64,000 bases of DNA. Source: Reyranella sp. CPCC 100927. GTDB lineage: Bacteria > Pseudomonadota > Alphaproteobacteria > Reyranellales > Reyranellaceae. The notes beneath the pieces are model-generated. The model was not told where the DNA came from. It did no database searches and worked only from the letters and a program-made list of their open reading frames with translations. Of this stretch, positions 1 through 64,000 are shown in pieces. Made by a program: the position numbers and the translations under genes. Position 1 is the first letter of the stretch. Each line of letters opens with the position of its first letter. The stretch covers positions 1-64,000 of the forward strand of contig NZ_VOHA01000026.1 of assembly GCF_007859315.1 (NCBI RefSeq), read 5' to 3'.

Positions 1-4
1 GAGA

Positions 5-45
5 AAACTGTTACCCATGTGGTGAGCACAAACTGTTACCCATGT
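5..45. repeat. Two 16-bp direct repeats, possible IS21-type end
   Basis: The 16-mer AAACTGTTACCCATGT occurs at 5-20 and again at 30-45, a 25-bp period. Closely spaced copies of a 'TGTTACCCATG' type motif are, from memory, typical of the multiple-repeat ends of IS21-family elements. No transposase gene is inside the window, so this may be the inner edge or a remnant of such an element. Confidence 0.4.
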
Positions 46-66
46 TGCGGCTGAAGACCTTCGGGC

Positions 67-92
67 ACCTTCCCCCGCAAGCGGGGGAAGGT
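67..92. terminator. Perfect palindrome after phnE, terminator-like
   Basis: Twelve-base perfect arms (ACCTTCCCCCGC and its complement) flank a two-base loop, seven bases beyond the stop of the last phn gene. The hairpin would be very stable, but it has no T-run on the minus strand. The same palindrome recurs at 16916-16941 and twice within 50841-51014, so it is a dispersed repeat serving as a possible terminator here. Confidence 0.55.
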
Positions 93-98
93 AAAAGA

Positions 99-956
99 TT
101 AAGCCACCGCCACCCGTTTGGTGCCGATCAGGGCCAGGCGCAGGCGGGTCGAGATCCAGTCGATGATGGCGACGGCGATCAGCACCAGGACGATGATGAA
201 GGCGACGTGCTGAAACTCCAGCACGCGGATCTGTTCGGCCAGATGCATGCCGATACCACCGGCGCCGACGATGCCGATGATGCTGGCCGAACGCGTGTTG
301 GATTCGATGAAGTACAGTACCTGGCCTGCCATGACCGGCAGCACCTCGGGCAGAATGCCGAAGCGTACGCGGTGCACGGCGCCGCCGCCGGTCGACAGCA
401 CGCCCTCGACCGGCCGCTTGTCGGCAGCCTCGATCGCCTCGGAGAACAGCTTGCCGAACGAACCGATGTCGGACGTCATCAGGGCCAGCACACCGGCGAA
501 TGGCCCCAGCCCCACGACATTGATCCAGATCAGCGCCCACACCAGCACGTCGACGCCGCGCAGCGTGTCGAGCGAGCGGCGCGTCAGGAAATGCACGACG
601 CGACCGACCGTGGCATTGCGCGCCGCCAGGAAACCGATGGGAAAGGCCAGCATGGCGCCCAGCAGGGTACCCAGGAAGGCGATCGCCAGCGTCTCGCCCA
701 GCGCCTTCAGGTAGATGAAGGCGCGCTCGAGCGTACCCGGGTCGGGCGGCAGCATCATGCCGAACACCGAAAACAGCTTGCCCAGGCCCTCGATCATGCG
801 GGGATGCAGGAAGCCCAGACTGGCCAGGCCATAGACCAGCAACGCCACAAGCCCGCCGACCACGACGATGCCGGCACGATTGCGTCGCCACGCCGGTGCG
901 AAGATCTCGGGATGGCGCTGGCGCATCGTCTCGATGCTGACGGGCTGCAGGCTCAT
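99..956 (-). CDS. phnE: Phosphonate ABC transporter permease PhnE (second copy)
   Basis: Inner-membrane permease of the phosphonate/phosphite ABC importer, 285 residues. After a short cytoplasmic N-terminus it shows several hydrophobic segments and the binding-protein-dependent permease EAA-type region around 'VEGVLSTGGGAVHRVRFGIL', followed by the membrane region of the PhnE family. The ATG at 956-954 overlaps the stop of the upstream phnE copy in an ATGA arrangement, which indicates translational coupling and fixes the start. A longer open frame upstream is only the shadow of the other phnE. It is last in the order phnC-phnD-phnE-phnE. No C-P lyase (phnG-M) genes are in the window, so uptake may feed lyase genes elsewhere. 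Confidence 0.9.
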   Translation of the reverse strand: MSLQPVSIETMRQRHPEIFAPAWRRNRAGIVVVGGLVALLVYGLASLGFLHPRMIEGLGKLFSVFGMMLPPDPGTLERAFIYLKALGETLAIAFLGTLLGAMLAFPIGFLAARNATVGRVVHFLTRRSLDTLRGVDVLVWALIWINVVGLGPFAGVLALMTSDIGSFGKLFSEAIEAADKRPVEGVLSTGGGAVHRVRFGILPEVLPVMAGQVLYFIESNTRSASIIGIVGAGGIGMHLAEQIRVLEFQHVAFIIVLVLIAVAIIDWISTRLRLALIGTKRVAVA

Positions 957-1795
957 GACGACGTCCCCGCGTCGATCAACCGGTGGCGGATACGCTCGGT
1001 GATGAAATCGATCACGGCCACGGTGATGATGATCAGCACCAGAATCGCTGAGACATCGGCGTAGTAGAACTTGCGGATCGATTCGATCAGGTCCTGGCCG
1101 ATGCCGCCGGCGCCGACGAAGCCCATCACCGACGCTTCGCGCACGTTGATCTCGAAGCGCAGCAAGGTGTAGCTGACGAAGTTGGACAGTACCTGCGGCA
1201 CGGCGCCGAAGCGCACGACGGTGGGCCAGGCAGCGCCGCTGGCCGCCACGCCCTCGACCGGCTTCATGTCGATGTTCTCGATCACCTCGAAGAACAGCTT
1301 GCCCAGCGCACCCATGGTGTGGATGGCGATGGCCAGCACGCCGGGCAACGGCCCCAGGCCGAAGGCGATGACGAAGATCAGCGCGAAGACCAGGTTGGGA
1401 AAGGTGCGGCAGAACTCGAGATAGCGGCGGGTGACGGCGCGCACCACGGGATGCGGCGACAGGTTGGACGCCGCCAGGAATGCCAGCACGAAGCCGCCGG
1501 CGGCGCCCAGCGCCGTGCCGACATAGGCGATCAACAAGGTCTCGCCCAGCAGCGACAGCCAGTGACCGAGACCCCAGTACCACTCGACCGGGTCGGTCCA
1601 TACCGGCTGGCCGTTCTCCAGCAGGAAGATGCGTCCGATGTAACTGGTGAACTTGCCGATGTTGGCGGTCAGCTTCCCGAGATCGACCTCGGCCGAGATA
1701 CCCGACAGAAGGATGCCGATGAAGACGCAGGCGCCGATCAGCAGGGCGCGCGTGCGCCTGATGCGAACCGCCTCGCGATAGCCCCGCTCCAGCAT
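953..1795 (-). CDS. phnE: Phosphonate ABC transporter permease PhnE (first copy)
   Basis: Inner-membrane permease of the phosphonate importer, 280 residues from the ATG at 1795. The frame stays open to a TTG at 1855, and neither start has a clear Shine-Dalgarno sequence, so the N-terminus is uncertain by 20 residues. The protein has about six hydrophobic segments and the EAA-like loop 'VEGVAASGAAWPTVVRFGAVPQVL', which contacts the PhnC ATPase. It is a diverged paralog of the next gene: both contain a GVLA-type stretch and 'GFVGAGGIG' or 'GIVGAGGIG' near the C-terminus. Paired PhnE permeases are common in alphaproteobacterial phn operons and presumably form a heterodimer. Confidence 0.88.
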   Translation of the reverse strand: MLERGYREAVRIRRTRALLIGACVFIGILLSGISAEVDLGKLTANIGKFTSYIGRIFLLENGQPVWTDPVEWYWGLGHWLSLLGETLLIAYVGTALGAAGGFVLAFLAASNLSPHPVVRAVTRRYLEFCRTFPNLVFALIFVIAFGLGPLPGVLAIAIHTMGALGKLFFEVIENIDMKPVEGVAASGAAWPTVVRFGAVPQVLSNFVSYTLLRFEINVREASVMGFVGAGGIGQDLIESIRKFYYADVSAILVLIIITVAVIDFITERIRHRLIDAGTSS

Positions 1796-1896
1796 GTCGA
1801 GGCGGGCACCATCGGCGCCAAGGGGAGAGGAGGACAAAAGGCTCTGCCGGCACAAATCGCCGGGCCCACCGCAGGCAGGCCCGGCAGGTGCTGCTG

Positions 1897-2811
1897 TCAG
1901 CTCTTGGTCTTACGCAGCTGGTCGACGAACTTGATCAGGTCGACCACCGGCTCGTAGAACTTGTGGTCGACGGTCTTGAACTCGCGATCCTTGCCGTCCG
2001 ACAGCTTGTCGAACGCAGCCTTGGCCTTGGTCGGCGCCTCGGCGAATGCCTTGCGGATGGCGGCCTTCAGGTCATCCGGCAGATCGGCCATGTAGGCGAA
2101 GGGCGAGTTCGCGATCAGGTCCGATTTGAAGATGATGCGGTAGTCTTCCTTTTTCACCATGCCCTTGCTGGCCATGCGGGTGAGGTTGGAGTCGGTATCC
2201 GAGTTCAACCAGTTCGCCGCCACATCGACCGTGCCCTGCTGCAGGGCCAGCACCGCGTTCTCATGGCTGCCGGCGTAGATCACCTTGCCGAAATAATTGT
2301 CGGGGTTGATCTTCATCTTGTTGAGCGCGAACCGCGGCACGTTGTTGCCGGACGTCGAATTGGGATCGACCAGGCCGAGGTTCTTGCCCTTCAGATCGTC
2401 GATGCTCTTGTAGGGGCTGCTGGCCTTGACATAGAAGACCGAGAAGTAGCCGACCGAGCCGTCGGCGTTGACGGTGGTGGCGAACGGCTCGACCTTGACG
2501 CCGGTGACATAGGCGCGGGCATAGGACGCCGGGCCGTAGCCGCCGATATGGATGTTGCCCGAGCGCTGGCCTTCGATCACCGCGGCGTAGTCGTTGGCGA
2601 CCCGCAGGGTGACTTTCGTGCCCAGCTCCTTGGACAGGTACTCGATGAACGGCGCATAGCGCTCGGTGACGCCCGAGGCGTTCTCCGCCGGCACCACGGC
2701 AAACACCAGCTCCGGATACTTCGCCTTCCACGACTGCGCGTGCGCGGCACCGGCAACGATGAACGCGGCAGCGGCGGATGTAGCGAGCAGGAATTGGCGT
2801 CGGTGGAACAT
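1897..2811 (-). CDS. phnD: Phosphonate ABC transporter substrate-binding protein PhnD
   Basis: Periplasmic binding protein of 304 residues that captures phosphonate or phosphite for the PhnCE transporter. The N-terminus is a signal peptide (RRQFLL followed by a hydrophobic run ending AGAAHA-QS) with a twin-arginine-like start. The body has PhnD family features: 'VPAENASGVTERYAPFIEYLSKELG', the 'GGYGPASYARA' region and 'GLVDPNSTSGNNVPRFAL', which lines the phosphate-binding pocket in this family. The ATG at 2811 is chosen because GGAG lies six bases upstream; an in-frame start at 2847 would overlap phnC and leave an extended leader. It lies 32 bases after phnC in the same operon. Confidence 0.93.
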   Translation of the reverse strand: MFHRRQFLLATSAAAAFIVAGAAHAQSWKAKYPELVFAVVPAENASGVTERYAPFIEYLSKELGTKVTLRVANDYAAVIEGQRSGNIHIGGYGPASYARAYVTGVKVEPFATTVNADGSVGYFSVFYVKASSPYKSIDDLKGKNLGLVDPNSTSGNNVPRFALNKMKINPDNYFGKVIYAGSHENAVLALQQGTVDVAANWLNSDTDSNLTRMASKGMVKKEDYRIIFKSDLIANSPFAYMADLPDDLKAAIRKAFAEAPTKAKAAFDKLSDGKDREFKTVDHKFYEPVVDLIKFVDQLRKTKS

Positions 2812-2843
2812 CAGGATCTCCGTTGATGGCGAGGGGTTCAGGA

Positions 2844-3677
2844 TCACTGCGCGGCGATGCTGGAGGCGGCGATGGTCAGGGGCACCGTCGGCGCGATATA
2901 GGCAGCCATCGGCGCTGGTTCCGGCTCACCGATGACGTCGCCCGCTTCCAGGCCGTACAGCTCGCGGGCACGGGCGCTGGAGAGCGCGTTGGGGGCCTCG
3001 TCCAGCACCAGGCGGCCGGCCACCAGGCCGATCAACCTGTCGCAGTATTCGCGGGCGAGATCCAGGCTGTGCAGGTTGCACATCACCGTGATGCCGAGGT
3101 CACGGTTGATCGCCTGCAGGGCATCCATCACCAGGCGCGTGTTGCGCGGATCAAGGGACGCCACCGGCTCGTCGGCCAGGATGATGTCGGGCTCCTGCAC
3201 CAGGGCGCGCGCGATCGCCACGCGCTGCTGCTGGCCGCCCGACAAGGTATCGGCGCGCTGTGCCGCGAGATGGGCCATGTCGAAACGATCGAGCGCCGCC
3301 AGTGCCGCCGCCTTGTCCGCATCGCTCCACAGTTTCAGCAGCGAGCGGCCGGTCGACATGCTGTAGGACCGGCCGATCAGCACGTTGGTCAGCACGTCCA
3401 GCCGGCCGACCAGGTTGAATTGCTGGAAGATCATGGCGCAACGCGCGCGCCAGGCGCGCAGCTGCCGGCCGTTCAGGGCGCCGACGTCCGTCTGGTCGTA
3501 GAGAATCCGCCCTTCCGAGATGGCCTCCAGCCGGTTGATCATGCGCAGCAGGGTCGACTTGCCGGCGCCGGACCGGCCGATCACGCCGACAAGCTGGCCC
3601 TTGGGAACGGTCGCGGAGACGGCGTCCACCGCCCGCTTCTCTCCAAAGCGCTTCGTCACCTGCTGCAGGCGGAGCAT
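2844..3677 (-). CDS. phnC: Phosphonate ABC transporter ATPase PhnC
   Basis: Cytoplasmic ATPase that energises phosphonate import, 277 residues. Walker A is GRSGAGKST (34-42), the Q-loop is near Gln85, the signature is LSGGQQQR (about 145-152), and Walker B is DIILADE (164-170) followed by the D-loop 'ASLD'. The C-terminal tail of about 40 residues after the usual PhnC end ('[10 protein letters not shown]') is proline- and alanine-rich and unexplained. The start could be the ATG at 3677 or a GTG two codons upstream; neither has a strong ribosome site. It is the first gene of the phn operon, and a Pho-box-like element lies 59-76 bases upstream of the ATG. Confidence 0.92.
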
Positions 3678-3735
3678 CGGCACCCCCGGGTTCGAGTTCC
3701 GTCACCGGTACGCACCTTTCACTGCCGACCCGTGA

Positions 3736-3753
3736 CGGAAAGATTGCAGACAG
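3736..3753 (-). promoter_or_regulatory. Pho-box-like site upstream of phnC
   Basis: Read on the minus strand the site is CTGTCTG-CAAT-CTTTCCG: two heptamers resembling the PhoB half-site CTGTCAT, separated by four bases as in a Pho box. The first heptamer matches 5 of 7 positions and the second 4 of 7. A better match occurs at a similar distance before the Ugp-like operon (24397-24414), which supports PhoB control by inference. Confidence 0.45.
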
Positions 3754-3794
3754 GTTTCAGTCCACAGGGGTCCGGGGGATGGCCTTGCGGGTCT

Positions 3795-4166
3795 TCAAGC
3801 CCTGCGGCGCAGCAAAACGGCCTGGATCAGGACAACGACAGCAGCGATCTGGGCCAACCCCACGGCCGGCCAGATCTGGCCGATCGAGGCATCGAGCCAT
3901 TTGTGCGGGCCAAACGACACCAGGGCGAGAACGACCGCCAGCAGGGAAACGACGGCGCCGCTCCGCGTGGCGGTGCCGCCCAGCACCAAGGCCGCCACCG
4001 CCATCGCGATGGACGCGCTGATGAACGGCCCCAGGGCGAACGGCGCGATCGTCAGCGGTGGATGAGGAACGGTGCGCGTGTAGAGGGCAGCCAGCATGGC
4101 AACCTGCAGCACGACGAGAATCGCCAGGGCGGCGCGATCAATGACCTGCGAGTCGGTGCGTTGCAT
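3795..4166 (-). CDS. Small four-helix membrane protein, unknown
   Basis: A 123-residue hydrophobic protein with about four predicted membrane segments (near residues 10-30, 40-62, 68-84 and 98-118) and an Arg-rich C-terminus (LLRRRA) likely facing the cytoplasm. I do not recognise a family and see no catalytic motif. The ATG at 4166 is chosen because GGAG lies eight bases upstream; an upstream in-frame ATG at 4223 would run through the operators. It is divergent from the TetR gene at 4258, with two operator copies between them, so it is probably the regulator's main target. A small efflux or stress-related membrane protein is possible but unsupported. Confidence 0.7.
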   Translation of the reverse strand: MQRTDSQVIDRAALAILVVLQVAMLAALYTRTVPHPPLTIAPFALGPFISASIAMAVAALVLGGTATRSGAVVSLLAVVLALVSFGPHKWLDASIGQIWPAVGLAQIAAVVVLIQAVLLRRRA

Positions 4167-4183
4167 GACCTGGTCTCCATAAA

Positions 4184-4229
4184 CCGTACATACATGTACG
4201 ATTTGACATATCCGTAAACTCATGTACGG
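4184..4229. promoter_or_regulatory. Duplicated TetR-type operator in divergent promoter
   Basis: Two 18-bp copies at 4184-4201 and 4212-4229 match at 14 of 18 positions, start to start 28 bp apart. The left copy is a palindrome, CGTACAT-AC-ATGTACG. The right is weaker (CCGTA-N8-TACGG). The pair fills the gap between the membrane protein and the TetR gene, so binding would block both promoters. Confidence 0.65.
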
Positions 4230-4257
4230 ATCCTGTCAAGATCAGGGAGCCTTGGAC

Positions 4258-4872
4258 ATGCGCGCCGAAAAACAGGAGGCCCGCCGCCGCGAGATCGAAC
4301 GGGCGGCCTACGCGGTGCTGGCGGAAAAGGGTTACGAGGCGGCCTCGATGCTGGCCATCGCCAAACGCGCCGGTGCGTCCAACGAAACCCTGTACAACTG
4401 GTACGGCAACAAGCAGACGCTGTTCCGCTCGCTGGTGCAGGCCAATGCGCAGCAAGTGGCGGACCTGCTGCGCGACAGCATTGCGTCCGGGCGCGATCCG
4501 CTCGACACGCTGGCCCGGCTCGGCCCCCTGCTCTTGCGACTGCTGGTGAGCGACAAGGCGATCGCGCTGAACCGCGCCGCTGTCGCTGATGCGGCCGGTT
4601 CCGGCCTGCTCGGCAAGGCGCTGGCGGAGGCCGGCCGCAACACGGTCGCGCCGCTGATCGCGCAGGTGTTCGAACAGGCGCACGCCAGCCGCCAGCTCAC
4701 CGTCGAACATTCCGGCGAAGCCGCCGACATCTATGTCAGCCTGCTGGTCGGGGACCTGCAGATCCGACGCGCCATCGGTGTTCTGAAGGGCTTGCGCGAT
4801 GTAGAGATCCAGCGCCGCGCCGACCGCGCGCTGCGGTTCATGAAGGTGATCTTCGCCCGCAGTGAGCGATAG
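4258..4872 (+). CDS. TetR/AcrR family transcriptional regulator
   Basis: DNA-binding repressor of 204 residues. The N-terminal helix-turn-helix covers about residues 12-55 ('AAYAVLAEKGYEAASMLAIAKRAGASNETLYNWYGNKQTLFRSLV'-type TetR signature, recognition helix ending in YNWYGNK). The rest is an alpha-helical ligand-binding and dimer domain of the TetR_C type. The ATG at 4258 has GGAG nine bases upstream and avoids reading through the operator, unlike an in-frame ATG at 4222. It is divergent from a small membrane protein and probably autoregulates through the duplicated palindromes in between. The ligand is unknown. Confidence 0.9.
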   Translation: MRAEKQEARRREIERAAYAVLAEKGYEAASMLAIAKRAGASNETLYNWYGNKQTLFRSLVQANAQQVADLLRDSIASGRDPLDTLARLGPLLLRLLVSDKAIALNRAAVADAAGSGLLGKALAEAGRNTVAPLIAQVFEQAHASRQLTVEHSGEAADIYVSLLVGDLQIRRAIGVLKGLRDVEIQRRADRALRFMKVIFARSER

Positions 4873-4995
4873 TCACGCGACTCTCGACACTATTCGGAAG
4901 AGTGTCTAGGTTGCCCCACGCGGCACGGAAGATTGTCAGCGACAAAGAGAGATGTATCATAACGGTCGGTTCGCGCCATTCGAGGCTCGCCTTGA

Positions 4996-6918
4996 ATGAA
5001 GGCAGAGGAGCAACGCAGCCCCAGCCTCTATTGGCTCCAGCAGCCGCCCGCCGACTGGCGGGCGCGCCTTGCTGATTTGTCGAAGTCAACCCCGGGTGAA
5101 GCAGCCTGGGCCGAGGCTGTAGCACTCGCCAACTATCGGCTCAATTTTCAACTGACCAATGCGCTGGCAACGACGGTGGCGCGGCTATTCCGCGATGCGC
5201 CCGATCAAATCCTGCAAACAAGACCCGAGCGCCTGGCGATACTGTCATCGTCGACGACAACGCATTTACACGCGAGCCTGCGGGTCGGCGCCCTGAGACG
5301 GGGGATTTGGCTCGATGTCTACGAGACCGAATACGACCAGTATCGCCAAGAACTGTTGGACATCACGTCGCCGCTTCATGCCTTTGCACCGAGCGCGATT
5401 CTTTTTGCGCTCGATGCACGGCATGTCACCCGCGGCGTTCAAGACTGCGGGACGCAGAGCCAAACGACGCAGGTTCTCGATGAACTTTGCGAGACCATGC
5501 AAAGCCTGTGGCGCATCGCGCAGGAACGTTTCGACTGCCCGGTAATACAGCAGACCGTTGTTCCCTCCCTATCGTCGCTGCTGGGCAACAACGAGCACCG
5601 GCATCCTGCATCGCCAGCAGCCTTCATCACAAAATTCAACAGCCGGCTACGTGATCTCAGCGAAGCCGCGGGGATTGATCTCCTCGCCCTCGATGCACGT
5701 ATCGCGCACGATGGCCTGATGGCGTGGCAGAATCCGTCCCTCTGGCTTCATGCCAAACAGGAAATTGCGCTACCCGCAGCCCCCATGTACGGGGACCTGG
5801 TCGGACGCCTGCTCGCCGCGCGGCAGGGTCGCAGTGCCAAGTGCTGCGTCCTCGATCTGGACAACACGCTTTGGGGTGGCGTGATCGGGGACGATCAGAT
5901 GGACGGGATCATTGTCGGCCAAGGCAGTGCGCTGGGTGAAGCGTTTGCCGGCGTCCAAAGCTACGCGCTGGCGTTGCGCCAACGCGGGATACTCCTGGCC
6001 GTTTGCTCCAAAAACGACGAGCGCGTCGCGCGTCAGCCCTTCGATGCACACCCCGATATGATCCTGAAGCACAACCATTTCGCCTGCTTCGTGGCGAACT
6101 GGGACGACAAGGCGACAAACATCCGCACGATTGCCCGGCAGCTGAACATCGGGCTCGATGCGCTCGTCTTCGTTGACGACAATCCGTTCGAACGTGAACT
6201 CGTTCGCCGCGAGTTGCCTATGGTTGCCGTACCGGAATTGCCGGAGGATCCGGCTCTCGTGCCACAGTGCCTGGCCGACGCCGGCTATTTCGAAACAGCA
6301 ACACTTACGGATGAGGATTTTCAGCGCGCCGCGTTCTATCGCAGCGATGCGGGCCACAGCCATGACACGGCATCGGCGACCGACCTGAATGGCTATCTCG
6401 CCGGTCTGGCGATGGATCTGAGATGGGCTCGGGTCGACCAGACAAGTCTTGGTCGAACCGTCCAGCTCATCAACAAGACGAACCAGTTCAACCTGACCAC
6501 CCGCCGCTATACGGAGGCACAGGTACGCGGATTCATGTCGCAACCGAATATTCTGAGCCTGCAGTTGCGTCTGGTCGATCGCTTTGGAGACAATGGTATC
6601 ATTGCTGTCGTCATCGGCCGGCTGGACGAACAATCGACAGTCGAGATCGACACTTGGCTCATGAGTTGCCGTGTCCTTGGCCGACAGGTCGAAGAGGCGA
6701 CCTTGAACATCGTGGTTGAAGCGGCCAGGCGAATCGGTGCGAAACGGCTCGTCGGCATCTATCGGCCAAGCCAAAAAAATGGAATGGTCAGCCGTCATTA
6801 CGAACGGCTGGGGTTTACGCCCCAGGGCGAACGGTCCGACGGCGTTGCGAGCGTTCTCGATCTCGATTCTTTTGTTCCCCGTGAGACGTTCATCCAGCTC
6901 AGCGAGGTTTCAGCGTGA
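4996..6918 (+). CDS. FkbH-like HAD-IIIC family protein
   Basis: A 640-residue protein of the FkbH family. The known members dephosphorylate 1,3-bisphosphoglycerate and load glycerate onto an acyl carrier protein. Residues about 1-270 form the N-terminal SGNH-like region. The HAD core has motif I DLDNTLWGG (287-295), motif II CSKND (337-341), Lys372 and the VFVDDNPFERE acidic motif (391-401), so the catalytic residues are present. The C-terminal part (about 440-640, with 'LINKTNQFNLTTRRY') resembles the acyltransferase-like tail of the family. Its stop overlaps the start of an acyl carrier protein (GTGA), so the two are translationally coupled and probable partners. The ribosome site is weak. 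Other members of the pathway are on the opposite strand. Confidence 0.9.
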   Translation: MKAEEQRSPSLYWLQQPPADWRARLADLSKSTPGEAAWAEAVALANYRLNFQLTNALATTVARLFRDAPDQILQTRPERLAILSSSTTTHLHASLRVGALRRGIWLDVYETEYDQYRQELLDITSPLHAFAPSAILFALDARHVTRGVQDCGTQSQTTQVLDELCETMQSLWRIAQERFDCPVIQQTVVPSLSSLLGNNEHRHPASPAAFITKFNSRLRDLSEAAGIDLLALDARIAHDGLMAWQNPSLWLHAKQEIALPAAPMYGDLVGRLLAARQGRSAKCCVLDLDNTLWGGVIGDDQMDGIIVGQGSALGEAFAGVQSYALALRQRGILLAVCSKNDERVARQPFDAHPDMILKHNHFACFVANWDDKATNIRTIARQLNIGLDALVFVDDNPFERELVRRELPMVAVPELPEDPALVPQCLADAGYFETATLTDEDFQRAAFYRSDAGHSHDTASATDLNGYLAGLAMDLRWARVDQTSLGRTVQLINKTNQFNLTTRRYTEAQVRGFMSQPNILSLQLRLVDRFGDNGIIAVVIGRLDEQSTVEIDTWLMSCRVLGRQVEEATLNIVVEAARRIGAKRLVGIYRPSQKNGMVSRHYERLGFTPQGERSDGVASVLDLDSFVPRETFIQLSEVSA

Positions 6919-7169
6919 TATCGGACCGCGAGATCTATGAGGGCCTGGCCGAGATTTTTGCCGATGTTTTCATGCGCGATGACATCCCGCTGTCCGCCGC
7001 GCTGAGCGCGGCCGACGTCGCGGATTGGGATTCGTTCAAGCAGATCGAGATCGTCATGGCGACCGAGGAACGCTTCGGCGTCAAATTCACATCGGCAGAG
7101 CTCGACAACATGCGGCAGCTCGGAGACCTCGTCCGCATCGTCGCGGCACGCGGAACGCCCCCTTCGTAG
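6915..7169 (+). CDS. Acyl carrier protein
   Basis: An 84-residue acidic carrier protein. The phosphopantetheine attachment serine is Ser40 in 'ADWDSFKQIEIV', the expected DS motif at the start of helix II, and 'EERFGVKF' follows as in family members. It starts with GTG at 6915, overlapping the FkbH-like stop codon as GTGA; this spacing and the absence of an alternative start decide the call. It is most likely the acceptor for the glyceryl or other acyl group loaded by the upstream HAD enzyme. It differs from housekeeping fatty-acid AcpP, which normally has DSLD at the attachment site. Confidence 0.9.
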   Translation: MISDREIYEGLAEIFADVFMRDDIPLSAALSAADVADWDSFKQIEIVMATEERFGVKFTSAELDNMRQLGDLVRIVAARGTPPS

Positions 7170-7184
7170 GCGCGTTCTGGCCGA

Positions 7185-7994
7185 TCAGCGACGCGCAAAC
7201 ACCGAAAAACAGGGTTCGTGCGGTGTTGGCGTGGTTTCATGCGCGATTTCCAGAGACGAAAAACCCAGAGCCCTCAGCGCATCGAGAATCGACGATCGGA
7301 TCATCCACCGCGGCTCGTTGTAGATGCCGCCGCAAAAGTCCGGGTTCAAATGGACCTGCTCGTAATCGCGCCGGTAGAGCGTTATCGTTTGGCCTCTGAA
7401 GGTTCGCGTCTCCCGCACGGCCTCCCATCGCTTCAGGGCGGGATCGCCAACAGGAAATGCCGTCGGATCGAGATAGGTCGTCCACAAATACAAGGCGTCG
7501 GTTCGAGCAGCGACGGCCTCCAGAAAACGCAGCGGATCGGCCATGTGATAGAGCACGCCGCACGCGACGATCAGATCGTATCGGTCCTCGGACTGCTCCA
7601 GAAACGGCACGCAGTCCCCGAGAAGAAACCTGGCTCTAGGAAGACCGACGATTTCCTTGGTCACCAGGCATTTCAGAAAGGCCGGCTTGCTGGCTTCGAT
7701 GGCCGTGATGTTCGCTCCCGCCCGATCCAGCAGATAGGTCTGTGCGCCTTCCAGGGGACCAAGCTCCAGCACATTGGCGCTCGCGACGGAACCGAACTGC
7801 GCCATCGCCCAAATGATGCGATCATCAGCGAAATTGACCCGGTTGCCGGCAATCAAACCGTATTCCGGCGGAAACTGACTGTTCCACCCCGGTATCGCGT
7901 CGATCGCGTTTTGGGCGCTGGGCGGTCGCGCTTCGTAGGTATCAAAAGGGACTTTCGGCTGCGTGACAGCGCCTTTGCCCTTCTTCCAGAACAT
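7185..7994 (-). CDS. Class I SAM-dependent methyltransferase
   Basis: A 269-residue cytoplasmic methyltransferase. Motif I is VLELGPLEGA (75-84), the acidic residue after beta 2 lies in 'ITAIEAS', and 'YDLIVACGVLYHMADPLRFL' covers motifs II-III. The closest kind of protein I can place is the Methyltransf_23/DUF1698-like group that appears in polysaccharide clusters. The start is uncertain: the ATG at 7994 has no ideal ribosome site, and a TTG two codons earlier lies ten bases after GGAG. It is convergent with the ACP gene (15-base gap) and begins the 3' end of a minus-strand run with the TPR protein and the hotdog/SDR fusion. Substrate unknown. Confidence 0.85.
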   Translation of the reverse strand: MFWKKGKGAVTQPKVPFDTYEARPPSAQNAIDAIPGWNSQFPPEYGLIAGNRVNFADDRIIWAMAQFGSVASANVLELGPLEGAQTYLLDRAGANITAIEASKPAFLKCLVTKEIVGLPRARFLLGDCVPFLEQSEDRYDLIVACGVLYHMADPLRFLEAVAARTDALYLWTTYLDPTAFPVGDPALKRWEAVRETRTFRGQTITLYRRDYEQVHLNPDFCGGIYNEPRWMIRSSILDALRALGFSSLEIAHETTPTPHEPCFSVFARR

Positions 7995-8041
7995 TCGCAA
8001 AATGGCGTCACTCCCTCGGTCGATGTCGACGGACTTGAGAT

Positions 8042-9562
8042 TTACGCGGCAGCAGCCACGCTTGAAGCATCAACCAGGCTCCTCACCTTGCGGCAGATGG
8101 CGAGCCAGTCCTCGAAGGCAATGTCCCAATCATTACCTGCCGTAACACCGGGGCGACGCAAATAACCAACGAACAGACCGCGATCGATCGACACAACCTC
8201 TCCGGCGCGACCGTCGGGGAAGCCCGCCGCATCCGCGGTGACGACTCTGGTGTGAAGAAGCTTGACCGGGCCGAACGTTTCGAGTGCCGCGTGAAGGGCG
8301 CGCAGGCCATCCATAGTCAGCGACTGACCTGTGAACACGAAAACCTTCCGCCCCTCCGCAAGGTCCGACAATAATTTGTCCTTCAGGTATGCAATCCGAC
8401 GACACAGCTTTTTGTAGAGAACGTCCGGGTCCTGTTGGCCCACGAAGAGAAACGTATGCATCGCCAGGCCCCACCGGCGATCCTGAATAAAGTATTCATT
8501 CATGAAGGGGACCATTTCGGTCGTGGCCGGCTCGCCCATATCCTGGAACTGGCTGGCCAGGGCCGTCAGCAGGCTGCCCAATTGAACGTTGTTGAAGCGC
8601 AACAAGCCGAGTGGTTCGGCGCCGAACCGGCGCTGCACCAAACCAAACTCACAATTTTCGCCAAGGCTCTCGAACCCCAGCAGAAGCGACCGCGCGTCCT
8701 CGTCTGCGACGACCTCAATTTTCTGTGGTGCCACCGGCCCGGCCGCTGCAGACGCGTCAGGCTCGCCAACTTTGCCGTCCGCGAGGGCGAGATCCCGGGC
8801 ATGCAGTGTGCGGCCATAATGCTCCCAGCCCATCTTGTCGCGGGGATATCGCCTGCGAAATTCGCTCCATAGCGCCAACGCCTCGTCCCAACGTTGTTGC
8901 GACGCAGTGCGCATCGCCTGCAACGCGAGGAACCCGCGATGACGGCGATGGCGCCGGGGTGCGGATTTCATAAATTGATCGAATTCATCGAAACGACTGA
9001 GAACAAAAAGTGTCTGCGCATACGCTGACATGGTTGATGCCGATGCGATCGGACGGTCGACCGCGCGCCGCCAGAGCCGTTCGCTCGCCGCCCAATCTCC
9101 CCGCATCTCCGCGATGCGAGCGGCTTCCCCGAGGACCGCCGCGTTGTTCGGGAACAGGCGCTGGGCTTCACCGATCACTTCTGACGCGTGGTCGAATTGC
9201 CCAAGCTCGCGGCTCAATCGCGCAATGCGACAGGGAATCCGTGGATTGCGACGCTTTTCCTTCCAGACTGCCATCCATCGTGCAAGAGCATCAGAAAGCC
9301 GGCCGTCTCTCTGAGCGTTCCAGGCATGATCGACGAGCAGTCCGTAGTGGGTCGGCTGAATGGAAAGCCCGAACTGCAGAACGACGTCCGCATCAGCTCG
9401 GCGATTCTGTTTGATCAGAACTCTTGCCGCGCCGCGAAGCCGGTAGGTGGCATACCACTTGCTCATCTGATCGCCGATGACCCGACGCCATGCTCCCTCC
9501 ACCATCGCAGAGCTTCGAGCCGGTATCGCGGCCAAGATATCGGCTGCGGACCAAGACTTCAT
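8042..9562 (-). CDS. TPR-repeat protein with C-terminal 'SLGENCEFG' domain
   Basis: A 506-residue protein without a signal peptide. The first about 270 residues are helical TPR-like repeats ('ALARWMAVWKEK', 'AAVLGEAARIAEMRGDWAASERLWRRAV', 'EALALWSEFRRRYP'). A low-complexity Ala/Pro linker leads to a C-terminal domain beginning 'GFESLGENCEFGLVQRRFGAEPLGLLRF', a Cys-containing motif of a group often annotated as DUF1796-type or papain-like cysteine peptidase-like; I infer this relation from memory of the motif. Such domains occur next to glycan-biosynthetic genes. It lies between the methyltransferase and the hotdog/SDR fusion on the same strand. Catalytic activity is unproven. Confidence 0.75.
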   Translation of the reverse strand: MKSWSAADILAAIPARSSAMVEGAWRRVIGDQMSKWYATYRLRGAARVLIKQNRRADADVVLQFGLSIQPTHYGLLVDHAWNAQRDGRLSDALARWMAVWKEKRRNPRIPCRIARLSRELGQFDHASEVIGEAQRLFPNNAAVLGEAARIAEMRGDWAASERLWRRAVDRPIASASTMSAYAQTLFVLSRFDEFDQFMKSAPRRHRRHRGFLALQAMRTASQQRWDEALALWSEFRRRYPRDKMGWEHYGRTLHARDLALADGKVGEPDASAAAGPVAPQKIEVVADEDARSLLLGFESLGENCEFGLVQRRFGAEPLGLLRFNNVQLGSLLTALASQFQDMGEPATTEMVPFMNEYFIQDRRWGLAMHTFLFVGQQDPDVLYKKLCRRIAYLKDKLLSDLAEGRKVFVFTGQSLTMDGLRALHAALETFGPVKLLHTRVVTADAAGFPDGRAGEVVSIDRGLFVGYLRRPGVTAGNDWDIAFEDWLAICRKVRSLVDASSVAAAA

Positions 9563-9718
9563 TCGACCGACCTACCCCCGAAAAATACCATGTCGCGCAA
9601 CGACACCAATCCTGTTCGCCTCTCTCACATCCCGCCCAGGATCTTGCCACCGCCAGCCAATTTGTTCTCTGGACGAGAAAAGAGCGGCAATTTTGCACTG
9701 TCTCCCTCAACGTTGCAA

Positions 9719-11203
9719 TCAGGTGGTCGACGTCGCGCGCGTCGCGACTTGGCCCGCCTGAATCTCCCGGATAATCGCGACCATCAGGTCGATCGGATCG
9801 GCCATCCTTTCCTCCACCAGAGAGGCCGTCTGATCCGTCGGCAGCCTGGGCAACCGGCGCATGACGATTCGACCCGATCTTTCGAAAGCCTGCATATCAG
9901 CGCACAAGAGCTCCCCCGCCGCCTTTGCCATGGCGTACTCCGTCATGTCGCGGGGGCGGGTGTCGACATATATCGATGACGGATAGAACATCGAAAAATC
10001 GGTTCCGTACTTTTGCCGGAGCGCAGCGTGCAGATCATAAAATCCTGACACATAGAACGCCAAAAACTCGTCCAAATACTTCTGCTGGAACAGCGACCGG
10101 CTTTGTCTAAAAATCTGCGGCGTTGCCATATAGTAAATCTGGTCCGGCATCCTCTCCAGGGATTGCAGCTGTCCATCAGCGGCAGCACGAACATCGTACC
10201 GCATGATCTCACAGCGGCCACCATGGCCCGCTATTTGCGCCTGTACTCCGTGGGCATCGGCTTCGCCGACAGAATAGGTCAGCGTGAGGTCTGCTCCGCC
10301 CACCGCAAGGATCTTGCCAATCAATTCGCCCAGCCCGCGCGTTCCGCCGATGACCAGTGCGGACGTGCCGCGAAATTCATCCCCAACCACCTTCGTTGCG
10401 ATCTCATCCATGGTTGGCTGTGACGTTGGCGGGGGCAACGCGTGGGCATCGAGAGAACCGTGCCATCCCGCTCCTGTAATGGCGAGTCGGACCAACCGAA
10501 AGCGCGGATCAGCGTGCGTGACGCTGAAATGCAGGCGATTGCCATCGGCGTTTGCGGGAGAGGTCGTGGCGAACTTGAGGCTGCGGTACATGGAATGGCG
10601 GCCGGGACAGATCATGCCAACAATGAAGCTTGAACACGCAAGCCCGGCAATTCTCTCTCCACCCAGTGCGCGCGCGGCGTAGGGAAAAAGCCGCACCACC
10701 GCCTCGGCCGGCGAAAAGAACGGCGCGCACCCCTGGTAATCGACCATGTCGTCAAAAGTCAGCGATATCGGTTCCCTGGGTTGAAACGCCTCTCCTCTGT
10801 CGCACGTCTCAGGGCTTGGCACCGGATGGCCAAAAACCAGACGTACGGTCACCGCCGTCCGCCCCTCACTCAACACGTCGAGACGTATGCCATCACGACT
10901 GCGATCGACCAGTACGGCGGACGTGCGCACGCCAAGATAAATCATCTTCTCAAATCTGACGCTGATCGAAGCGACAGCGGGAAGATCGGGAACCTGCTGA
11001 TACAGGCCATCGAGGGACCACAGCAGCGCGTGGATACCATGAACGACCGGCTGTCCGGCCAATGTTCGGCGGGCCGCCACGACATCCATGTGAATGGGGT
11101 TTCGGTCGCCCGAAGCGGCGGCAAACCGTTCCTGGTCAACAACGGTAAAAGACTTATCTGCGATCAGTGGCGCAGCCACACCATGCTCCGAACGAGACAC
11201 CAT
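9719..11203 (-). CDS. Double-hotdog (MaoC-like) dehydratase fused to SDR reductase
   Basis: A 494-residue fusion. Residues about 15-130 are a MaoC-type hotdog with the hydratase motif FAAASGDRNPIH (27-38; Asp33, His38). Residues about 145-255 look like a second hotdog half ('VGMICPGRHSMY', 195-206). Residues 280-494 are a short-chain dehydrogenase: nucleotide-binding GGTRGLG (286-292), Ser409/410, Tyr423 and Lys427 in YAMAK. The two chemistries, 3-ketoacyl reduction and 3-hydroxyacyl dehydration, would act in sequence on a thioester. Start: the ATG at 11203, with a GTG four codons upstream as alternative; no clear ribosome site. The nearby ACP and FkbH-like genes suggest an ACP-bound substrate. 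This domain order is unlike standard FabG or FabZ. Confidence 0.85.
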   Translation of the reverse strand: MVSRSEHGVAAPLIADKSFTVVDQERFAAASGDRNPIHMDVVAARRTLAGQPVVHGIHALLWSLDGLYQQVPDLPAVASISVRFEKMIYLGVRTSAVLVDRSRDGIRLDVLSEGRTAVTVRLVFGHPVPSPETCDRGEAFQPREPISLTFDDMVDYQGCAPFFSPAEAVVRLFPYAARALGGERIAGLACSSFIVGMICPGRHSMYRSLKFATTSPANADGNRLHFSVTHADPRFRLVRLAITGAGWHGSLDAHALPPPTSQPTMDEIATKVVGDEFRGTSALVIGGTRGLGELIGKILAVGGADLTLTYSVGEADAHGVQAQIAGHGGRCEIMRYDVRAAADGQLQSLERMPDQIYYMATPQIFRQSRSLFQQKYLDEFLAFYVSGFYDLHAALRQKYGTDFSMFYPSSIYVDTRPRDMTEYAMAKAAGELLCADMQAFERSGRIVMRRLPRLPTDQTASLVEERMADPIDLMVAIIREIQAGQVATRATSTT

Positions 11204-11254
11204 GAGACGGGGCACTATACGCCCCGACGGGCGCCTCCACCAACGGCTACGCTT

Positions 11255-12793
11255 TCACTCAAACCGCAGGTTATATGGTCGCAGGTCCATGAAATAGAAC
11301 GTGTAGGGCCGCCACTTCACCTGCTTGCGCACGGCGTAGAACTCGGCCGGCTGGTAGAGGACGGTGCCGGGCGCTTCGTCTTCCCAGGCGTCGAGCATGC
11401 GGGCGAAGAATGCGCGGCGGCGGGCTGGATCGGTCTCGCCCTCAAGAGCCGTACCGGCAGCATTGAAGGCCGCCACCGAGGTCCACGCCTTGCGGCCCTG
11501 CAGTGGACCGCCCGGCCCCCAGGTGAGCCACAGCGCGCCCGCCGGGTCGGGCAGTCGCGTCGAGTTCGACCAGTTGCCGACCTGCGCGCCGGATGCCTGC
11601 ATCTGGCTGAAATTCTCGACCACCTGCAGGTCGGCGTTGATGCCGACGGCCTTCCACATCTCGATCATCACCTGCGCCGCTTTCAGCGCATTGGTGTAGT
11701 AGTGCGGCATGGTGCGGTAGGTGATCTTCTCGCCCTTGTAAGCGGCCTCCTTCAACAGCCGCCTGGCCTCGGCCGGATCGTACCGCGTCTGGCGGTCGGG
11801 CAGGTACATGGCGCCAAATTCCGGGAAGTTGTGGCTGCGCGGCACCACGGCAGTGCCATCCCACAGCGTGTCGACCAGCAGCTGCCGGTCAATGGCCAGC
11901 GCAAGCGCCTGGCGGATGCGCTTATCGCCCATCGCCACGCCGCGCTCGTCGAACGTCAGCATGTGGACGTTGGCCAACACCACCGAGCGCACCTCGACCT
12001 CGGGCTTGCGTTTGAGGATGCCGACCTGGTCCGGTGGCACGTTGGTGATCATGTCGACATCGCCGCTCTGCAACGCGGCGATGCGCCCGGCCAGCTCCGG
12101 GATCTTGCGAAACGTCACGGCGCGCGCCGTCGGCTTGCCGTCCCAGTAGTCGTCGAAGGCGTCGAGCACGATGCGGTCATCGGTGCGCAATTCGCGCACC
12201 TTGTAGGGTCCCGTCCCCACCGGCGCCCGCGAGAAGCCATCAAAGCCCAGCGCCTCGTAGGCGCGCTTGTTGACGATCCAGGCGCACCACGACGCCAGCC
12301 GCTGCTCCAGCAGCACGTCGGGTACCCGCGTGCGGAATCGCACGGTATGGGGATCGATGGCCTCGACCGATTCCAGGGACGGAAAGTAGGTCCTGGCTTC
12401 CGGCATCCAAGGCTTGTCGCCGAACATGCGCTGCGAGGTGAACGTGTAGACGACGTCATCGGCGGTGAACACATCGCCGTTGTGGAAGCGCACGTCGGGT
12501 CGCAGGCTGACGATCAATTCCTGCGGGCTGACGCGGGTCCAGCTTTTGGCGAGACCGGGTACCAACGCAGCCCCGCCGCCGTCAGGCGCGCTCAGGAAGT
12601 CGCGCCGGATCAGGGTGTCGAAGATCGAATACGTGACGCGCGTGCCGACGTTGCTGAGCTCGCGCGCCGGCTCAAGCGTTGGTGGCAGGTCGGCGACACC
12701 GATGGTCAAGGTTGGGCGCGGATCGGCCGCGGCGGTGGTGCCGAACACGGCCGCCATGAGCAGCACACAGGCGGTCATCAAGGTTCGCAGCAT
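11255..12793 (-). CDS. ABC transporter substrate-binding protein, family 5 (downstream copy)
   Basis: Periplasmic oligopeptide/dipeptide-type binding protein of 512 residues (SBP_bac_5). The signal peptide is MLRTLMTACVLLMAAVFG followed by TTAAA-D. Family features include 'SNVGTRVTYSIFDTLIRRDF', 'DVRFHNGDVFTADDVVYTF', 'APVGTGPYKVRELRTDDRIVLDAFDDYWDGKP' and 'DKRIRQALALAIDRQLLVDTLW'. The ATG at 12793 has GGAG six bases upstream; the open frame continues upstream only as a shadow of the permease. It is the last gene of the opp-like operon and a paralog of the binding protein at 16956-18590, so the importer may use two receptors of different specificity. The substrate could be a peptide or another amphipathic solute. 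Confidence 0.9.
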   Translation of the reverse strand: MLRTLMTACVLLMAAVFGTTAAADPRPTLTIGVADLPPTLEPARELSNVGTRVTYSIFDTLIRRDFLSAPDGGGAALVPGLAKSWTRVSPQELIVSLRPDVRFHNGDVFTADDVVYTFTSQRMFGDKPWMPEARTYFPSLESVEAIDPHTVRFRTRVPDVLLEQRLASWCAWIVNKRAYEALGFDGFSRAPVGTGPYKVRELRTDDRIVLDAFDDYWDGKPTARAVTFRKIPELAGRIAALQSGDVDMITNVPPDQVGILKRKPEVEVRSVVLANVHMLTFDERGVAMGDKRIRQALALAIDRQLLVDTLWDGTAVVPRSHNFPEFGAMYLPDRQTRYDPAEARRLLKEAAYKGEKITYRTMPHYYTNALKAAQVMIEMWKAVGINADLQVVENFSQMQASGAQVGNWSNSTRLPDPAGALWLTWGPGGPLQGRKAWTSVAAFNAAGTALEGETDPARRRAFFARMLDAWEDEAPGTVLYQPAEFYAVRKQVKWRPYTFYFMDLRPYNLRFE

Positions 12794-12834
12794 GCTTGTC
12801 TCCGCGTTTTTCCTCCCCACCGCGTGAGCGAGGG

Positions 12835-13746
12835 CTATCGCAGCGTGGGATCCAGCCGATCGCGCAGCCAGTCGCCGACCAGGCTGATCGACAGGGTCGT
12901 GAGGATGATCACCGTTGCCGGCGCCAGCAGGATCCACGATGCGCGCTCGATGTACTCGCGGCCGTAGCCCACCATGTTGCCGAGGCTGGTGAGCGGCGGC
13001 TGCACGCCGAGCCCGAGGAACGAGAGACCGGCCTCCAGCAGGATGATCTCGGGGAAGCTCAACGTCACCGTCACGATCAGGGTGCTGGCGATGTTGGGCA
13101 GGATGTGCCGGCCGTAGACGCGCCACGGCGAGGCGCCGAGCTGGCGGATGGCCGCGGCGTAGCTCTGCTCGCCGGCGGCGATCGCAAGCCCGCGTGCGAT
13201 ACGGGCATAGCGCTCCCAGCCGTGCAGGCCCATCAGGCAGATGAACAGGGTGAGGCTGTTGCCGAAGAAGGCCAGTACCGCCAGCGCGATGATCATGAAC
13301 GGCATCGAGGCCTGGAAGTCGATCAGCATCAGCACGACTTCCTCGACGACACGGCGAAAGTGCGCCGCCACGAAGCCCAGCAAGGTGCCGATCACCGCCC
13401 CGATCGCGGTGGCGGCGAAGGCGATCAGCAGGCTGGTGCGGATCGAGTAGATCAGGCGGCTGAGCACATCGCGGCCCAGCTCATCGGTGCCCAGCAGGTG
13501 CGCCGTCGTGCCGCCGAACAGCCAGGGCGGCGCCAGGCGGGCGCGCAGGTCCATGCGGACATAGTCGTAGGGCGCCAGCAGCTCGGCGCCCAAGGCCACC
13601 ACCAGCATGGTGGCGATCCAGGCCATGCCCGCCACCACCAGCGGCGGATAGGCCTCGAGGAAGCGGCGCAAGCGTCCTGCCCTAGCCGGCGTATCGGCCG
13701 CCGGCGTGGCAAGAGGGCGAATGTCGCTCAAGTCGATCTGTGCCAC
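12835..13746 (-). CDS. Oligopeptide-type ABC transporter permease (DppC/OppC family)
   Basis: Inner-membrane permease of 303 residues. It has the OppC-type N-terminal domain, with the first membrane helix around residues 35-55, then 'LLGTDELGRDVLSRLIYSIRTSLLIA', the family signature. The EAA loop is 'YAAAIRQLGASPWRVYGRHILPN', followed by 'EAGLSFLGLGVQPP'. It starts with GTG at 13746; GAGG lies five bases upstream inside the 3' end of the partner permease, seven bases away. It pairs with the DppB-like permease to form the channel for the two upstream ATPases. Confidence 0.9.
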   Translation of the reverse strand: MAQIDLSDIRPLATPAADTPARAGRLRRFLEAYPPLVVAGMAWIATMLVVALGAELLAPYDYVRMDLRARLAPPWLFGGTTAHLLGTDELGRDVLSRLIYSIRTSLLIAFAATAIGAVIGTLLGFVAAHFRRVVEEVVLMLIDFQASMPFMIIALAVLAFFGNSLTLFICLMGLHGWERYARIARGLAIAAGEQSYAAAIRQLGASPWRVYGRHILPNIASTLIVTVTLSFPEIILLEAGLSFLGLGVQPPLTSLGNMVGYGREYIERASWILLAPATVIILTTLSISLVGDWLRDRLDPTLR

Positions 13747-13753
13747 GTCAGCC

Positions 13754-14692
13754 TCACGTCGAGCGGTTGCTGCCGCCCGACGTGCGCAGGCGCGGGTCGA
13801 TCCAGCCGTAGAGCAGGTCGACGGTGAAATTGGCCGTCACCATGCAGGCCGCGACCAGCAGCAGGATGCACTGCACGATCGCAAGGTCGCGGTTGGCGAC
13901 GGCGACGACCAGCATGCGGCCGACACCCGGCCACGAGAACACGCTCTCCACCACCACGGCACCGGCGATCAACGTGCCGACCATGAAGCCGATCACCGTC
14001 ACAGTGGGGATCGCCGCGTTGGGCAGCGCGTGGCGCCACACCACGCGGTGCCACGGCACACCCTTGGCCATGGCCGCCCGCACATAGGGCTGTCCCAGCA
14101 CTTCGAGCATGGCCGAGCGCGTGAAGCGAGCGATGACCGCGGCACCGGCAGCACCCAGGGTGACGACCGGCAGGATCGCGTGGCGCCAGGTGTCGCTGCC
14201 GCCGCTGGGCAGCCAGTTCAGCCGTACGGCAAAGATCAGCACCAGGATCAGTCCCAGCACAAAGCTCGGCACGGCGTGGCCCGCCACCGACGCCACCATG
14301 AGGGCGCGATCGCCGAACGAATTGCGGTGCAGCGCGGCATAGATGCCGGCGGGGATACCGATCGCGAGCTTGACGAGAAACGCCGGCACCGTGATCGCCA
14401 GGGTCTGCGGCACCCGCTCCAGCACCAGGTCGAGCGCCGGCCGGCCATCGCGCATGGAGCGGCCGAGCGTGCCTTCGAAGATGTTGAGGAAGTAGCGCAG
14501 ATACTGCTCCCAGATCGGCTGATCCAGGCCCCAGGCGCGGCGGAACGCCTCGATCGCTTCCGGCGGCGCATCGGCCGACATGATCAGCAGCGCCGGGTCG
14601 CCCGACAGGCGCAAGATCGCGAACGCGAACGTCACCACGAAGATGATGGTGAGCAGCGCGCGCAGCGACTTGGTCGACAGGTAGCGGATCAT
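13754..14692 (-). CDS. Oligopeptide-type ABC transporter permease (DppB/OppB family)
   Basis: Inner-membrane permease of 312 residues. The N-terminus 'MIRYLSTKSLRALLTIIFVVTFAFAILRLSGDPA' is the first membrane helix plus the DppB signature. The EAA loop is 'YVRAAMAKGVPWHRVVWRHALPNAAIPTV', and 'AGAVVVESVFSWPGVGRML' is typical of DppB. Start ATG with AGGAGG four bases upstream. It is separated from the upstream ATPase gene by a 116-base gap containing a palindromic repeat, which could attenuate transcription between the ATPase and permease parts of the operon. Confidence 0.92.
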   Translation of the reverse strand: MIRYLSTKSLRALLTIIFVVTFAFAILRLSGDPALLIMSADAPPEAIEAFRRAWGLDQPIWEQYLRYFLNIFEGTLGRSMRDGRPALDLVLERVPQTLAITVPAFLVKLAIGIPAGIYAALHRNSFGDRALMVASVAGHAVPSFVLGLILVLIFAVRLNWLPSGGSDTWRHAILPVVTLGAAGAAVIARFTRSAMLEVLGQPYVRAAMAKGVPWHRVVWRHALPNAAIPTVTVIGFMVGTLIAGAVVVESVFSWPGVGRMLVVAVANRDLAIVQCILLLVAACMVTANFTVDLLYGWIDPRLRTSGGSNRST

Positions 14693-14700
14693 GACACCTC

Positions 14701-14775
14701 CTGGGAGCGTGGGCGTCCCGCCCGCTCTTCTCTCGGCGCTGCGCGCCGATGCGGGCGGGACGCCCGCGCTCCCAG
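14701..14775. repeat. Palindromic repeat, intergenic copy (GGGCGTCCCGCCCGC type)
   Basis: Two 25-base arms at 14701-14725 and 14751-14775 are complementary except for one position, around a loop that itself forms a small stem. The same arm sequence forms the element inside the neighbouring ATPase gene (15810-15866). It lies directly before the DppB-like start, and its last bases supply part of the ribosome site region. Confidence 0.8.
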
Positions 14776-14808
14776 GTGTTCTCGGCCAAAACTCATGGCG
14801 TCACTCCC

Positions 14809-15891
14809 CTACGCCGCTTCCGTCGCGGGCAACCCCGCATCCCCGTGCGCCAGGTGGCAGGCGACGCGGTGGCCGTCGGGCAGCGCGCGCAGTTCAGGCG
14901 TCTGCGTACGGCAGGCCGGCATCGCCACGGGACAGCGTGTGTGGAAGGCGCAACCGGTGGGCACGTCGACGGGATTGGGCGGGTCGCCCGACAGCAGCAG
15001 GCGCTGGCGTGCGCGCGCGGGCGATGCGACCGGGATCGCCGAGACCAGCGCGCGCGTATAGGGATGCTCGGGCTGTCGGAACAGCCGATCTGGCGTACCG
15101 TGCTCGACGATGCGGCCGAGATACATCACCGCCACCGCGTGGCTGATCTGGCGCACGACCTTCAGGTCATGGCTGATGAAGAGGTAGGCGACGTTGAAGC
15201 GCTCCTGCAGGTCGATCAGCAGGTTGATCACCTGGGCCTGGATCGACACATCCAGCGCCGCGATCGGCTCGTCGCAGGCAATGAGCTGCGGCTTCAGAAT
15301 CAACGCCCGCGCCAGCACCACGCGCTGGCGCTGGCCGCCTGACAGCTCGTGCGGATAGCGGTCGAACACATGCGGCTTCAGGCCCACTGCGTCGAGCAGC
15401 GCCATGCCCTGGGCGCGCTGCTCGGCGGGGCTGCCGATGCCGTGGATCTCCAGCGGCTCGATGATCTGGCGGCCGACCGCGATGCGCCGGTCGAGCGCGC
15501 CCATGGTGTCCTGGAACACCAGCTGCAGGCGCTGGCGCTGCAGGCGCCAGGCCGCATCGTATGTCGCACCGACCGGCTCGCCGGCGAAGCGCACGGCGCC
15601 GCCGCTCAGCGGCAGCAGTCCCAGCGCCAGGCGCGCCGTGGTCGACTTGCCGCAACCGCTCTCGCCGACCAGGCTCAAGGTGCGACCCGGCGCCACCTGG
15701 AACGAGACGCCGTCGACGGCCTTGAGCGTGGCACTGGCGCCGAACCAGCCGCTCCGGCGCACGCGGAAATGTCGGCGGATGTTGTCGGCTTCGAGGAGCG
15801 GGGTCTTTCCTGGGAGCGCGGGCGTCCCGCCCGCATCATGAGCGGGCGAGACGCCCGCGCTCCCAGCAGTCTCAAGTCCTGTCTCCATCAT
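14809..15891 (-). CDS. Oligopeptide-type ABC transporter ATPase (DppF/OppF family) with repeat-derived N-terminal insert
   Basis: ATPase subunit of 360 residues from the ATG at 15891, which overlaps the OppD-like stop as ATGA. Walker A is GESGCGKST, the signature is LSGGQRQR, and Walker B is 'LIACDEPIAALD'; the C-terminal oligopeptide_HPY domain has 'PVDVPTGCAFHTRCPVAMPACR'. Residues about 9-28 (GSAGVSPAHDAGGTPALPG) are encoded by a 57-base palindromic repeat inserted in frame between the start and the usual N-terminus 'LLEADNIRRHF'. The ABC core is intact, so the insert is probably tolerated. An alternative reading would be that translation starts after the insert, but no good start with a ribosome site is there. 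Confidence 0.9.
   Translation of the reverse strand: MMETGLETAGSAGVSPAHDAGGTPALPGKTPLLEADNIRRHFRVRRSGWFGASATLKAVDGVSFQVAPGRTLSLVGESGCGKSTTARLALGLLPLSGGAVRFAGEPVGATYDAAWRLQRQRLQLVFQDTMGALDRRIAVGRQIIEPLEIHGIGSPAEQRAQGMALLDAVGLKPHVFDRYPHELSGGQRQRVVLARALILKPQLIACDEPIAALDVSIQAQVINLLIDLQERFNVAYLFISHDLKVVRQISHAVAVMYLGRIVEHGTPDRLFRQPEHPYTRALVSAIPVASPARARQRLLLSGDPPNPVDVPTGCAFHTRCPVAMPACRTQTPELRALPDGHRVACHLAHGDAGLPATEAA
15810..15866. repeat. Palindromic repeat inside the OppF-like coding region
   Basis: Two 25-base arms (15810-15834 and 15842-15866), with one mismatch, flank a seven-base loop. The length of 57 bases is a multiple of three, so the frame is kept. The arms match the intergenic copy at 14701-14775, which shows this is a mobile or amplified element rather than native coding sequence. 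Confidence 0.85.
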
Positions 15892-16895
15892 GCCACCTCG
15901 CGCAGGCGGGTGCCTTGCGGTGCCTGGTCCGAGACCAGTGCGCCGAAGCGAACACACGCAGCACTATGGCCGGCGGCGACGCGGCGCGGCGTCGGCATTG
16001 ATGTACGGCACTCGCCGCGTGCGTGCAGGCAGCGCGGCTCGAAGGCGCAACCCGGCGGCAGGTTCCACGGCTCCGGCACGCTGCCGGGGATCGGCTCGAG
16101 CCGGCGCACCGGCCCTTCCATCTCAGGCAGCGCCGCCAGCAGGCCACGGGTGTAGGGATGCGCCGGGTGCGCGAACAGGTCGGCCACCGTCGCGGTCTCG
16201 ACGATGCGGCCGCAGTACATCACCGCGATGCGCTGGCAGTTTTCGGCCACGACACCGAGATCGTGCGAGATCAGCACCAGCGCCATGCCGCCATCGTCCC
16301 GCAGGCTGCGCAGCAGATCGAGAATCTGTGCCTGGATGGTGGCATCGAGCGCCGTGGTGGGCTCGTCGGCAATCAGCACATCGGGCTCGCCGGCGAGAGC
16401 CATGGCGATCATCACGCGCTGGTTCATGCCGCCGGAGAGCTGGTGCGGATAGTCGTTGAGCCGCTGGGCGGCGTTGGCGATGCCGACGCGATCGAGCAGT
16501 CGGCGCGCTTCGGTCCACGCCGACCGATCGTTCATGCCGCGATGGAGCACCAGTGCCTCGGCGAGCTGGGTGCCGATGCGGTGGACGGGATTGAGCGAGC
16601 TGGTCGGGTCCTGGAAGATCATGGCGATGCGCCGCCCCCGCACGCGCTCGAGCTGGCGCGCATCAGCGCCCAGCAGCGGCATCCCTTCCAGGCGCACGTC
16701 ACCTTGCACGCGGGCGCGCGGCCCCAGCAGGCCGAGCGCCGCCAACCATGTGACGCTCTTGCCGCAGCCGCTCTCGCCCACCAGGCCCAGCGACTCGCCG
16801 CGCTCGAGCGCCAGGTCAATCCCATGCAGCGCCCGCACGACGCGCTTGCCGGTGTCGAAGTCGACAACAAGGTCGCGGATTTCGATCAGGGGCAT
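15888..16895 (-). CDS. Oligopeptide-type ABC transporter ATPase (DppD/OppD family)
   Basis: ATPase subunit of 335 residues. Walker A is GESGCGKS (about 39-46), the signature is LSGGMNQR, and Walker B is '[12 protein letters not shown]'. '[20 protein letters not shown]' is the typical OppD Q-loop region. The C-terminal HPY-type domain has '[18 protein letters not shown]'. Start ATG with GAGGAGG six bases upstream. It is followed with a four-base overlap by the OppF-like ATPase, so the two form the usual heterodimer. The binding-protein gene lies upstream across a 60-base gap holding a perfect palindrome. Confidence 0.92.
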
Positions 16896-16915
16896 GTGGG
16901 GCCTCCTCGATGTTT

Positions 16916-16941
16916 ACCTTCCCCCGCTTGCGGGGGAAGGT
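16916..16941. repeat. Perfect 12-bp-arm palindrome between binding protein and ATPase genes
   Basis: The arms ACCTTCCCCCGC and GCGGGGGAAGGT surround TT. They are identical to the arms at 67-92. Located between the abundant binding-protein gene and the ATPase genes, it could stabilise the upstream mRNA end or partly terminate transcription, as palindromes in such positions often do. Confidence 0.75.
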
Positions 16942-16955
16942 ATCAACAGCGCACA

Positions 16956-18590
16956 TCACGTGCTCACGGCGCGGAAGTTGCGGGCGCGGAAGTCCATGTA
17001 CTGCAGCGCTGACGGCTTCCAGTCGATGGTCTTGCGCTTGCCGTAGAAGATGACGTTCTGGTGCAGCACCGTGAACGCCGGATCCTCGACCTCGGCGATC
17101 TGCAGCATGCGGCGGAAGACGGCACGGCGGCGGTCCATGTCGGTACTGGATTCCAATTCGTCCGACAGCTTGTTGAACTCCGGATTGGTCCATTCGCCGA
17201 CCTGCTGCTGCTGGCCGGAGGGACCGTGCTGGTTGACGATGGAGCTGACCGGATCGCCGAACGGCGCCGAGTTGGACCAGTCGCGCACGGCGCGCGGCTC
17301 GTTCTTCTCGAAGATCTGCTGCCAGTTCTCCTTCATCTGGATGCGCACGTTCAGCCCGACGGCACGCCACATCTCGGTCAGGATCTGCGCCGTCGGCACC
17401 TGGTTGGTGTAGTAGTTGTTCAGCACCCGGAACGGGATGGGCTCGCCCTTGTAGCCGGCTTCCTTGACCAGCTTCGCCGCCTGATCAGGGTCGTAGGCCG
17501 GCTGCGGCCAGTCGGCCAGGAACATGCGGCCGTAGTATTCCCACTGCAGGCCGCGCGGGATCGCGGTGCGACCACCCCACAGCGTGTCGACGATCAGCTT
17601 GCGGTCGATCGCCAGCGCCATGGCGCGCCGGATGCGCGCATCGGCGAGCTGCGGGTGGTTCTTGTCGAAGCAGATCAGGCGGTGGTTGGTGATCGTGCCG
17701 CCGACCACGTGATGGCGCGGGCTCTTCTCGATGACGGCGATCTGGTCGGGCGGGATGTCGCAGGCGAAATCGTACTGGCCCGACAGCAGCCCGTTCACCC
17801 GGCTCGACACTTCAGGCACCACGGTGAACTTGATCTGCTTCGCCGGTGGCCGGCCGCCCCAGTAGTCGTCGAACGCCTCGAGCACCAGATGGGTATCGGG
17901 CTTGAACTCGGCGATACGGTAGGGGCCGGTGCCGACCGGACGGCGCGCCCAGGTCAGCCAGTCCGGCGCCTCGAGCAGCGCGCGCCTGCTGACAATCTCC
18001 GACCCGAAGCGGCCGATGCGACCCTCCAGCGTCACATCCGGCACGCCGTTGACGAAGCGTACCGTCTCCTTGTCGACGATCTCAACCCGCGCCAGCTTGG
18101 GCCACAGCCGACGCGCGATCGCCTGCACTTCCGGCGGCGCTTCCTTGCCAGCAGCGCCGGGCTGTGTCGCGAACATGGTACCGGACTGCTTCTTCGGATC
18201 GGGATTGCCGAACATGTGTTCGGGCCCGAAGCTGAAGAGCACGTCCTCGACCGTCATCGTGTCGCCGTTGTGGAACTTCACGCCGGACCGGACCTTGAGG
18301 TCGAGAGTCTTGTCGTCGACGCGGCGCCATTGCGTAGCCAGCCCTGGCTGCGGCGACAGGTCGGCCTGGTGCTTGGCGTCAATCAGCGGCTCGAGGAAGC
18401 TGTAGATCATGCGGGCGCCGACATTGCTCTGCTCGCGCAGCGGCGTCAGCGTGTTGGTGTTGGTGTTCTGTTGCACGGCGATGGTGATGGACGGCCGGTC
18501 GTCGGCCTGCGCGATGGCAAAACGCGGCAATGCGCTCGATGCGGCGACAGCACCGATGCCGGCCAAGGTGCGGCGGCGAGACGTCTTCAT
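16956..18590 (-). CDS. ABC transporter substrate-binding protein, family 5 (upstream copy)
   Basis: Periplasmic binding protein of 544 residues (SBP_bac_5). The N-terminus has a probable Tat signal (TSRRRTLAGIGAVAASSALP...AIAQA). Family features: 'SNVGARMIYSFLEPLIDAKH', 'GVKFHNGDTMTVEDVLFSF', 'RPVGTGPYRIAEFKPDTHLVLEAFDDYWGGRP' and 'DARIRRAMALAIDRKLIVDTLW'. Start ATG with AGGAGG eight bases upstream. It is paralogous to the protein at 11255-12793 at the far end of the same operon; shared motifs include SNVG(T/A)R and AFDDYW(D/G)G(K/R)P. It follows the phosphonate monoester hydrolase gene after a 79-base palindromic repeat, so it probably heads the opp-like transcription unit. Confidence 0.92.
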   Translation of the reverse strand: MKTSRRRTLAGIGAVAASSALPRFAIAQADDRPSITIAVQQNTNTNTLTPLREQSNVGARMIYSFLEPLIDAKHQADLSPQPGLATQWRRVDDKTLDLKVRSGVKFHNGDTMTVEDVLFSFGPEHMFGNPDPKKQSGTMFATQPGAAGKEAPPEVQAIARRLWPKLARVEIVDKETVRFVNGVPDVTLEGRIGRFGSEIVSRRALLEAPDWLTWARRPVGTGPYRIAEFKPDTHLVLEAFDDYWGGRPPAKQIKFTVVPEVSSRVNGLLSGQYDFACDIPPDQIAVIEKSPRHHVVGGTITNHRLICFDKNHPQLADARIRRAMALAIDRKLIVDTLWGGRTAIPRGLQWEYYGRMFLADWPQPAYDPDQAAKLVKEAGYKGEPIPFRVLNNYYTNQVPTAQILTEMWRAVGLNVRIQMKENWQQIFEKNEPRAVRDWSNSAPFGDPVSSIVNQHGPSGQQQQVGEWTNPEFNKLSDELESSTDMDRRRAVFRRMLQIAEVEDPAFTVLHQNVIFYGKRKTIDWKPSALQYMDFRARNFRAVST

Positions 18591-18617
18591 CGTTGAGTCC
18601 TCCTGTTTGATCGAATC

Positions 18618-18696
18618 GTCATCCCGAGCGCAGCGAGGGATCTCCTGGAAATGGAGTCTCCCATCGCGGGAGATCCCTCGCTGCGCTCGGGATGAC
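18618..18696. repeat. 79-bp palindromic repeat (GAGCGCAGCGAGG family)
   Basis: A perfect inverted repeat of about 28 bases per arm begins GTCATCCCGAGCGCAGCGAG and ends with its complement, around a 23-base centre. It is one of seven related elements in the window (also 21134, 34635, 44021, 45133, 48522 and 52204), all intergenic. It separates the hydrolase gene from the downstream peptide importer. Confidence 0.85.
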
Positions 18697-18705
18697 GGTG
18701 TGGTC

Positions 18706-20238
18706 TCATCCGCGCCGCGACTGCAGCCCTTCGGGGCTGGCGCGGTAGCCGGTCAGCGTGCGTTCGGCGAACGACAGCCGCCAGTCGAGCATCTTCTGGC
18801 TGTAGGTGCGCACCAGGCTGGCATAGCCGGGATCCTCGGCGCGGTTCATGAACTGCCCGGGATCCTGCCGCAGGTCGAAGAACAGCGGCGGCAGGGCGGC
18901 GAAGTGCACGTACTTGTAGCGTTCGTCCTGCACCACCGCGAGGCTGGCGCGGTCCATATGCAGGCCCAGCGCCGACTCCGCCTTGGAGTAGTAGACGTCG
19001 CGGAAGTCGTACTCGTAGTGAACTTCCGTGCGCCAATCGCCGGGTGGCACGCCGTCGACGACGAAGGGCAGCAGCGAGCACCCGTCGACCTGCGGCGGGA
19101 TCTCGGCGTCGAGCCAGTCGAGGATGGTGGGCAGCGTGTCGATGGTTTCGGTGAAGTGGTTGACGATACTGCCGCGCGTCGTCGCGGCCTGCGGCCGTGG
19201 ATCGCGCACGATCATGGGGATATGGAACGACTGGTCGAAGTAGCCGACCTTGCCCAGCAGGTGGTGATCGCCCAGCTGCTCGCCGTGATCGCAGGTCAGC
19301 ACGATCAGGGTGTCGTCCCACTGGCCCGATTCCTGAAGATAGGCGAACACGCGGCCCAGGTGGTGATCGATCTCGCTCATCAGGCCGCAATAGGCGGCGC
19401 GCATCTGGCGCACCTCGGCGTCGGTCATGGCGCTGCCCAGGCCGCTGCCACCGTGGAAGAAGCTCGATTGCTGGATGTCGTTGACGTAGAAATCCAGCAG
19501 CGGATGCTGCTGTGCCTCTTCCTGCGGCGAGGCCGCGCGGACCGGCGCCGGCATGGCGGCCGGATCGTACAGGCGGTTGAACGGATGCGGCGCGACGAAG
19601 GGCGGATGCGGCCGATAGTAGCCCAGGTGCAGGAACCAGGGATTGCTGCCGCGACCGCGCAGATAGGTCAGCGCCCGCTCGGTGAACCACGCGGTGTCGG
19701 AGAACTCGGCCGGCACCCGCGCCGCCGCCGTCGTCGGACCCGGCGCGCCTTCCTTCGGCAGCCAGATGTCGGCGCGCTGGGCCGGCACGTCGACGCCATT
19801 GGCCAGCAGCCAGGCGAAATAGGCTTCCATGTAGGGCTCGAACGCGCCGACCGGCCGGAAACCCTCCATCACGTCGCCCAGCACCTTGAAGCGCGGATCA
19901 TCCGATGTCGTGGCGCGTGGATCGGGGGTGGTGGTCGTGTAGCCGACCAGCGCCGGGTCGTAGCCGATGCGGCGCAGCATCTTGCCGAGATTGTCGTGGC
20001 GGGCATCGAGCGGAATGGTGTTCTGCACCGCCCGATGGTTCATCTGGTAGAGGCCGGTCAGCAGGCTGGCCCGCGCCGGCCCGCAGGGTGCCGCCTGGGT
20101 GTAGTGGTTGCGGAACGTCACGCCCTCGCGGCACAGGCGCTCGATATTCGGCAGCTTCAGAAAGTCGGCGCCCAGGCACGGCAGCATGTCGCCGCGCCAC
20201 TGGTCGACCACGATCAGCAGGACGTTCCTGCGCGTCAT
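18706..20238 (-). CDS. Phosphonate monoester hydrolase (sulfatase/alkaline phosphatase superfamily)
   Basis: A 510-residue enzyme closely resembling rhizobial phosphonate monoester hydrolase, which hydrolyses phosphonate monoesters and, promiscuously, phosphodiesters and sulfate monoesters. The start 'MTRRNVLLIVVDQWRGDMLP' contains the metal ligand Asp12; CGPARASLLTG (52-62) has the CxPxR formylglycine signature with Cys52 as nucleophile. 'TCDHGEQLGDHHLLGK' holds further metal ligands, and 'HYEYDFRDVYY' and 'DERYKYVHFAALPPLFFDL' are hallmark stretches of this group. Maturation would need a formylglycine-generating enzyme, which is not in the window. The ATG at 20238 has AGGAG seven bases upstream, ten bases after the phosphodiesterase stop. 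No signal peptide, so it acts in the cytoplasm on imported esters. Confidence 0.93.
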   Translation of the reverse strand: MTRRNVLLIVVDQWRGDMLPCLGADFLKLPNIERLCREGVTFRNHYTQAAPCGPARASLLTGLYQMNHRAVQNTIPLDARHDNLGKMLRRIGYDPALVGYTTTTPDPRATTSDDPRFKVLGDVMEGFRPVGAFEPYMEAYFAWLLANGVDVPAQRADIWLPKEGAPGPTTAAARVPAEFSDTAWFTERALTYLRGRGSNPWFLHLGYYRPHPPFVAPHPFNRLYDPAAMPAPVRAASPQEEAQQHPLLDFYVNDIQQSSFFHGGSGLGSAMTDAEVRQMRAAYCGLMSEIDHHLGRVFAYLQESGQWDDTLIVLTCDHGEQLGDHHLLGKVGYFDQSFHIPMIVRDPRPQAATTRGSIVNHFTETIDTLPTILDWLDAEIPPQVDGCSLLPFVVDGVPPGDWRTEVHYEYDFRDVYYSKAESALGLHMDRASLAVVQDERYKYVHFAALPPLFFDLRQDPGQFMNRAEDPGYASLVRTYSQKMLDWRLSFAERTLTGYRASPEGLQSRRG

Positions 20239-20248
20239 TGCTCTACTC

Positions 20249-21109
20249 CTACTCTGCGGCTTCTGCGGGGATCGCCTCGGCCTGCTGGTGGCCGGGATAG
20301 TCGGGATCGAGCACGAACGGATATGGGCCGGCGAAGTCGTTGACGTAGGCCGTGTGGCTGACCAGGCCGGTGTACGGCGACCAGACATGGAGCTGGTACG
20401 CCGGCGGCTCGAGGTTGAACATCGTCGGACTGTGGTCAGGCTGCAGATCGAGCACGACCTGGTGCGCGGTGCTGGGCGCCACCGATGCCAGGGTGCCGGC
20501 CCAGCGCGTCTGGATCGGCCGGTGATGGTGGCCGCACAGCACCCGCTCGACGTTGGGGAAGCGTGCCACGATGTCGGCCATCTGGTCGCCGCCGCGGCAG
20601 TTGATGCGGTCCATGTCGGTCAGGCCGGTCAGGAACGGCGGGTGATGCATGAAGATCACCGTCGGCTCGCCCGGCTCGCGCGCGAGTTGCTCCTCCAGCC
20701 AGGCGAGCCGCTGTGGGCACATCAGCCCGTAGCCTTCGCCAGGGATCACGGTGTCCAGGCCGATCAACCGCACCGGCTGATCGTCGATCACATAGTGCAG
20801 AAACGCGCCGTCAGCCGGCAGATAGCCGTCGGCGTAGAAGATGGCGCGCATGTTCTCGCGCCGGTCATGGTTGCCGGGCACCAGGTAGACCGGTATCGAC
20901 AGCGGCGCGAGCAGCTCGCGCAAGGTCTCGTATTCCTCGAGCAAGCCGCAGTCGGTAAGGTCGCCCGACGCCAGCACGACATCGGGCCGGCGCTCCAGCT
21001 TCATCAGCGCCGCGACGGCAGCGCGCAGCATGGCATTGGTGTCGACCCGCTCATAGGCCAGGCGGCCCGGCGGACGGACATGCAGGTCGGTGATCTGGGC
21101 AATGATCAT
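20249..21109 (-). CDS. Metallophosphoesterase, GpdQ-like phosphodiesterase
   Basis: A 286-residue binuclear metal phosphoesterase. Ligand motifs are D8-L-H10, SGD50, GNHD (79-82), 'FMHHPP' and 'CGHHHRP', the complete class III cyclic-nucleotide phosphodiesterase/GpdQ set. GpdQ hydrolyses glycerophosphodiesters to glycerol-3-phosphate and an alcohol. The ATG has GGGAG six bases upstream. It sits between the Ugp-like binding protein and the phosphonate monoester hydrolase, all on the minus strand, which fits sequential import and hydrolysis of phosphodiesters. No signal peptide. It could alternatively act on cyclic nucleotides, but context argues for nutrient esters. Confidence 0.9.
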   Translation of the reverse strand: MIIAQITDLHVRPPGRLAYERVDTNAMLRAAVAALMKLERRPDVVLASGDLTDCGLLEEYETLRELLAPLSIPVYLVPGNHDRRENMRAIFYADGYLPADGAFLHYVIDDQPVRLIGLDTVIPGEGYGLMCPQRLAWLEEQLAREPGEPTVIFMHHPPFLTGLTDMDRINCRGGDQMADIVARFPNVERVLCGHHHRPIQTRWAGTLASVAPSTAHQVVLDLQPDHSPTMFNLEPPAYQLHVWSPYTGLVSHTAYVNDFAGPYPFVLDPDYPGHQQAEAIPAEAAE

Positions 21110-21133
21110 GAATCGCTCCCTTGCTTGGTTCCC

Positions 21134-21212
21134 GTCATCCCGAGTGCAGCGAGGGATCTCCTGGAAGCAGTGTCTCCCGTTGCGGGAGATTCCTCGCTTT
21201 GCTCGGAATGAC
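21134..21212. repeat. 79-bp palindromic repeat (GAGCGCAGCGAGG family)
   Basis: Same length and layout as 18618-18696, with several arm mismatches (GAGTGCAGCGAGGG on the left, ATTCCTCGCTTTGCTCGGAATGAC on the right in broken form). It fills the gap between the Ugp-like binding protein and the phosphodiesterase gene. Confidence 0.8.
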
Positions 21213-21227
21213 GGCGTGCTCCTGCGG

Positions 21228-22547
21228 TCACGGCAGCTTCAATGCCGTCTGATCGATGTAGGGCCGCAGCAATTCGTCGGCCTTGCGCTGGGCGTCCTTG
21301 ACGGCCTGCTCAGCCTTCTTCTTGCCGTTCATGACGGCTTGCATTTCGTCTTCCAGTGCCTTGCGCACAGCCACGGTCTGGTAGGTCGCGAACCACGGCT
21401 GCGCGTAGGCGAGCTGGTCGAGCGCCACCTTGGCGTCGGGGTTGCGGGTGATGAAGTCCTTCATCTCGGCCGTGTCGTAGGCCGATTTGCGCGGCGCGAA
21501 GTAGCCGGTGAAGCGGCTCCAGCCGCCCAGCACGTCGGTGGACGACAGCCAGCGCACGAACTTCCAGCCGGCCTGCTGGCTTGCCTCGCTCTGGCCCTTG
21601 AACATCACCAGCGAGGCACCGCCGATCGGCACCGCATTGCGCACGTTGCGCGGCACGAAGGCAACGTCGTACGGCGTCTTCATGTTCTCGCGGATGAAGG
21701 AGAGCGAGCCGGTCGACAGCAGCACCATAGACGCCTTGCCGGCGAAGAACGCGGTCGACACGCCGCCCGCCTCGATCACGCCCGAGGGCATCACCTTGTG
21801 CTTGTAGACCAGGTCCTCGACCAGCTTGGCGGCGCCCAGCATCGACGGCGTGTCGTAGTAGACCTCCCCGCCGTAGCTTTCATTGAAGTAGCGGCCGCCG
21901 TTGGACATCGACAGCGCGCTCATCAGCCAGCCGAGATAGTCGTAACCGCCGGGCATCATGAAGCCGTGGCGCTCGACCTTTTCGCCGTCGCGCTTGGTGA
22001 GCTTCTTGGCGGCGTCGACAAGCTCGACCCAGGTCCGGGGTGGCTTGGCCGGATCGAGGCCGGCCTCCTTGAAATGCGTCGCGTTGATATAGAGCAGCGG
22101 CGTCGAATTGTGGAACGGCACGCCGTAGAGTTCGCTGTCGACCGTGGCGTTGGCGTGCAGCGCCGGCCAGAAGTCACCGAGGAACTTCTCGCGCGTCGTG
22201 CCCTCGGCGGCGAGGAACGGTTCGAGCGAGAGGATGTCACCGGCCAGCTTGAGGTCGACGGTGAAATTGGCGCTCATCAGCACCACCGACGGTGGCTTGC
22301 CGGCCTTGGCCGCGGCCTGCGCCTTGAGCTTGGTCTCGTCGTAGCTGCCGGTGTAGACGGCGGTGACCTCGATGTCCTTCTGGCTATCGTTGAACTGCTT
22401 TACCAGCCGCGTCATCTCGCGCGCCAGCTTGCCCTCGACCGGCACCGGGAAGAAAAACTCGATCCTGGTCTGCGCCCAGGCCACGCTCGACGTCAGCACC
22501 AGCGCGGCGGCAAGTGCACCAGCGCCCAGCCTGCGAATGACGTGCAT
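21228..22547 (-). CDS. UgpB-like ABC transporter substrate-binding protein
   Basis: Periplasmic family 1 binding protein of 439 residues. The signal peptide is MHVIRRLGAGALAAALVLTS...VAWAQ. 'RIEFFFPVPVEGKLAREMTRLVKQFNDSQKDIEVTAVYTGSYDET' and 'LYGVPFHNSTPLLYINATHFKEAGLDP' strongly resemble UgpB, the sn-glycerol-3-phosphate/glycerophosphodiester receptor. The ATG at 22547 has purine-rich GAGAGAGG just upstream; an in-frame ATG at 22559 is possible. It is third in order after the two permeases. The adjacent phosphodiesterase and the Pho-box-like site support a glycerophosphodiester or related phosphoester as ligand. Confidence 0.9.
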   Translation of the reverse strand: MHVIRRLGAGALAAALVLTSSVAWAQTRIEFFFPVPVEGKLAREMTRLVKQFNDSQKDIEVTAVYTGSYDETKLKAQAAAKAGKPPSVVLMSANFTVDLKLAGDILSLEPFLAAEGTTREKFLGDFWPALHANATVDSELYGVPFHNSTPLLYINATHFKEAGLDPAKPPRTWVELVDAAKKLTKRDGEKVERHGFMMPGGYDYLGWLMSALSMSNGGRYFNESYGGEVYYDTPSMLGAAKLVEDLVYKHKVMPSGVIEAGGVSTAFFAGKASMVLLSTGSLSFIRENMKTPYDVAFVPRNVRNAVPIGGASLVMFKGQSEASQQAGWKFVRWLSSTDVLGGWSRFTGYFAPRKSAYDTAEMKDFITRNPDAKVALDQLAYAQPWFATYQTVAVRKALEDEMQAVMNGKKKAEQAVKDAQRKADELLRPYIDQTALKLP

Positions 22548-22562
22548 GCCTCTCTCCATTTG

Positions 22563-23399
22563 TTAACCTTTGATTCCGCTGAACACGAAGCTGTCGACAA
22601 AGCGGCGCTGGAAGGCGACGAAGACGACCGCCAGCGGCGCCATCACCAACAGGGTGCCGGCCGCCAGAACGCCCCACTCCTTGGCGCCCTCGGCACCCTT
22701 GGTGAAGGTGGCGAGCCCGATCGTGAGCGTGTGGTTGGCAGGATCGTTGATCACCATCAGCGGCCACAGGAACTCGTTCCAGTGCGCCGTCACCGACACG
22801 ATGGCGAACGCGATCAGCCCGGGCCGCGCCATGGGCAGCAGGACGTGCCAGACGATCGCCCACCATGGTGCGCCGTCGATCGCGGCGGCTTCCTCGAAGT
22901 CCCGCGGGATGCCGCGGAACGTTTGGCGCATCAGGAAGGTGCCGAACGCCGAGGCGAAGTATGGCGCCATGACGCCGGCCAGCGTGTCGTACAGGCCAAG
23001 ATCGACGGTCGTGCGCAGGTTGGGCACGATCAGCACCGCCGGCACCAGCATCAGCTGCACCAGGAAGACGTAGAACAGAACGTCGCGGCCGGGAAACTCC
23101 AGCCGCGCGAAGGCATAGCCGGCCAGGCTGATGGTGACCAACTGCACGCCCAGCACGCCGACCACGACGATGATCGTGTTGACGTAGTAGAGGCCGAACT
23201 CGCCGCTCTCCAGCGCCAGCCGGAAATTGGCCAGGGTCGGCGTGAAATCCGGCAGCAGCGATGCCATGCCGGCACTGCCGGCGCTCTCGTGCCGGAAGGC
23301 AGCGACGAGCGTCCACAGGAACGGCGTTACCCACACGAACGCGACGGCGGCGACGAGAGCCGCCAGCAGCGCCGGGCCGGCGTGGCGGTCAAGCCTCAC
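22563..23399 (-). CDS. UgpE-like ABC transporter permease
   Basis: Inner-membrane permease of 278 residues (MalG/UgpE class). The first helix 'LLAALVAAVAFVWVTPFLWTLVAAF' and the EAA loop 'RDFEEAAAIDGAPWWAIVWHVLLPMARPGL' are typical, with 'FNEFLWPL'-type 'HWNEFLWPLMVIND' after it. It starts with GTG at 23399 and overlaps the UgpA-like gene by 11 bases. It forms the second half of the channel. No cognate UgpC/MalK-type ATPase is encoded anywhere in the window. Confidence 0.9.
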   Translation of the reverse strand: MRLDRHAGPALLAALVAAVAFVWVTPFLWTLVAAFRHESAGSAGMASLLPDFTPTLANFRLALESGEFGLYYVNTIIVVVGVLGVQLVTISLAGYAFARLEFPGRDVLFYVFLVQLMLVPAVLIVPNLRTTVDLGLYDTLAGVMAPYFASAFGTFLMRQTFRGIPRDFEEAAAIDGAPWWAIVWHVLLPMARPGLIAFAIVSVTAHWNEFLWPLMVINDPANHTLTIGLATFTKGAEGAKEWGVLAAGTLLVMAPLAVVFVAFQRRFVDSFVFSGIKG

Positions 23400-24339
23400 G
23401 ACGGCTTCCCGCTTCCATGCCGCGCAACGATCCCAGCGACACCAGCAGCAGTACGGCGACGCTGATCACCGTCGCCGCGGCGGCCTTGCCGGTATCGAAA
23501 TTCTCGTGCGCTTCCTGAAAGATGTAGAACAGCAGCAGGTTGGTGGCGTTGCTGGGGCCGCCCTTGGTCAGCACCACCACGTGGTCCACCGCGGTCAGCA
23601 TGTGGATCAACGCGATGGTGATGACGAACGCCGTGGTCGGCCGGAGCGCCGGCAGGATGACGTACCACAGCCGCTGCATGGCATTGGCGCCGTCCACCGT
23701 GGCCGCCTCGATGTGATCGCGCGGCACGTTCTGCAGGCCGGCGATATAGAAGAGCATGTAGTAGCCGGCGTTCTTCCACACTGTGAGGCCGACGATCGAC
23801 CACAGCGCCACGTCGGTATCGCCGATCCAGTTGGGTCCACTGACGCCGAGCTTGGCGAGGTAGTAGTCGAGCAGCCCGACGCCGGGCAGGAAGATGAAGA
23901 AGAACAGCGACGCGGCAGCCACCAGCGGCACCAGCGACGGAAAGAACAGGATGGTGCGCACCACGGCGTTGAACCGGGTCGAGCGCCGCACCGCGAGCGC
24001 GAAGAGGAGCGCCAGCACCACGCTCGGTCCGACGGTGCCGACGGCATAGATCAGGTTGTTCAGTGCGGCCTGGCGGAAGGCCGCATCGCCCAGGACGCGC
24101 GCGAAGTTCTCCAGGCCAACGAAGCGGGTCGCCCCGCCGGCACCATGCGGCGTCACATGGAGCGCGTCGATCGCCACCCGCAGCACCGGCAGGTAGGTGA
24201 AGGCCGCCAACCCCAGCAACGAGGGCAGCAACAGCATGTAGGCCAGGCGCCACGAGGCGAACCGTCGTCGGCGAACCGTCCGGACCGGGCTGGATGGAAC
24301 GTCCAGAACGTCGGCCGTGATGATGGCGTCGACCGTCAC
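23389..24339 (-). CDS. UgpA-like ABC transporter permease
   Basis: Inner-membrane permease of 316 residues (MalF/UgpA class) with about six membrane segments. Key stretches are 'LAYMLLLPSLLGLAAFTYLPVLRVAIDAL', 'NNLIYAVGTVGPSVVLALLFALAV' and the EAA loop 'RDHIEAATVDGANAMQRLWYVILPALRP'. The start is a GTG at 24339 with AGGAG ten bases upstream. As first gene of the Ugp-like/phosphodiesterase/hydrolase operon it carries a Pho-box-like site 58-75 bases upstream. It is divergent from the dioxygenase gene. Confidence 0.9.
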   Translation of the reverse strand: MTVDAIITADVLDVPSSPVRTVRRRRFASWRLAYMLLLPSLLGLAAFTYLPVLRVAIDALHVTPHGAGGATRFVGLENFARVLGDAAFRQAALNNLIYAVGTVGPSVVLALLFALAVRRSTRFNAVVRTILFFPSLVPLVAAASLFFFIFLPGVGLLDYYLAKLGVSGPNWIGDTDVALWSIVGLTVWKNAGYYMLFYIAGLQNVPRDHIEAATVDGANAMQRLWYVILPALRPTTAFVITIALIHMLTAVDHVVVLTKGGPSNATNLLLFYIFQEAHENFDTGKAAAATVISVAVLLLVSLGSLRGMEAGSRREA

Positions 24340-24396
24340 GCGTGCGTCGCTCCTGTCGTTGCAGGGCGATGCCTATGGTCCGGCGGTAAATGCCCG

Positions 24397-24414
24397 ATGA
24401 CGGATCCGCGACAG
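24397..24414 (-). promoter_or_regulatory. Pho-box-like site upstream of the Ugp-like operon
   Basis: Read on the minus strand it is CTGTCGC-GGAT-CCGTCAT: heptamers matching the PhoB half-site CTGTCAT at 5 of 7 and 6 of 7 positions with the canonical four-base spacer. It lies 58-75 bases before the first start codon, nearly the same geometry as the site before phnC. Inference: both operons belong to the phosphate-starvation regulon. Confidence 0.55.
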
Positions 24415-24422
24415 TTTGGTGA

Positions 24423-24440
24423 CCATCATCTGCATGATGG
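24423..24440. promoter_or_regulatory. Palindrome in divergent promoter region
   Basis: CCATCAT-CTGC-ATGATGG has perfect seven-base arms. It lies in the 239-base gap between the Ugp-like operon and the dioxygenase gene, next to the Pho-box-like site. It could be an operator for either direction; no regulator gene is adjacent. Nothing else was recognised in this gap. Confidence 0.35.
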
Positions 24441-24578
24441 GGAAAAATCTGCGGACCGGCGCAGACGGTGTCGACATGTGTGTCGGTTGTCTAAAATCGC
24501 GAGCCGCCTTGCAACACCTGCACGGCCGACCGCGCCCGTTCGCGCTAGACTGTCGCCGCGTGTTACAAGCCGGTGACC

Positions 24579-25442
24579 ATGACCCTGACGTTCCGCAAGC
24601 TGCATCCCCTGTTCGGCGTTGAAATCGGCGGCGCCGACCTGACCCGGCCGGTGGATGCCGTCGTGTTCGGCGAAATCCGGGCCGCCTTCGAGGAGCACTC
24701 GGTCGTGCTGCTGCGCGACCAGCCGATCGACGATGCGCAGCAGGTCGCCTTCACCAGGCTGTTCGGTCCGTTGGAGACCACGGTCAGCGCCAATCCGGCC
24801 GGCGGCACCGCCTTTGCACGGCAATCGAACCTGGATATCAATACCGGCGTCGTGATCCCGCCCGAGGATCGGCGCATGATCTACCAGAAAGCCAATTATT
24901 TCTGGCACACCGACAGTTCGTTCAAGAAGGTGCCGGCGTTGTGCTCGCTGTTATCGGGACGCCTCTGCCCGCCCGAGGGCGGCGATACCGAATTCGCCAG
25001 CCTGCGTGCGGCCTATGCCGGCCTGTCGGAGGCGATGAAACAGAAGATCGAGACACTGGTGGCCGAACATTCGCTGGCCTATTCGCGCAGCCTGGTCGAC
25101 CCGACCGTGCTCACCGAGGCGCAGAAGGCCGAGGTGCCGCCGGTCCAGCAGCGCCTGGTGCGGGTGAATCCGATTAACGGCCGCAAGGCCCTGTACGTCA
25201 GCTCGCACGCGTCGCATATCGTGGACCAACCGTTTGCCGAAGGCCGCGCCCTGCTCGACGAATTGACGGCGCATGCGACGCAGCCGGCGTTCTGCTGGTC
25301 GCATCAGTGGCGCCAAGGCGACCTCATCATCTGGGACAACCGTGCCGTCCTGCATCGCGCGACGCCCTACGACGCGGTGAAGTACAAGCGCCTGATGCAA
25401 CGCACCACCGTTGCCGGCGATGCACCGACGGTGACGCCGTAA
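24579..25442 (+). CDS. TauD/TfdA family 2-oxoglutarate-dependent dioxygenase
   Basis: An Fe(II)/2-oxoglutarate-dependent oxygenase of 287 residues. The iron-binding facial triad is visible as 'WHTDSSF' (His, Asp) and the distal His in 'WDNRAVLHRATPYD', followed by the 2-oxoglutarate-binding Arg in 'KRLMQRTTVAG'. 'FGVEIGGADLTRPVD' and 'HSVVLLRDQPIDDAQQVAFTRLFGPLE' are family signatures. TfdA-like members oxidise aryloxyacetates, sulfonates or phosphonates; the substrate cannot be read. The ATG at 24579 is preferred over a GTG two codons upstream, without a strong ribosome site. An MFS exporter gene starts four bases after its stop, so the pair is one transcription unit. Confidence 0.9.
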   Translation: MTLTFRKLHPLFGVEIGGADLTRPVDAVVFGEIRAAFEEHSVVLLRDQPIDDAQQVAFTRLFGPLETTVSANPAGGTAFARQSNLDINTGVVIPPEDRRMIYQKANYFWHTDSSFKKVPALCSLLSGRLCPPEGGDTEFASLRAAYAGLSEAMKQKIETLVAEHSLAYSRSLVDPTVLTEAQKAEVPPVQQRLVRVNPINGRKALYVSSHASHIVDQPFAEGRALLDELTAHATQPAFCWSHQWRQGDLIIWDNRAVLHRATPYDAVKYKRLMQRTTVAGDAPTVTP

Positions 25443-25446
25443 CACC

Positions 25447-26829
25447 ATGACAACGCTGCCGATCGATGCCGGCGACGGGTTGCCGACGCCGCGGCGCCAT
25501 TGGGCCGTGGCCGCCATTGCCATCGGCCTCGCCATGACGGTGCTCAACGGGTCGCTGGCCAACGTTGCGCTGCCGGTGATCGCGCGGGACCTCGACACCA
25601 CGGCCTCGCGCTCGGTCTGGATCGTCAATGCCTTCCAGATCGCGGTCGTCGTCACGCTGCTGCCGCTGTCGTCGCTGGGTGACGTGCTGGGCTATCGCAA
25701 GGTCTTCCGTGCCGGCGTGGTGGTGTTCACGCTGGCGTCGCTGGCCTGTGCGCTGTCGACCTCGCTGACCACGCTGGTCATCGCGCGGGCGATCCAGGGC
25801 ATCGGCGCCGCCGGCATCATGGCCGTCAACCCGGCGTTGATCCGCTTCACCTATCCGCGCGAGGCGCTGGGCCGGGCCATGGGGCTCAATGCCATGGTGG
25901 TGGCGACCTCGGCGGCACTGGGGCCAACGGTGGCGGCCGCCATCCTGGCGCTGGGCCCCTGGCAGTGGCTGTTCGCGATCGCGGTGCCGCTGGGCGTGGT
26001 GGCGTTCCTGCTGTCGACCTCGACCCTGCCGGTGACGGAGCCCACGCCGCATCCGTTCGACCTGCCGAGCGCGCTGCTGTGCGCATTGACTTTCGGCCTG
26101 CTGCTGAGCGGCATCGACGGCATCGCGCACGGCCAAGGCGCCGTCGCCGTTGTCGTGCAGCTCGTGGCCGCGGTCGGGCTCGGTGTCGCCTTCGTCATGC
26201 GGCAGACGAACCTGCCGATCCCCATGCTGCCGGTCGACATCTTCCGCCGGCCGATCTTCTCGCTGTCGGTCTTGAGTTCGGTCTGCTCGTTCACGGCGCA
26301 GGGTGCTGCCTTCGTGGCGTTGCCGTTCTATCTGCAGGACGTGCTGGGCCTCACACAGGTCGATACCGGCCTGCTGATGACGCCCTGGCCGCTGGCCGTG
26401 GGCATCGCCGCACCGATCTCCGGCCGTCTTTCCGATCGCTATCCGGCCGGCCTGCTCGGCGCCCTGGGCCTTTCGATCCTGTGCGCCGGCCTGTTGCTGC
26501 TGGCATTCCTGCCGGCGCAGCCCGGCCACGCCGATATCGCCTGGCGCATGGCGGTCTGCGGGATCGGGTTTGGCCTCTTCCAGTCGCCCAACAACCGCAT
26601 CCTGATCAACAGCGTGCCGCGCGAGCGCAGCGGCAGCGCCGGCGGCGTGCTGTCGACCGCCCGCGTCATGGGCCAGACCATGGGTGCCGCCCTGGTCGCG
26701 CTGGTGTTCGGCCTGGTGACCACGCACGCCGCCGGCCCCACGCTGGCGCTGCTGATCGGCGCGGGCTTCGCCGCCGTCGCGGTCTTCACCAGCAGCCTGC
26801 GGCTGGCCGGTTTCAGCCGCGATTCATAG
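25447..26829 (+). CDS. MFS transporter, DHA2 (EmrB/QacA) family
   Basis: Inner-membrane major facilitator of 460 residues with about 14 membrane segments. Motif A-like 'LGDVLGYRKVFRAGVVVF', motif B/C-like 'RAIQGIGAAGIMAVNPALIRFTYPREALGRAMGLNAMVVATSAALGPTVAAAI' and the 'VLNGSLANVALPVI' motif D1-like N-terminus are typical of proton-driven 14-helix drug exporters. Start ATG four bases after the dioxygenase stop indicates coupling. Together they could modify and export, or import and modify, one compound. Function beyond family is inference. Confidence 0.9.
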   Translation: MTTLPIDAGDGLPTPRRHWAVAAIAIGLAMTVLNGSLANVALPVIARDLDTTASRSVWIVNAFQIAVVVTLLPLSSLGDVLGYRKVFRAGVVVFTLASLACALSTSLTTLVIARAIQGIGAAGIMAVNPALIRFTYPREALGRAMGLNAMVVATSAALGPTVAAAILALGPWQWLFAIAVPLGVVAFLLSTSTLPVTEPTPHPFDLPSALLCALTFGLLLSGIDGIAHGQGAVAVVVQLVAAVGLGVAFVMRQTNLPIPMLPVDIFRRPIFSLSVLSSVCSFTAQGAAFVALPFYLQDVLGLTQVDTGLLMTPWPLAVGIAAPISGRLSDRYPAGLLGALGLSILCAGLLLLAFLPAQPGHADIAWRMAVCGIGFGLFQSPNNRILINSVPRERSGSAGGVLSTARVMGQTMGAALVALVFGLVTTHAAGPTLALLIGAGFAAVAVFTSSLRLAGFSRDS

Positions 26830-26970
26830 CGATACGCCACCATCCTCCGACCGCGGCGACAGCCAACAGGCCCTGTGGCGAGATTGCGACACGCGTGCCC
26901 GGCGCGGAACCTCCGGTTTCTGACAGGCGTTTTTTCGGTATCTCGCGCGCACGCCGCGACGGAGGACCAC

Positions 26971-27492
26971 ATGAAGCTTGTGCATATCGCTGCCCTGGTC
27001 GGCCTGTCGGCTGCCGCAGCGCTGCCGGCATGGGCACAGGTCGATCGGTACGACAGGCCGTACGACAGACCCTATGATCGCCCGGCGGACGACCGGCCGT
27101 CCTACAGGCCGTATGATCGCCCGCCGGCCGACGTCTATCAGGGCATGCGAACGGACCCGGTCGAACGGCATCAGGGCGCCGTGACGTTCATCACCGGTGG
27201 CGTGGGCCGCGACGAGGCGGAAGCGTTCCGCGCCGCCCTGCCGCGCTACATGCTGGGGATGGAGTTTGCACGCGCCAACGTGCCGCGCGGCGACTTCCTG
27301 GCCAACGTCGACGTCAGCGTTACCGACACGCGCGGACAACCGGTGCTGCAGACCGTTTCGCAGGGCCCGTTCCTGCTCGCCAACCTGCCGGCCGGCCAAT
27401 ACACGGTCAGGGCCGCGAGCGAGGGCCGGGTGCAGACGCGCACCGTGACCGTCTCGCCGGGCCGCAGCCAGCATCTCGCCTTCACGTGGTAG
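26971..27492 (+). CDS. Exported protein with DRPY repeats and carboxypeptidase-regulatory-like fold
   Basis: A 173-residue secreted protein. The signal peptide (MKLVHIAALVGLSAAAALPAWA-Q) is followed by a repeat stretch (residues 25-52) of four to five DRPY/YDRP units, then 'VTFITGGVGRDEAEAF' and a beta-rich C-terminus ('FLANVDVSVTDTRGQPVL', 'GPFLLANLPAGQYTVRAASEG') like carboxypeptidase-regulatory or prealbumin-type domains. The ATG at 26971 has GGAGG six bases upstream, whereas the open frame extends upstream without a ribosome site. It likely resides in the periplasm or envelope. Role unknown. It is convergent with secDF, with a strong hairpin between them. Confidence 0.8.
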   Translation: MKLVHIAALVGLSAAAALPAWAQVDRYDRPYDRPYDRPADDRPSYRPYDRPPADVYQGMRTDPVERHQGAVTFITGGVGRDEAEAFRAALPRYMLGMEFARANVPRGDFLANVDVSVTDTRGQPVLQTVSQGPFLLANLPAGQYTVRAASEGRVQTRTVTVSPGRSQHLAFTW

Positions 27493-27500
27493 CTTAGCGT

Positions 27501-27540
27501 GGCGGGATGGGCGGCGCCTGCCAGGGCCGCCCATCCCGCC
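27501..27540. terminator. Strong hairpin between convergent genes
   Basis: Perfect 15-base arms at 27501-27515 and 27526-27540 (GGCGGGATGGGCGGC and complement) flank a 10-base loop, eight bases after the exported-protein stop and six bases beyond the secDF stop. There is no T-run on either side. Position between convergent genes suggests a bidirectional terminator or mRNA-end stabiliser. Confidence 0.65.
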
Positions 27541-27546
27541 GTCACA

Positions 27547-30078
27547 TCAGGCCGCTGCCGAAACGGCCGGCGTCGATGATCGCGCCGCCGGTCGCAGCCG
27601 TCCCTCGCCGAGGAACAGCAGGATCGGCGCGGCGATGAACACCGATGAACTGGCGCCGACGACGATGCCGAACACCATGGGGATGGCGAAATTGTCGACG
27701 GCGCTGCCGCCGGCCAACGCCATCGGCAGCATCGACAGGAACGCCGTCGCCGAGGTGTAGATGCTGCGCGCCAAGGTGGCGTTGATGCTGAGGTCGATCA
27801 GCTCGCGCAGCTTCATCTTCTTGTACAGGCGCAAATTCTCGCGCATGCGGTCGTAGACCACGACCTTGTCGTTGACCGAATAGCCGATCAGGGTCAGCAG
27901 GGCCGCGATCGCTGTCAGGTTGAAGTCGAGCCCCGTCAGCGCGAACAGCCCCACGGTCTTGGTGACATCGAGCATCAGCGTGACGATGGCGCCGACCGCG
28001 AACTGCCACTCGAAGCGGATCCAGATGTAGACCAGCATCGCCAGGCACGCGAGGCCGACGGCGAGGAAGCCCGCCTCCATCAGCTCGCCGCTGACCTTGG
28101 GGCCGACGACCTCGACGCGTTCGATCGTCGAGCCGGGCGCGATCTCAGCCAGCTTGGCCTTGACCTTGTCGGTGGCGGCCGCCTGCGCCTGGTCATCGCC
28201 GGGCTGGCGTTCGATGCGCACCAGCACGTCCTTGGCCGAGCCCGCTTCCTGCAGCGCGATCTCGCCCAGGTCCAGGCCGCTCAGGGCCTGGCGCCAGGCA
28301 TCGAGCTTGGCCGGTTCCTGCGTCTTGACCTCGACCAGCGTGCCGCCGACGAAATCGATGCCGTAGTTCAGGCCGGGGTGCACGAACAGCGCCAGCGACG
28401 ACACCGACAGCACCGCCGACACCGCGATGCCGATGAACCGCCCGCGCATGAAGCGGAACGTGGTCTTGTCCGGGATCAGCGACAGGCCGAACAGCGGCCT
28501 GATCACGAACGCCGCGGGCCGGCGCCAGCCCACCCACAACGCCATGATCATGCGCACGACCGACACCGCGGTGAACATCGAGATGATGATGCCCAGGCCC
28601 ATGGTGACGGCAAAACCGCGCACCGGGCCCGAGCCCAGGGCGAACAGCATCGTGGTGGCAATCAGGGTCGTGACGTTGGAGTCGATGATGGTGCTGTAGG
28701 CGCGCTTGAAGCCGGCATCGAGCGCCGCCATGGCGCCGCGGCCCAGTGCCGTCTCCTCACGGATACGTTCGTTGATCAGCACGTTGGCATCGACCGCCAG
28801 TCCTACGCCCAGGATGATGCCGGCGATGCCCGGCAACGTGAGTGTGGCGCCCAGCAGGCTCAACGCCGCGAAGGTCAAGGCGACGTTGATGCTGAGCGCC
28901 AGGTTGGCGACCAGCCCCCAGCGGCCGTACAGCAGCACCATGAAGGCGAACACCAGGCCAAAGCCGATCAGGCCGGTGAGCACACCCTGCTCGATCGCAT
29001 CGGCGCCGAGATCGGCGCCGACGGTGCGCTCCTCGATCACCTTCATCGGTGCCGGCAGGGCGCCGGCCCGCAGCAGGACGGCGAGATCCTTGGCGCTCTG
29101 TACGGTGAAATTGCCGCTGATCTGCCCCGAGCCGCCCAGGATCGGTTCCTGGATCACCGGGGCGCTGAGCACGCGGCCATCGAGCACGATGGCGAACGGC
29201 TTGCCGACATTGTTGCGGGTGATGTCGGCGAACCGCTTGGCGCCCTGCGAATCGAAACGGAACTGCACGATCGGCTGCCCCGAGCGCTGATCGAAGCCGG
29301 TGCCGGCATCGACCAGGCGGTCGCCGTCCAGCATCACCCGCGATCGGACGCGGATCTGGCTGGAACCGCCCTCCAGCGGCAGCAGGGTGGTGCCCGCGAC
29401 CCGGCCCTCGCCGCCCTCCTCGGCCACCATGTGGAAGCTCAGCCGCGCCGTGCTGCCCAGCAGCTCCTTGATGCGCGTTGGATCCTGCACGCCGGGCAGC
29501 TGCACCACGATGCGGTTGGCGCCCTGGCGCAGCACTGTCGGCTCGGCGATACCGGCCTGATCGATGCGCCGGCGCACGATCTCCAGGCTGTGATCGGCCG
29601 CCGCATTGATGCGCGCCGTGAGGTCGGCCTCGGTCGGCTTCAGCGTCACCGCACCGTCAGCGCCGGTCGTGATGTCCAGCGATGCCGGTCCGCTGCCGCC
29701 GAAGCGGGTTTCGACCGGCGTGTTCAGGGCGGCGAACGACCGCGCCGCGTCGCGGCCCTGGGCCGCATCCAGCGGCGTTACGCTGATCGCGCCATTGGCG
29801 ATACGCACGCCGCTATGGCGAATGCCGGCGGTTTGCAGCGTGGCGGCGACCGAGTCACCGAGGCTGTCGAGACGATCCTTGCGCACGGCATCGCTGTCGA
29901 TTTCCAGCAGCAGCTGCGAGCCGCCGCGCAGATCGAGCCCCAGGGTCACCTGTTGCTTGGGGATCCAGTCGGGCAGGTGTGCGAGCTGTTCGCGGGTGAA
30001 AAGATTGGGCAGCGCGGCGAGGATGCCGCAAAGGACGATGAGGGCGTAGGCCGTCACCTTCCAGGGAGACTGACGCAT
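27547..30078 (-). CDS. secDF: Fused protein translocase SecDF
   Basis: An 843-residue inner-membrane protein uniting SecD and SecF, which uses the proton gradient to pull exported proteins through SecYEG. SecD part: first helix 'VTAYALIVLCGILAALPNLF', then 'VTLGLDLRGGSQLLLEID', the periplasmic P1 region with 'IRVRSRVMLDGDRLVDA', 'FAIVLDGRVLSAPVI', and the membrane block ending 'AVDANVLINERIREE'. SecF part begins near residue 530 with 'FMRGRFIGIAVSAVLSV', 'LNYGIDFVGGTLVEV' and 'GYSVNDKVVVYDRMREN'. A single continuous frame joins the two, so it is a natural fusion rather than two genes. No YajC gene is adjacent. Confidence 0.95.
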   Translation of the reverse strand: MRQSPWKVTAYALIVLCGILAALPNLFTREQLAHLPDWIPKQQVTLGLDLRGGSQLLLEIDSDAVRKDRLDSLGDSVAATLQTAGIRHSGVRIANGAISVTPLDAAQGRDAARSFAALNTPVETRFGGSGPASLDITTGADGAVTLKPTEADLTARINAAADHSLEIVRRRIDQAGIAEPTVLRQGANRIVVQLPGVQDPTRIKELLGSTARLSFHMVAEEGGEGRVAGTTLLPLEGGSSQIRVRSRVMLDGDRLVDAGTGFDQRSGQPIVQFRFDSQGAKRFADITRNNVGKPFAIVLDGRVLSAPVIQEPILGGSGQISGNFTVQSAKDLAVLLRAGALPAPMKVIEERTVGADLGADAIEQGVLTGLIGFGLVFAFMVLLYGRWGLVANLALSINVALTFAALSLLGATLTLPGIAGIILGVGLAVDANVLINERIREETALGRGAMAALDAGFKRAYSTIIDSNVTTLIATTMLFALGSGPVRGFAVTMGLGIIISMFTAVSVVRMIMALWVGWRRPAAFVIRPLFGLSLIPDKTTFRFMRGRFIGIAVSAVLSVSSLALFVHPGLNYGIDFVGGTLVEVKTQEPAKLDAWRQALSGLDLGEIALQEAGSAKDVLVRIERQPGDDQAQAAATDKVKAKLAEIAPGSTIERVEVVGPKVSGELMEAGFLAVGLACLAMLVYIWIRFEWQFAVGAIVTLMLDVTKTVGLFALTGLDFNLTAIAALLTLIGYSVNDKVVVYDRMRENLRLYKKMKLRELIDLSINATLARSIYTSATAFLSMLPMALAGGSAVDNFAIPMVFGIVVGASSSVFIAAPILLFLGEGRLRPAARSSTPAVSAAA

Positions 30079-30142
30079 GGCATGAAGTCCTGGCGGGAAT
30101 GAACAGGCGCCTCGCGCCCGTCATCGGCACAGGCTCATGCCA

Positions 30143-30655
30143 TCATGCGTGGCCGAGCATCATGCGAGGAAAGCGCGAGCGGGTCGACGGTACGGACGCC
30201 TGTTCCGTCGGCGGGCCGCGCGGACGTTGTGTCCATCCTTCATCCTGCGGACGGACGTCGACGTGCATGGCCGGTGCAGCCTCGGCCACCCATCGTGGCG
30301 CCGGCAGGCTCGGCGCAACGCTGACAATGACGATGGAAGGATCGTGATCGAGCGCTGGACGCGATCCCCGCGCCTCGCCCACCACGCGAAGACTTGGTTT
30401 TGCCGGCAGGATGCCGCGATCGCCGCCGATTGCCCGATCGACCACGCCGTCGGCGGGCACGGGCGCACCGCCGCGCACGGGTGGCGTCTGGCCGACCAGC
30501 GCCAGCGTCACGGTCAACAGCGCGAAGGCAGCCAGCCGCACCCAACGCCGCCCGGCCGAACCGCCGGTGCCGGAACGATCTGCAAGGCGCGGGCGCGGGA
30601 AGTTCAAGCGGAAAGTGTCCCTGATGGGTATCGTGCCTATATGGTCGCAGCGCAC
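30143..30655 (-). CDS. Possible membrane-anchored hypothetical protein
   Basis: An open frame of up to 170 residues whose only recognisable feature is a hydrophobic segment preceded by Arg ('RRWVRLAAFALLTVTLALVGQTPP'), which looks like a signal anchor. The rest is Pro/Arg-rich and matches no family I know. The frame has no ATG before the hydrophobic segment; the first start is a GTG at 30655, and GTG within 'RRWVRL' is another option, neither with a ribosome site. The 600 bases between secDF and the AtzH-like gene hold no better candidate. It may be a shadow of GC-rich noncoding DNA. Confidence 0.35.
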   Translation of the reverse strand: MRCDHIGTIPIRDTFRLNFPRPRLADRSGTGGSAGRRWVRLAAFALLTVTLALVGQTPPVRGGAPVPADGVVDRAIGGDRGILPAKPSLRVVGEARGSRPALDHDPSIVIVSVAPSLPAPRWVAEAAPAMHVDVRPQDEGWTQRPRGPPTEQASVPSTRSRFPRMMLGHA

Positions 30656-30679
30656 GGCGAATGCAACGTGCGCTCGCGC

Positions 30680-31084
30680 TTATGTTTTCATCCGGGTTGC
30701 ATCGCCGGTGAACGAAACATGGGCCGCGACGATGCGCCAGCCGTCCGGCGTGCGCATCCAGGTGTGGCTCTGCCGGCCCAGGCGCGGATCGCCGTGGCGG
30801 CGGAATTCGCAGTTGGCGGTGCCGAAGTCGCGGCCGTAGGTGATCACCCACAGCTTTACGAGGTCGCGATCGACCACGAACTTCGGATCGCGGCCCGATC
30901 GGTACGCCGCGATCTGGTCATGGCCATAGAGCTGTTCGCCAATGCCGTAGCGCAGGGTATGCGGACTGTCCCAGAACAGCTCGTCGAGCGTCGCCACATC
31001 GTTTTTGTTGAGCGCCGCTTCGTAACGATGAAAGGCTGCGGTCACTTCCTGCACGATTTCCGGAATGTTGATCTCAAGGCTCAT
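30680..31084 (-). CDS. AtzH/HpxZ-like protein (DUF3225, SnoaL-type fold)
   Basis: A 134-residue protein of the AtzH/HpxZ group. 'INIPEIVQEVTAAFHRYEAALNKNDVATLDELFWDSPHTLRYGIGEQLYG' and 'GRQSHTWMRTPDGWRIVAAHVSF' are characteristic. AtzH of the cyanuric acid pathway decarboxylates 1,3-dicarboxyurea to allophanate, and HpxZ belongs to oxalurate catabolism. The ATG at 31084 has AAGGA seven bases upstream and is preferred over one at 31099. It follows the AtzE-like amidase by 11 bases. In this operon the gene order AtzG-AtzE-AtzH is complete, so it is probably the third component of an amide- or ureide-degrading set. Confidence 0.88.
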   Translation of the reverse strand: MSLEINIPEIVQEVTAAFHRYEAALNKNDVATLDELFWDSPHTLRYGIGEQLYGHDQIAAYRSGRDPKFVVDRDLVKLWVITYGRDFGTANCEFRRHGDPRLGRQSHTWMRTPDGWRIVAAHVSFTGDATRMKT

Positions 31085-31095
31085 GGTGTTTCCTT

Positions 31096-32487
31096 TCATG
31101 CCGCCGGCGCGGCGCAGATGCCCCGGCGCTCCAGCCAGTGCGCTGTCCGCAATGCGGCCTGTTCGTCAAATGGCTTGGCGATCAATTGCACGGCGATGGG
31201 CAGACCGCCGGATTGCTGCAGGGGCGCAGCCACGGCCGGCAGGCCGATGAACGAGAACGGCTGGGTGAAGAGGCCGAGGATGGCGCGCACCGGCATCTCG
31301 ACGCCTGATATGGTTGTCGTGATCTGATCCAGCCGCGGCGCCGTCATCGGTGTGGCCGGCGCGATCAGCACATCGACATCCTGCAGGGCTTCCAGCACGC
31401 GCTGCCGGTACTGGCGGCGAAAGCGCTGCGCCTGGATGTACCAGGCAGCCGGCGTGAGCGCGCCGGCCATGAAGCGCTCGCGTGTGTCGGGATCGAAATC
31501 CGCGGCGCGCGTGCGCAGGCGCGACAGGTGCAGGGTGCCGCCCTCGGCCGTCGTGATCAGGGAGGCACAGCCACGGGCGCGTGCCGTGCCGGGCAACGCG
31601 ACCTTGTGGGTGGCGCCCAGTGCCTTGGCGACGGTTGCCACCGCGGTCGCTGCCACCGGCTCGAGCGGATGCTCGAAATCGTCGCCGGCGATGGCAATGC
31701 GCAGGCCCGCGATACCGTCGTCCAACCGCGACAGCGTGGGCTCGGGCGGCCGCTCGGTGCAGACAGGATCGGCCGCATCGGGTCCCTGCATGACATCGAA
31801 TGACGCCGCAAGATCGCGCACCGAGCGCGCCAGCGGCCCCAGATGATCCAGGCTGTCGCAGAACAGGAAGGCGCCGGTGCGACTCAGCCGGCCGTAGGTC
31901 GGCTTCAGGCCGAACGTGCCGCACAACGACGACGGCACGCGGATCGAACCGTTGGTATCGGAGCCCAGCGCCAGCGGTACCAGGCCGCCGGCCACGGCGG
32001 CACCGGAACCACCGGAAGAACCGCCGGTCATGCGTGTCGGATCACGCGGGTTGCATGACGGGCCGACATGCGCGTTGCGGCCGGTGAAATCGTAGGCGTA
32101 CTCGCCCATGTTGAGGCCACCGACCAGGATCGCGCCGGCAGCCTCCAGGCGCTGCACCAAGGTGGCATCGCGCGCGGCGGGTGGATTGTCGGCGTTGATC
32201 CGGGAGCCGGCCAGGGTCGGCAAGCCGGCGATGTCGATCAGGTTCTTCACCGCGAACGGCACGCCTGTCAGGGGGCCGACCGCCTTGCCGGCCGCAATGG
32301 CGGCGTCGATGGCCGCCGCCTTCTGGCGGGCGCGGCCGGCGACTACGGCTGTGAAGGCGTTGTAGGTCTCGTCCAGGGTGTCGATGCGCTGCAGCACGTG
32401 CTCGACCACGGCCGCCGCCGTTGCCTTGCCAGCGGACACCGCCGACGCGATGGCGGCCGCCGTCGTGTCCTTGTCGATGGCGCTCAC
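31096..32487 (-). CDS. AtzE-like amidase (amidase signature family)
   Basis: A 463-residue Ser-cisSer-Lys amidase. Lys81 (VPFAVKNLID), cis-Ser157/158 in GGSSGGS (155-161) and nucleophile Ser181 in 'GSDTNGSIRVPSS' form the triad. 'GGLNMGEYAYDFTGRNAHVGPSCNPRD' and 'FTQPFSFIGLPAVAAPL' fit the AtzE/HpxY branch, relatives of GatA. AtzE hydrolyses 1-carboxybiuret; HpxY acts on an oxalurate-related compound. It begins with GTG at 32487, overlapping the AtzG-like stop (GTGA). Such amidases need the small GatC-like AtzG for stability. The true substrate could be another N-carbamoyl or amide compound. Confidence 0.92.
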   Translation of the reverse strand: MSAIDKDTTAAAIASAVSAGKATAAAVVEHVLQRIDTLDETYNAFTAVVAGRARQKAAAIDAAIAAGKAVGPLTGVPFAVKNLIDIAGLPTLAGSRINADNPPAARDATLVQRLEAAGAILVGGLNMGEYAYDFTGRNAHVGPSCNPRDPTRMTGGSSGGSGAAVAGGLVPLALGSDTNGSIRVPSSLCGTFGLKPTYGRLSRTGAFLFCDSLDHLGPLARSVRDLAASFDVMQGPDAADPVCTERPPEPTLSRLDDGIAGLRIAIAGDDFEHPLEPVAATAVATVAKALGATHKVALPGTARARGCASLITTAEGGTLHLSRLRTRAADFDPDTRERFMAGALTPAAWYIQAQRFRRQYRQRVLEALQDVDVLIAPATPMTAPRLDQITTTISGVEMPVRAILGLFTQPFSFIGLPAVAAPLQQSGGLPIAVQLIAKPFDEQAALRTAHWLERRGICAAPAA

Positions 32488-32675
32488 GGCCGGAACACCG
32501 GTGCACTGATCAGGTCATCGGGCAACTCTTCGCCCAACGCCAGCGCCGCCATTTGTGCCGTGCGCTCGAAGTTGGCGATCACCGAGTCGCGATACTGCGG
32601 ATCGATGGGTACACCGACCACCTGCGCCATGGCATCGACATAGGCGGCAACATTCGGCTTTTTGGGATCGCTCAT
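32484..32675 (-). CDS. AtzG/HpxX-like small amidase subunit (DUF4089)
   Basis: A 63-residue helical protein. 'AAYVDAMAQVVGVPIDPQYRDSVIANFERTAQMAALAL' is the conserved core of AtzG/HpxX, a GatC-like subunit that wraps and stabilises the partner amidase. The ATG at 32675 is preferred to an in-frame ATG at 32738, because the extra 21 residues do not resemble the family and would nearly overlap the TetR stop. It is coupled to the amidase by a four-base overlap and lies 59 bases after the TetR gene. Confidence 0.85.
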   Translation of the reverse strand: MSDPKKPNVAAYVDAMAQVVGVPIDPQYRDSVIANFERTAQMAALALGEELPDDLISAPVFRP

Positions 32676-32734
32676 GTGACTTTCCTCCGGCTGACAGTAC
32701 GGTGAGCGTAGCGCATCGAGGCGCCCTGACCTAG

Positions 32735-33340
32735 TCACGGCATCGGGTGGTCGTTGCCGATCCGCTTGAACAGGTCCGCCACGACACGCCGGGCGAACGC
32801 CTCGTCGACGGCGGCATGCCCCAGCAGCAGGCGATACCAGATCGCACCGAACACAAAGTCGAGGGTGATATCGATATCGGTATTCCGGCGGACTTCACCG
32901 GTCTTCACGCCGTGCTCGAGAAGCCGACGTCCGTCCTCGCGCCGCGGCTGGATGACCTTGTCCCGCACGAGGCGAGCCAGTGCCGGGTCGTTCTGGGCTT
33001 CGGCGACGAGGCTGCGCAGCGTGTTGCTCCAGCCGGCGTCTTTCAGGCGTTCGACGGTCTGACTGAGATAGGCAGCAAACGCCTGACGCACCTTCCGCCC
33101 GCCAGGCTCCAGTGCCGTGGGCGCCAGCCCCTCCATGTAGAGATCCAGCAGCAGCGCACCCTTGCTCGGCCAGCGCCGGTAGATCGACGTCTTGGCGACG
33201 CCGGCGCGCTGCGCCACGCCCTCGATCGAAAAGCCGCCGTAGCCAGCTTCATGCAGCAGGCGGTTGGCGGCGCGCAGGATCGCACGATGCGTGGCTTCGT
33301 CACGCGGCCTGCCGGGCCGGGCCGCGGGCTTGGTGTCCAT
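32735..33340 (-). CDS. TetR/AcrR family regulator of the amidase region
   Basis: A 201-residue repressor. The helix-turn-helix lies near residues 18-62 ('ILRAANRLLHEAGYGGFSIEGVAQRAGVAKTSIYRRWPSKGALLLDL'). The C-terminal part ('IDITLDFVFGAIWYRLLLGHAAVD') is the TetR_C ligand domain common in alphaproteobacteria. It is divergent from the M20 amidohydrolase gene, and two palindromic sites of type CGATACG-N-(A)TCGTATCG lie between them. The same site occurs before the aminotransferase gene at 36157. So it likely controls itself, the downstream AtzG-E-H genes, the M20 enzyme and the aminotransferase. Confidence 0.92.
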   Translation of the reverse strand: MDTKPAARPGRPRDEATHRAILRAANRLLHEAGYGGFSIEGVAQRAGVAKTSIYRRWPSKGALLLDLYMEGLAPTALEPGGRKVRQAFAAYLSQTVERLKDAGWSNTLRSLVAEAQNDPALARLVRDKVIQPRREDGRRLLEHGVKTGEVRRNTDIDITLDFVFGAIWYRLLLGHAAVDEAFARRVVADLFKRIGNDHPMP

Positions 33341-33380
33341 CCAGATCCCCTTCGCAATCGCGGCAAGACTAGCCCGATTG

Positions 33381-33426
33381 ACAACCGGATCGTATCGCCT
33401 TCTTATTATCGATACGCATCGTATCG
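33381..33426. promoter_or_regulatory. Tandem operators between TetR and M20 amidohydrolase genes
   Basis: A strong palindrome CGATACG-CAT-CGTATCG lies at 33410-33426. A second, half-degenerate copy sharing GGATCGTATCG lies at 33381-33397. The pair has a 29-bp start-to-start spacing. The best copy is 26 bases before the M20 start codon and overlaps the expected promoter. Confidence 0.65.
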
Positions 33427-33451
33427 TTTATCTGTGCCCCGGAATGCCGCC

Positions 33452-34627
33452 ATGACCATCCTCGAAGCGATCAAGCAGGATCACGGTGCCCTGACGGCGA
33501 TCCGCCGCGACCTGCACGCCCATCCCGAACTCGGCTACGAAGAGGTACGAACGTCGGCCATCGTCGCCGATCAGTTGCGGGCACTGGGCCTCGAGGTCCA
33601 CACCGGCATCGGCCGCACCGGCGTCGTCGGTGTCTTGCGCGGACAACGATGCGACAGCAATCGGGCCATCGGCCTGCGCGCCGACATGGACGCCCTGCCG
33701 ATTGCCGAGGCGAACGGATTCGACCACAAATCACGGCATGCCGGCCGGATGCATGGCTGTGGACATGATGGGCACACCACGATGCTGCTGGGTGCCGCAC
33801 GCCACCTGGCGGCCACGCGAGCGTTCGACGGCACCGTCGTTTTCATCTTCCAGCCCGGCGAAGAGGGCCACGCCGGGGCACGCGCCATGATCGAGGATGG
33901 GCTCTTCATCCGTTTTCCCGTCGATGCGGTGTTCGCGCTGCACAACTGGCCGTCGATGCCACCCGGCACGGTCGGGCTGACCCGCGGCCCGATGATGGCC
34001 GGCATCGACCGCTTCGAGCTCACCGTCGAAGGCGTCGGCGGCCACGGTGCCCACCCGCACCAGGCGAATGACCCGATCATCGTGGCGAGCCAGCTCATTG
34101 CGGCGCTGCAGACCATCGTCAGCCGCAACGTCAATCCGCTGCAGAGCGCCGTTGTGAGCCTGCATTCGCTGCAGGCCGGCGCACCGTCGGCGCTGAGCGT
34201 GATCCCGGCCGAGGTACGGATGTCGGGCATGGTGAAATGGTACGCGCCTGCGGTGCAGGAAACGCTCCAGCGCCGGCTGACCGACATCGCCCACGGGATC
34301 GGCCTCGCCTTCGGCACCACGGCACGGCTCGACTACACGGCACTCTATCCCCCGACCATCAATACGCCCATCGAGGCGGAAGCCGTCATGCGGGTCGCGA
34401 CGCGCATCCTCGGGCCCGAGCATGTCGTGCAGGACCTGGAGCCCAGCATGGGCTCCGAAGACTTCGCCTTCATGCTGCGCGAAAGGCCCGGCGCCTACTT
34501 CCGGCTCGGCCAGGGTGGCGCGGACGGCTGCTTCCTGCACAGCCCGACCTACGACTTCAACGATGATGTGCTGCCGATCGGCGCCGCGATGTTCGCCGGC
34601 CTCGTCGAGGATCAGATGCCGTTGTGA
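33452..34627 (+). CDS. M20 family metal-dependent amidohydrolase
   Basis: A 391-residue amidohydrolase/aminoacylase of the hippurate hydrolase-like M20D group. Metal-binding motifs are 'RADMDALP' (77-83), HGCGHDGH (101-108) and 'PGEEGHAGA' (Glu136/137), with the late His in 'HSPTYDFND'. 'FALHNWPSMPPG' and 'GVGGHGAHPHQANDPI' (dimer/lid domain) are family signatures. These enzymes remove acyl groups from N-acyl amino acids or amides. The ATG at 33452 is directly after the operator; a much longer open frame upstream runs antisense to the TetR gene and is not coding. The ribosome site is weak. Confidence 0.92.
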   Translation: MTILEAIKQDHGALTAIRRDLHAHPELGYEEVRTSAIVADQLRALGLEVHTGIGRTGVVGVLRGQRCDSNRAIGLRADMDALPIAEANGFDHKSRHAGRMHGCGHDGHTTMLLGAARHLAATRAFDGTVVFIFQPGEEGHAGARAMIEDGLFIRFPVDAVFALHNWPSMPPGTVGLTRGPMMAGIDRFELTVEGVGGHGAHPHQANDPIIVASQLIAALQTIVSRNVNPLQSAVVSLHSLQAGAPSALSVIPAEVRMSGMVKWYAPAVQETLQRRLTDIAHGIGLAFGTTARLDYTALYPPTINTPIEAEAVMRVATRILGPEHVVQDLEPSMGSEDFAFMLRERPGAYFRLGQGGADGCFLHSPTYDFNDDVLPIGAAMFAGLVEDQMPL

Positions 34628-34634
34628 ATTCCTC

Positions 34635-34758
34635 GTCGTCCTGAGCACAGCGAAGGACCTTGCGATGGATCGCTCATATATCGCCGACCCTGGCGATCAT
34701 CAGCGCCAATCGTGTTTGATGGCGCCAGCGCAGGATCCTTCGCTGCGCTCAGGATGAC
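34635..34758. repeat. Extended palindromic repeat between convergent genes (GAGCGCAGCGAGG family variant)
   Basis: The outer arms (GTCGTCCTGAGCACAGCGAA on the left; its near-complement ending CAGGATGAC on the right) match the 79-bp family at its ends, but the centre is longer, giving 124 bp. It starts seven bases after the M20 stop and ends 12 bases before the aminotransferase stop, a terminator-like position. Confidence 0.7.
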
Positions 34759-34770
34759 GGCGGGCGAAAT

Positions 34771-36117
34771 CTAGAGCGCAGCCTCCAGCACCGTGAGTGC
34801 GGCATCGAGTGCCTCCAAGCCTTCGTCGAGTTCGTCGCGCCCGATGGTGAGCGGCGGTGCGACCATGGCGATGTTGTAGCGGCCATAGGCATGAACGCCG
34901 CGGCGCATCAGCTCGCCGTAGAACAGACGCATCGGCGTCGAACCCGACGGCTGATGCCACGCCACCAGGGGTTCCCTGGTGGTGTGATCCTTGACCAGCT
35001 CCAACCCGAAAAACGCACCCAATCCGCGGACGTCGCCCACGACAGCGTGACGGTCCTGCAGTTCCCCCAGTCCCGCGCGCAGCCAGCCTTCGATCTCCAG
35101 CGCCCGATCGAACAGGCCCTCCTCCTGATAGACCTTCAACGCCGCCAGTCCCGCGGCGACGGAGAGGACGTGGCCGGCGTGGGTGTGTCCGACGTCGAAC
35201 AGGTTGTCGTCGAAGAAAGCGGCAACGGACTCGCGCACCATCACGCCGCCCAGCGGGGTGTAGGACGAGCTGGCGCCCTTGGCGAAGCTCAGCAGATCGG
35301 GCGCGACGCCCAGCCGGATGGCGGCGAACGGCCGGCCGACCCGCCCGAAGCCGGTCATCACCTCGTCGAACACCAGCAGGATGCCGTACCGGTCGCAGAT
35401 GCGGCGCAGGCCGGCGAGATATCCGTCGGGATAGACCACCAGTCCGCTGGAGCCGGTGACGGGCTCGACGATGATCGCCGCCACGTTCTGCGCCCCCTCG
35501 TGCGAGAGGACGTGTTCGATATGCTCCAGCGCACGCTCGGTCTCCTGCTCGGGCGTCTGGGCGTAGAACGGCGAACGGTATGGATAGGGTGCGAAGAAAC
35601 GCACCACGCCCGGGATGCCGGGGAACGGATCGCGCCAACGGTCCACCCCGGTGAGCGCGCTGCCACCGATCGTGCTGCCGTGGTACGAGCGATAGGCGCT
35701 CATCACCTTGGGCCGACGCGTCACCAGGCGCGCGATCTTGATCGTGTCGTCGTTGGCTTCCGCGCCGCCGCAGGCGTAGTGGATGCGTGCACCCTCGGCC
35801 CAGGGCGCGATTCGCGACAGCGCTTCGGCATACTCGGCCCGCACGTCGTTGAAGTAGCTTGATGCGGTCCAACACAGACGGTCGGCCTGTGCCTTCAATG
35901 CCTCGATGACCTTGGGATGACCGTGGCCCAGCGAGACGGCGACGAAACCGCTGGCGAGATCGAGGTATCGCCTCCCCTCGCTGTCGTAGAAGTAGCTGCC
36001 GGCGGCGCGCACGATGACCGGCGGGTTGAGGCCGCCCTGGACGGACCAGGGAACCAGCACCTTGCGAAAAGCCGGCGGGACTTCCGCCTGCGAAAGACCA
36101 TGGACCTGCAGATCCAT
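34771..36117 (-). CDS. Class III PLP-dependent aminotransferase
   Basis: A 448-residue aminotransferase of the omega-amino acid:pyruvate/adenosylmethionine-8-amino type. 'LDLASGFVAVSLGHGHPKVIEAL' near the start, 'CGGAEANDDTIKIAR' (phosphate binding), 'SYHGSTIGG', Asp251 in 'LVFDEVMTGFGR' and Lys280 in 'SFAKGASSSYTPLGG' (Schiff-base lysine) are all present. The ATG at 36117 has GGAGG seven bases upstream. A palindrome identical in type to the TetR operators upstream of the M20 gene lies 40-54 bases before the start, so it belongs to that regulon. Substrate unknown; a primary amine or omega-amino acid released by the amidohydrolases would fit. Confidence 0.92.
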   Translation of the reverse strand: MDLQVHGLSQAEVPPAFRKVLVPWSVQGGLNPPVIVRAAGSYFYDSEGRRYLDLASGFVAVSLGHGHPKVIEALKAQADRLCWTASSYFNDVRAEYAEALSRIAPWAEGARIHYACGGAEANDDTIKIARLVTRRPKVMSAYRSYHGSTIGGSALTGVDRWRDPFPGIPGVVRFFAPYPYRSPFYAQTPEQETERALEHIEHVLSHEGAQNVAAIIVEPVTGSSGLVVYPDGYLAGLRRICDRYGILLVFDEVMTGFGRVGRPFAAIRLGVAPDLLSFAKGASSSYTPLGGVMVRESVAAFFDDNLFDVGHTHAGHVLSVAAGLAALKVYQEEGLFDRALEIEGWLRAGLGELQDRHAVVGDVRGLGAFFGLELVKDHTTREPLVAWHQPSGSTPMRLFYGELMRRGVHAYGRYNIAMVAPPLTIGRDELDEGLEALDAALTVLEAAL

Positions 36118-36156
36118 GGGTGGCCTCCATGACATGCTGCGATGCAGCTTATTACA

Positions 36157-36171
36157 ATACGATCCGTATCG
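36157..36171. promoter_or_regulatory. TetR-type operator upstream of aminotransferase
   Basis: ATACGATCCGTATCG reads on the complementary strand as CGATACGGATCGTAT, matching the palindrome between the TetR and M20 genes (CGATACGCATCGTATCG) except for one central base and the end. It overlaps the probable promoter of the aminotransferase gene. Confidence 0.6.
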
Positions 36172-36218
36172 TTTTGTAAATAGACATCACCATTCGGCAG
36201 CAGGAAACCGGGTTTCGC

Positions 36219-37175
36219 CTAGGGTTCCTTCATGCCGGCGGTGGCAACGATCTCGCCCCATTTCGCCGTCTCGCGCGCCTGGAAGGCGGCGAGGTCTTCG
36301 GGCGATCCCGGAAACGGCATGCCTGACGTGGTGCGGGTCAGGTTGAGGTAGGTCTCCGACGCCATAGCCTTGCGGATCAATCCATTCAGGCGATCGATGA
36401 TCGGCCGCGGCGTGCCGGCGGGCGCGTAGCATGCCGTCCACGCCCACATCTCGTAGCCCGGCACGCCACTCTCATGGACCGTGGGATACGGCAGGCCCGC
36501 CAGCCGGTCTCGGCTGGTCACCGCCAGGCCGCGTGCCCGGCCATCGCGCACCGGCGGCAGGCCGGTAATGAAATCCGAGAAGATGACGTCGATGCGGCCG
36601 CCCAGCAGATCGCCGATGGCCTGCGGCTGGGTCTTGTACGGCACGCCCAGCAGATCGACCTTGGCCATGATCTTGAACAGCTCGGCACCGCCGCGGCTGG
36701 AGCCGTTGCCGCTGCCGAAACTCAGCTTGCCAGGTTGCGCGCGGGCCAGCGCGATCAACTCGGTGACCGACGTCGCCGGCAGGTCGTTGCGCACCATCAC
36801 GATCTGGGCACCGAGCGACAGGCCGATCACCGGTGCGAAGCTCTTGACCGGATCATAGGGCAGCGACTTGTAGACGTGGATGTTGGTCGCCTGCGTGGTC
36901 TGCGTGGTGATGAACAGGGTGTAACCGTCGGGTGGCGCGCTGGCGGCAGCCTGTGCGCCGATCTGCCCCTCCGCACCGGGCTTGTTGTCGATGATCACCG
37001 ACTGTCCGGTGCGCGCCGACAGCTCGGCGCCGACGGCGCGCGCCACGGTATCGGTCGCCGTCCCCGGACCGAACGGCACCACGATGCGGATCGGCCGGTC
37101 GGGATACGCTTGCGCCTCGGCCGGTGCCGCGATCCCAGCCAGTGCCATGCCGGCCACAAAAGAGCGTCGCAGCAT
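36219..37175 (-). CDS. Bug/TctC-type tripartite tricarboxylate binding protein
   Basis: Periplasmic solute receptor of 318 residues. The signal peptide is MLRRSFVAGMALAGIAAPAEA-Q. 'YPDRPIRIVVPFGPGTATDTVARAVGAELSARTGQSVIIDNKPGAEGQIG' is the Bug family hallmark. 'VPYKTQPQAIGDLLGGRIDVIFSD' and 'GYEMWAWTACYAPAGTP' are also typical. Bug proteins bind carboxylates or related small acids, and many lack an adjacent TctAB permease, as here. It is last in the acid-degrading gene run, 11 bases after the CitE-like lyase, so it could capture the dicarboxylate degraded by that pathway. Confidence 0.9.
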   Translation of the reverse strand: MLRRSFVAGMALAGIAAPAEAQAYPDRPIRIVVPFGPGTATDTVARAVGAELSARTGQSVIIDNKPGAEGQIGAQAAASAPPDGYTLFITTQTTQATNIHVYKSLPYDPVKSFAPVIGLSLGAQIVMVRNDLPATSVTELIALARAQPGKLSFGSGNGSSRGGAELFKIMAKVDLLGVPYKTQPQAIGDLLGGRIDVIFSDFITGLPPVRDGRARGLAVTSRDRLAGLPYPTVHESGVPGYEMWAWTACYAPAGTPRPIIDRLNGLIRKAMASETYLNLTRTTSGMPFPGSPEDLAAFQARETAKWGEIVATAGMKEP

Positions 37176-37186
37176 GATTCGCGTTC

Positions 37187-38098
37187 CTACATGCCGTAGA
37201 GTTCGGCTTTCTTGATGGTGTTGCGCAGGATGCGGATCGAGGCGACGTCGATCATGACGCCGTCGATGGTGATGGCGCCCAGGCCCTTGGCTTCAGCCTC
37301 GGCATAGGCTTTCTCGAACGTACGTGCCCGCTCGATGTCCTCCTTCCTCGGCGAATAGACATCGAGCGCAATATCGATCTGTGACGGATGGATCGCCCAT
37401 TTGCCGACGCAGCCCAGCAGCATCGCGCGCGTGCATTCCTGGCGGTAACCCTCGGGGTTCTTGAAGTCGGCATAGGGACCATCGACCGGGTCGATGCCGG
37501 CGGCACGGCAGGCCATCACCAGGCGGAAGCGCGCATAGTGCCAGATGTCACCGGGGTAGGCCGAGTCACCGCCGATGGCGTGGTTGGCGACCCCCATCGC
37601 GGCCGAGAAGTCGCCCATGCCGAACACCAGGCATTCCAGCCGCGGCGTCGCGCGCGCGATGGCCTCGATATTCTGCATGCCCTCGACTTCCTCGATCAGC
37701 GCTTCGAGCCCAATGCGGTGTTTGAGCTTCAGCTTCTTCTCGAGCTGGTGCAGCAGCTTGTCGGCGAACAGGATGTCGGCCGCCGTCATGACCTTGGTCA
37801 TCATGATGGTGTCGAGATGCTCACCGGCGCCCTCGACCACCTCAATGATGTCCTCGAAGGCGTACTCGGTGGTGAGGTCATTGATGCGCACGCAGCGCGT
37901 CTTCTTGCCCCAGTCGAGCTCCTTCAGTGCCGCCACGATCTTCTGGCGCGCGGCGCGCTTCTGGCTCGGCGCCACCGCATCCTCGAGGTCGAGGAACACG
38001 TGGTCGGCGGCCGACGCCGCCGCCTTCTGCATCATCTTCTCGCTCGATCCCGGGGTGGAGAGCTGCACACGGCGGGGGCGACGGGGACGGTCGGTCAT
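37187..38098 (-). CDS. CitE-like CoA-ester lyase (HpcH/HpaI family), probable citramalyl-/malyl-CoA lyase
   Basis: A 303-residue lyase. 'VQLSTPGSSEKMMQKAAASAADHVFLDLEDAVAPSQK' carries the metal- and substrate-binding acidic motif of CitE/malyl-CoA lyases. 'RINDLTTEYAFEDI', 'GLEALIEEVEGMQNIEAIA' and 'FGMGDFSAAMG' (Mg-binding Glu and Asp) support this. It cleaves a 3-hydroxyacyl-CoA dicarboxylate into two CoA/keto fragments, e.g. citramalyl-CoA to acetyl-CoA and pyruvate. The ATG at 38098 is preferred because GAGAGG is seven bases upstream; an ATG at 38104 is two codons earlier. The surrounding CoA transferase and hydratases resemble the itaconate degradation set (Ict, Ich, Ccl). Confidence 0.9.
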   Translation of the reverse strand: MTDRPRRPRRVQLSTPGSSEKMMQKAAASAADHVFLDLEDAVAPSQKRAARQKIVAALKELDWGKKTRCVRINDLTTEYAFEDIIEVVEGAGEHLDTIMMTKVMTAADILFADKLLHQLEKKLKLKHRIGLEALIEEVEGMQNIEAIARATPRLECLVFGMGDFSAAMGVANHAIGGDSAYPGDIWHYARFRLVMACRAAGIDPVDGPYADFKNPEGYRQECTRAMLLGCVGKWAIHPSQIDIALDVYSPRKEDIERARTFEKAYAEAEAKGLGAITIDGVMIDVASIRILRNTIKKAELYGM

Positions 38099-38116
38099 GG
38101 GCATTCCTCTCGCATC

Positions 38117-39340
38117 TCACATGATGATCTTGCTGTCGCGATGCTGCGCGATCTCGTCAGCCGACAGGCCAGCCGCCGCCAGCACGCGATCGGTGTGCTC
38201 ACCCAGCATCGGTGCGCGGAAGCGCACGCTGCCCGGCGTCTCGCTCATCTTCACCGGAATGCCGGCGATCCTGACCGGCGCCGCACAGCCCGGGTGTTCG
38301 ACCTCGACCACCATGTCGCGCACCTGGAAGTGCGGGTCGGCAATGATCTCGCCGACATGGTAGACCGGCCCGAACGGCACCTTGCCGCCAAGAACGCCGA
38401 GCAATTCCTGTTTGGTGTGCCGTCGGGTGAATGCCGACACGACCTCCAGGATGATCGCCTGGTGGGCGCGGCGATCCTGGACGCTGGCGAAGCGCGCATC
38501 ATCAAGCATGTGCTCCAGGCCGATCAGCCGACAGAGAATCGGCCAGTGTACGTCGGAGTGCGCCGCGATGGTGACGGCACCGTCCTTGGCCGGGAACATG
38601 CCGAAGGGACACAGGAACGGGTGATGATTGCCTTCCGGCACCGCGACGGCATCGAGGAAGGCGTGCTGGTGCACGATGCGCTCGCACAGCGACAGGACCG
38701 AATCGACCATGGCGACGTCGACGAACTGGCCCTGGCCGGTACGGCTGGCATGCAGGATGGCGCTCACGATGCCGAAGGCGCTCATCACCGCCGGCATCAG
38801 GTCGCCGATGCCGGGCCCGACCTTCATCGGCGTGTCCTTGTCGGGGCCGGTGATGCCCATGACGCCGCCCATCGCCTGGGCCACGACATCGAAGGCCGGC
38901 CACGCGACATAGGGGCTGCGGCCGGTGCGCGGATCGCCGAAGCCGCGGATCGCGGCATAGACCAGCTTCGGGTTGCGCGCGCGCAGGGTCTCGTACGACA
39001 GGCCCAGCCGGTCCATCACCCCGGTGCGGAAGTTCTCGACCACCGCATCGGCGCTGTCGGTGAGACGCAGCAGCAGGGCGCGCCCCTCCGGTGTCTTCAG
39101 GTCGATCGCCACCGACAGCTTGTTGCGGTTGACCGACGCGAAGTAGCCGCCATAGGCCCGCAGTGTGTCGTCGGCGCGGTACGGGCCCACGATGCGCGTC
39201 TGGTCGCCCTCGATCGGCTCGACCTTGATCACCTCGGCGCCCTGGTCGGCCAGCATCTGCGTGCAATACGGGCCCGCCAGCATCTGCGTCAGGTCGACGA
39301 TGCGCACGCCGTCGAGTGCGCCGGTGGAGGTAGTGGTCAT
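38117..39340 (-). CDS. CaiB/BaiF family (class III) CoA transferase
   Basis: A 407-residue CoA transferase. The N-terminus 'ALDGVRIVDLTQMLAGPYCTQMLADQGAEVIKVEPIEGDQTR' and Asp151 in 'WPAFDVVAQAMGG' (the acid that forms the acyl-CoA anhydride intermediate in class III enzymes) are clear. It would activate a dicarboxylate such as itaconate or mesaconate using succinyl-CoA. The ATG at 39340 is chosen because the 41 upstream codons in the same frame are encoded by a palindromic repeat (39347-39461). It sits between the MaoC hydratase and the CitE-like lyase, the order expected for sequential activation, hydration and cleavage. Confidence 0.92.
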   Translation of the reverse strand: MTTTSTGALDGVRIVDLTQMLAGPYCTQMLADQGAEVIKVEPIEGDQTRIVGPYRADDTLRAYGGYFASVNRNKLSVAIDLKTPEGRALLLRLTDSADAVVENFRTGVMDRLGLSYETLRARNPKLVYAAIRGFGDPRTGRSPYVAWPAFDVVAQAMGGVMGITGPDKDTPMKVGPGIGDLMPAVMSAFGIVSAILHASRTGQGQFVDVAMVDSVLSLCERIVHQHAFLDAVAVPEGNHHPFLCPFGMFPAKDGAVTIAAHSDVHWPILCRLIGLEHMLDDARFASVQDRRAHQAIILEVVSAFTRRHTKQELLGVLGGKVPFGPVYHVGEIIADPHFQVRDMVVEVEHPGCAAPVRIAGIPVKMSETPGSVRFRAPMLGEHTDRVLAAAGLSADEIAQHRDSKIIM

Positions 39341-39346
39341 CGGTTT

Positions 39347-39461
39347 GTTTCGGACCGCGGGCGTCCACGCCCGCATCGGCGCGCCAGCGCCGACCATGCT
39401 GTCTGTCGCCCTCCGCTTTCGCTTCGGGCGAGTGCGCGCGTGGACGCGCGCGGTCCGAAAC
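39347..39461. repeat. Palindromic repeat between hydratase and CoA transferase genes
   Basis: The outer arms GTTTCGGACCGCG (39347-39359) and CGCGGTCCGAAAC (39449-39461) are perfect complements, continued inwards by imperfect GGGCGTCCACGC-type pairing. The element resembles the 14701 and 61784 palindromes in its GC-rich 'GGCGTCC' core. It lies wholly in the gap between two same-strand genes. Confidence 0.75.
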
Positions 39462-39467
39462 AAGTCA

Positions 39468-39947
39468 TCACTTGTCCGCCCAGTGGCTGCGGCGCTTCAG
39501 CAGGACGGTGCGTTCGCCTTCGAACACGACCTTGTCGTCCTGGTTCACGCCGTAGTGCTTGAAGCGCACGACGCCGCCGTCCGGCCGGTCGGCGGCGCGG
39601 GTTTCCAGCACCTCGCTGTAGGCGTAGAGCGTGTCGCCATGGAACACCGGCGACTTCAGGCGGATCCTGTCGAGCCCCAGCTCCATCAGGGCGTTCTCGG
39701 CGGTGTCCTGCGCGGCAAGCCCGATCACCAGCGAAATGGTGACGCCGCCGAACCCCAGACGCTTGCCCCAGGGCGACGTGCTCATGAGGTGCTCGTTGAA
39801 ATGGCCCTCGGCGGTGTTCATCGTGACGTTGGTGGTCCACACCTGCTCGAGCGGCTCGACGGTCTTGCCGCGGGCATGACGCAGTACGTCGCCGACCGCG
39901 AAGTCCTCGAAGTAGTTGGCATCGCCGGTGAGCGCCGACACTTTCAT
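39468..39947 (-). CDS. MaoC-like hydratase (itaconyl-/mesaconyl-CoA hydratase type)
   Basis: A 159-residue hotdog-fold protein. 'YFEDFAVGDVLRHARGKTVEPLEQVWTTNVTMNTAEGHFNEHLMSTSPWGKRLGFGGVTISLVIGLAAQD' has the usual MaoC pattern and resembles mesaconyl-C4-CoA and itaconyl-CoA hydratase-like proteins. It would hydrate an unsaturated dicarboxyl-CoA, giving the substrate for the CitE-like lyase. The start ATG shares one base with the acyl-CoA dehydrogenase stop (TGATG) and has GGAGG upstream; the longer open frame upstream is a shadow. The specific substrate is inferred from neighbours. Confidence 0.88.
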   Translation of the reverse strand: MKVSALTGDANYFEDFAVGDVLRHARGKTVEPLEQVWTTNVTMNTAEGHFNEHLMSTSPWGKRLGFGGVTISLVIGLAAQDTAENALMELGLDRIRLKSPVFHGDTLYAYSEVLETRAADRPDGGVVRFKHYGVNQDDKVVFEGERTVLLKRRSHWADK

Positions 39948-41101
39948 CAATTCCTCCCCAGCAGGCGGTCGGAGATGATGCGCTTCTGGATCTCCGAGGT
40001 GCCCTCGAAGATCTTGGTGAGCCGCGCGTCGCGCCAGTAGCGCTCGACAGCATGCAGCTTGGTGTAGCCGGCGCCGCCGAAGATCTGGATGCCCTCGCTG
40101 GTGACGCGCTCGGCCATCTCCGAGGCGAACAGCTTGACCATCGAGGCTTCCTTGTCGCAGCGCTGGCCGGTGTCGATCTGGTCGCACACGAAATACATGA
40201 GCTGCCGCGCCGCCTCGATCTGGGTCGCCATGTCGGCGAGCTTGAAGCGGATCGCCTGGAACTCGGCGATGGCGCGGTCGAATTGCCGGCGCTCCTGGGC
40301 GTACTGCGTGGCGTCCTCCAGCGCACCGCGCGCCAGACCGATGGCGCGTGCCGCGGTGTGCGCCCGCGCGTTCTCCAGGCCGCGCGTGGCATAGTAGAAG
40401 GCCTGGCCTTCCTCGCCGATCAGGTTCTCGGCCGGCACGCGGCAATTGTCGAAGGCAAGCTCCCAGGTCTTCCAGCCGAAGTAGCCGATCTTGGGGATCG
40501 GCGCGCCCGAGCAGCCGGCCGGCAGCTCGCCGCGCTTCTTCTCGATCAGGAACATCGAGATGCCCTTGTGGCGCTTCTTGGGGTCCATCTCCGAGGTGCG
40601 GGCCATCACGATCAGGAAGTCGGCGCCGTCGGCGAAGGTGCACCAGTACTTGTTGCCGGTGATCAGATAGCTGGCGCCGTCCTTCTTGGCGCGGCAGGTC
40701 ATGCTGGCGACATCCGAGCCGGTGTTGGGCTCCGACATCGAAAAGGCGCCCAGGAACTCGCCCTTCACCATGCGAGAGAGATAGCGCGAACGCTGCTCCT
40801 CGTTCATGGCGTGCGAACCGATCATGCCGTTGCCGCGCGCGATCAGCGACGCCACGCTCATCCAGCCGCGCGACAGCTCCTCCGTCACCAGGCAGTACTC
40901 GAAGCTGCCCAGACCCGAGCCGCCGTACTGTTCGGGAATGAGGATGCCGAAGTAGCCCATCTCGGCCAGCTTGTCGCGCAGCGACATCGGGATGTCGCCC
41001 TGCTCCGGGTCGAGCTTGTTGGCGACCGGCAGCACTTCGTTCATGGTGAATTCGCGCGCCGCTTCCTGCAGCATGCGACGCTCTTCGGTCATGTAGCTCA
41101 C
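39947..41101 (-). CDS. Acyl-CoA dehydrogenase
   Basis: A 384-residue FAD-dependent acyl-CoA dehydrogenase. 'FLGAFSMSEPNTGSDVASMTCRAKKDG' (FAD/substrate motif) and 'RLTKIFEGTSEIQKRIISDRLLGR' with catalytic Glu366 are diagnostic. It starts with GTG at 41101 (GTGA overlap with the MaoC-like gene, GGAGG five bases upstream), or at an ATG three codons later. An acyl-CoA dehydrogenase accompanies the itaconate genes in Pseudomonas aeruginosa (PA0879, from memory) and could oxidise a methylsuccinyl-CoA-like intermediate, linking saturated C5 acids to the same route. Confidence 0.93.
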   Translation of the reverse strand: MSYMTEERRMLQEAAREFTMNEVLPVANKLDPEQGDIPMSLRDKLAEMGYFGILIPEQYGGSGLGSFEYCLVTEELSRGWMSVASLIARGNGMIGSHAMNEEQRSRYLSRMVKGEFLGAFSMSEPNTGSDVASMTCRAKKDGASYLITGNKYWCTFADGADFLIVMARTSEMDPKKRHKGISMFLIEKKRGELPAGCSGAPIPKIGYFGWKTWELAFDNCRVPAENLIGEEGQAFYYATRGLENARAHTAARAIGLARGALEDATQYAQERRQFDRAIAEFQAIRFKLADMATQIEAARQLMYFVCDQIDTGQRCDKEASMVKLFASEMAERVTSEGIQIFGGAGYTKLHAVERYWRDARLTKIFEGTSEIQKRIISDRLLGRN

Positions 41102-41595
41102 GATACCCTCCGCAGGCGCACGAGGTTGGTGCGCTTGAAATCGATGACGCGTTCATCCTTCTGGTTGAAGCCTTCGGTGTGCCAGGTGACGATACCGAAA
41201 TCCTTCATCGAATCGCTGAGCCGCTTGTCGAGCACGACCGAGCGCGCCACCAGCGTGTCGCCGGGATAGACCGGCTGATGAAAACTGAGCTCGTTGACGC
41301 CGAGGAACGGGCCACCGCCTTCGCTAAGGTCTTCCACCGACAAGCCGAACACGGTGGTGAAGACCAGCAGCGGGTTGGCGACGAGGCCGGGGTGACCGTG
41401 CGCCTGGGCATAGGCCGCGTTGTAGTAGTGCGGGTTGAAATGCAGGGTGAGCGTCGAGAACTGGACCGACTCGGCCTCGGTGATCGTGCGGCCCCAGTGA
41501 TGGTGGAACACGCGGCCCGGCGTGAAATCGTCGAACGTATGGCCCTTGGGGACGAGCCTGGCCCGCGCCCGGAAGTCTTCGCTCGTCTGCACCAT
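41098..41595 (-). CDS. MaoC-like hydratase, second copy
   Basis: A 165-residue hotdog protein. 'TFDDFTPGRVFHHHWGRTITEAESVQFSTLTLHFNPHYYNAAYAQAHGHPGLVANPLLVFTTVFGLSVEDLSEGG' carries the MaoC core, with His and Asn residues at the active-site loop. It is clearly diverged from the other MaoC gene in this operon, suggesting a second hydration substrate or regioisomer, or a heterodimer. The ATG at 41595 has AGGAGG seven bases upstream, and its stop overlaps the acyl-CoA dehydrogenase start. It follows the IclR gene after an 86-base gap containing a palindrome. Confidence 0.88.
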   Translation of the reverse strand: MVQTSEDFRARARLVPKGHTFDDFTPGRVFHHHWGRTITEAESVQFSTLTLHFNPHYYNAAYAQAHGHPGLVANPLLVFTTVFGLSVEDLSEGGGPFLGVNELSFHQPVYPGDTLVARSVVLDKRLSDSMKDFGIVTWHTEGFNQKDERVIDFKRTNLVRLRRVS

Positions 41596-41674
41596 ACGGG
41601 GTCCTCCTGCGTCTCGCCGCGTTCGACATGACAGAAAGAATCGCGCTCTGACAGCAACGGATGATACCGAGACG

Positions 41675-41693
41675 TCACATATCACGTATGTGA
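41675..41693. promoter_or_regulatory. Palindrome between IclR and MaoC-like genes
   Basis: TCACATA-TCACG-TATGTGA has perfect seven-base arms. It overlaps the last codons of the IclR gene and lies about 80 bases before the MaoC-like start, in an AT-richer gap. It is a plausible binding site for the IclR regulator and an internal promoter position for the degradative genes. Confidence 0.5.
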
Positions 41694-42524
41694 TGGGTCT
41701 GCATCGCGCCGCCAGTGGGCGATTTCCCGACGCAGCAGCGCCGCGAGGGCGCCGACCTGCGGCTGCAGCCGCTCGACCGGCGCGCCGATGCCCAGCGCCA
41801 TCGCCGGCGCATGGCCGATACCGGGCAACGCCATCGCAATGACGCTGGCGCCGGGCGTCACGGAGCCGTCGGAGACCGCGTAGCCATCGCGTCGACATTG
41901 GTTGATGGCCGCCATCAAGATCGCCGCCTTCATGCGCTTGGCCGCATCGCGCTCCTCGGCGTTGCCGCGGCGCAGGATGGCGAGGACCTCGCGATCGGGC
42001 AGAGCGGCCAGCAGAGCGACACCGGTGGCGCCACGGTAGATCGGCCGGCGCAGGCCGCGGTGCAGCACGAAACGGATCGGGTTCCGGCCTTCCAGCATGC
42101 GGATGTACTGCACATGCACGCCCTGGCGCTGGCCCAGGATGATCGTCTCGCCGGTGGCATCGTGCAGGCGGCGCATCAGCCGCGCGATGGCATCGGTCGC
42201 GACGTCCTGGCCCTCGAGCCAATCGCCGAGAAACGCCACGCGCATGGTGGGCAGGTACGTCCGCTGCACGCGGTCCTGCGTGAGATAGCCCAGCGCCACC
42301 AGGCTCTGCAGCAGGACCGAGGTACTCGACTGCGGATAGGCGAGCGCCTCGGCGATCTCGCCGACGGACAGCGGGCCGCGATGCTCGGCGAACAGCTCCA
42401 GTACTTCCAGCACCCGGCGCGCCGACTTCACCGTGCGCTCGGTGAGCGGCGTGCCCGGCGTCACCATGGTCGGTCCGGCCGGCGCCGGCCGCGTTTTTCG
42501 TCTTCGGGCCGGTTGTGCCGCCAT
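41682..42524 (-). CDS. IclR family transcriptional regulator
   Basis: A 280-residue regulator. The N-terminal winged helix (about residues 33-95: 'VKSARRVLEVLELFAEHRGPLSVGEIAEALAYPQSSTSVLLQSLVALGYL') precedes the IclR effector domain with 'GETIILGQRQGVHVQYIRMLEG' and 'PGASVIAMALPG'. IclR proteins bind small organic acids. It lies eight bases after the PrpD-like gene on the same strand and upstream of the MaoC, dehydrogenase, transferase and lyase genes, so it probably governs this run through the nearby palindrome. Comparable Pseudomonas itaconate operons use LysR regulators instead. Confidence 0.92.
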   Translation of the reverse strand: MAAQPARRRKTRPAPAGPTMVTPGTPLTERTVKSARRVLEVLELFAEHRGPLSVGEIAEALAYPQSSTSVLLQSLVALGYLTQDRVQRTYLPTMRVAFLGDWLEGQDVATDAIARLMRRLHDATGETIILGQRQGVHVQYIRMLEGRNPIRFVLHRGLRRPIYRGATGVALLAALPDREVLAILRRGNAEERDAAKRMKAAILMAAINQCRRDGYAVSDGSVTPGASVIAMALPGIGHAPAMALGIGAPVERLQPQVGALAALLRREIAHWRRDADPSHT

Positions 42525-42532
42525 GGGCCCGA

Positions 42533-43912
42533 TCAGCGCACCGCGTGCGCCAGCAGATCGTCGATGCTGTCGAGCGCCTCCAGGCGCTGAACGGCAGACA
42601 GCAGCGCCTCGGCCTTGGCCTCGCCCAGCACCGGCGTTGCCAGCGACCGGTACTTGGCCACGAGCTTGTCGCCCTGCCTAGACACGTCGCTCTCGGGCAC
42701 GCCCGAATCATGGCGTGCTTCGAAATGCCGGCCATCCGTCAGCTCGATACTCATCTCGGCCTGGGTGTGCGGCCAGCCGGACTGGAAGTCGATCGCGACC
42801 TTGTCGCGCAGCCGCGCCAGCCGCGCATTGCCGGCATTGGCGGCGCTGTAGCTGCTCAGCGCCGCCGTATCGACGCCGGCCAGCGCGAACGCGGTCGTGA
42901 GCTTCAGCGAGAACTTGGCCTCCAGGCCGGATGTCGGCTGCTGGATGTTGCAGACCTTGTCGGTCTCGCCGTCGATCTTGAGCCGGATGGCGCGCACGTC
43001 CTCGGGCTGGATGGCATGGTTCAGCCGCAGCGCCTTCACGCATTCGATCGGCGCGTGGGTGAGGTAACAGGCGGCGTGATACTTGAAGAGGTTGTTGCGG
43101 ATGTGGAAGTCGTTGGGCGGCGCCCCCAGGGCCCGTTCGGGATTGAAGTCGGCGCTGTGCGTGGCGGCAAATCCCTGGGCACACTCCAGGATATCGCCGC
43201 GCGAGGTGAAGCCCTTGGCCGCCCACCGCGCCGCCGACAGCCCGGCGCGCGCCGCCATGCCGGCATGCAGCGGCTTGCACATGGTGCCGAACACCGACTT
43301 CAGGCCGGCCGCCTGCGTGCCGGCGATGCCGAAAGCCGTCGCCGTGCGCTCGGCATCGAGCCCCAGCAGGCGGGCGCAGGCGGCCGCCGCAGCGAAGGCA
43401 CCGATGGTGGCGGTGGCGTGAAAGCCGCGGGCGTAGTGCCCGGGCGCCACCAGCCAGCCAGCCCGGCCGGCGGTCTCGTAGCCGGCGATGAAGGCTTCGA
43501 TGAAGGCACGGCCGCTGACGCGGTTGCCCTCGGCCTGAGCCAGCAGCGCCGGCGTGAAGGTCACGGTGGGATGACCGCTCATCCACATGTTGACGTCGTC
43601 GTAGTCCAGCGCATGGCTGGCGGCGCCGTTGATCAGCGCCGCCTGCAGCCGCGCCACCCTGGTGCCGAGCCCCACCAAGGTCGCCAGTGGTTTGCCGCCC
43701 TCTTCCTCGGCGTCCGACGCCAGGATGCGCACCAGGGGATCATCCGCGGCGGCGAGCGTGACGGCGAACCAGTCGAGCAGGCATTGCTTGGCCAGCTCGA
43801 CCACATCGGCGGGCAACGCATCGAACCTGTACGCCAGCGCCTGCTGCGCCAAGGTGGCGGTGGGCGGCGGCGTGTTGGTCGCCGGCCGCGCGATGGCAGC
43901 CGATCCGGTCAT
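42533..43912 (-). CDS. MmgE/PrpD family protein
   Basis: A 459-residue MmgE/PrpD protein, the superfamily of 2-methylcitrate dehydratase and cis-aconitate decarboxylase. 'ALINGAASHALDYDDVNMWMSGHPTVTFTPALLAQAEG' is the active-site signature, followed by 'GYETAGRAGWLVAPGHYARGFHATATIGAFAAAAACARLLGLD' and 'HIRNNLFKYHAACYLTHAPIECVKAL'. The ATG at 43912 has AGGAG seven bases upstream. A MmgE/PrpD gene also sits in P. aeruginosa's itaconate region (PA0881, from memory). Here it may supply or isomerise the C5 dicarboxylate; exact reaction unknown. Confidence 0.92.
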   Translation of the reverse strand: MTGSAAIARPATNTPPPTATLAQQALAYRFDALPADVVELAKQCLLDWFAVTLAAADDPLVRILASDAEEEGGKPLATLVGLGTRVARLQAALINGAASHALDYDDVNMWMSGHPTVTFTPALLAQAEGNRVSGRAFIEAFIAGYETAGRAGWLVAPGHYARGFHATATIGAFAAAAACARLLGLDAERTATAFGIAGTQAAGLKSVFGTMCKPLHAGMAARAGLSAARWAAKGFTSRGDILECAQGFAATHSADFNPERALGAPPNDFHIRNNLFKYHAACYLTHAPIECVKALRLNHAIQPEDVRAIRLKIDGETDKVCNIQQPTSGLEAKFSLKLTTAFALAGVDTAALSSYSAANAGNARLARLRDKVAIDFQSGWPHTQAEMSIELTDGRHFEARHDSGVPESDVSRQGDKLVAKYRSLATPVLGEAKAEALLSAVQRLEALDSIDDLLAHAVR

Positions 43913-44020
43913 GGCGTTTCTCCTGCAACAGGGCGTGTGATGGTTGCTGCTACGATGGCACGCAGCCGCGGCGGTGGTCAAAGGCGCCACGGCGAATGGC
44001 TCCCATGCGGGGCGGATTCT

Positions 44021-44099
44021 GTCATTCCGAGCGTAGCGAGGAATCTCCCGCGAATGGAGACTCCCTTTCCAGGAGATGTCTCGCTACGCTCGACATGAC
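44021..44099. repeat. 79-bp palindromic repeat (GAGCGCAGCGAGG family)
   Basis: Begins GTCATTCCGAGCGTAGCGAG and ends with TCGCTACGCTCGACATGAC, same 79-bp size as the other members. It lies in the 229-base gap between the divergent PrpD-like and aldo/keto reductase genes. Its right end is extended by the tandem duplication at 44089-44124. Confidence 0.8.
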
Positions 44100-44124
44100 A
44101 GACTGACTCGACATGACAGACTGA
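44089..44124. repeat. Perfect 18-bp tandem duplication
   Basis: CTCGACATGACAGACTGA occurs twice back to back. The first copy includes the end of the 79-bp palindrome, which suggests a slippage duplication at the element border, shortly before the aldo/keto reductase ribosome site. Confidence 0.85.
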
Positions 44125-44141
44125 CCCGATAAGGAAAGATC

Positions 44142-45119
44142 ATGAAGCATGTTCCGCTCGGCCGTTCCGGCCTGATGGTGAGCCGCGTTTGCCTCGGCGG
44201 CAACTCCTGGGGTGCCAAGGGCCGCCGCGGCTGGGGCAAGTTCGACACCGACGAGGCGCCGGCCTATTTCAAGCGGGCGCTGGACGTCGGCATCACCTTC
44301 TTCGATACCGCCGACACCTACAACGCCGGCGTCAGCGAAGAGATCATGGGCGCCACCCTGCTGAAGATGGTGCCGCGCGACGACATCGTGATCTCGACCA
44401 AGGTCGGCATCCGCATGAGCGACAAGCCCAACGACGTCGGCACCGGCCGCAAGCATCTCGCGAGCTCGATCGACGCGCAGCTCAAGCGGCTGGGCACCGA
44501 CCATATCGATGTCTACCAGGTACACCGGCTCGATCCGCACACGCCGCTGGAAGAGACGATGTATTCGCTCGACCAGCTCGTGCGGTCGGGCAAGGTGCGC
44601 TACATCGGCGGCTCGACCATGCCGGCCTACAAGTTCGCGCAGATGCTGATGATCGCCGACTGGAAGGGCTATGCGCGGCCGATCGCGATGCAGAACCTCT
44701 ACAACCTGATCCAGCGCGAGGAAGAGCGCGAGATGAACCAGCTCTGTGCCGAGCAGGGCGTCGGGCTGATCCCCTACAGCCCGCTGGCACGTGGCTTCCT
44801 GGCCGGCAACCGTGAGCGTGACGGCGGCGGCGCCACCGAGCGCTCCAAGAGCGATACCGTGGTCAAGGCCGGCACCTACCGCGACTGCGACTGGACGATC
44901 GTCGACCGATTGAAGGGGATCGCGGCGGCGCGCGGCATCAAGCCGACGCAGGCGGCGCTGCTGTGGTTGTGGTCCAAGAGCTACATGGCGGCCCCCATCA
45001 TCGGCGCCACCAGCCTCGACCAGCTCGACGACGCCGCCAAGGCCACCGCGTTCGCGCCATTGACGGCCGAGGAAGCGGCCTCGTTGGAATCGCCCTACCA
45101 GTTCCGGGTGGTGGAGTGA
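44142..45119 (+). CDS. Aldo/keto reductase
   Basis: A 325-residue NADPH-dependent oxidoreductase with the full tetrad: Asp55 and Tyr60 in 'FFDTADTYNAG', Lys87 in 'VISTKVG' and His128 in 'VYQVHRLDPHTPLEETM'. 'LIPYSPLARGFLAGN' and 'IIGATSLDQLDDA' form the cofactor-binding end. It reduces aldehydes or ketones; members of this class often act on methylglyoxal or sugars. The ATG has AAGGA upstream. It is transcribed away from the acid-degradation run and ends 113 bases before the first methyltransferase, separated by a palindromic repeat. Confidence 0.93.
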   Translation: MKHVPLGRSGLMVSRVCLGGNSWGAKGRRGWGKFDTDEAPAYFKRALDVGITFFDTADTYNAGVSEEIMGATLLKMVPRDDIVISTKVGIRMSDKPNDVGTGRKHLASSIDAQLKRLGTDHIDVYQVHRLDPHTPLEETMYSLDQLVRSGKVRYIGGSTMPAYKFAQMLMIADWKGYARPIAMQNLYNLIQREEEREMNQLCAEQGVGLIPYSPLARGFLAGNRERDGGGATERSKSDTVVKAGTYRDCDWTIVDRLKGIAAARGIKPTQAALLWLWSKSYMAAPIIGATSLDQLDDAAKATAFAPLTAEEAASLESPYQFRVVE

Positions 45120-45132
45120 TTTTCACGCTCCT

Positions 45133-45210
45133 GTCATTCCGAGCGCAGCGAGGAATCTTGTCAGGCCGAGACAACCAGACAGAAAGATCCCTCGCTACGC
45201 TCGGGATGAC
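45133..45210. repeat. Palindromic repeat (GAGCGCAGCGAGG family)
   Basis: A 78-bp element from GTCATTCCGAGCGCAGCGAG to CGCTACGCTCGGGATGAC. Its central part (TCTTGTCAGGCCGAGACAACC) differs from the other copies. It sits between the aldo/keto reductase and the first methyltransferase gene and may end transcription there. Confidence 0.8.
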
Positions 45211-45231
45211 AGCTGGAGATAACCCTGCATC

Positions 45232-46836
45232 ATGACATCCGGCGACACACCTGCCTCCCTGCCGGAAATCGCACCGGCGCTGGAACGCACGGCAGCGCAG
45301 TACGATGCGATTCCCTACCAGTCGAAACCTTTTCCATCGACCCACCCGGCGCGGTTGGCGGCGATCGGCAAGCTGTTCGACCTGACGCCGCCACCTCTGC
45401 GCACCGCGCGCATCCTGGAGATCGGCTGCGCCGCCGGCGGCAACATCATTCCCCTGGCGGCCCACCTGCCCGACGCCACGTGCCTGGGCATCGACCTGTC
45501 GGGCGTGCAGATCGAGCAGGGCCAGCGGCGCGCCGAGAGCATGGGCCTGGGCAACGTCACGCTGCGGCAACAGAGCGTCACCGAGATCGGGCCCGATGAC
45601 GGACCGTTCGACTACATCATCTGCCATGGCGTCTACAGCTGGGTACCGGCCACGGTGCGCGAAGCGATCCTGCGGGTGTGCGGCGAGCGCCTGAGCGACA
45701 ACGGCATGGCCATCGTCAGCTACAACGTGATGCCGGGCTGGCACATGAAGCTGGTGGTCCGCGACTCGATGATCGCCCATGCGGCGCACATACCGGATCC
45801 GTCGCAGAAGGCAGCCCAGGCACGCTGGTTCATCGACCTCCTGAAGGACCGCGTGTCCAAGGAAACGCCGTACGGCAACGCGCTGCGCACCGAGCTGGAG
45901 CATATTGCCGACCTGCGCGACGACTACGTGATGCACGAGTTCCTCGAGGACGAGAACAACCCCTGCACCGTCACCGAGTTCGTGCGCGCCGCCGAGCGGG
46001 CCCGGCTGAGCTACCTCGGCGATACGCAGCTGCACACCATGATCGCCGACGGCTATGGCGAGGCGACGGCGGCGGCGCTGCAGCAGCTGTCGCGCAATCG
46101 CCTGCTGGCGCATGAGCAGTACATCGACATCATCACCGGCCGCACCTTCCGGCAATCGATCCTGGTGAAGGCCGCCACCATGGGCCCGGTACAGCGTCCC
46201 CTCAACCCGCGACGCTTGATGGACCTGCATGTCGCGGCCCAGCTCACGATGACACCGGGACCGGAGGGCAGCGGCAAGCGTACCTACCGCGACCGCACCG
46301 CTCGTACGCTCACGACCGACAGCGCCACGGTGCATGCCGCGCTGGATGCGTTGATGGCGCGCTACCCGGGTACCGTGACGCCGGCCGAGTTGATCGAGGC
46401 CGCCGCCCCGGCGGAGGCAGCCCGGCACGACACCGCCGTGTTCGATGCGCTGGGCGAGATGATGAATGCCGGGATGCTGGACTTCTACATCGAGCCCTTG
46501 CGCGTCGGTTCCGCCGATACCCGGCGTCCGACGGCCATTGCGCTGGCCCGTTTCGATGCCGCGCACGGCGCGTCGTTGACCGCCAACCTGCGGCACGAGG
46601 AGGTATCCCTCGACATCTCGGGGCAGCTGCTGGTGCCCTTGCTCGACGGTACGCGCGACCGCGAGGCCCTGTGCACCGATCTGCTGCAGGCCATGGCCGG
46701 CCGCGACATGCAGCTCAAGCAGGACGACGCGCCGATCACCGAGCCTGACGCGCAGCGCGACGCCGCGTTGCAGCTGATCGACTTTCTGTTGACATCGCTG
46801 GCGGCCGGCGCCCTGCTGCAGGCCGATTCGGCGTGA
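45232..46836 (+). CDS. PKMT-like methyltransferase with regulatory domain, tandem copy 1
   Basis: A 534-residue protein built like the rickettsial protein-lysine methyltransferases PKMT1/2: a class I SAM domain with motif I ILEIGCAAGGN (61-71), 'CLGIDLSGVQIEQGQRRAE' and 'FDYIICHGVYSWVPATVREAIL', then the MethyTransf_Reg domain ('PGWHMKLVVRDSM...HAAHIPDPSQKA', 'HEFLEDENNPCTVTEFV') and a C-terminal winged-helix-type part ('GTRDREALCTDLLQAM'). PKMTs methylate outer-membrane protein lysines; the target here is unknown. It lies 66 bases before a second gene that is co-linear and highly similar over its whole length. Confidence 0.9.
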   Translation: MTSGDTPASLPEIAPALERTAAQYDAIPYQSKPFPSTHPARLAAIGKLFDLTPPPLRTARILEIGCAAGGNIIPLAAHLPDATCLGIDLSGVQIEQGQRRAESMGLGNVTLRQQSVTEIGPDDGPFDYIICHGVYSWVPATVREAILRVCGERLSDNGMAIVSYNVMPGWHMKLVVRDSMIAHAAHIPDPSQKAAQARWFIDLLKDRVSKETPYGNALRTELEHIADLRDDYVMHEFLEDENNPCTVTEFVRAAERARLSYLGDTQLHTMIADGYGEATAAALQQLSRNRLLAHEQYIDIITGRTFRQSILVKAATMGPVQRPLNPRRLMDLHVAAQLTMTPGPEGSGKRTYRDRTARTLTTDSATVHAALDALMARYPGTVTPAELIEAAAPAEAARHDTAVFDALGEMMNAGMLDFYIEPLRVGSADTRRPTAIALARFDAAHGASLTANLRHEEVSLDISGQLLVPLLDGTRDREALCTDLLQAMAGRDMQLKQDDAPITEPDAQRDAALQLIDFLLTSLAAGALLQADSA

Positions 46837-46902
46837 GATACCAGCAATTCGCGCTATCATCCCGAGCGTCTGTCCCCTTCCTTCGTACGAGTTCGCCTTG
46901 CC

Positions 46903-48513
46903 ATGACGTCCGCCGACACGCCCACCCTCTCGCCTGAAGTCGCGCCGGCACTGGCGCGCACGGCAGCGCAATACGACGAGGTGCCCTACCAGTCGCACCC
47001 CTTCCCGCTGACCCATCCGGCACGGCTGGCGGCCATCGCCGCCCTGTTCGGCCTGTCGCCGCCTGAAGTGCGCACCGCGCGCATCCTGGAGATCGGCTGC
47101 GCCGCCGGCGGCAACATCATCCCGATGGCCATGCACCTGCCGGACTCGACGTGCCTGGGCATCGACCTGTCGGGCGTGCAGATCGAGCAGGCGCAGCGGC
47201 GCGCCGATGGCCTTGATTTGCGCAACCTCACGCTGCGGCGCCAGAGCGTCACGGAGATCGGCCCCGATGACGGGCCGTTCGATTACATCATCTGCCATGG
47301 CGTCTACAGCTGGGTGCCGGCCACGGTACGCGAGGCGATCCTGCGGGTGTGCGCCGAGCGCCTGAGCGACGACGGCGTCGCCATCGTCAGCTACAACGTG
47401 ATGCCCGGCTGGCACATGAAGCGCGTGGTGCGCGACTCGATGATCGCCCATGCCGCCCACATTCCCGACCCGTCGCAGAAGATTGCCCAGGCGCGCTGGT
47501 TCATCGAGTTCCTGAAGGACCGCGTGCCGCAGCAGACGCCGTACGGCAACGCCCTGCGCACCGAGGCCGGCTTTCTCGCCAACCAGCGCGACGATTACGT
47601 GCTGCACGAGTTCCTCGAGGACGAGAACAACCCGTGCACCGTCACCGAGTTCGTGCTGGGCGCCGAGAAACTGGGCCTGGGCTACCTCGGCGAAACCGAG
47701 CTGCACACCATGATCGCCGAGACCTACGGCCAGGAGATCGCGGTGGCGCTGCGCCAGCTGTCGGACAACCGCCTGCTGCCGCTGGAGCAATACATCGACA
47801 TCCTGACCGGCCGCACCTTCCGGCAGTCGGTCCTGGCCAAGGCGGCGACCGCCGCCCGGGCCCAGCGGGCACTCGATACCCATCGGCTGCAGCAGCTGCA
47901 TGTCGCCGGCCGCTTCACGCCCGACAGCGCGACCGGCAAGAATGGCGCCCGGGTGTTCCGCGACAGCAGCGGCCGCACGCTGACGTCCGACAGCCCTGGC
48001 GTGGCCGTTGCCGTGGAAATGCTGAGCGCCCGCTATCCGGCGACGGCGACGCCGGCCGAGCTCGCCGCCACGGCCGGCCGCTGGGCCGCATCGCCCGCGG
48101 CGCAGGAGGCGGCGGTCATCGACGCGCTCTACCGTATGCTGAACGCCGGCATGCTCGACTACTACATCGAGCCGGTCCGCACCGGCAGTGCCAGCGCCGC
48201 GCGACCGCAGGCCACGGCGTTGGCGCGCTACGACGCGGCACAACGCGTGACCTGGACCGCCAACCTGCGGCACGAGCCGGCGGCGATCGCGCCCGCCGGT
48301 CACCTGCTGCTGCCGCTGATGGATGGCACGCGCGACCGCGACGCGCTGTGCACCGGCCTTCTGCAGGCCCTGGCTGACAGCGGCACCAACCTGCAGCGCG
48401 ACGGCCAGCCCATCTCCGGCGACGACGAGCGCCGACGCGCCGCCCTGGAGCTGATCGAGACGACACTGCAGACCTTGGAGAAGACCGCGCTGCTGGAGCC
48501 GGACGCAGGGTGA
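46903..48513 (+). CDS. PKMT-like methyltransferase with regulatory domain, tandem copy 2
   Basis: A 536-residue paralog of the preceding gene with the same domain order and near-identical SAM region ('ILEIGCAAGGNIIPMAMHLPDSTCLGIDLSGVQIEQ', 'GPFDYIICHGVYSWVPATVREAILRVCAERLSDDG'). Divergence is concentrated in the middle and C-terminal thirds ('HRLQQLHVAGRFTPDSATGKNGARVFRDSSGRTLTSDS'), where target specificity is likely decided. The conserved first third and diverged last third point to duplication followed by specialisation. Both copies keep the SAM-binding glycines, so both are likely active. Confidence 0.9.
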   Translation: MTSADTPTLSPEVAPALARTAAQYDEVPYQSHPFPLTHPARLAAIAALFGLSPPEVRTARILEIGCAAGGNIIPMAMHLPDSTCLGIDLSGVQIEQAQRRADGLDLRNLTLRRQSVTEIGPDDGPFDYIICHGVYSWVPATVREAILRVCAERLSDDGVAIVSYNVMPGWHMKRVVRDSMIAHAAHIPDPSQKIAQARWFIEFLKDRVPQQTPYGNALRTEAGFLANQRDDYVLHEFLEDENNPCTVTEFVLGAEKLGLGYLGETELHTMIAETYGQEIAVALRQLSDNRLLPLEQYIDILTGRTFRQSVLAKAATAARAQRALDTHRLQQLHVAGRFTPDSATGKNGARVFRDSSGRTLTSDSPGVAVAVEMLSARYPATATPAELAATAGRWAASPAAQEAAVIDALYRMLNAGMLDYYIEPVRTGSASAARPQATALARYDAAQRVTWTANLRHEPAAIAPAGHLLLPLMDGTRDRDALCTGLLQALADSGTNLQRDGQPISGDDERRRAALELIETTLQTLEKTALLEPDAG

Positions 48514-48521
48514 GAGAGTAT

Positions 48522-48647
48522 GTCGTCCTGAGCGCAGCAAAAGGCCCAGTGATGATGCGACCAGTCCGTCATGTCGAGCGCAGCGAGACATCTCCTGGAA
48601 AGGGAGTCTCCGTTTCCTGGAGATCCTTCGCTGCGCTCGGGATGACC
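48522..48647. repeat. Composite palindromic repeat (GAGCGCAGCGAGG family)
   Basis: The left end (GTCGTCCTGAGCGCAGCAAA) resembles the 34635 variant, while from about 48568 a standard element starts with GTCATGTCGAGCGCAGCGAG and ends GCGCTCGGGATGAC. It looks like a chimera of two family members. It fills most of the gap after the second methyltransferase. Confidence 0.75.
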
Positions 48648-48690
48648 GTTTGACCGCACGGCCGCAAACTGGCGGAGAGATGCAGAGACC

Positions 48691-49164
48691 ATGGCTGACG
48701 TGTGGTACTTCGCCTACGGATCCAACATGGATCCGGCTCGGCTCAAGATGCGCTGCACCGACAAGGGTGCACCGGTGCTCGAGCGCGTCGCGGGTCGACT
48801 GGACGGTTGGCGGCTGGCGTTCAACAAGCAACGGCTGAACCGGCCGGGCGAAGGCGCCGCCAACGTGATGGAAGACCCCGCCGGCGCGGTCGAGGGAACA
48901 TTGAATCGCATGCCCGCGTTGGGCCTTGATCTGCTCGATGTCGATGAGGGCGTCGCGCGGGGTCAGTACGCCCGCCACGCCGTGCGCGTGCTTCGCCTCG
49001 ATACCGGTGCGACGGTCGATGCCGTCATGTACGTCGCCCTGCCGGCAGTCGTCGCCCGTGACCTGCGGCCGCCGCGCTGGTATCTCGATCACCTGCTTGC
49101 CGGCCGCGACCTGCTGTCGGCGCCGTACCACGCTGCGCTCGCCGCGACGGTTGTGATCGATTGA
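48691..49164 (+). CDS. Gamma-glutamylcyclotransferase-like protein
   Basis: A 157-residue GGCT-fold protein. The YGSN motif (9-12 in 'YFAYGSNMDPARLKMRC') forms the substrate cavity, and 'LDLLDVDEGVARGQYARHAVRVL' contains the expected catalytic acid region (Glu after 'DVD'). Known relatives convert gamma-glutamyl amino acids to 5-oxoproline or act on gamma-glutamylamines. The gene is followed after nine bases by a GFA protein, so glutathione-related chemistry may link them, though this is only inference. Confidence 0.85.
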   Translation: MADVWYFAYGSNMDPARLKMRCTDKGAPVLERVAGRLDGWRLAFNKQRLNRPGEGAANVMEDPAGAVEGTLNRMPALGLDLLDVDEGVARGQYARHAVRVLRLDTGATVDAVMYVALPAVVARDLRPPRWYLDHLLAGRDLLSAPYHAALAATVVID

Positions 49165-49176
49165 AGGAGGGACGTG

Positions 49177-49536
49177 ATGGCCGAAGCGAAGACCTATGCC
49201 GGCGGATGCCACTGCGGCGCCGTGCGCTACGAAGCGACGACCGATCTGGCACCGCTCATTGCATGCAACTGCTCGATCTGCACCAAGCACGGCCTGTTGT
49301 TGACCTTCGTGTCGGAGCAGGCGTTCAAGCTGGTGTCCGGCAAGGACGACGTGAAGGAATATCTGTTCAACAAGAAGCATATCCATCACCAGTTCTGTCC
49401 GACGTGCGGCGTCGAGTCGTTTGCCCGCGGCACCAAGCCCGACGGCACGCCGATGGTGGCCGTCAATGTGCGCTGCCTGGAGGGCGTCGACATCGGCAGC
49501 CTGACGCCGACGCCGTTCAACGGCCGCGATCTGTAG
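49177..49536 (+). CDS. GFA family zinc protein (glutathione-dependent formaldehyde-activating enzyme-like)
   Basis: A 119-residue small zinc protein. The cysteine pattern C11-x-C13, C30-x-C32-xx-C35 and C74-xx-C77 ('CHCGAVRYEA', 'CNCSICTKHG', 'FCPTCGVESFARG') is the GFA/CENP-V fold signature binding two zinc ions. The ATG at 49177 with AAGGAGGG five bases upstream is preferred over a GTG one codon earlier. Family members are linked to glutathione adducts, but the function of most is unproven. It forms a small operon with the GGCT-like and VOC proteins. Confidence 0.9.
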   Translation: MAEAKTYAGGCHCGAVRYEATTDLAPLIACNCSICTKHGLLLTFVSEQAFKLVSGKDDVKEYLFNKKHIHHQFCPTCGVESFARGTKPDGTPMVAVNVRCLEGVDIGSLTPTPFNGRDL

Positions 49537-49569
49537 GAATTTCTCCTCCAACCACGTGGAGGGACAGCC

Positions 49570-49965
49570 ATGGTCACGTCGGTTCGGCCTTTTCTCATGT
49601 TCGAGGGCAAAGCCCAGGAAGCGATGGACTTCTATGTCTCGCTGATCCCCGGCAGCGAGATCATCGATGTCGCCCGCTACGGGCCGGGCGAACCCGGTCC
49701 CGAAGGCTCGGTCAAGGTCGCGAGCTTCACCGTCGGCGGCCAGACGGTGATGTGCATCGACAGCCATGTGAAGCACGCCTTCACGTTCACGCCGTCGTTC
49801 TCGTTTTTCATCACCTGCGAGTCGGACGACGAGATCCGGCGGCTGTCGGAGGCCCTGGTCGTCGGCGGCAGCTATCTCATGCCGCCCAACAACTATGGCT
49901 TCAGCCGCTGGTTCGCCTGGCTCAACGACCGCTACGGCGTGTCCTGGCAGCTGAATCTGCCGTGA
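49570..49965 (+). CDS. VOC family protein (PhnB/3-demethylubiquinone methyltransferase-like)
   Basis: A 131-residue vicinal-oxygen-chelate fold protein. 'RPFLMFEGKAQEAMDFYVSLIPGSEIIDVARYGPGEPGPEGSVKVASFTVGGQTVMCIDS' and 'PNNYGFSRWFAWLNDRYGVSWQLNLP' match the PhnB-like DUF1428/3-dmu-9_3-mt group. Members may bind metals or act as resistance or isomerase proteins; here no clear His/Glu metal triad can be assigned by eye. It follows the GFA gene by 33 bases and ends at a hairpin shared with the convergent sugar operon. Confidence 0.88.
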   Translation: MVTSVRPFLMFEGKAQEAMDFYVSLIPGSEIIDVARYGPGEPGPEGSVKVASFTVGGQTVMCIDSHVKHAFTFTPSFSFFITCESDDEIRRLSEALVVGGSYLMPPNNYGFSRWFAWLNDRYGVSWQLNLP

Positions 49966-49968
49966 GTG

Positions 49969-49991
49969 CCCTCCCCACGCGGTGGGGAGGG
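49969..49991. terminator. Hairpin between convergent operons
   Basis: CCCTCCCCAC and GTGGGGAGGG form perfect 10-base arms around GCG, four bases after the VOC stop and six bases before the stop of the convergent isomerase gene. It lacks a T-run. It is related in composition to the other CCTCCCC palindromes. Confidence 0.6.
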
Positions 49992-49996
49992 ATAGG

Positions 49997-50830
49997 TCAG
50001 CACACCGTGACGTAGCGTTCGCGCACGGTGCGCAGGACCTCGTCGGGATCGCGCTTCCACCAGTTGCCGGCCGAGAAGATCTCGACCTCGACGCAGTCGC
50101 TGTAGCCTGTGGCCTCGACCCAGCGGCGGATGCGAGGGATGTCGATGACGCCGTCGCCCATCATGCCGCGGTCGAGCAGCATGTCGGATGTCGGCACCAG
50201 CCAGTCGCAGACATGGAAGCCCAGGATGCGCCGGCCGGCGCGCGCGATCTCGCGCTCGAGCGCCGGGTCCCACCAGACGTGATAGACGTCGACCGCGACG
50301 CCGACACCCTCGCCCAGCGAGTCGCAGAGATCGTTGGCCTGCGCCAGCGTGTTCACGCAGGCACGGTCGGCGGCATACATCGGATGCAGCGGCTCGATCG
50401 CCAGCGGCAGCTTCTGCGGATGCGCATAGTCGCGCAGCGCCGCGATGCCGTCCTTCACCTGCTGGCGGGCACCCGCGATATCCTTGGAACCGGCCGGCAG
50501 GCCGCCCACCACCAGGATCAGGCACTCGGCGCCCAATGCCAGCGCCTCGTCGACAGCGCGGCGGTTGTCCTCGGACGCCCGGGCGCGGCCGGCGGCATCG
50601 GCGGCGGGAAACATGCCGCCGCGGCAGTAGCCGTTGACGCGCAGGCCGTGGGTGCGGATCAGCCTGGCCGCTGTGTCGAGGCCGCAGGCGGCAACCTGGT
50701 CACGCCACGGCGCGATGGCGCGGACTTCGTGGCGCGCGCAGCCCTCGATGATCTGCGGCAGGGTCCAGCGCTCGCGCACCGTGGCAGTGTTCAGCGACAG
50801 CAGATCGGGGTTGGCGGCGAGGTCGCGCAT
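49997..50830 (-). CDS. Sugar phosphate isomerase/epimerase-like TIM-barrel protein
   Basis: A 277-residue xylose-isomerase-like TIM barrel (AP_endonuc_2 fold). 'LSLNTATVRERWTLPQIIEGCARHEVRAIAPWRDQV', 'LILVVGGLPAGSKD', 'LPLAIEPLHPMYAADRACVNTLAQANDLCD' (metal-binding Glu) and 'VAVDVYHVWWDPALEREI' (Asp/His ligands) are recognisable, with 'CVEVEIFSAGNWWKRDPDEVL' at the end. It would isomerise or epimerise a keto-sugar or related acid. It is the last gene of the minus-strand sugar-type operon, after a 190-base gap filled by a 174-bp composite palindrome. Confidence 0.88.
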   Translation of the reverse strand: MRDLAANPDLLSLNTATVRERWTLPQIIEGCARHEVRAIAPWRDQVAACGLDTAARLIRTHGLRVNGYCRGGMFPAADAAGRARASEDNRRAVDEALALGAECLILVVGGLPAGSKDIAGARQQVKDGIAALRDYAHPQKLPLAIEPLHPMYAADRACVNTLAQANDLCDSLGEGVGVAVDVYHVWWDPALEREIARAGRRILGFHVCDWLVPTSDMLLDRGMMGDGVIDIPRIRRWVEATGYSDCVEVEIFSAGNWWKRDPDEVLRTVRERYVTVC

Positions 50831-50840
50831 GTCTTGACCC

Positions 50841-51014
50841 TTACCTTCCCCCGCTTGCGGGGGAAGGTGCCCCGAAGGGGCGGATGGGGGATCGTCGAAG
50901 CGTTGCGTTGCTGCGGATAAGCACCGATCGAGTCCTCAAATCAGACAATTCCTTGGTTGCACGGCACCCCATCCGCCCTTCGGGCACCTTCCCCCGCGAA
51001 GCGGGGGAAGGTAA
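50841..51014. repeat. Composite inverted element with nested CCTTCCCCCGC palindromes
   Basis: Two perfect or near-perfect hairpins (50843-50868 and 50986-51012) point toward each other with extended outer and inner complementarity: TTACCTTCCCCC matches GGGGGAAGGTAA, and GGTGCCCCGAAGGGGCGGAT matches the region ATCCGCCCTTCGGGCACC. The whole 174 bp is a mosaic palindrome of BIME or MITE type. No gene is inside it. Confidence 0.8.
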
Positions 51015-51020
51015 GGGTTG

Positions 51021-52181
51021 TCAGTTCGCCAGCCCGTGCACGGCGAGCACGCGGCGCATGCGGGCAACCGCGTCGTCGGGGTCCTTCAGCAGGCCGGCGG
51101 CGTCGGCGAGGCGGAACAGGTCGGACAGGTGCAGCAGGGAGCGCGCGCTCTGCTGGCCGCCCACCATCACGAAATGCTCCTGCAGGCCATTGAGGTAGGC
51201 CATGAACACCACGCCCGTCTTGTAGAAGCGGGTGGGTGCGCGGAAGATGTGGCGCGACAGCGGCACCGTGGGCGCCAGGATGTCGTGGAACATGTTGCTG
51301 TCGCCGCGCGCCAGGGCGCCCAGCGCCGCCGACGCCGCCGGCGCGATGGCATCGAAGATGCCCAGCAGCGCATCGGAATGGCCCTGCGCGTCGCCCGCGA
51401 TCAGCTCGGCGTAGCTGAAATCATCGCCGGTATACATGCGCACGCCTGACGGCAGGCGGCGGCGCATCACGATCTCCTTGTCCTTGTCGAGCAGCGAGAT
51501 CTTGATGCCGTCGACCTTGCCGGCGTTGGCGGCCATCGCGGCGAGGCACGTCTCCATCGCCTGCCAATGGTCCTTGTGGCCCCAGTAGCCGTCGAGCGCA
51601 GGGTCGAACATCTCGCCCAGCCAGTGGATCAGCGCCGGCTCCTTCACCTGGCGCAGGATGCGGTCATAGACCTTCAGGTAGTCGTCGGGCGATTTCGCGC
51701 AGGCGGCAAGCGCGCGCGAGGCCATCAGGATGATCTGGCCGCCGGCCGCCTCGACCGCCTCGCACTGCTCCTCGTAGGCGCGGATCACGTCGTCGATGGT
51801 GAGGTCGGGTGACGGCGCCAGATGATCGGTGCCGGCGCCGGAGCGGATCAGGCCGCCTTCGGCCTTGGCCAGCGCCGTGCTGCGGCGGATCAGCTCCAGA
51901 CTGGTCGGCCAGTCGAGCCCCATGCCGCGCTGCGCCGTATCCATCGACTCGGCCACGCCCAGGCCCAGCGACCACACGTAGCGGCGGAACTTCAGCGTGG
52001 TTTCCCAGTCGATCGCCGGCGTCAGCCATGGGTCGTGATCGGCGAACGGATCGGCCACGACATGCACCGCCGAATAGGCGATGCGGTTGAACGGGCGATC
52101 GGCCTTGGGGAACACCCGCGGGGCACGGGTGGTGAAGGCTTCGGTGCGGCCGTCACGGGTGGGAAGATGGATGGTGGGCAT
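51021..52181 (-). CDS. DUF993 family protein (dihydrodipicolinate-synthase-like aldolase fold)
   Basis: A 386-residue protein of the DUF993 group, distant relatives of the DHDPS/N-acetylneuraminate lyase TIM barrel. 'PFNRIAYSAVHVVADPFADHDPWLTPAIDWETTLKFRRYVWSLGLGVAESMDTAQRGMGLDWPTSLELIRRS' is the typical N-terminus. 'DGIKISLLDKDKEIVMRRRLPSGVRMYTGDDFSYAELIAGD' carries the Lys that could form the Schiff base. Its reaction is not established, but the context (Gfo/Idh/MocA dehydrogenase, second DHDPS-like lyase, epimerase) suggests aldol or dehydration chemistry on a sugar acid. Confidence 0.88.
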   Translation of the reverse strand: MPTIHLPTRDGRTEAFTTRAPRVFPKADRPFNRIAYSAVHVVADPFADHDPWLTPAIDWETTLKFRRYVWSLGLGVAESMDTAQRGMGLDWPTSLELIRRSTALAKAEGGLIRSGAGTDHLAPSPDLTIDDVIRAYEEQCEAVEAAGGQIILMASRALAACAKSPDDYLKVYDRILRQVKEPALIHWLGEMFDPALDGYWGHKDHWQAMETCLAAMAANAGKVDGIKISLLDKDKEIVMRRRLPSGVRMYTGDDFSYAELIAGDAQGHSDALLGIFDAIAPAASAALGALARGDSNMFHDILAPTVPLSRHIFRAPTRFYKTGVVFMAYLNGLQEHFVMVGGQQSARSLLHLSDLFRLADAAGLLKDPDDAVARMRRVLAVHGLAN

Positions 52182-52203
52182 TACGGCCTCATGCTGCTTC
52201 TAC

Positions 52204-52282
52204 GTCATTCCGAGCGCAGCGAGGAATCTCCTGCGAAAAGAGTCCCTGCTTCCGGAAGATCCCTCGCTGCGCTCGGGATGAC
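52204..52282. repeat. 79-bp palindromic repeat (GAGCGCAGCGAGG family)
   Basis: From GTCATTCCGAGCGCAGCGAG to CGCTGCGCTCGGGATGAC. It occupies most of the 124-base gap between the DUF993 and Gfo/Idh/MocA genes of one operon and so may affect the relative expression of these genes. Confidence 0.85.
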
Positions 52283-52305
52283 AGACCGAACGAACGGCAC
52301 AAAAA

Positions 52306-53457
52306 TTAAACCTCCAGCGCCGGGACGTCGATCCACCGGCGCTCCTTCCAACTCTGCATCGCGAGCTCGGCCAGCTGCACGCCCTTGGCGCCCTCGAACA
52401 GGGTCCATTTGAACGGCGCGTCCTCGCAGACGTGGCGGATGAACATCTCCCACTCGGTCTTGAAGCCGTTGTCGTAGGCGACGTTGTCCGGCACCTCCTG
52501 CCAGCCGGCGAAGAAATCGATGCTCTGCTTGACGTCGGGGTTCCACACCGGGCGCGGCGTGGCCACGCGCGCTTGCGCCCGGCAGCTTTGCAGGCCGGCC
52601 ACCGCCGAGCCCAGGGTGCCGTCGACATGGAAGGTCACCAGATCGTCGCGGCGCACGCGCGTGCACCAGGAGCTGTTGATGTGGCACACCACGCCACCCT
52701 CGAGCTGGAAGGTGGCGTAGCAGGCATCGTCGGTGTCGGCGGCGTACTTCTTGTCGGCCTCGTCCCAGCGTTCGGGAATGTGGGTGGCCCCCAGGCAGCT
52801 CACCGACTTCACGGCGCCGAACAGGTTGTCCATCACGTAGCGCCAGTGGCAGACCATATCGAGGATGATGCCGCCGCCTTCGGCCTTCTTGTAGTTCCAT
52901 GACGGCCGCTGGGCCTGCTGCCAGTCGCCCTCGAACACCCAGTAGCCGAACTCGCCGCGCACCGAGAGCATGCGGCCGAAGAAACCAGAGTCGCGCAGCA
53001 TCTTCAGTTTCAGCAGCCCGGGCAGGAACAGCTTGTCCTGCACCACGCCGTGCTTGATGCCGGCGGCCTTGGCCTTCTTGGCCACCGCCAGCGCGTGATG
53101 CAGGGTGTCGGCCACCGGCTTTTCGCAATAGATGTGCTTGCCGGCATCGATCGCCTGGGCCAGCAGGCCGGCGCGCATCTGGGTCGTGGCAGCGTCGAAG
53201 AAGACCTCGTCGTTGCGGTTGTGCAGCGCGGCGTCGAGGTCGGTGGTCCAGCGTTCGATGCCATGTGCCTTGGCCAGGCGTTCGGTCTTCTCGGCGTTGC
53301 GGCCGACCAGGATGGGATCGGGCATCACGCGATCGCCGTTGGCCAGCGCCACGCCACCCTGCTGGCGAATGGCCACGATGGAGCGCACCAGGTGCTGGTT
53401 GGTCCCCATGCGCCCGGTCACGCCGTTCATGATGATGCCGAGGCGACGTGTTGGCAT
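52306..53457 (-). CDS. Gfo/Idh/MocA family oxidoreductase
   Basis: A 383-residue NAD(P)-dependent dehydrogenase. The Rossmann start 'RRLGIIMNGVTGRMGTNQHLVRSI' is atypical (GVTGRMG), followed by 'DPILVGRNAEKTERLAKAHG'. The family signature 'AGKHIYCEKPVADTLHHALAVAKKAKAAG' contains the EKP lysine, and 'GGGIILDMVCHWRYVMDNLFG' has the Asp/His active-site pair. It oxidises or epimerises a sugar or cyclitol. The ATG has AAGGAT eight bases upstream. It lies between the DHDPS-like and DUF993 genes, probably performing the first oxidation of this route. Confidence 0.92.
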   Translation of the reverse strand: MPTRRLGIIMNGVTGRMGTNQHLVRSIVAIRQQGGVALANGDRVMPDPILVGRNAEKTERLAKAHGIERWTTDLDAALHNRNDEVFFDAATTQMRAGLLAQAIDAGKHIYCEKPVADTLHHALAVAKKAKAAGIKHGVVQDKLFLPGLLKLKMLRDSGFFGRMLSVRGEFGYWVFEGDWQQAQRPSWNYKKAEGGGIILDMVCHWRYVMDNLFGAVKSVSCLGATHIPERWDEADKKYAADTDDACYATFQLEGGVVCHINSSWCTRVRRDDLVTFHVDGTLGSAVAGLQSCRAQARVATPRPVWNPDVKQSIDFFAGWQEVPDNVAYDNGFKTEWEMFIRHVCEDAPFKWTLFEGAKGVQLAELAMQSWKERRWIDVPALEV

Positions 53458-53482
53458 GACGTCAGATCCTTCAGTGAGTGTC

Positions 53483-53608
53483 CCTCCCCCAGCATAGCTG
53501 GGGGAGGTGGCCGAAGGCCGGAGGGGGAGCCGACGTGGTCCCAGTTACCAAGATCACCACGGCTCCCCTCCGCCCCTTCGGGGCACCTCCCCAGCTTCGC
53601 TGGGGAGG
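53483..53608. repeat. Composite inverted element of CCTCCCC palindromes
   Basis: Two hairpins (53483-53507 with CCTCCCCCAGC arms; 53586-53608 with CCTCCCCAGC arms) face each other with extended complementarity (GGAGGGGGAGCCG against CGGCTCCCCTCC). Layout equals the 50841-51014 element with different arm sequence. It fills the gap between two genes of the sugar-type operon. Confidence 0.8.
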
Positions 53609-53616
53609 CGTTTTTT
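53586..53616 (+). terminator. Intrinsic-terminator-like hairpin with T-run on the plus strand
   Basis: CCTCCCCAGC-TTC-GCTGGGGAGG is followed after CG by TTTTTT at 53611-53616. The T-run follows the stem only on the plus strand, so it would stop antisense transcription rather than the minus-strand operon in which it lies. Confidence 0.5.
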
Positions 53617-53618
53617 AT

Positions 53619-54692
53619 CTACCCCCGCCATCTTGCCAGGTTCGCGGCGACGAAGGCGTCGTCGGTGAGCTCGGGATAGGTCGCGTACAGGCGGTCGATC
53701 TCCTGCGTCTGGCCGGGGCTCAGCACCTCGTGCGGGTCCAGGCAGTGCACGGTGCGCAGCAGGCCCTGGCGGCGCAGGATCTCGTGGCAGCCGGGGATGC
53801 AGCCGCGGAAGTCGTTGGCGACGTCGAACACCACGGCATTGCAGTCGGTGACCTGCGAGTCGAGTGCCAGCACGTCGAGCGGCACGCTGCCGCTGTCGAC
53901 CGCCGCATGCACGCGCGCCAGCAGGTCGACGGCGGCGCGCGTCCACACGCTCCAGTGCCCCAGCAGGCCACCACGGAAACGTACGCTGACCTCGCGGTTG
54001 CCGGTGCGCACGGCAAACGGCGTCAGCAGGTCGGCCACGATGTGGTCGTCGTTGCCGGTATAGAGCGTGACGCGGTCCTCGGCACCAGCGGTCGCGACGC
54101 CGACGGCGACGTCGAGCGTCTTGTAGCGGTTGAACGGCGCCACCTTGATGGCCACGACATTGTCGATGGCGGCGAAGCGGGTCCAGAAGGCGCGCGACAG
54201 CGGGATGCCGCCGACGGCGGCCTGCAGGTAGAAGCCGATCACCGGCATCTCGCGCGCCACCGCGGCGCAGTGCTCGACCAGTTCGTCCTCGCTGGCGCCC
54301 TTGAGCGCACCCAGGCCCAGGAGCACCGCGTGATAGCCGAGCGCGCGGGCGGTGCGCGCCTCCTCCACCGCCTGCGCGGTCTTGCCGATGACGCCCGCGA
54401 TCATCACCAGCGGCCGGTCGGTCCACTCCTGCGCGGTCTGCTGCGCCAGCTCCAGCACCGGGCGATAGAGACCGACGTCGCGGATCTGGAACTGCGTGGC
54501 GTGCACGCCCACCGCCAGGCCGCCCGAGCCGGCATCGATGTAGTAGCGCGCCAGCGCGCGCTGCGACTCGCGGTCGAAGTCGCGCGCATCGTCCAGCGCC
54601 AGCGGATGCGCCGGCAGCACGGCGCCGCCCCGCAGCACGGCCAGGACCGGGGCCGGAATGTCGGACCAATGCAGGCCGCCGTTGGCCGCCAT
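53619..54692 (-). CDS. Dihydrodipicolinate synthase family protein
   Basis: A 357-residue class I aldolase-like TIM barrel. 'ALARYYIDAGSGGLAVGVHATQFQIRD', 'PLVMIAGVIGKTAQAVEEARTARALGYHAVLLGLGALKGASEDELVEHCAAVAREMPVIGFYLQ' and 'NVVAIKVAPFNRYKTLDV' (Schiff-base Lys in AIKVA) follow the DHDPS/NAL pattern. It probably cleaves or dehydrates a 2-keto sugar acid. The ATG at 54692 is preferred because GGGAG lies six bases upstream; an ATG one codon earlier is only three bases from it. It is the first gene of the four-gene operon, and the palindrome GTAACC-N4-GGTTAC is just upstream. Confidence 0.9.
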   Translation of the reverse strand: MAANGGLHWSDIPAPVLAVLRGGAVLPAHPLALDDARDFDRESQRALARYYIDAGSGGLAVGVHATQFQIRDVGLYRPVLELAQQTAQEWTDRPLVMIAGVIGKTAQAVEEARTARALGYHAVLLGLGALKGASEDELVEHCAAVAREMPVIGFYLQAAVGGIPLSRAFWTRFAAIDNVVAIKVAPFNRYKTLDVAVGVATAGAEDRVTLYTGNDDHIVADLLTPFAVRTGNREVSVRFRGGLLGHWSVWTRAAVDLLARVHAAVDSGSVPLDVLALDSQVTDCNAVVFDVANDFRGCIPGCHEILRRQGLLRTVHCLDPHEVLSPGQTQEIDRLYATYPELTDDAFVAANLARWRG

Positions 54693-54709
54693 CATGTTCT
54701 CCCGCTCAA

Positions 54710-54725
54710 GTAACCATCCGGTTAC
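54710..54725. promoter_or_regulatory. Operator-like palindrome upstream of the sugar-type operon
   Basis: GTAACC-ATCC-GGTTAC has perfect six-base arms, 18 bases before the first start codon of the operon, overlapping the expected 5' untranslated or promoter region. No regulator gene lies next to it, so a distant repressor is implied. Confidence 0.5.
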
Positions 54726-54796
54726 AACCGTGACGCATCCGGCGCAATGCTGTCAACGGGTCGCATGGCTCTGCACCGGCCGGCAGAAAGGGCAGA

Positions 54797-54900
54797 TACG
54801 GCCAGAAAGTCGGACCGGGGTTTGATTTCAAGAACTTGGAGGACATTGCCGCATACGGCCAGTCGACGGCAGAAAGCGGCCAGTTACGGCCAGAAAGTCG
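54797..54900. repeat. Direct repeats in gene-free stretch 54696-55145
   Basis: TACGGCCAGAAAGTCG occurs at 54797-54812 and 54885-54900, and CGGCAGAAAG at 54782 and 54867 nearby. The 450-base stretch between the DHDPS-like and acyl-CoA synthetase genes holds no convincing gene. A minus-strand frame across it reads 'GRNWPLSAVDWPYAAM', which looks like repeat-derived noise. Confidence 0.6.
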
Positions 54901-55029
54901 CGCGCCGCGCACAGACCATTTCGTGATGTGTGCGCAAGGCTCGCGGGGTCGGGCGCACTCATGAAACCCTCGATCGGGAACGCTGTTGTTGCCAGACATA
55001 GTTCAAGCGCCGGGTGCCGACAATCGGAA

Positions 55030-55046
55030 CGAAATTGAAAATTTCG
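55030..55046. promoter_or_regulatory. AT-rich palindrome upstream of acyl-CoA synthetase
   Basis: CGAAATT-GAA-AATTTCG has perfect seven-base arms and stands out in GC-rich surroundings. It lies about 100 bases before the synthetase start codon and may be an operator or promoter element. Confidence 0.4.
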
Positions 55047-55145
55047 ACCGCAGGGTGATGCGCGCGCGCACCCGGCCATCGCCGCGCTGTGCGATGGTCC
55101 CTATGATACCCGGGCACCGCCACCGCATCCCTGCTTCAGGCTGCC

Positions 55146-56759
55146 ATGAACGTGAGACCGCCCGATCCATCGCCGACCCTGCACGATCTGCTGGCTGCCG
55201 CGCCGCGTGACAGCGTTGCCGTGATCGCTGACGACGGCGCCACCGCCATCACCTACGGCCAGCTCGTCGACGCCAGCGCACGGGTGGCCGCCGGCTTGCG
55301 CCAGCTGGGCGTCGGCGCCGGTGACCGGGTCGCCATCTGGCTGCCCAACGTCGATGCGTGGCTCGCCACATTCTTCGGCTGCGCGCGCATCGGCGCCATC
55401 GCGGTGGCCGTGAACACGCGGTTCCGCAGCAGCGAGCTGGGCGACATCCTGGGCCGCTCACAGGCCAAGATCCTGGTGTTCTGGCCGGCCTTCAAGCAGA
55501 TCGACCTCGCCGGCATCCTGGGCGATTGCGAACCGCAGGCGCTGGTTCACCTCACCGCGTTTGTCACCTACGGCGATGCGGCGGGCGCCGGCAGCGAAAT
55601 ACTGCTGGGCCGCCCGGCCGTGGCGTACGCTGCCCTGGCGAGCCACGCGCCGCTGCCGGACCATCCGGGGGCGGGCGACGACGGCTGCGCCCTATTCACG
55701 ACGTCGGGCACCTCCAGCCGCCCCAAGTTCGTGCTGCACGACCAACGCACGCTGATGAGCCACGCGCGCAACGTGGTGCGGGCCTGGGGGTTGTCGGCCG
55801 ACAGCACCACGCTGCTGGTGCCGCCGCTGTGCGGCGTGTTCGGGTTGGCCACGACCTTGGCCAGCCTGGCCGGCGGCGGGCGGCTCATCATGTCGCCGGT
55901 CTGGAGCGCGCAAAGCGACGGCGACGCGATCGTGCGCCACGGCGTCACGCACATGTACGCCAGCGATACGGCCCTGGCGCAGCTGCTGCAGCTGCCGCAG
56001 GCGACCGCGTTCGCGCGATCGCTGCAGCATGTCGGCTACGCGGCCTTCTCGCCCGGCGAGGGCGATATCGTGGCCCGGGCCGAGGCCGCGGGCATCCGCA
56101 TCGCGGGGCTGTACGGATCGAGCGAACTGCAGGCGCTGCTGGCGGCACAGGACGCGGCGGCACCGGTGGCGGACCGCAGTTGCGGCGGCGGTTCCTTCGT
56201 CAGCCCGGCAGCACACGTGCGCGTGCGCGATCCGCAGTCGCAGGCGCTGATGGCGCATGGCGAGACCGGGGAGCTGGAGTTCCGCGCGCCGCAGAGCGTC
56301 ATGCGCGGCTACTTCGGCAATCCCGAAGCCACGGCCCAGGCCTTCACCGAGGACGGCTACTTCCGCAGCGGCGACCTCGGCTTCACGCGGCCCGACGGCA
56401 GCTTCGTGTACCTGGCGCGCATGGGCGATACGCTGCGCCTGGGCGGCTACCTAGTGAGCCCGGCCGAGATCGAAGCCATCGTGCAGCAATGCGCCGGCGT
56501 GGCCGAGTGCCAGGTCGTGGGCGTGCCGCTGAAGGGTGAATTGCGGCCGGTGGCCTGCGTGATCGCCGATGCCGGCGCGGCGCCGGACGAGGCCGCCATC
56601 ATCCGCCACGCCGCCCACCGGCTGGCACGGCACAAGGTACCGGTGCGCGTGCTGGTGATCGACGCCTTCCCGGTCACGTCGAGCGCCAACGGCACCAAAA
56701 TCCAGAAGGCGAAGCTGCGCGAGATCGCCCAGACCCGCATCGAGCAAGGGGGAGGCTGA
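55146..56759 (+). CDS. AMP-dependent acyl-CoA synthetase/ligase
   Basis: A 537-residue adenylating enzyme (ANL superfamily). The core motifs are 'FTTSGTSSRPKFVLHD' (P-loop-like A3), 'GLYGSSELQAL' (A5), 'YFRSGDLGFTRPDGSFVYLARMGDTLRLGGYLVSPAEIE' (A7-A8) and 'NGTKIQKAKLREIA' with the A10 lysine. It activates a carboxylic acid as acyl-AMP, then transfers it to CoA. The loop lacks the usual second Gly of TSGTTGxPK, which may change activity or specificity. It stands alone with no same-strand partner nearby. Start ATG with no strong ribosome site. Confidence 0.9.
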   Translation: MNVRPPDPSPTLHDLLAAAPRDSVAVIADDGATAITYGQLVDASARVAAGLRQLGVGAGDRVAIWLPNVDAWLATFFGCARIGAIAVAVNTRFRSSELGDILGRSQAKILVFWPAFKQIDLAGILGDCEPQALVHLTAFVTYGDAAGAGSEILLGRPAVAYAALASHAPLPDHPGAGDDGCALFTTSGTSSRPKFVLHDQRTLMSHARNVVRAWGLSADSTTLLVPPLCGVFGLATTLASLAGGGRLIMSPVWSAQSDGDAIVRHGVTHMYASDTALAQLLQLPQATAFARSLQHVGYAAFSPGEGDIVARAEAAGIRIAGLYGSSELQALLAAQDAAAPVADRSCGGGSFVSPAAHVRVRDPQSQALMAHGETGELEFRAPQSVMRGYFGNPEATAQAFTEDGYFRSGDLGFTRPDGSFVYLARMGDTLRLGGYLVSPAEIEAIVQQCAGVAECQVVGVPLKGELRPVACVIADAGAAPDEAAIIRHAAHRLARHKVPVRVLVIDAFPVTSSANGTKIQKAKLREIAQTRIEQGGG

Positions 56760-56952
56760 AGATCGCAGTCACGACAAGACCATCTGCGACGGGAACGGCC
56801 CAGACCGTGACGCAGGACGAGCGATACGGGCGTTGCCTCCGGCGGCATGGGCGCCTTGTGACGTGAGGCCGAACCGGCCACTCGATGCCGGACGCAGGCA
56901 GACTACACGTTGACCTCGCCGTATGTCTTTGCGCTCGCCGGTCGCATCGTTC

Positions 56953-57579
56953 CTACGGCGCCTTGTGCGGCGCGGGAGCCCACGGCGGATGGATGCGGAC
57001 ACCAGGGGAAATCAGCTTCTCGTTCCGTCCAATCCCCGCGTATAGCGGTTCGGCTTGGACAATCGTGACCATGCGCGCGATGTCGCGCAAATCGATGGAA
57101 GTGCCGAAACCCTGCGGAACATGAAGATTGTATGTGTACGCAAACTGCGAGATCGATTGCAGGGTCCTCTTGCTGTCGGGCGTGTTCGCCATCTCCTGGG
57201 ACCGGTCACCGACAAATGGCCGGGTGTTGTTCCACATCAGCAGATATGTGAACTCAGCAAGGTAGGCGGCAACCTCGCCTTCCAGACGCGTCGTGCCTGG
57301 CGCGTTGATGTCGATCAATGCGTGCGTGCATTCATGAATGATGTCCCGGCGAACGCGGACGTCCAGCGGTGAATCCCCTGCCAGCTCGATCGTATTCGGG
57401 CCGGGACGGTAGAGTGCGCCATTCCGGGCCGGAGCGACCGTGATATCGCCGGTTTGGAGGTGATCCACGACCTTTCCGTACTCGGCGGCCGATAGCGATA
57501 CCCGTCCAACCCGGAAGTTCATGCGCTTGACCAGGGGATCCTGCAGAACGTCGATGACATCAGTGTGGGTGATCGGCAT
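56953..57579 (-). CDS. Putative HEXXH metallopeptidase, unknown family
   Basis: A 208-residue protein with a zinc-binding HECTH motif (82-86, in 'RRDIIHECTHALIDI') and Glu100/102 in 'LEGEVAAYLAEF' about 16-20 residues later, the gluzincin-like arrangement HEXXH...E. There is no signal peptide. The rest ('QSISQFAYTYNLHVPQGFGTSIDLRDIARM') matches no family I recognise. The ATG at 57579 has GAGG seven bases upstream; a longer frame begins at 57744 but lacks a ribosome site. It is divergent from a second zinc-peptidase-like gene, and codon use seems less GC-biased than in neighbours. It may be a structural peptidase homolog rather than an active enzyme. Confidence 0.7.
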   Translation of the reverse strand: MPITHTDVIDVLQDPLVKRMNFRVGRVSLSAAEYGKVVDHLQTGDITVAPARNGALYRPGPNTIELAGDSPLDVRVRRDIIHECTHALIDINAPGTTRLEGEVAAYLAEFTYLLMWNNTRPFVGDRSQEMANTPDSKRTLQSISQFAYTYNLHVPQGFGTSIDLRDIARMVTIVQAEPLYAGIGRNEKLISPGVRIHPPWAPAPHKAP

Positions 57580-57867
57580 CGCGCAACCTCGATCGCGTTC
57601 ACTATCGCCTGAGCCGGAGGCACAGGCGCCTTCCGCCGTGCTGGTGCGAGAGCATGGCCAACGTTCGCGCTCACGCGATACTGCCATTTGGTAGCGATCG
57701 ACACTGCTGCGTCCACTTCTGACGATCAAATCGCTCGTGATCACGCGATACCAGCCGCCCTGAGTGCCGTACTACCGTTTGGAAATATCCTCCGACAGAC
57801 GATCGCGCACATCATGACCTCGACGGCACCACGCCTTTGACTCAACGCGGTGCCGCGGAGATCCGTG

Positions 57868-58779
57868 ATGCAAGTCATCTATTCCCCCGTGCCTCTCCTC
57901 TCCACGACGGTTCGCACGCCCATGCTTGGCGGGATGTCGGCGCTTTTCGACGCTGCCCTTTACAAGCCATTGATGGGAGGACAGCTCAAGCTCACGATCC
58001 ATCTCAAAATCAGGCTGGTGCCGCTGGCGCCAACCGGCCTTGATCTTCCTGACAACACGGGCCAACGCTTCGTCACGTCACCCTGGAACCCGGACGAGTG
58101 GCAGAAGTTCGTTGCCTCCGCGGCGGCGCAGGCGAACATGTGGAACAACAGATTCTGGCTGGTGCCACCACATACGTTCTTTGAATTCGATGTGGTAAAG
58201 CCGCCGAACTCATCCTATCGCCCCAACATTCGTTGCGAACTGGCGGTCGATTTCATGCCGCGTAAAGGTACCGAGCATACATCCGTCCTCGTGATGCATC
58301 TCGATGAGAGCCGCCTCGCGCCCCCCAAGGATGGGGGTTCTTTCGGTTCGGCCGCTTTACTGTGGGATTCGCTGGATGGTGTTCCGTCCCTCAACCCGTA
58401 CTCGGGATCGCCGACGTCGTTGTCGTATACGATCGCTCACGAAATAGGCCATCTGCTGGGCCTCGAGCACATCGGCGTGATGATGACGACAAAGGCCTGC
58501 ATCCGCTCGCTCCTGCATCGCCTTCAAGGCACGCCCGACGACCGCGTGGATCGTCTTGAAGCAGGCGGCGAACATTCTCTCTACTGCTACGGTCTGGGCC
58601 TATCGCGACAAGGAAAGCCGATGGGCGCCAACGTCATGGGCATGGGGAGCGACTTCACGTTCGAAAACGCCAGCCCCTGGGTCAGGGCGATCCGATTGAT
58701 GCGCGAGCGATGGTTCGAACCGTGGCGCGTAACGTTGACTGATCCAGGTCCAGGAACATGGATCGTGCCGCAGCGGTGA
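57868..58779 (+). CDS. Putative metzincin-type zinc metallopeptidase
   Basis: A 303-residue protein with the full metzincin motif HEIGHLLGLEH (191-201; His191, Glu192, His195, His201) and a candidate Met-turn 'NVMGMG' (255-260) about 55 residues later. The N-terminal 170 residues have no known domain; 'WNNRFWLVPPHTFFEFDVV' and 'CELAVDFMPRKGTEHTSVLVMHLDE' look like beta strands of the upper subdomain. No signal peptide, unlike secreted metzincins. The ATG at 57868 has GGAG seven bases upstream. It is divergent from the HECTH gene with a 288-base gap and convergent with the cyclase gene. An effector or phage-associated role is possible, but unsupported. Confidence 0.75.
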   Translation: MQVIYSPVPLLSTTVRTPMLGGMSALFDAALYKPLMGGQLKLTIHLKIRLVPLAPTGLDLPDNTGQRFVTSPWNPDEWQKFVASAAAQANMWNNRFWLVPPHTFFEFDVVKPPNSSYRPNIRCELAVDFMPRKGTEHTSVLVMHLDESRLAPPKDGGSFGSAALLWDSLDGVPSLNPYSGSPTSLSYTIAHEIGHLLGLEHIGVMMTTKACIRSLLHRLQGTPDDRVDRLEAGGEHSLYCYGLGLSRQGKPMGANVMGMGSDFTFENASPWVRAIRLMRERWFEPWRVTLTDPGPGTWIVPQR

Positions 58780-58802
58780 CCGGGTGATGTCCAAAAGCGC
58801 AT

Positions 58803-60209
58803 CTAGGCGTCGCAACTATCGCAAACGCCTGCCCCGACAATGTCGACAGGCCGATCGAATCCTCTGAGCGCGTGTTTGCCGAACGCGCGGCAGGGAATGC
58901 CCGCGGCCTGGGCCAGATCGGCGGTCATGAGCATGGTGGCGCCAAGGTCCTTGGCGAGAGCCTGCAGGCGAGCGGCGCGGTTCACCGGTGTGCCGATGAT
59001 CGTGAACGAGAAGCGGCCCGCCGAGCCGATGTTGCCGTGAACGACTTCGCCGATGTCGATACCGATCCGAGCCCGCAGCGGCGGCCGTGACCGGCGGTCG
59101 GGCATGGCGTTCAATGCTTCCAGGGCCCGCAGTCCTTCGAGGGCGGCTTTTGTCGCGACGGCACAGAGATGTGCCTCGCGTTGCGCCTCGGCGATCGGGA
59201 AGAACATGACGACGGCATCGCCGACATGGCCCGACACCTGTCCGCCTGCCCGCGACACCGGCCGCGTCATCGTCTCGAAGAAGAGATTGAGATGATCGAT
59301 GAGCGAACGGGCATCCAGCCGCTCGGTCAGGTTGGTGAATTCCACCAGATCGCAATAAAGGACAACGGCCCGAATCTGTTCGACCGCACCGAGGCTCACG
59401 CGTCCATCGAGCAGGGCTGTCGCGGCATTGCGCCCCAGATAGGTCTGCAGCAGACCGCGCGCAGCGGCGGCATTCAGCCGCGCGCCCAACGCAAGGGCAA
59501 AGACCGGTGTCACGAGCCGCAGCAGGTCAATCTCCGCGGCAGTGAATCCGCCGGGTCGCTCGGTGCTGAACAGGCTCATGACATCATCGAAAAAGCCCAG
59601 CGTCGCGTCAGGCGCGAGATGGTTTGCGAAGGCCACGGCATCCGTCGCGCCGCCTTGCAGGACAGGCGCGAACAGATTGTTTCGAGCGTTGCGTAGAGAC
59701 GATGTCGGCCCCTCTCCGCCCGCGTCAGCGGGGGGAGAGGGAGGGGCCCATCGCGCCAGCGATGGGAGGGTGAGGTGGGCGTTGGATCCAAACTCGGTTG
59801 CGCTTGGGCCGACTCGTTCGCCCCCGGCACCCACCTCACCCTCCCATGCCTGCGGCATGGGCCCCTCCCTCTCCCCCCACTGCGTGGGGGGAGAGGGAGA
59901 CCGGAGGACCGTCCAGCCCTCCTCCAGCATGAGCTGGAAGATTCCGGCAGCGAGGATGTTGCCATCGGTGCCGCCGACAACCCGGCGCCACCGCATGACG
60001 TGCTGGGCCCGCTCAGGATCAACGACGTCGCAGGCGACTTCGATCGCGGCGACGTCGAGACCGGCCGCCGTCAGCGTGGTGCCCAGAACCACGACAAGGT
60101 CGATGTCGCTGACGCCGTTGAGGGCCGCCGTCACGAGCGCCTGGCTTATCCGGGAGAGCGCACCCGATGCAGGCGACGCCGGCGATGCGCAGCAGCCGAC
60201 CATGTTCAT
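58803..60209 (-). CDS. Class III adenylate/guanylate cyclase with repeat-derived insert
   Basis: A 468-residue protein with an N-terminal sensor-like region, a GAF-like part (about 185-250, 'GFTAAEIDLLRLVTPVFALALGARL') and a C-terminal class III cyclase domain (about 278-468). Metal-binding aspartates are Asp287 in 'VVLYCDLVEFTNLTERLD' and Asp331 in 'GHVGDAVVMFF', followed by 'RIGIDIGEVVHGNIGSAGRFSFTIIGTPVNRAARLQ'. Residues about 104-169 are encoded by a 192-bp inserted palindromic element. The ATG at 60209 lies one base after the O-methyltransferase stop. The product, cAMP or cGMP, cannot be told from sequence. It probably forms an operon with the O-methyltransferase. Confidence 0.88.
   Translation of the reverse strand: MNMVGCCASPASPASGALSRISQALVTAALNGVSDIDLVVVLGTTLTAAGLDVAAIEVACDVVDPERAQHVMRWRRVVGGTDGNILAAGIFQLMLEEGWTVLRSPSPPTQWGEREGPMPQAWEGEVGAGGERVGPSATEFGSNAHLTLPSLARWAPPSPPADAGGEGPTSSLRNARNNLFAPVLQGGATDAVAFANHLAPDATLGFFDDVMSLFSTERPGGFTAAEIDLLRLVTPVFALALGARLNAAAARGLLQTYLGRNAATALLDGRVSLGAVEQIRAVVLYCDLVEFTNLTERLDARSLIDHLNLFFETMTRPVSRAGGQVSGHVGDAVVMFFPIAEAQREAHLCAVATKAALEGLRALEALNAMPDRRSRPPLRARIGIDIGEVVHGNIGSAGRFSFTIIGTPVNRAARLQALAKDLGATMLMTADLAQAAGIPCRAFGKHALRGFDRPVDIVGAGVCDSCDA
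59709..59900. repeat. 192-bp composite palindrome inserted in frame in the cyclase gene
   Basis: Nested inverted repeats (CCCCTCTCC...GGAGAGGG ends; GGGCCCATCGCGCCAGCGATGGG-like and CCCATGCCTGCGGCATGGG stems in the arms; CCACCTCACCCTCCC against GGGAGGGTGAGGTGG) form an element of the same design as the intergenic composites at 50841 and 53483. 192 is a multiple of three, and no stop codon is created in the minus-strand frame. Confidence 0.85.
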
Positions 60210-60210
60210 C

Positions 60211-60876
60211 TCAACCGATCCGCATGGAGAGCTCAACATCCTCGCCGAACGGCGTCGACAGGTAGCCGTTAGCGGGCCCGCGCACGCGCGCCAGGTAGTC
60301 GGGGCTATCATCGGCGTTGTCGGCGACGATGAAGGCGCCCGGCCTGAGGCGGCTCTCGAGAAGGTTCAGGATGTCGGGATAGAGGGCCTTGGCGCCGTCG
60401 AGCAGAACCAGGTCGATCGTTTCGGGAAGATCGACGCTCAGCGTCTGCAGGGCGTCGCCCACCCGGATCTCGACGAGGTCGATGAGACCGCCGGCCGCGA
60501 GGTTGTCACGAGCGCGCGCCACCTTGGACGGCTCGAACTCGCTGGTGATCAGGCGGCCGCCGCCATTGTCGCGCAGCGCTGCAGCCAGATGCAGCGTCGA
60601 AATGCCGAACGAAGTCCCGAACTCGACGACCGTCCGCACGCCGCGGCCGCGCGCCAGCATGTAGAGCAGCCGGCCGGTCTCGCGCGAGACGGCGAGCGGA
60701 AAATCCTTCAGGCGCCCGTAGAGGTCGCGGTAGTCGGTCCTGCTGCGCATCAGGCGCGCGCGCTCGTCGGGCGACAGCGCGGCCACCGCAGGATGTGTCA
60801 TTGGCGAGGACACCGCGGCTTCCGCAAACAAGCGGTCCAGCAATGACGCCAACGGGTCAGTGGTCAGGGTCGTCAT
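60211..60876 (-). CDS. Class I SAM-dependent O-methyltransferase
   Basis: A 221-residue methyltransferase of the catechol/caffeoyl-CoA O-methyltransferase-like (MT_24) type. 'VRTVVEFGTSFGISTLHLAAAL' is motif I, 'GRLITSEFEPSKVARARDNLAAGGL' motif II, and 'IDLVLLDGAKALYPDILNLLESRLRPGAFIVADNAD' holds the metal/substrate region. Start ATG with GGAG six bases upstream. It is divergent from a TetR gene (92-base gap), which probably controls it and the coupled cyclase. Substrate unknown. Confidence 0.9.
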   Translation of the reverse strand: MTTLTTDPLASLLDRLFAEAAVSSPMTHPAVAALSPDERARLMRSRTDYRDLYGRLKDFPLAVSRETGRLLYMLARGRGVRTVVEFGTSFGISTLHLAAALRDNGGGRLITSEFEPSKVARARDNLAAGGLIDLVEIRVGDALQTLSVDLPETIDLVLLDGAKALYPDILNLLESRLRPGAFIVADNADDSPDYLARVRGPANGYLSTPFGEDVELSMRIG

Positions 60877-60968
60877 GTCAATCTCCGGTCTGCGGTAAGC
60901 GTCCTTGCGCTCAATTCAAAAATACGAATAATCCTTCGCGTTTACGATTCGCATTGCCGACCACCGCC

Positions 60969-61628
60969 ATGACCGATCGCCGAAACGCCCGGATTTCCTC
61001 GCGAAAACAGCCTCAGCAGGCCCGTTCGACGGACCTCGTCGCGGCGATCCTGGATGCTGCTGTTCAGGTTTTGGCGAGGGAAGGCGCGCAGCGCTTCACC
61101 ACGACGCGGGTGGCCGAGAGGGCCGGCGTCAGCGTCGGATCGCTGTACCAGTACTTTCCGAACAAGGCGGCGATCCTCTTCCGGCTGCAGAGCGACGAAT
61201 GGCGGCAGACGACCGACCTGCTGCGCGCCATCCTCGTTGACGAGCAGAAACCGCCGCTCATCCGGCTGCGCCATCTGGTGCACGCCTTCATCCGATCGGA
61301 GTGCGACGAGGCCCCGATGCGGGTGGCGCTCGATGACGCCGCCCCGCTCTATCGCGATGCGCCCGAGGCACAGGCGGCGAAGGCGTCGGGAGAGCGCACG
61401 GTCCAGACCTTCCTGCGGGAGGTGTTGCCCCGGGCTTCCGATGCCACGCGGGCACTGGCCGGCGACCTGATCACGACGACGCTGAGCACCGTGGGCAAGG
61501 CGTTTTCGGAAAGTCCGCGAACGCCGGCGGAGATCGACGCCTACGCCGATGCCATGGCCGACATGTTCTGTGCCTATCTCGGGAGCCTGGAGCGCGGCGG
61601 AGGCCAACGTCTGAAGCGGTCGGCGTGA
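60969..61628 (+). CDS. TetR/AcrR family transcriptional regulator
   Basis: A 219-residue repressor with HTH at about residues 24-68 ('ILDAAVQVLAREGAQRFTTTRVAERAGVSVGSLYQYFPNKAAILFRL'). The C-terminal domain ('PLIRLRHLVHAFIRSECDEAPMRVALDDAAPLYRDAPEAQ') resembles the TetR_C group seen with many alphaproteobacterial regulators. The ATG at 60969 has no evident ribosome site; an in-frame extension upstream overlaps the divergent gene and is rejected. It likely represses itself and the O-methyltransferase/cyclase pair. I saw only a loose inverted repeat (CGAAT...ATTCG) in the divergent gap. Confidence 0.9.
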   Translation: MTDRRNARISSRKQPQQARSTDLVAAILDAAVQVLAREGAQRFTTTRVAERAGVSVGSLYQYFPNKAAILFRLQSDEWRQTTDLLRAILVDEQKPPLIRLRHLVHAFIRSECDEAPMRVALDDAAPLYRDAPEAQAAKASGERTVQTFLREVLPRASDATRALAGDLITTTLSTVGKAFSESPRTPAEIDAYADAMADMFCAYLGSLERGGGQRLKRSA

Positions 61629-61783
61629 TGGTCACGGCATGCGTCGCGACGCCAGTGGTTGCGAAGCCATGATTCAACACCCTGCTCTGTGCGCTCTGTA
61701 CTACTGACCTCAAGAAGCGTCGCGCACTGCGATGATCCTCCTTGCGGTGGTTCGGCCAGTGAATGCCGTCCTGGCGACGGCTG

Positions 61784-61854
61784 GGACCGCGCCGCTCCAG
61801 CGGCGCTCATGATCCGCCGCTGCGCGTCGGGGCGTCGCTGGAGCGACGCGGTCC
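61784..61854. repeat. Palindromic repeat in gap 61629-61928
   Basis: Arms GGACCGCGCCGCTCCAGCG and CGCTGGAGCGACGCGGTCC pair with one mismatch around a 33-base centre. The 300-base gap between the TetR gene and the convergent methyltransferase holds no gene that I can support; this element is its only structured part. Confidence 0.75.
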
Positions 61855-61928
61855 GACCCGTCACCAGCACCATCACGCACTCGCTTCACCATACTCTGGT
61901 TGCGGCCAACAGCTGCGCTTGTGGCGCG

Positions 61929-62627
61929 TCAGGCGTAGGCGACCCAGCCGCGCCAGGTGAAGGCGGTGTAGAACGGGCTCACGTCAGAGAAGCCGGCGTC
62001 GCGCAGCACCGCTTCGTCCTGCTCGGGGCTGAGCACATGCAGGTGCGCCGCGACCGCCGCGCGGGCGTTGTGCGCCTGCTCGGGATCGGCACCGGCGGCG
62101 ATCGCGAAGGCGGCATAGCGCTGCAGCCACTGCGCGCGTTCGCCCTGCCCCTGCGGAAAGCTGGCATGCGCGGCCACGAACGGCGCGCCGGGCTTCAGGC
62201 GGCGGCGGATGCCGGCCACCGTGCGACGCCGCTCATCGGCAGGCAGGAAATGCAGGGTCAGCAGGCACGTGGCCGCATCGAACAGGCCCGATGGCGCATC
62301 GTCGATGGTACCCGTGTGCAGTCGCGCCCGTGACGCCAGTGGCCCGAGCGTCCGTTCGGCGAGCTTCAGCATTTCGTGCGCCGGATCGACGCCGTCGAAG
62401 GTCCAGCGCGGATGGGCCTCGGCAAAAGCCTTCAACTCCAACCCGCCCCCGGCGCCGAGAACCAGCACCCGGGCATCGTCAGAGGCGCGTTCGGCCAGCA
62501 GAAGCGTCGTCATGCGATGCAGGTCGGCGAGGCCGGGCACGAAGCGTGGCGGCCCGTCGGCGTAGCGGGCGACCGCGTGAGGATCGGAAAACGGCGCAAG
62601 CAGTTCGTTCACGACGAGGCCTTCCAT
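61929..62627 (-). CDS. Class I SAM-dependent methyltransferase
   Basis: A 232-residue methyltransferase. 'DDARVLVLGAGGGLELKAFAEAHPRWTFDGVDPAHEMLKLAERTLG' contains motif I (VLGAGGG) and the acidic loop after beta 2. 'GLFDAATCLLTLHFLPADERRRTVAGIRRRLKPGAPFVAAHASFP' covers motifs II-III, resembling the TrmN/Cmo-like group. It follows the Rrf2 gene by 18 bases, forming a two-gene operon under that regulator. Substrate unknown; small-molecule modification is likely given the context. Weak ribosome site. Confidence 0.9.
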   Translation of the reverse strand: MEGLVVNELLAPFSDPHAVARYADGPPRFVPGLADLHRMTTLLLAERASDDARVLVLGAGGGLELKAFAEAHPRWTFDGVDPAHEMLKLAERTLGPLASRARLHTGTIDDAPSGLFDAATCLLTLHFLPADERRRTVAGIRRRLKPGAPFVAAHASFPQGQGERAQWLQRYAAFAIAAGADPEQAHNARAAVAAHLHVLSPEQDEAVLRDAGFSDVSPFYTAFTWRGWVAYA

Positions 62628-62645
62628 GGCTGGCGGTCCAGGGCG

Positions 62646-63110
62646 TCAAGACGCATGGATTTTTTCCAGGCGATGGGCACCGCCGCGGGCGACGAGGCGG
62701 TCGTGAAAGTCGGCGCTCAGCATGGCCAGGGTCACCTCGCCCAGACGCGCCAGCAGCAGCGCCTCCGCGTCATGGAAAGCCTGGTCGAGCGCGGCATTCA
62801 CCGCCTGCTCGACGAGGCAGCCTGGCGCCTCCGTCCGGTTCCCCATGGCGAGCAGCGCTGGACCGCCCAGCGCGTCGTAGATATCGCGCAACGTCACGGC
62901 CGACAGATCGCAGGCCAGCGTCCAGCCGCCGCCGTGCCCTTTTTCGGAGCGGACATATCCCCGCTCCCGCAAGCCCGCCATGATCCGCCGGATCACCACC
63001 GCATGGGTGTCCATCGCCTTGGCCAGGACTTCCGACGTCACCGGTTCGCGCTGTTCGGCCATGTGAAGCAGGACGTGGAGCACGCCTGACAATCGGCTGT
63101 CACGTTTCAT
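62646..63110 (-). CDS. Rrf2 family transcriptional regulator
   Basis: A 154-residue regulator with the Rrf2 winged helix ('[77 protein letters not shown]'). The three iron-sulfur ligand cysteines of IscR/NsrR are not present; only one Cys lies in the usual region ('APGCLVEQ'). It probably senses something else, as in YwnA/CymR-type members. The ATG at 63110 has no ribosome site, but a promoter places the transcription start at about this ATG, so it is likely leaderless. A TTG at 63146 would coincide with the -35 box and is rejected. Confidence 0.9.
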
Positions 63111-63130
63111 GTAACTTAATATGTTACATG
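63108..63130. promoter_or_regulatory. Rrf2 autoregulatory operator
   Basis: CATGTAAC-N7-GTTACATG has perfect eight-base arms around an AT-only spacer. It covers the start codon and the -10 region of the Rrf2 gene, so binding would block transcription of the regulator and the downstream methyltransferase. Confidence 0.75.
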
Positions 63131-63146
63131 ATGAGGCGAATGTCAA
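63118..63146 (-). promoter_or_regulatory. Sigma70-type promoter of the Rrf2 operon
   Basis: On the minus strand TTGACA (63146-63141) is a perfect -35 box, separated by 17 bases from CATATT (63123-63118), a 4-of-6 match to the -10 box. The expected start of transcription falls at about the ATG at 63110, which implies a leaderless mRNA. Confidence 0.6.
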
Positions 63147-63213
63147 CGGCCCTGGTTTCCCTCCAAGGCCCGGTTACCGCGCCGTAGAACCGTACGTTTT
63201 GAGCCGCGCGGCG

Positions 63214-63336
63214 TCAGTAGCTGGACGGCGCCCGGATGCAGCAACCGGACGGATCGTTGCCCGACGACGTGGTGTTGCACGCGCCCAGCAACGCAACGAC
63301 GCCCACGACGACACAAGCACGCAACAACACCAGCAT
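63214..63336 (-). CDS. Small lipoprotein, 40 residues
   Basis: A 40-residue protein found by reading the gap between the Rrf2 and MFS genes. It has an N-terminal hydrophobic segment (MLVLLRACVVVGVVALLGAC) ending in a lipobox LGA-C with Cys20 as the likely lipidated residue. The mature part (NTTSSGNDPSGCCIRAPSSY) has two further cysteines. GGAG lies six bases upstream of the ATG. Small entericidin-like lipoproteins look like this, but there is no sequence match that I can claim. It is oriented like the neighbouring MFS gene. Confidence 0.6.
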   Translation of the reverse strand: MLVLLRACVVVGVVALLGACNTTSSGNDPSGCCIRAPSSY

Positions 63337-63432
63337 CCCGAACTCCACGGATCAGAGGCAATACTTCGCCTACATAGGAAAGCCGACGGTTGCCACAACT
63401 CACGCTGTCGCGAGGCATGCGCCGCGGCGGCC

Positions 63433-64000
63433 TCAACATCTGCGATCCCGCAGCCAGGACACGACGGCAATACCCACGCCTACCAGCGTCATGCAGGCCG
63501 CGACAAGGTAGAGCGAGGGTAGCCCCCAGCCGCCGTCGATCACCCGGCCACCCAGCCAGGCCGCGACGGCGGCAGCGATCTGGAAGGCCGAAGCGTTGAG
63601 CGCGATGCCGAGCGTCGGCGCGGCGTGGGCGGTGACCAGAACCCTGGTCTGCATGCCGGGAATGACGGCAAAGGCGAGCGCGCCGATGACGAACACCATG
63701 ATCGCGCTCGGCATTTGAAACCGGCTCGCCAGCCAGAACAACGACAGCGCGACGGCCATCGCCGCCAGCAGGCCGACCAGCGACGCCATCAGCGCCTTGT
63801 CGGACAGCCAGCCACCAGCAAGATTGCCCACCATCGCGCCGATGCCGTAGACCAGCAGCAGCACCGGGACCGTCTGGGCAGCGAAACCGCTGACGTCCGT
63901 CATCAGCGGCGCGAAATAGGTGAAGACGATCAGCACGCCCACGTTGCCGACCGCGGTGATGGTCAGCGCCAGCTGCACGTCGCGCCGGACCAGCACGCGC
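63433..64000 (-). CDS. MFS transporter, truncated at window end
   Basis: The C-terminal half (about 187 visible residues) of a major facilitator superfamily exporter. 'LVYGIGAMVGNLAGGWLSDKALMASLVGLLAAMAVALSLFWLA' is motif A-like (G-x-L-x-D) at the start of the second half, and several further membrane helices follow to the C-terminal 'VVSWLRDRRC'. It resembles the AraJ/YdhP-type DHA1 family. The frame continues past base 64000, so the start lies outside. Substrate unknown. Confidence 0.88.
   Translation of the reverse strand, partial: RVLVRRDVQLALTITAVGNVGVLIVFTYFAPLMTDVSGFAAQTVPVLLLVYGIGAMVGNLAGGWLSDKALMASLVGLLAAMAVALSLFWLASRFQMPSAIMVFVIGALAFAVIPGMQTRVLVTAHAAPTLGIALNASAFQIAAAVAAWLGGRVIDGGWGLPSLYLVAACMTLVGVGIAVVSWLRDRRC

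Follow-up and report, generated by a model that had tools for sequence, protein, structure and literature searches.

Lactyl, glyceryl and methylglyceryl groups occur on bacterial glycans, and to our knowledge the way in which they are activated is largely unknown. The D-lactate starter of bryostatin offers a lead. The loading of glyceryl units onto an acyl carrier protein (ACP) by FkbH enzymes is known from the tetronates (PMC4979870), the loading module of OocJ has the composition DH-MT-FkbH-ACP (PMC4552970), and a rule relating FkbH to D-lactate-ACP has been described (PMC7901079). In Campylobacter jejuni, the flagellin glycan locus includes the FkbH-domain gene cj1302, and dimethylglyceric acid is carried on pseudaminic acid (PMC7099621).

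The window, meaning the whole stretch of 64,000 nucleotides that was analyzed, holds a locus of five genes at 4996–11215, each of them intact (Table 1). This island is flanked by a TetR gene and by peptide-transporter genes, and its ACP and methyltransferase genes converge across a gap of 15 bp. Its G+C content is low, 58 to 62% as compared with about 65 to 70%, in a genome of Reyranellaceae type. The island is missing from three congeners; a comparison for empty sites showed the flanking genes not to be syntenic in congeners. The low G+C content and this patchy distribution suggest that the island was probably acquired from another bacterium. The same observations would fit a functionless, decaying fragment of recent arrival, orphaned on a contig where no glycan cluster is seen (inspection by eye across its 95.9 kb found no glycosyltransferase or export gene). 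We regard this as very improbable, since all five reading frames are intact, the catalytic residues are conserved and the genes are tightly packed.

Table 1. Features of the five-gene island, in window coordinates.
Feature	Position	Strand	Basis and remarks
FkbH-like glyceryl transferase/phosphatase (predicted), 640 aa	4996..6918	+	TIGR01686, PF21211 FkbH_N
Acyl carrier protein, 84 aa	6915..7169	+	PF00550; aligns with ACPs of other cassettes
Class I SAM methyltransferase, 271 aa	7185..8000	-	PF13489, PF08241 above cut-off
TPR protein with C-terminal SLGxNCEFG domain, 506 aa	8042..9562	-	TPR_14, TPR_19
SLGxNCEFG domain, residues 285-496	8077..8710	-	invariant Cys304 = 8651-8653
Double-hotdog/SDR (MaoC/hotdog-SDR) fusion, 498 aa	9719..11215	-	starts: ATG 11203, GTG 11215
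First hotdog (MaoC-type dehydratase), D37/H42 catalytic pair	10832..11167	-	PF01575
Second hotdog-like domain, probably structural	10439..10735	-	model secondary structure
SDR/ketoreductase domain	9746..10375	-	GGTRGLG, S413, Y427, K431

The FkbH protein exceeds the curated cut-off of its family model (302 bits against 146.65), and its DLDNTxWGG, SKN, DDN and MSCRVL motifs are intact and invariant in eight aligned homologues, with DLDNT at residues 287 to 291 and the invariant Cys558 within MSCRVL. The GTG start of the ACP gene overlaps the FkbH stop codon (GTGA), and the ACP scores 26.4 bits against the PP-binding model (cut-off 20.8), with an intact WDS motif that homologues share and a predicted phosphopantetheine site at Ser40 in WDSF. 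The initial annotation, which described an FkbH enzyme with intact catalytic motifs coupled to its own ACP, is supported on this point. By family chemistry, FkbH would take the glyceryl group of 1,3-bisphosphoglycerate, dephosphorylate it and load it onto the dedicated ACP, giving glyceryl-ACP. The nearest FkbH relatives share 57% (locus L047) and 55% (L161) identity with the window protein. In the FkbH tree, cassettes with an SLG or WcbI protein split from those with an MBOAT (support 95/94), and the window FkbH clusters with cassettes that have no MBOAT; the ACP tree failed to place the window ACP.

The fusion protein was modeled by AlphaFold2 with a pLDDT of 88.2 and a pTM of 0.84. Its first hotdog domain scores 49.9 bits against MaoC (cut-off 27) and matches the (R)-enoyl-CoA hydratase 1iq6 (E 1e-14), and both D37 and H42 are invariant in 21 homologues. 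The second, hotdog-like region (residues 161 to 259) is modeled as helices followed by four long strands, which fits a further hotdog fold, and is probably structural. The SDR domain remains under the Pfam adh_short cut-off (18.2 bits against 26.6); it matches SDR/FabG-like structures with a best E of 2e-17, and a Foldseek search with the fusion model retrieved SDR structures with a best E of 6e-12. A GxxxGxG Rossmann motif and a Ser-Tyr-Lys triad are both found in the domain, and these motifs are likewise conserved in homologues.

Together, FkbH, the ACP and the double-hotdog/SDR fusion form a conserved core that spans many bacterial phyla. With duplicate loci counted once (L138 is the L123 plasmid, and L139 the L057 contig), 18 independent loci, again from many phyla, encode a full-length fusion, and in 17 of them FkbH lies within 10 kb of it. 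Within a class sample of 385 Alphaproteobacteria genomes, all three that bear the fusion carry the trio, and FkbH is present in only 35. The association is not due to chance, because so rare a gene is nevertheless found beside the fusion at nearly every locus. No fusion homologue was found in phage records. The five genes had been read as one pathway, and this fails by the co-occurrence criterion that the initial annotation itself set: no other genome found has all five, and the notion of a single conserved cluster was rejected. Conservation is confined to the trio, with the methyltransferase and the TPR protein as accessories outside this core.

Two trans-AT polyketide synthases (PKSs), from Streptomyces anulatus (L124) and Ensifer canadensis (L125), carry the trio fused as an N-terminal loading module in the order hotdog-SDR, FkbH, ACP, KS, with all catalytic motifs kept. 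This arrangement implies that the three components act on one ACP-bound starter before it reaches the KS. Most trio loci have no adjoining KS, which leaves the FkbH product as the hotdog/SDR substrate in sight. The statement that no described pathway has exactly this composition therefore needs qualification: the trio serves elsewhere as a PKS loading module, and related FkbH modules are published (PMC4552970, PMC7901079), as are FkbH-linked glycan loci. The SLG-domain family is uncharacterized.

The domain order and the intact active sites suggest how the FkbH product might be processed. The hotdog domain would dehydrate glyceryl-ACP by eliminating its C3 hydroxyl, the resulting enol would tautomerize to pyruvyl-ACP, and the SDR domain would reduce this to lactyl-ACP. 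We did not find MaoC-type removal of the C3 hydroxyl of glyceryl-ACP described as such in the literature. That the trio makes lactyl-ACP seems to us moderately probable. Alternatively, the delivered unit could be glyceryl or O-methylglyceryl, with the methyltransferase acting on glycerate, the SLG protein transferring it and the hotdog-SDR protein serving another acyl group. One genome (G584) encodes FkbH, an ACP and an SLG protein at L161 and has no full-length fusion, so that transfer would not require conversion to lactyl. A methyltransferase is a frequent member of plasmid-borne FkbH-ACP cassettes that lack the fusion, FkbH-loaded glycerate is methylated in suomilide and varlaxin, and C. 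jejuni, whose flagellar-glycan locus includes an FkbH-domain gene, has dimethylglyceric acid on pseudaminic acid (PMC7099621). Against this stand the near-constant adjacency of the fusion to FkbH, the joining of both in PKSs, and the fact that the window methyltransferase falls outside the FkbH-associated methyltransferase family, to which it is unrelated in sequence. We therefore judge delivery of a glyceryl unit to be unlikely. A 45% homologue of the window methyltransferase is located in a Shinella capsule cluster, and the enzyme probably methylates either the acyl unit or the glycan.

Outside PKSs, trio loci adjoin acyltransferases of varying type (MBOAT, GNAT, WcbI, hexapeptide or Acyl_transf_3). 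The cassettes of relatives with MBOAT/SGNH, GNAT or WcbI proteins often lie amid glycosyltransferase, NeuB, Wzc and Rkp capsule genes. The transferases and glycan-gene neighbors of these relatives, along with the C. jejuni locus (PMC7099621), lend indirect support to the earlier proposal of a C3-derived, ACP-bound unit for a surface glycan. We lean toward a surface glycan as the target. The product might instead be a small soluble metabolite, either tetronate-like or a hydroxyacyl amide, with no decoration of glycans: tetronate and glycolytic-extender pathways are typified by FkbH and an ACP, and in Streptomyces and Ensifer the trio provides the starter module of a PKS. This is improbable, since most sister trios accompany acyltransferases and glycan genes and since no KS, KAS III, PKS, NRPS or amide synthase is encoded between the flanking genes. 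The initial annotation had likewise noted no PKS, NRPS or glycosyltransferase; the same interval holds no A domain or MBOAT either, and no MBOAT adjoins the island. For the cassette as a whole, the reading that a three-carbon hydroxy acid is built on the ACP and then passed to a surface glycan is credible, at slightly less than an even chance.

The hand-off is the weakest step. We propose that the SLGxNCEFG (DUF1796-like) domain, whose motif in the window is SLGENCEFG, would use its invariant cysteine to transfer the acyl group to a polysaccharide or glycoconjugate, a role parallel to that which MBOAT, GNAT or WcbI proteins may have in sister cassettes. Homologues of the domain were found in Reyranella, Azospirillum, Paracoccus and IMG/VR contigs, and GxNCExGxVxR, including the cysteine, is invariant in 11 homologues. 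An hhalign comparison with DUF1796, whose template profile comprises two sequences, gave 91.9% and E 7e-7 over 182 columns with SLGxxC in register. The window domain gives no hit to DUF1796 (PF08795, gathering score 23 bits), and its best relative reaches 12.0 bits. On this profile comparison, the domain is a divergent DUF1796 relative. WcbI was also considered as a sequence relative and is unsupported (hhalign 0.2% against a single PF18588 sequence). The model of the domain has a pLDDT of 73, and its PDB fold search returned background-level matches, with neither papain nor WcbI listed.

SLG genes adjoin an ACP gene in five of 11 loci: together with FkbH in the window and at L161 (a second FkbH-ACP pair), with an AMP-ligase at L121 and L122, and with the ACP at L140. 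The other six have no ACP nearby, and the TPR domains suggest scaffolding, as would befit an adaptor or regulator acting while the transfer falls to an MBOAT or another enzyme whose gene lies elsewhere in the genome. We consider an adaptor role somewhat unlikely because the GxNCE cysteine is strictly invariant in the 11 proteins and the window FkbH groups with MBOAT-less cassettes. A transferase function for the SLG domain is plausible at somewhat less than an even chance, which makes the domain a candidate acyl-ACP transferase.

If the assignment is correct, the trio represents a way of activating such groups that starts at a glycolytic intermediate, passes through an ACP and can be tested; it is recognizable in genomes of many phyla and has interchangeable transferases. 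It would also point for the first time to a function for SLGxNCEFG proteins and, through their similarity, for the functionally unassigned DUF1796. The broadest claim, that a widespread and previously undescribed lactyl-ACP route from 1,3-bisphosphoglycerate feeds surface glycans and that SLGxNCEFG/DUF1796-like proteins are new cysteine-dependent acyl-ACP:glycan acyltransferases, is speculative and, as a whole, doubtful.

The island shares with tetronate and glycolytic-extender pathways an FkbH-family enzyme with its own ACP and with intact HAD motifs and cysteine. It differs in having a double-hotdog/SDR fusion and an SLG protein in place of a KAS III or polyketide partner; only the five genes lie between the TetR and transporter genes, with no KAS III-like enzyme beside FkbH and the ACP. 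The PKS loading modules have the same three components and the same motifs. There, however, the trio lies upstream of a KS on one polypeptide, whereas in the window it is encoded by separate genes on two strands without a KS, and its product is presumably transferred rather than elongated. The window trio works like a PKS loading module but is not one.

The FkbH-ACP-MBOAT/SGNH cassettes close to capsule or polysaccharide genes (Sinorhizobium meliloti pSymB, L183; Tistrella, L182; Rhodobacteraceae SC52, L180; Reyranella, L033) share the FkbH and ACP families and a probable O-acylation of a surface polymer, but the island has no adjacent MBOAT and its FkbH belongs to another clade. DUF1796, a putative papain-like cysteine peptidase family, is alike in its SLGxxC motif and co-linear profile match; the window domain is set apart by its score below the Pfam cut-off, its own NCEFG signature and its TPR fusion. 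The FkbH-ACP-WcbI-hotdogSDR operon of a Niveispirillum plasmid (L123) has the trio, an FkbH that is 50% identical and a soluble, cysteine-containing putative transferase, although this is WcbI in place of the SLG domain, with no detectable sequence link between them. The C. jejuni locus, likened here by gene content rather than by sequence comparison, also includes an FkbH gene and serves acylated surface glycans that bear a glycerate derivative, but what it yields is dimethylglyceric acid attached to pseudaminic acid.

The five reading frames named in the initial annotation, encoding an FkbH-like enzyme, an acyl carrier protein (ACP), a methyltransferase, a TPR protein carrying a C-terminal SLGENCEFG domain (SLG protein) and a double-hotdog/SDR fusion, are present in the window as described. 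The genes for the methyltransferase, the SLG protein and the fusion are closely packed on the strand opposite to FkbH and ACP, and are convergent with the ACP gene. Given the overlap shared by the FkbH and ACP reading frames, the two are probably translationally coupled. G+C content is 58 to 62% across the five-gene stretch versus 64 to 70% in most of the window, and no FkbH, full-length fusion or SLG protein was found in the three congeners examined. A Reyranella contig (G035) is among the order-level relatives, which points to a Reyranellaceae-type alphaproteobacterium as host. A second patch of low G+C content (about 60%) lies at window positions 57001 to 59000, where two ORFs differ in composition from their surroundings. 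Elsewhere in the window, adjacent methyltransferase-like paralogues of 534 and 536 amino acids (45232–46833 and 46903–48510) have near-identical N termini and represent a tandem duplication.

Features of the five-gene stretch (window coordinates) and domains of the fusion protein (residue numbers)
Feature	Position	Strand	Remark
FkbH	4996-6918	+	
ACP	6915-7169	+	GTGA overlap with FkbH
SLG protein	8042-9562	-	
MaoC-type hotdog	fusion residues 17-128		AlphaFold2 model
Second hotdog-like unit	fusion residues 161-259		AlphaFold2 model
SDR	fusion residues 281-490		AlphaFold2 model

The five genes do not form a conserved system; the widespread unit inside the set is a trio composed of FkbH, ACP and the fusion. 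The five-gene unit contains this trio together with a candidate new transferase. A scan of genome contigs with a fusion profile yielded 18 full-length loci (L040 to L057), which are distributed among Acidobacteriota, Gemmatimonadota, Lentisphaerales, Opitutales, Nitrospinae, Desulfobacterales, Sphingobacteriales, and alpha- and betaproteobacteria. FkbH lies no more than 10 kb from the fusion in 17 of these loci (the exception is L052), and a profile-recognised ACP is present in 13. Among 385 alphaproteobacterial genomes, FkbH occurs in 35 and the fusion in three, each of which has FkbH close by. Moreover, in two trans-AT PKSs, from Streptomyces anulatus (L124) and Ensifer canadensis (L125), one chain starts with hotdog-SDR, FkbH, ACP and KS, and both fused trios retain their catalytic motifs. 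The three parts thus act on one ACP-bound starter. The two PKSs with this fused hotdogSDR-FkbH-ACP loading module (L124:9986- and L125:9947-) are encoded on Streptomyces and Ensifer plasmids.

The window FkbH scores 302 bits against TIGR01686 and, as judged from an alignment with its homologues, retains DLDNTxWGG, SKN, DDN and the MSCRVL cysteine, and the window ACP retains WDS. A confident AlphaFold2 model (pLDDT 88) was obtained for the 498-residue fusion. Across 21 fusion homologues, D37 and H42 of the hotdog are invariant, and S413, Y427 and K431 of the SDR are invariant or nearly so.

No Pfam family was matched by the window SLG domain. One relative gave a sub-threshold match to DUF1796 (12 bits), and when the SLG profile was compared against a pair of DUF1796 proteins, the result was 91.9% across 182 columns. 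The fold model of the domain has a pLDDT of 73, and a PDB search with this model returned no significant match. The motif GxNCExGxVxR is invariant in 11 proteins, wherein the cysteine may be catalytic. An ACP gene adjoins the SLG gene in five of the 11 loci, and these include the window and L161 (both with FkbH, the two FkbH proteins being 55% identical), L121 and L122 (both with an AMP-ligase), and L140, where the SLG gene is upstream of the ACP. In a tree of FkbH proteins, the window sequence groups with those of L161, L047 and L123 (a cassette with WcbI), separate from the MBOAT cassettes (95/94). This placement is consistent with the SLG protein replacing the transferase of the sister cassettes. 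At L121:9159-12277 and in L122, from two Reyranella-type genomes, the gene order is SLGxNCEFG protein, ACP, AMP-ligase, possibly a second acyl-ACP system with the same domain.

The window methyltransferase is accessory. Among plasmid sequences, its nearest homologues come from rhizobia (45–49%), one of them located within a Shinella capsule cluster, and its substrate may be the acyl unit or the glycan. It does not belong to the family of methyltransferases repeatedly encoded next to other FkbH genes. That separate family, found beside FkbH-ACP genes at L182:6679-7614, L181:9957-10925, L054:6860-7768 and L032:4210-5148 (mutual identity 32–42%), is a candidate glycerate O-methyltransferase.

The destination of the acyl unit may be indicated by the neighbours of non-PKS trios, which include MBOAT proteins (L032, L033/L053, L046, L051, L054, L055 and L059), GNAT proteins (L043, L049 and L050), a hexapeptide transferase (L041), Acyl_transf_3 (L051) and WcbI (L123), often in surroundings of a glycosyltransferase, NeuB or Wzc type, as recognised by eye. 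FkbH-ACP cassettes lacking the hotdog-SDR are carried on plasmids of Rhodobacteraceae SC52 (L180), Paroceanicella (L181), Tistrella (L182) and S. meliloti (pSymB, L183); three of the four include an MBOAT, and the pSymB cassette adjoins Rkp-type capsule export genes. In C. jejuni, dimethylglyceric acid is found on flagellar pseudaminic acid, and an FkbH-domain gene is present in the flagellar-glycan locus (PMC7099621). Together, these observations make a surface glycan our best guess for the target, and they lend indirect support to the glycan-decoration role originally proposed for the five genes. In Desertibaculum (L057:13469-14551 and vicinity), the trio has as neighbours a polysaccharide deacetylase and a NeuB-like synthase, each identified by eye, a context that suggests an acylated nonulosonic acid.

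Glyceryl-ACP is an alpha- and also a beta-hydroxyacyl thioester. Loss of its C3 hydroxyl through a MaoC-type dehydratase would leave an enol that becomes pyruvyl, which an SDR would convert to lactyl, such that the product of the trio is probably lactyl-ACP, formed via glyceryl and pyruvyl. As is known for the family, FkbH enzymes carry out glyceryl loading from 1,3-bisphosphoglycerate (PMC4979870, PMC8949500). A pathway-reconstruction paper encodes FkbH modules as yielding D-lactate-ACP (PMC7901079), and the OocJ loading module has the arrangement DH-MT-FkbH-ACP (PMC4552970).
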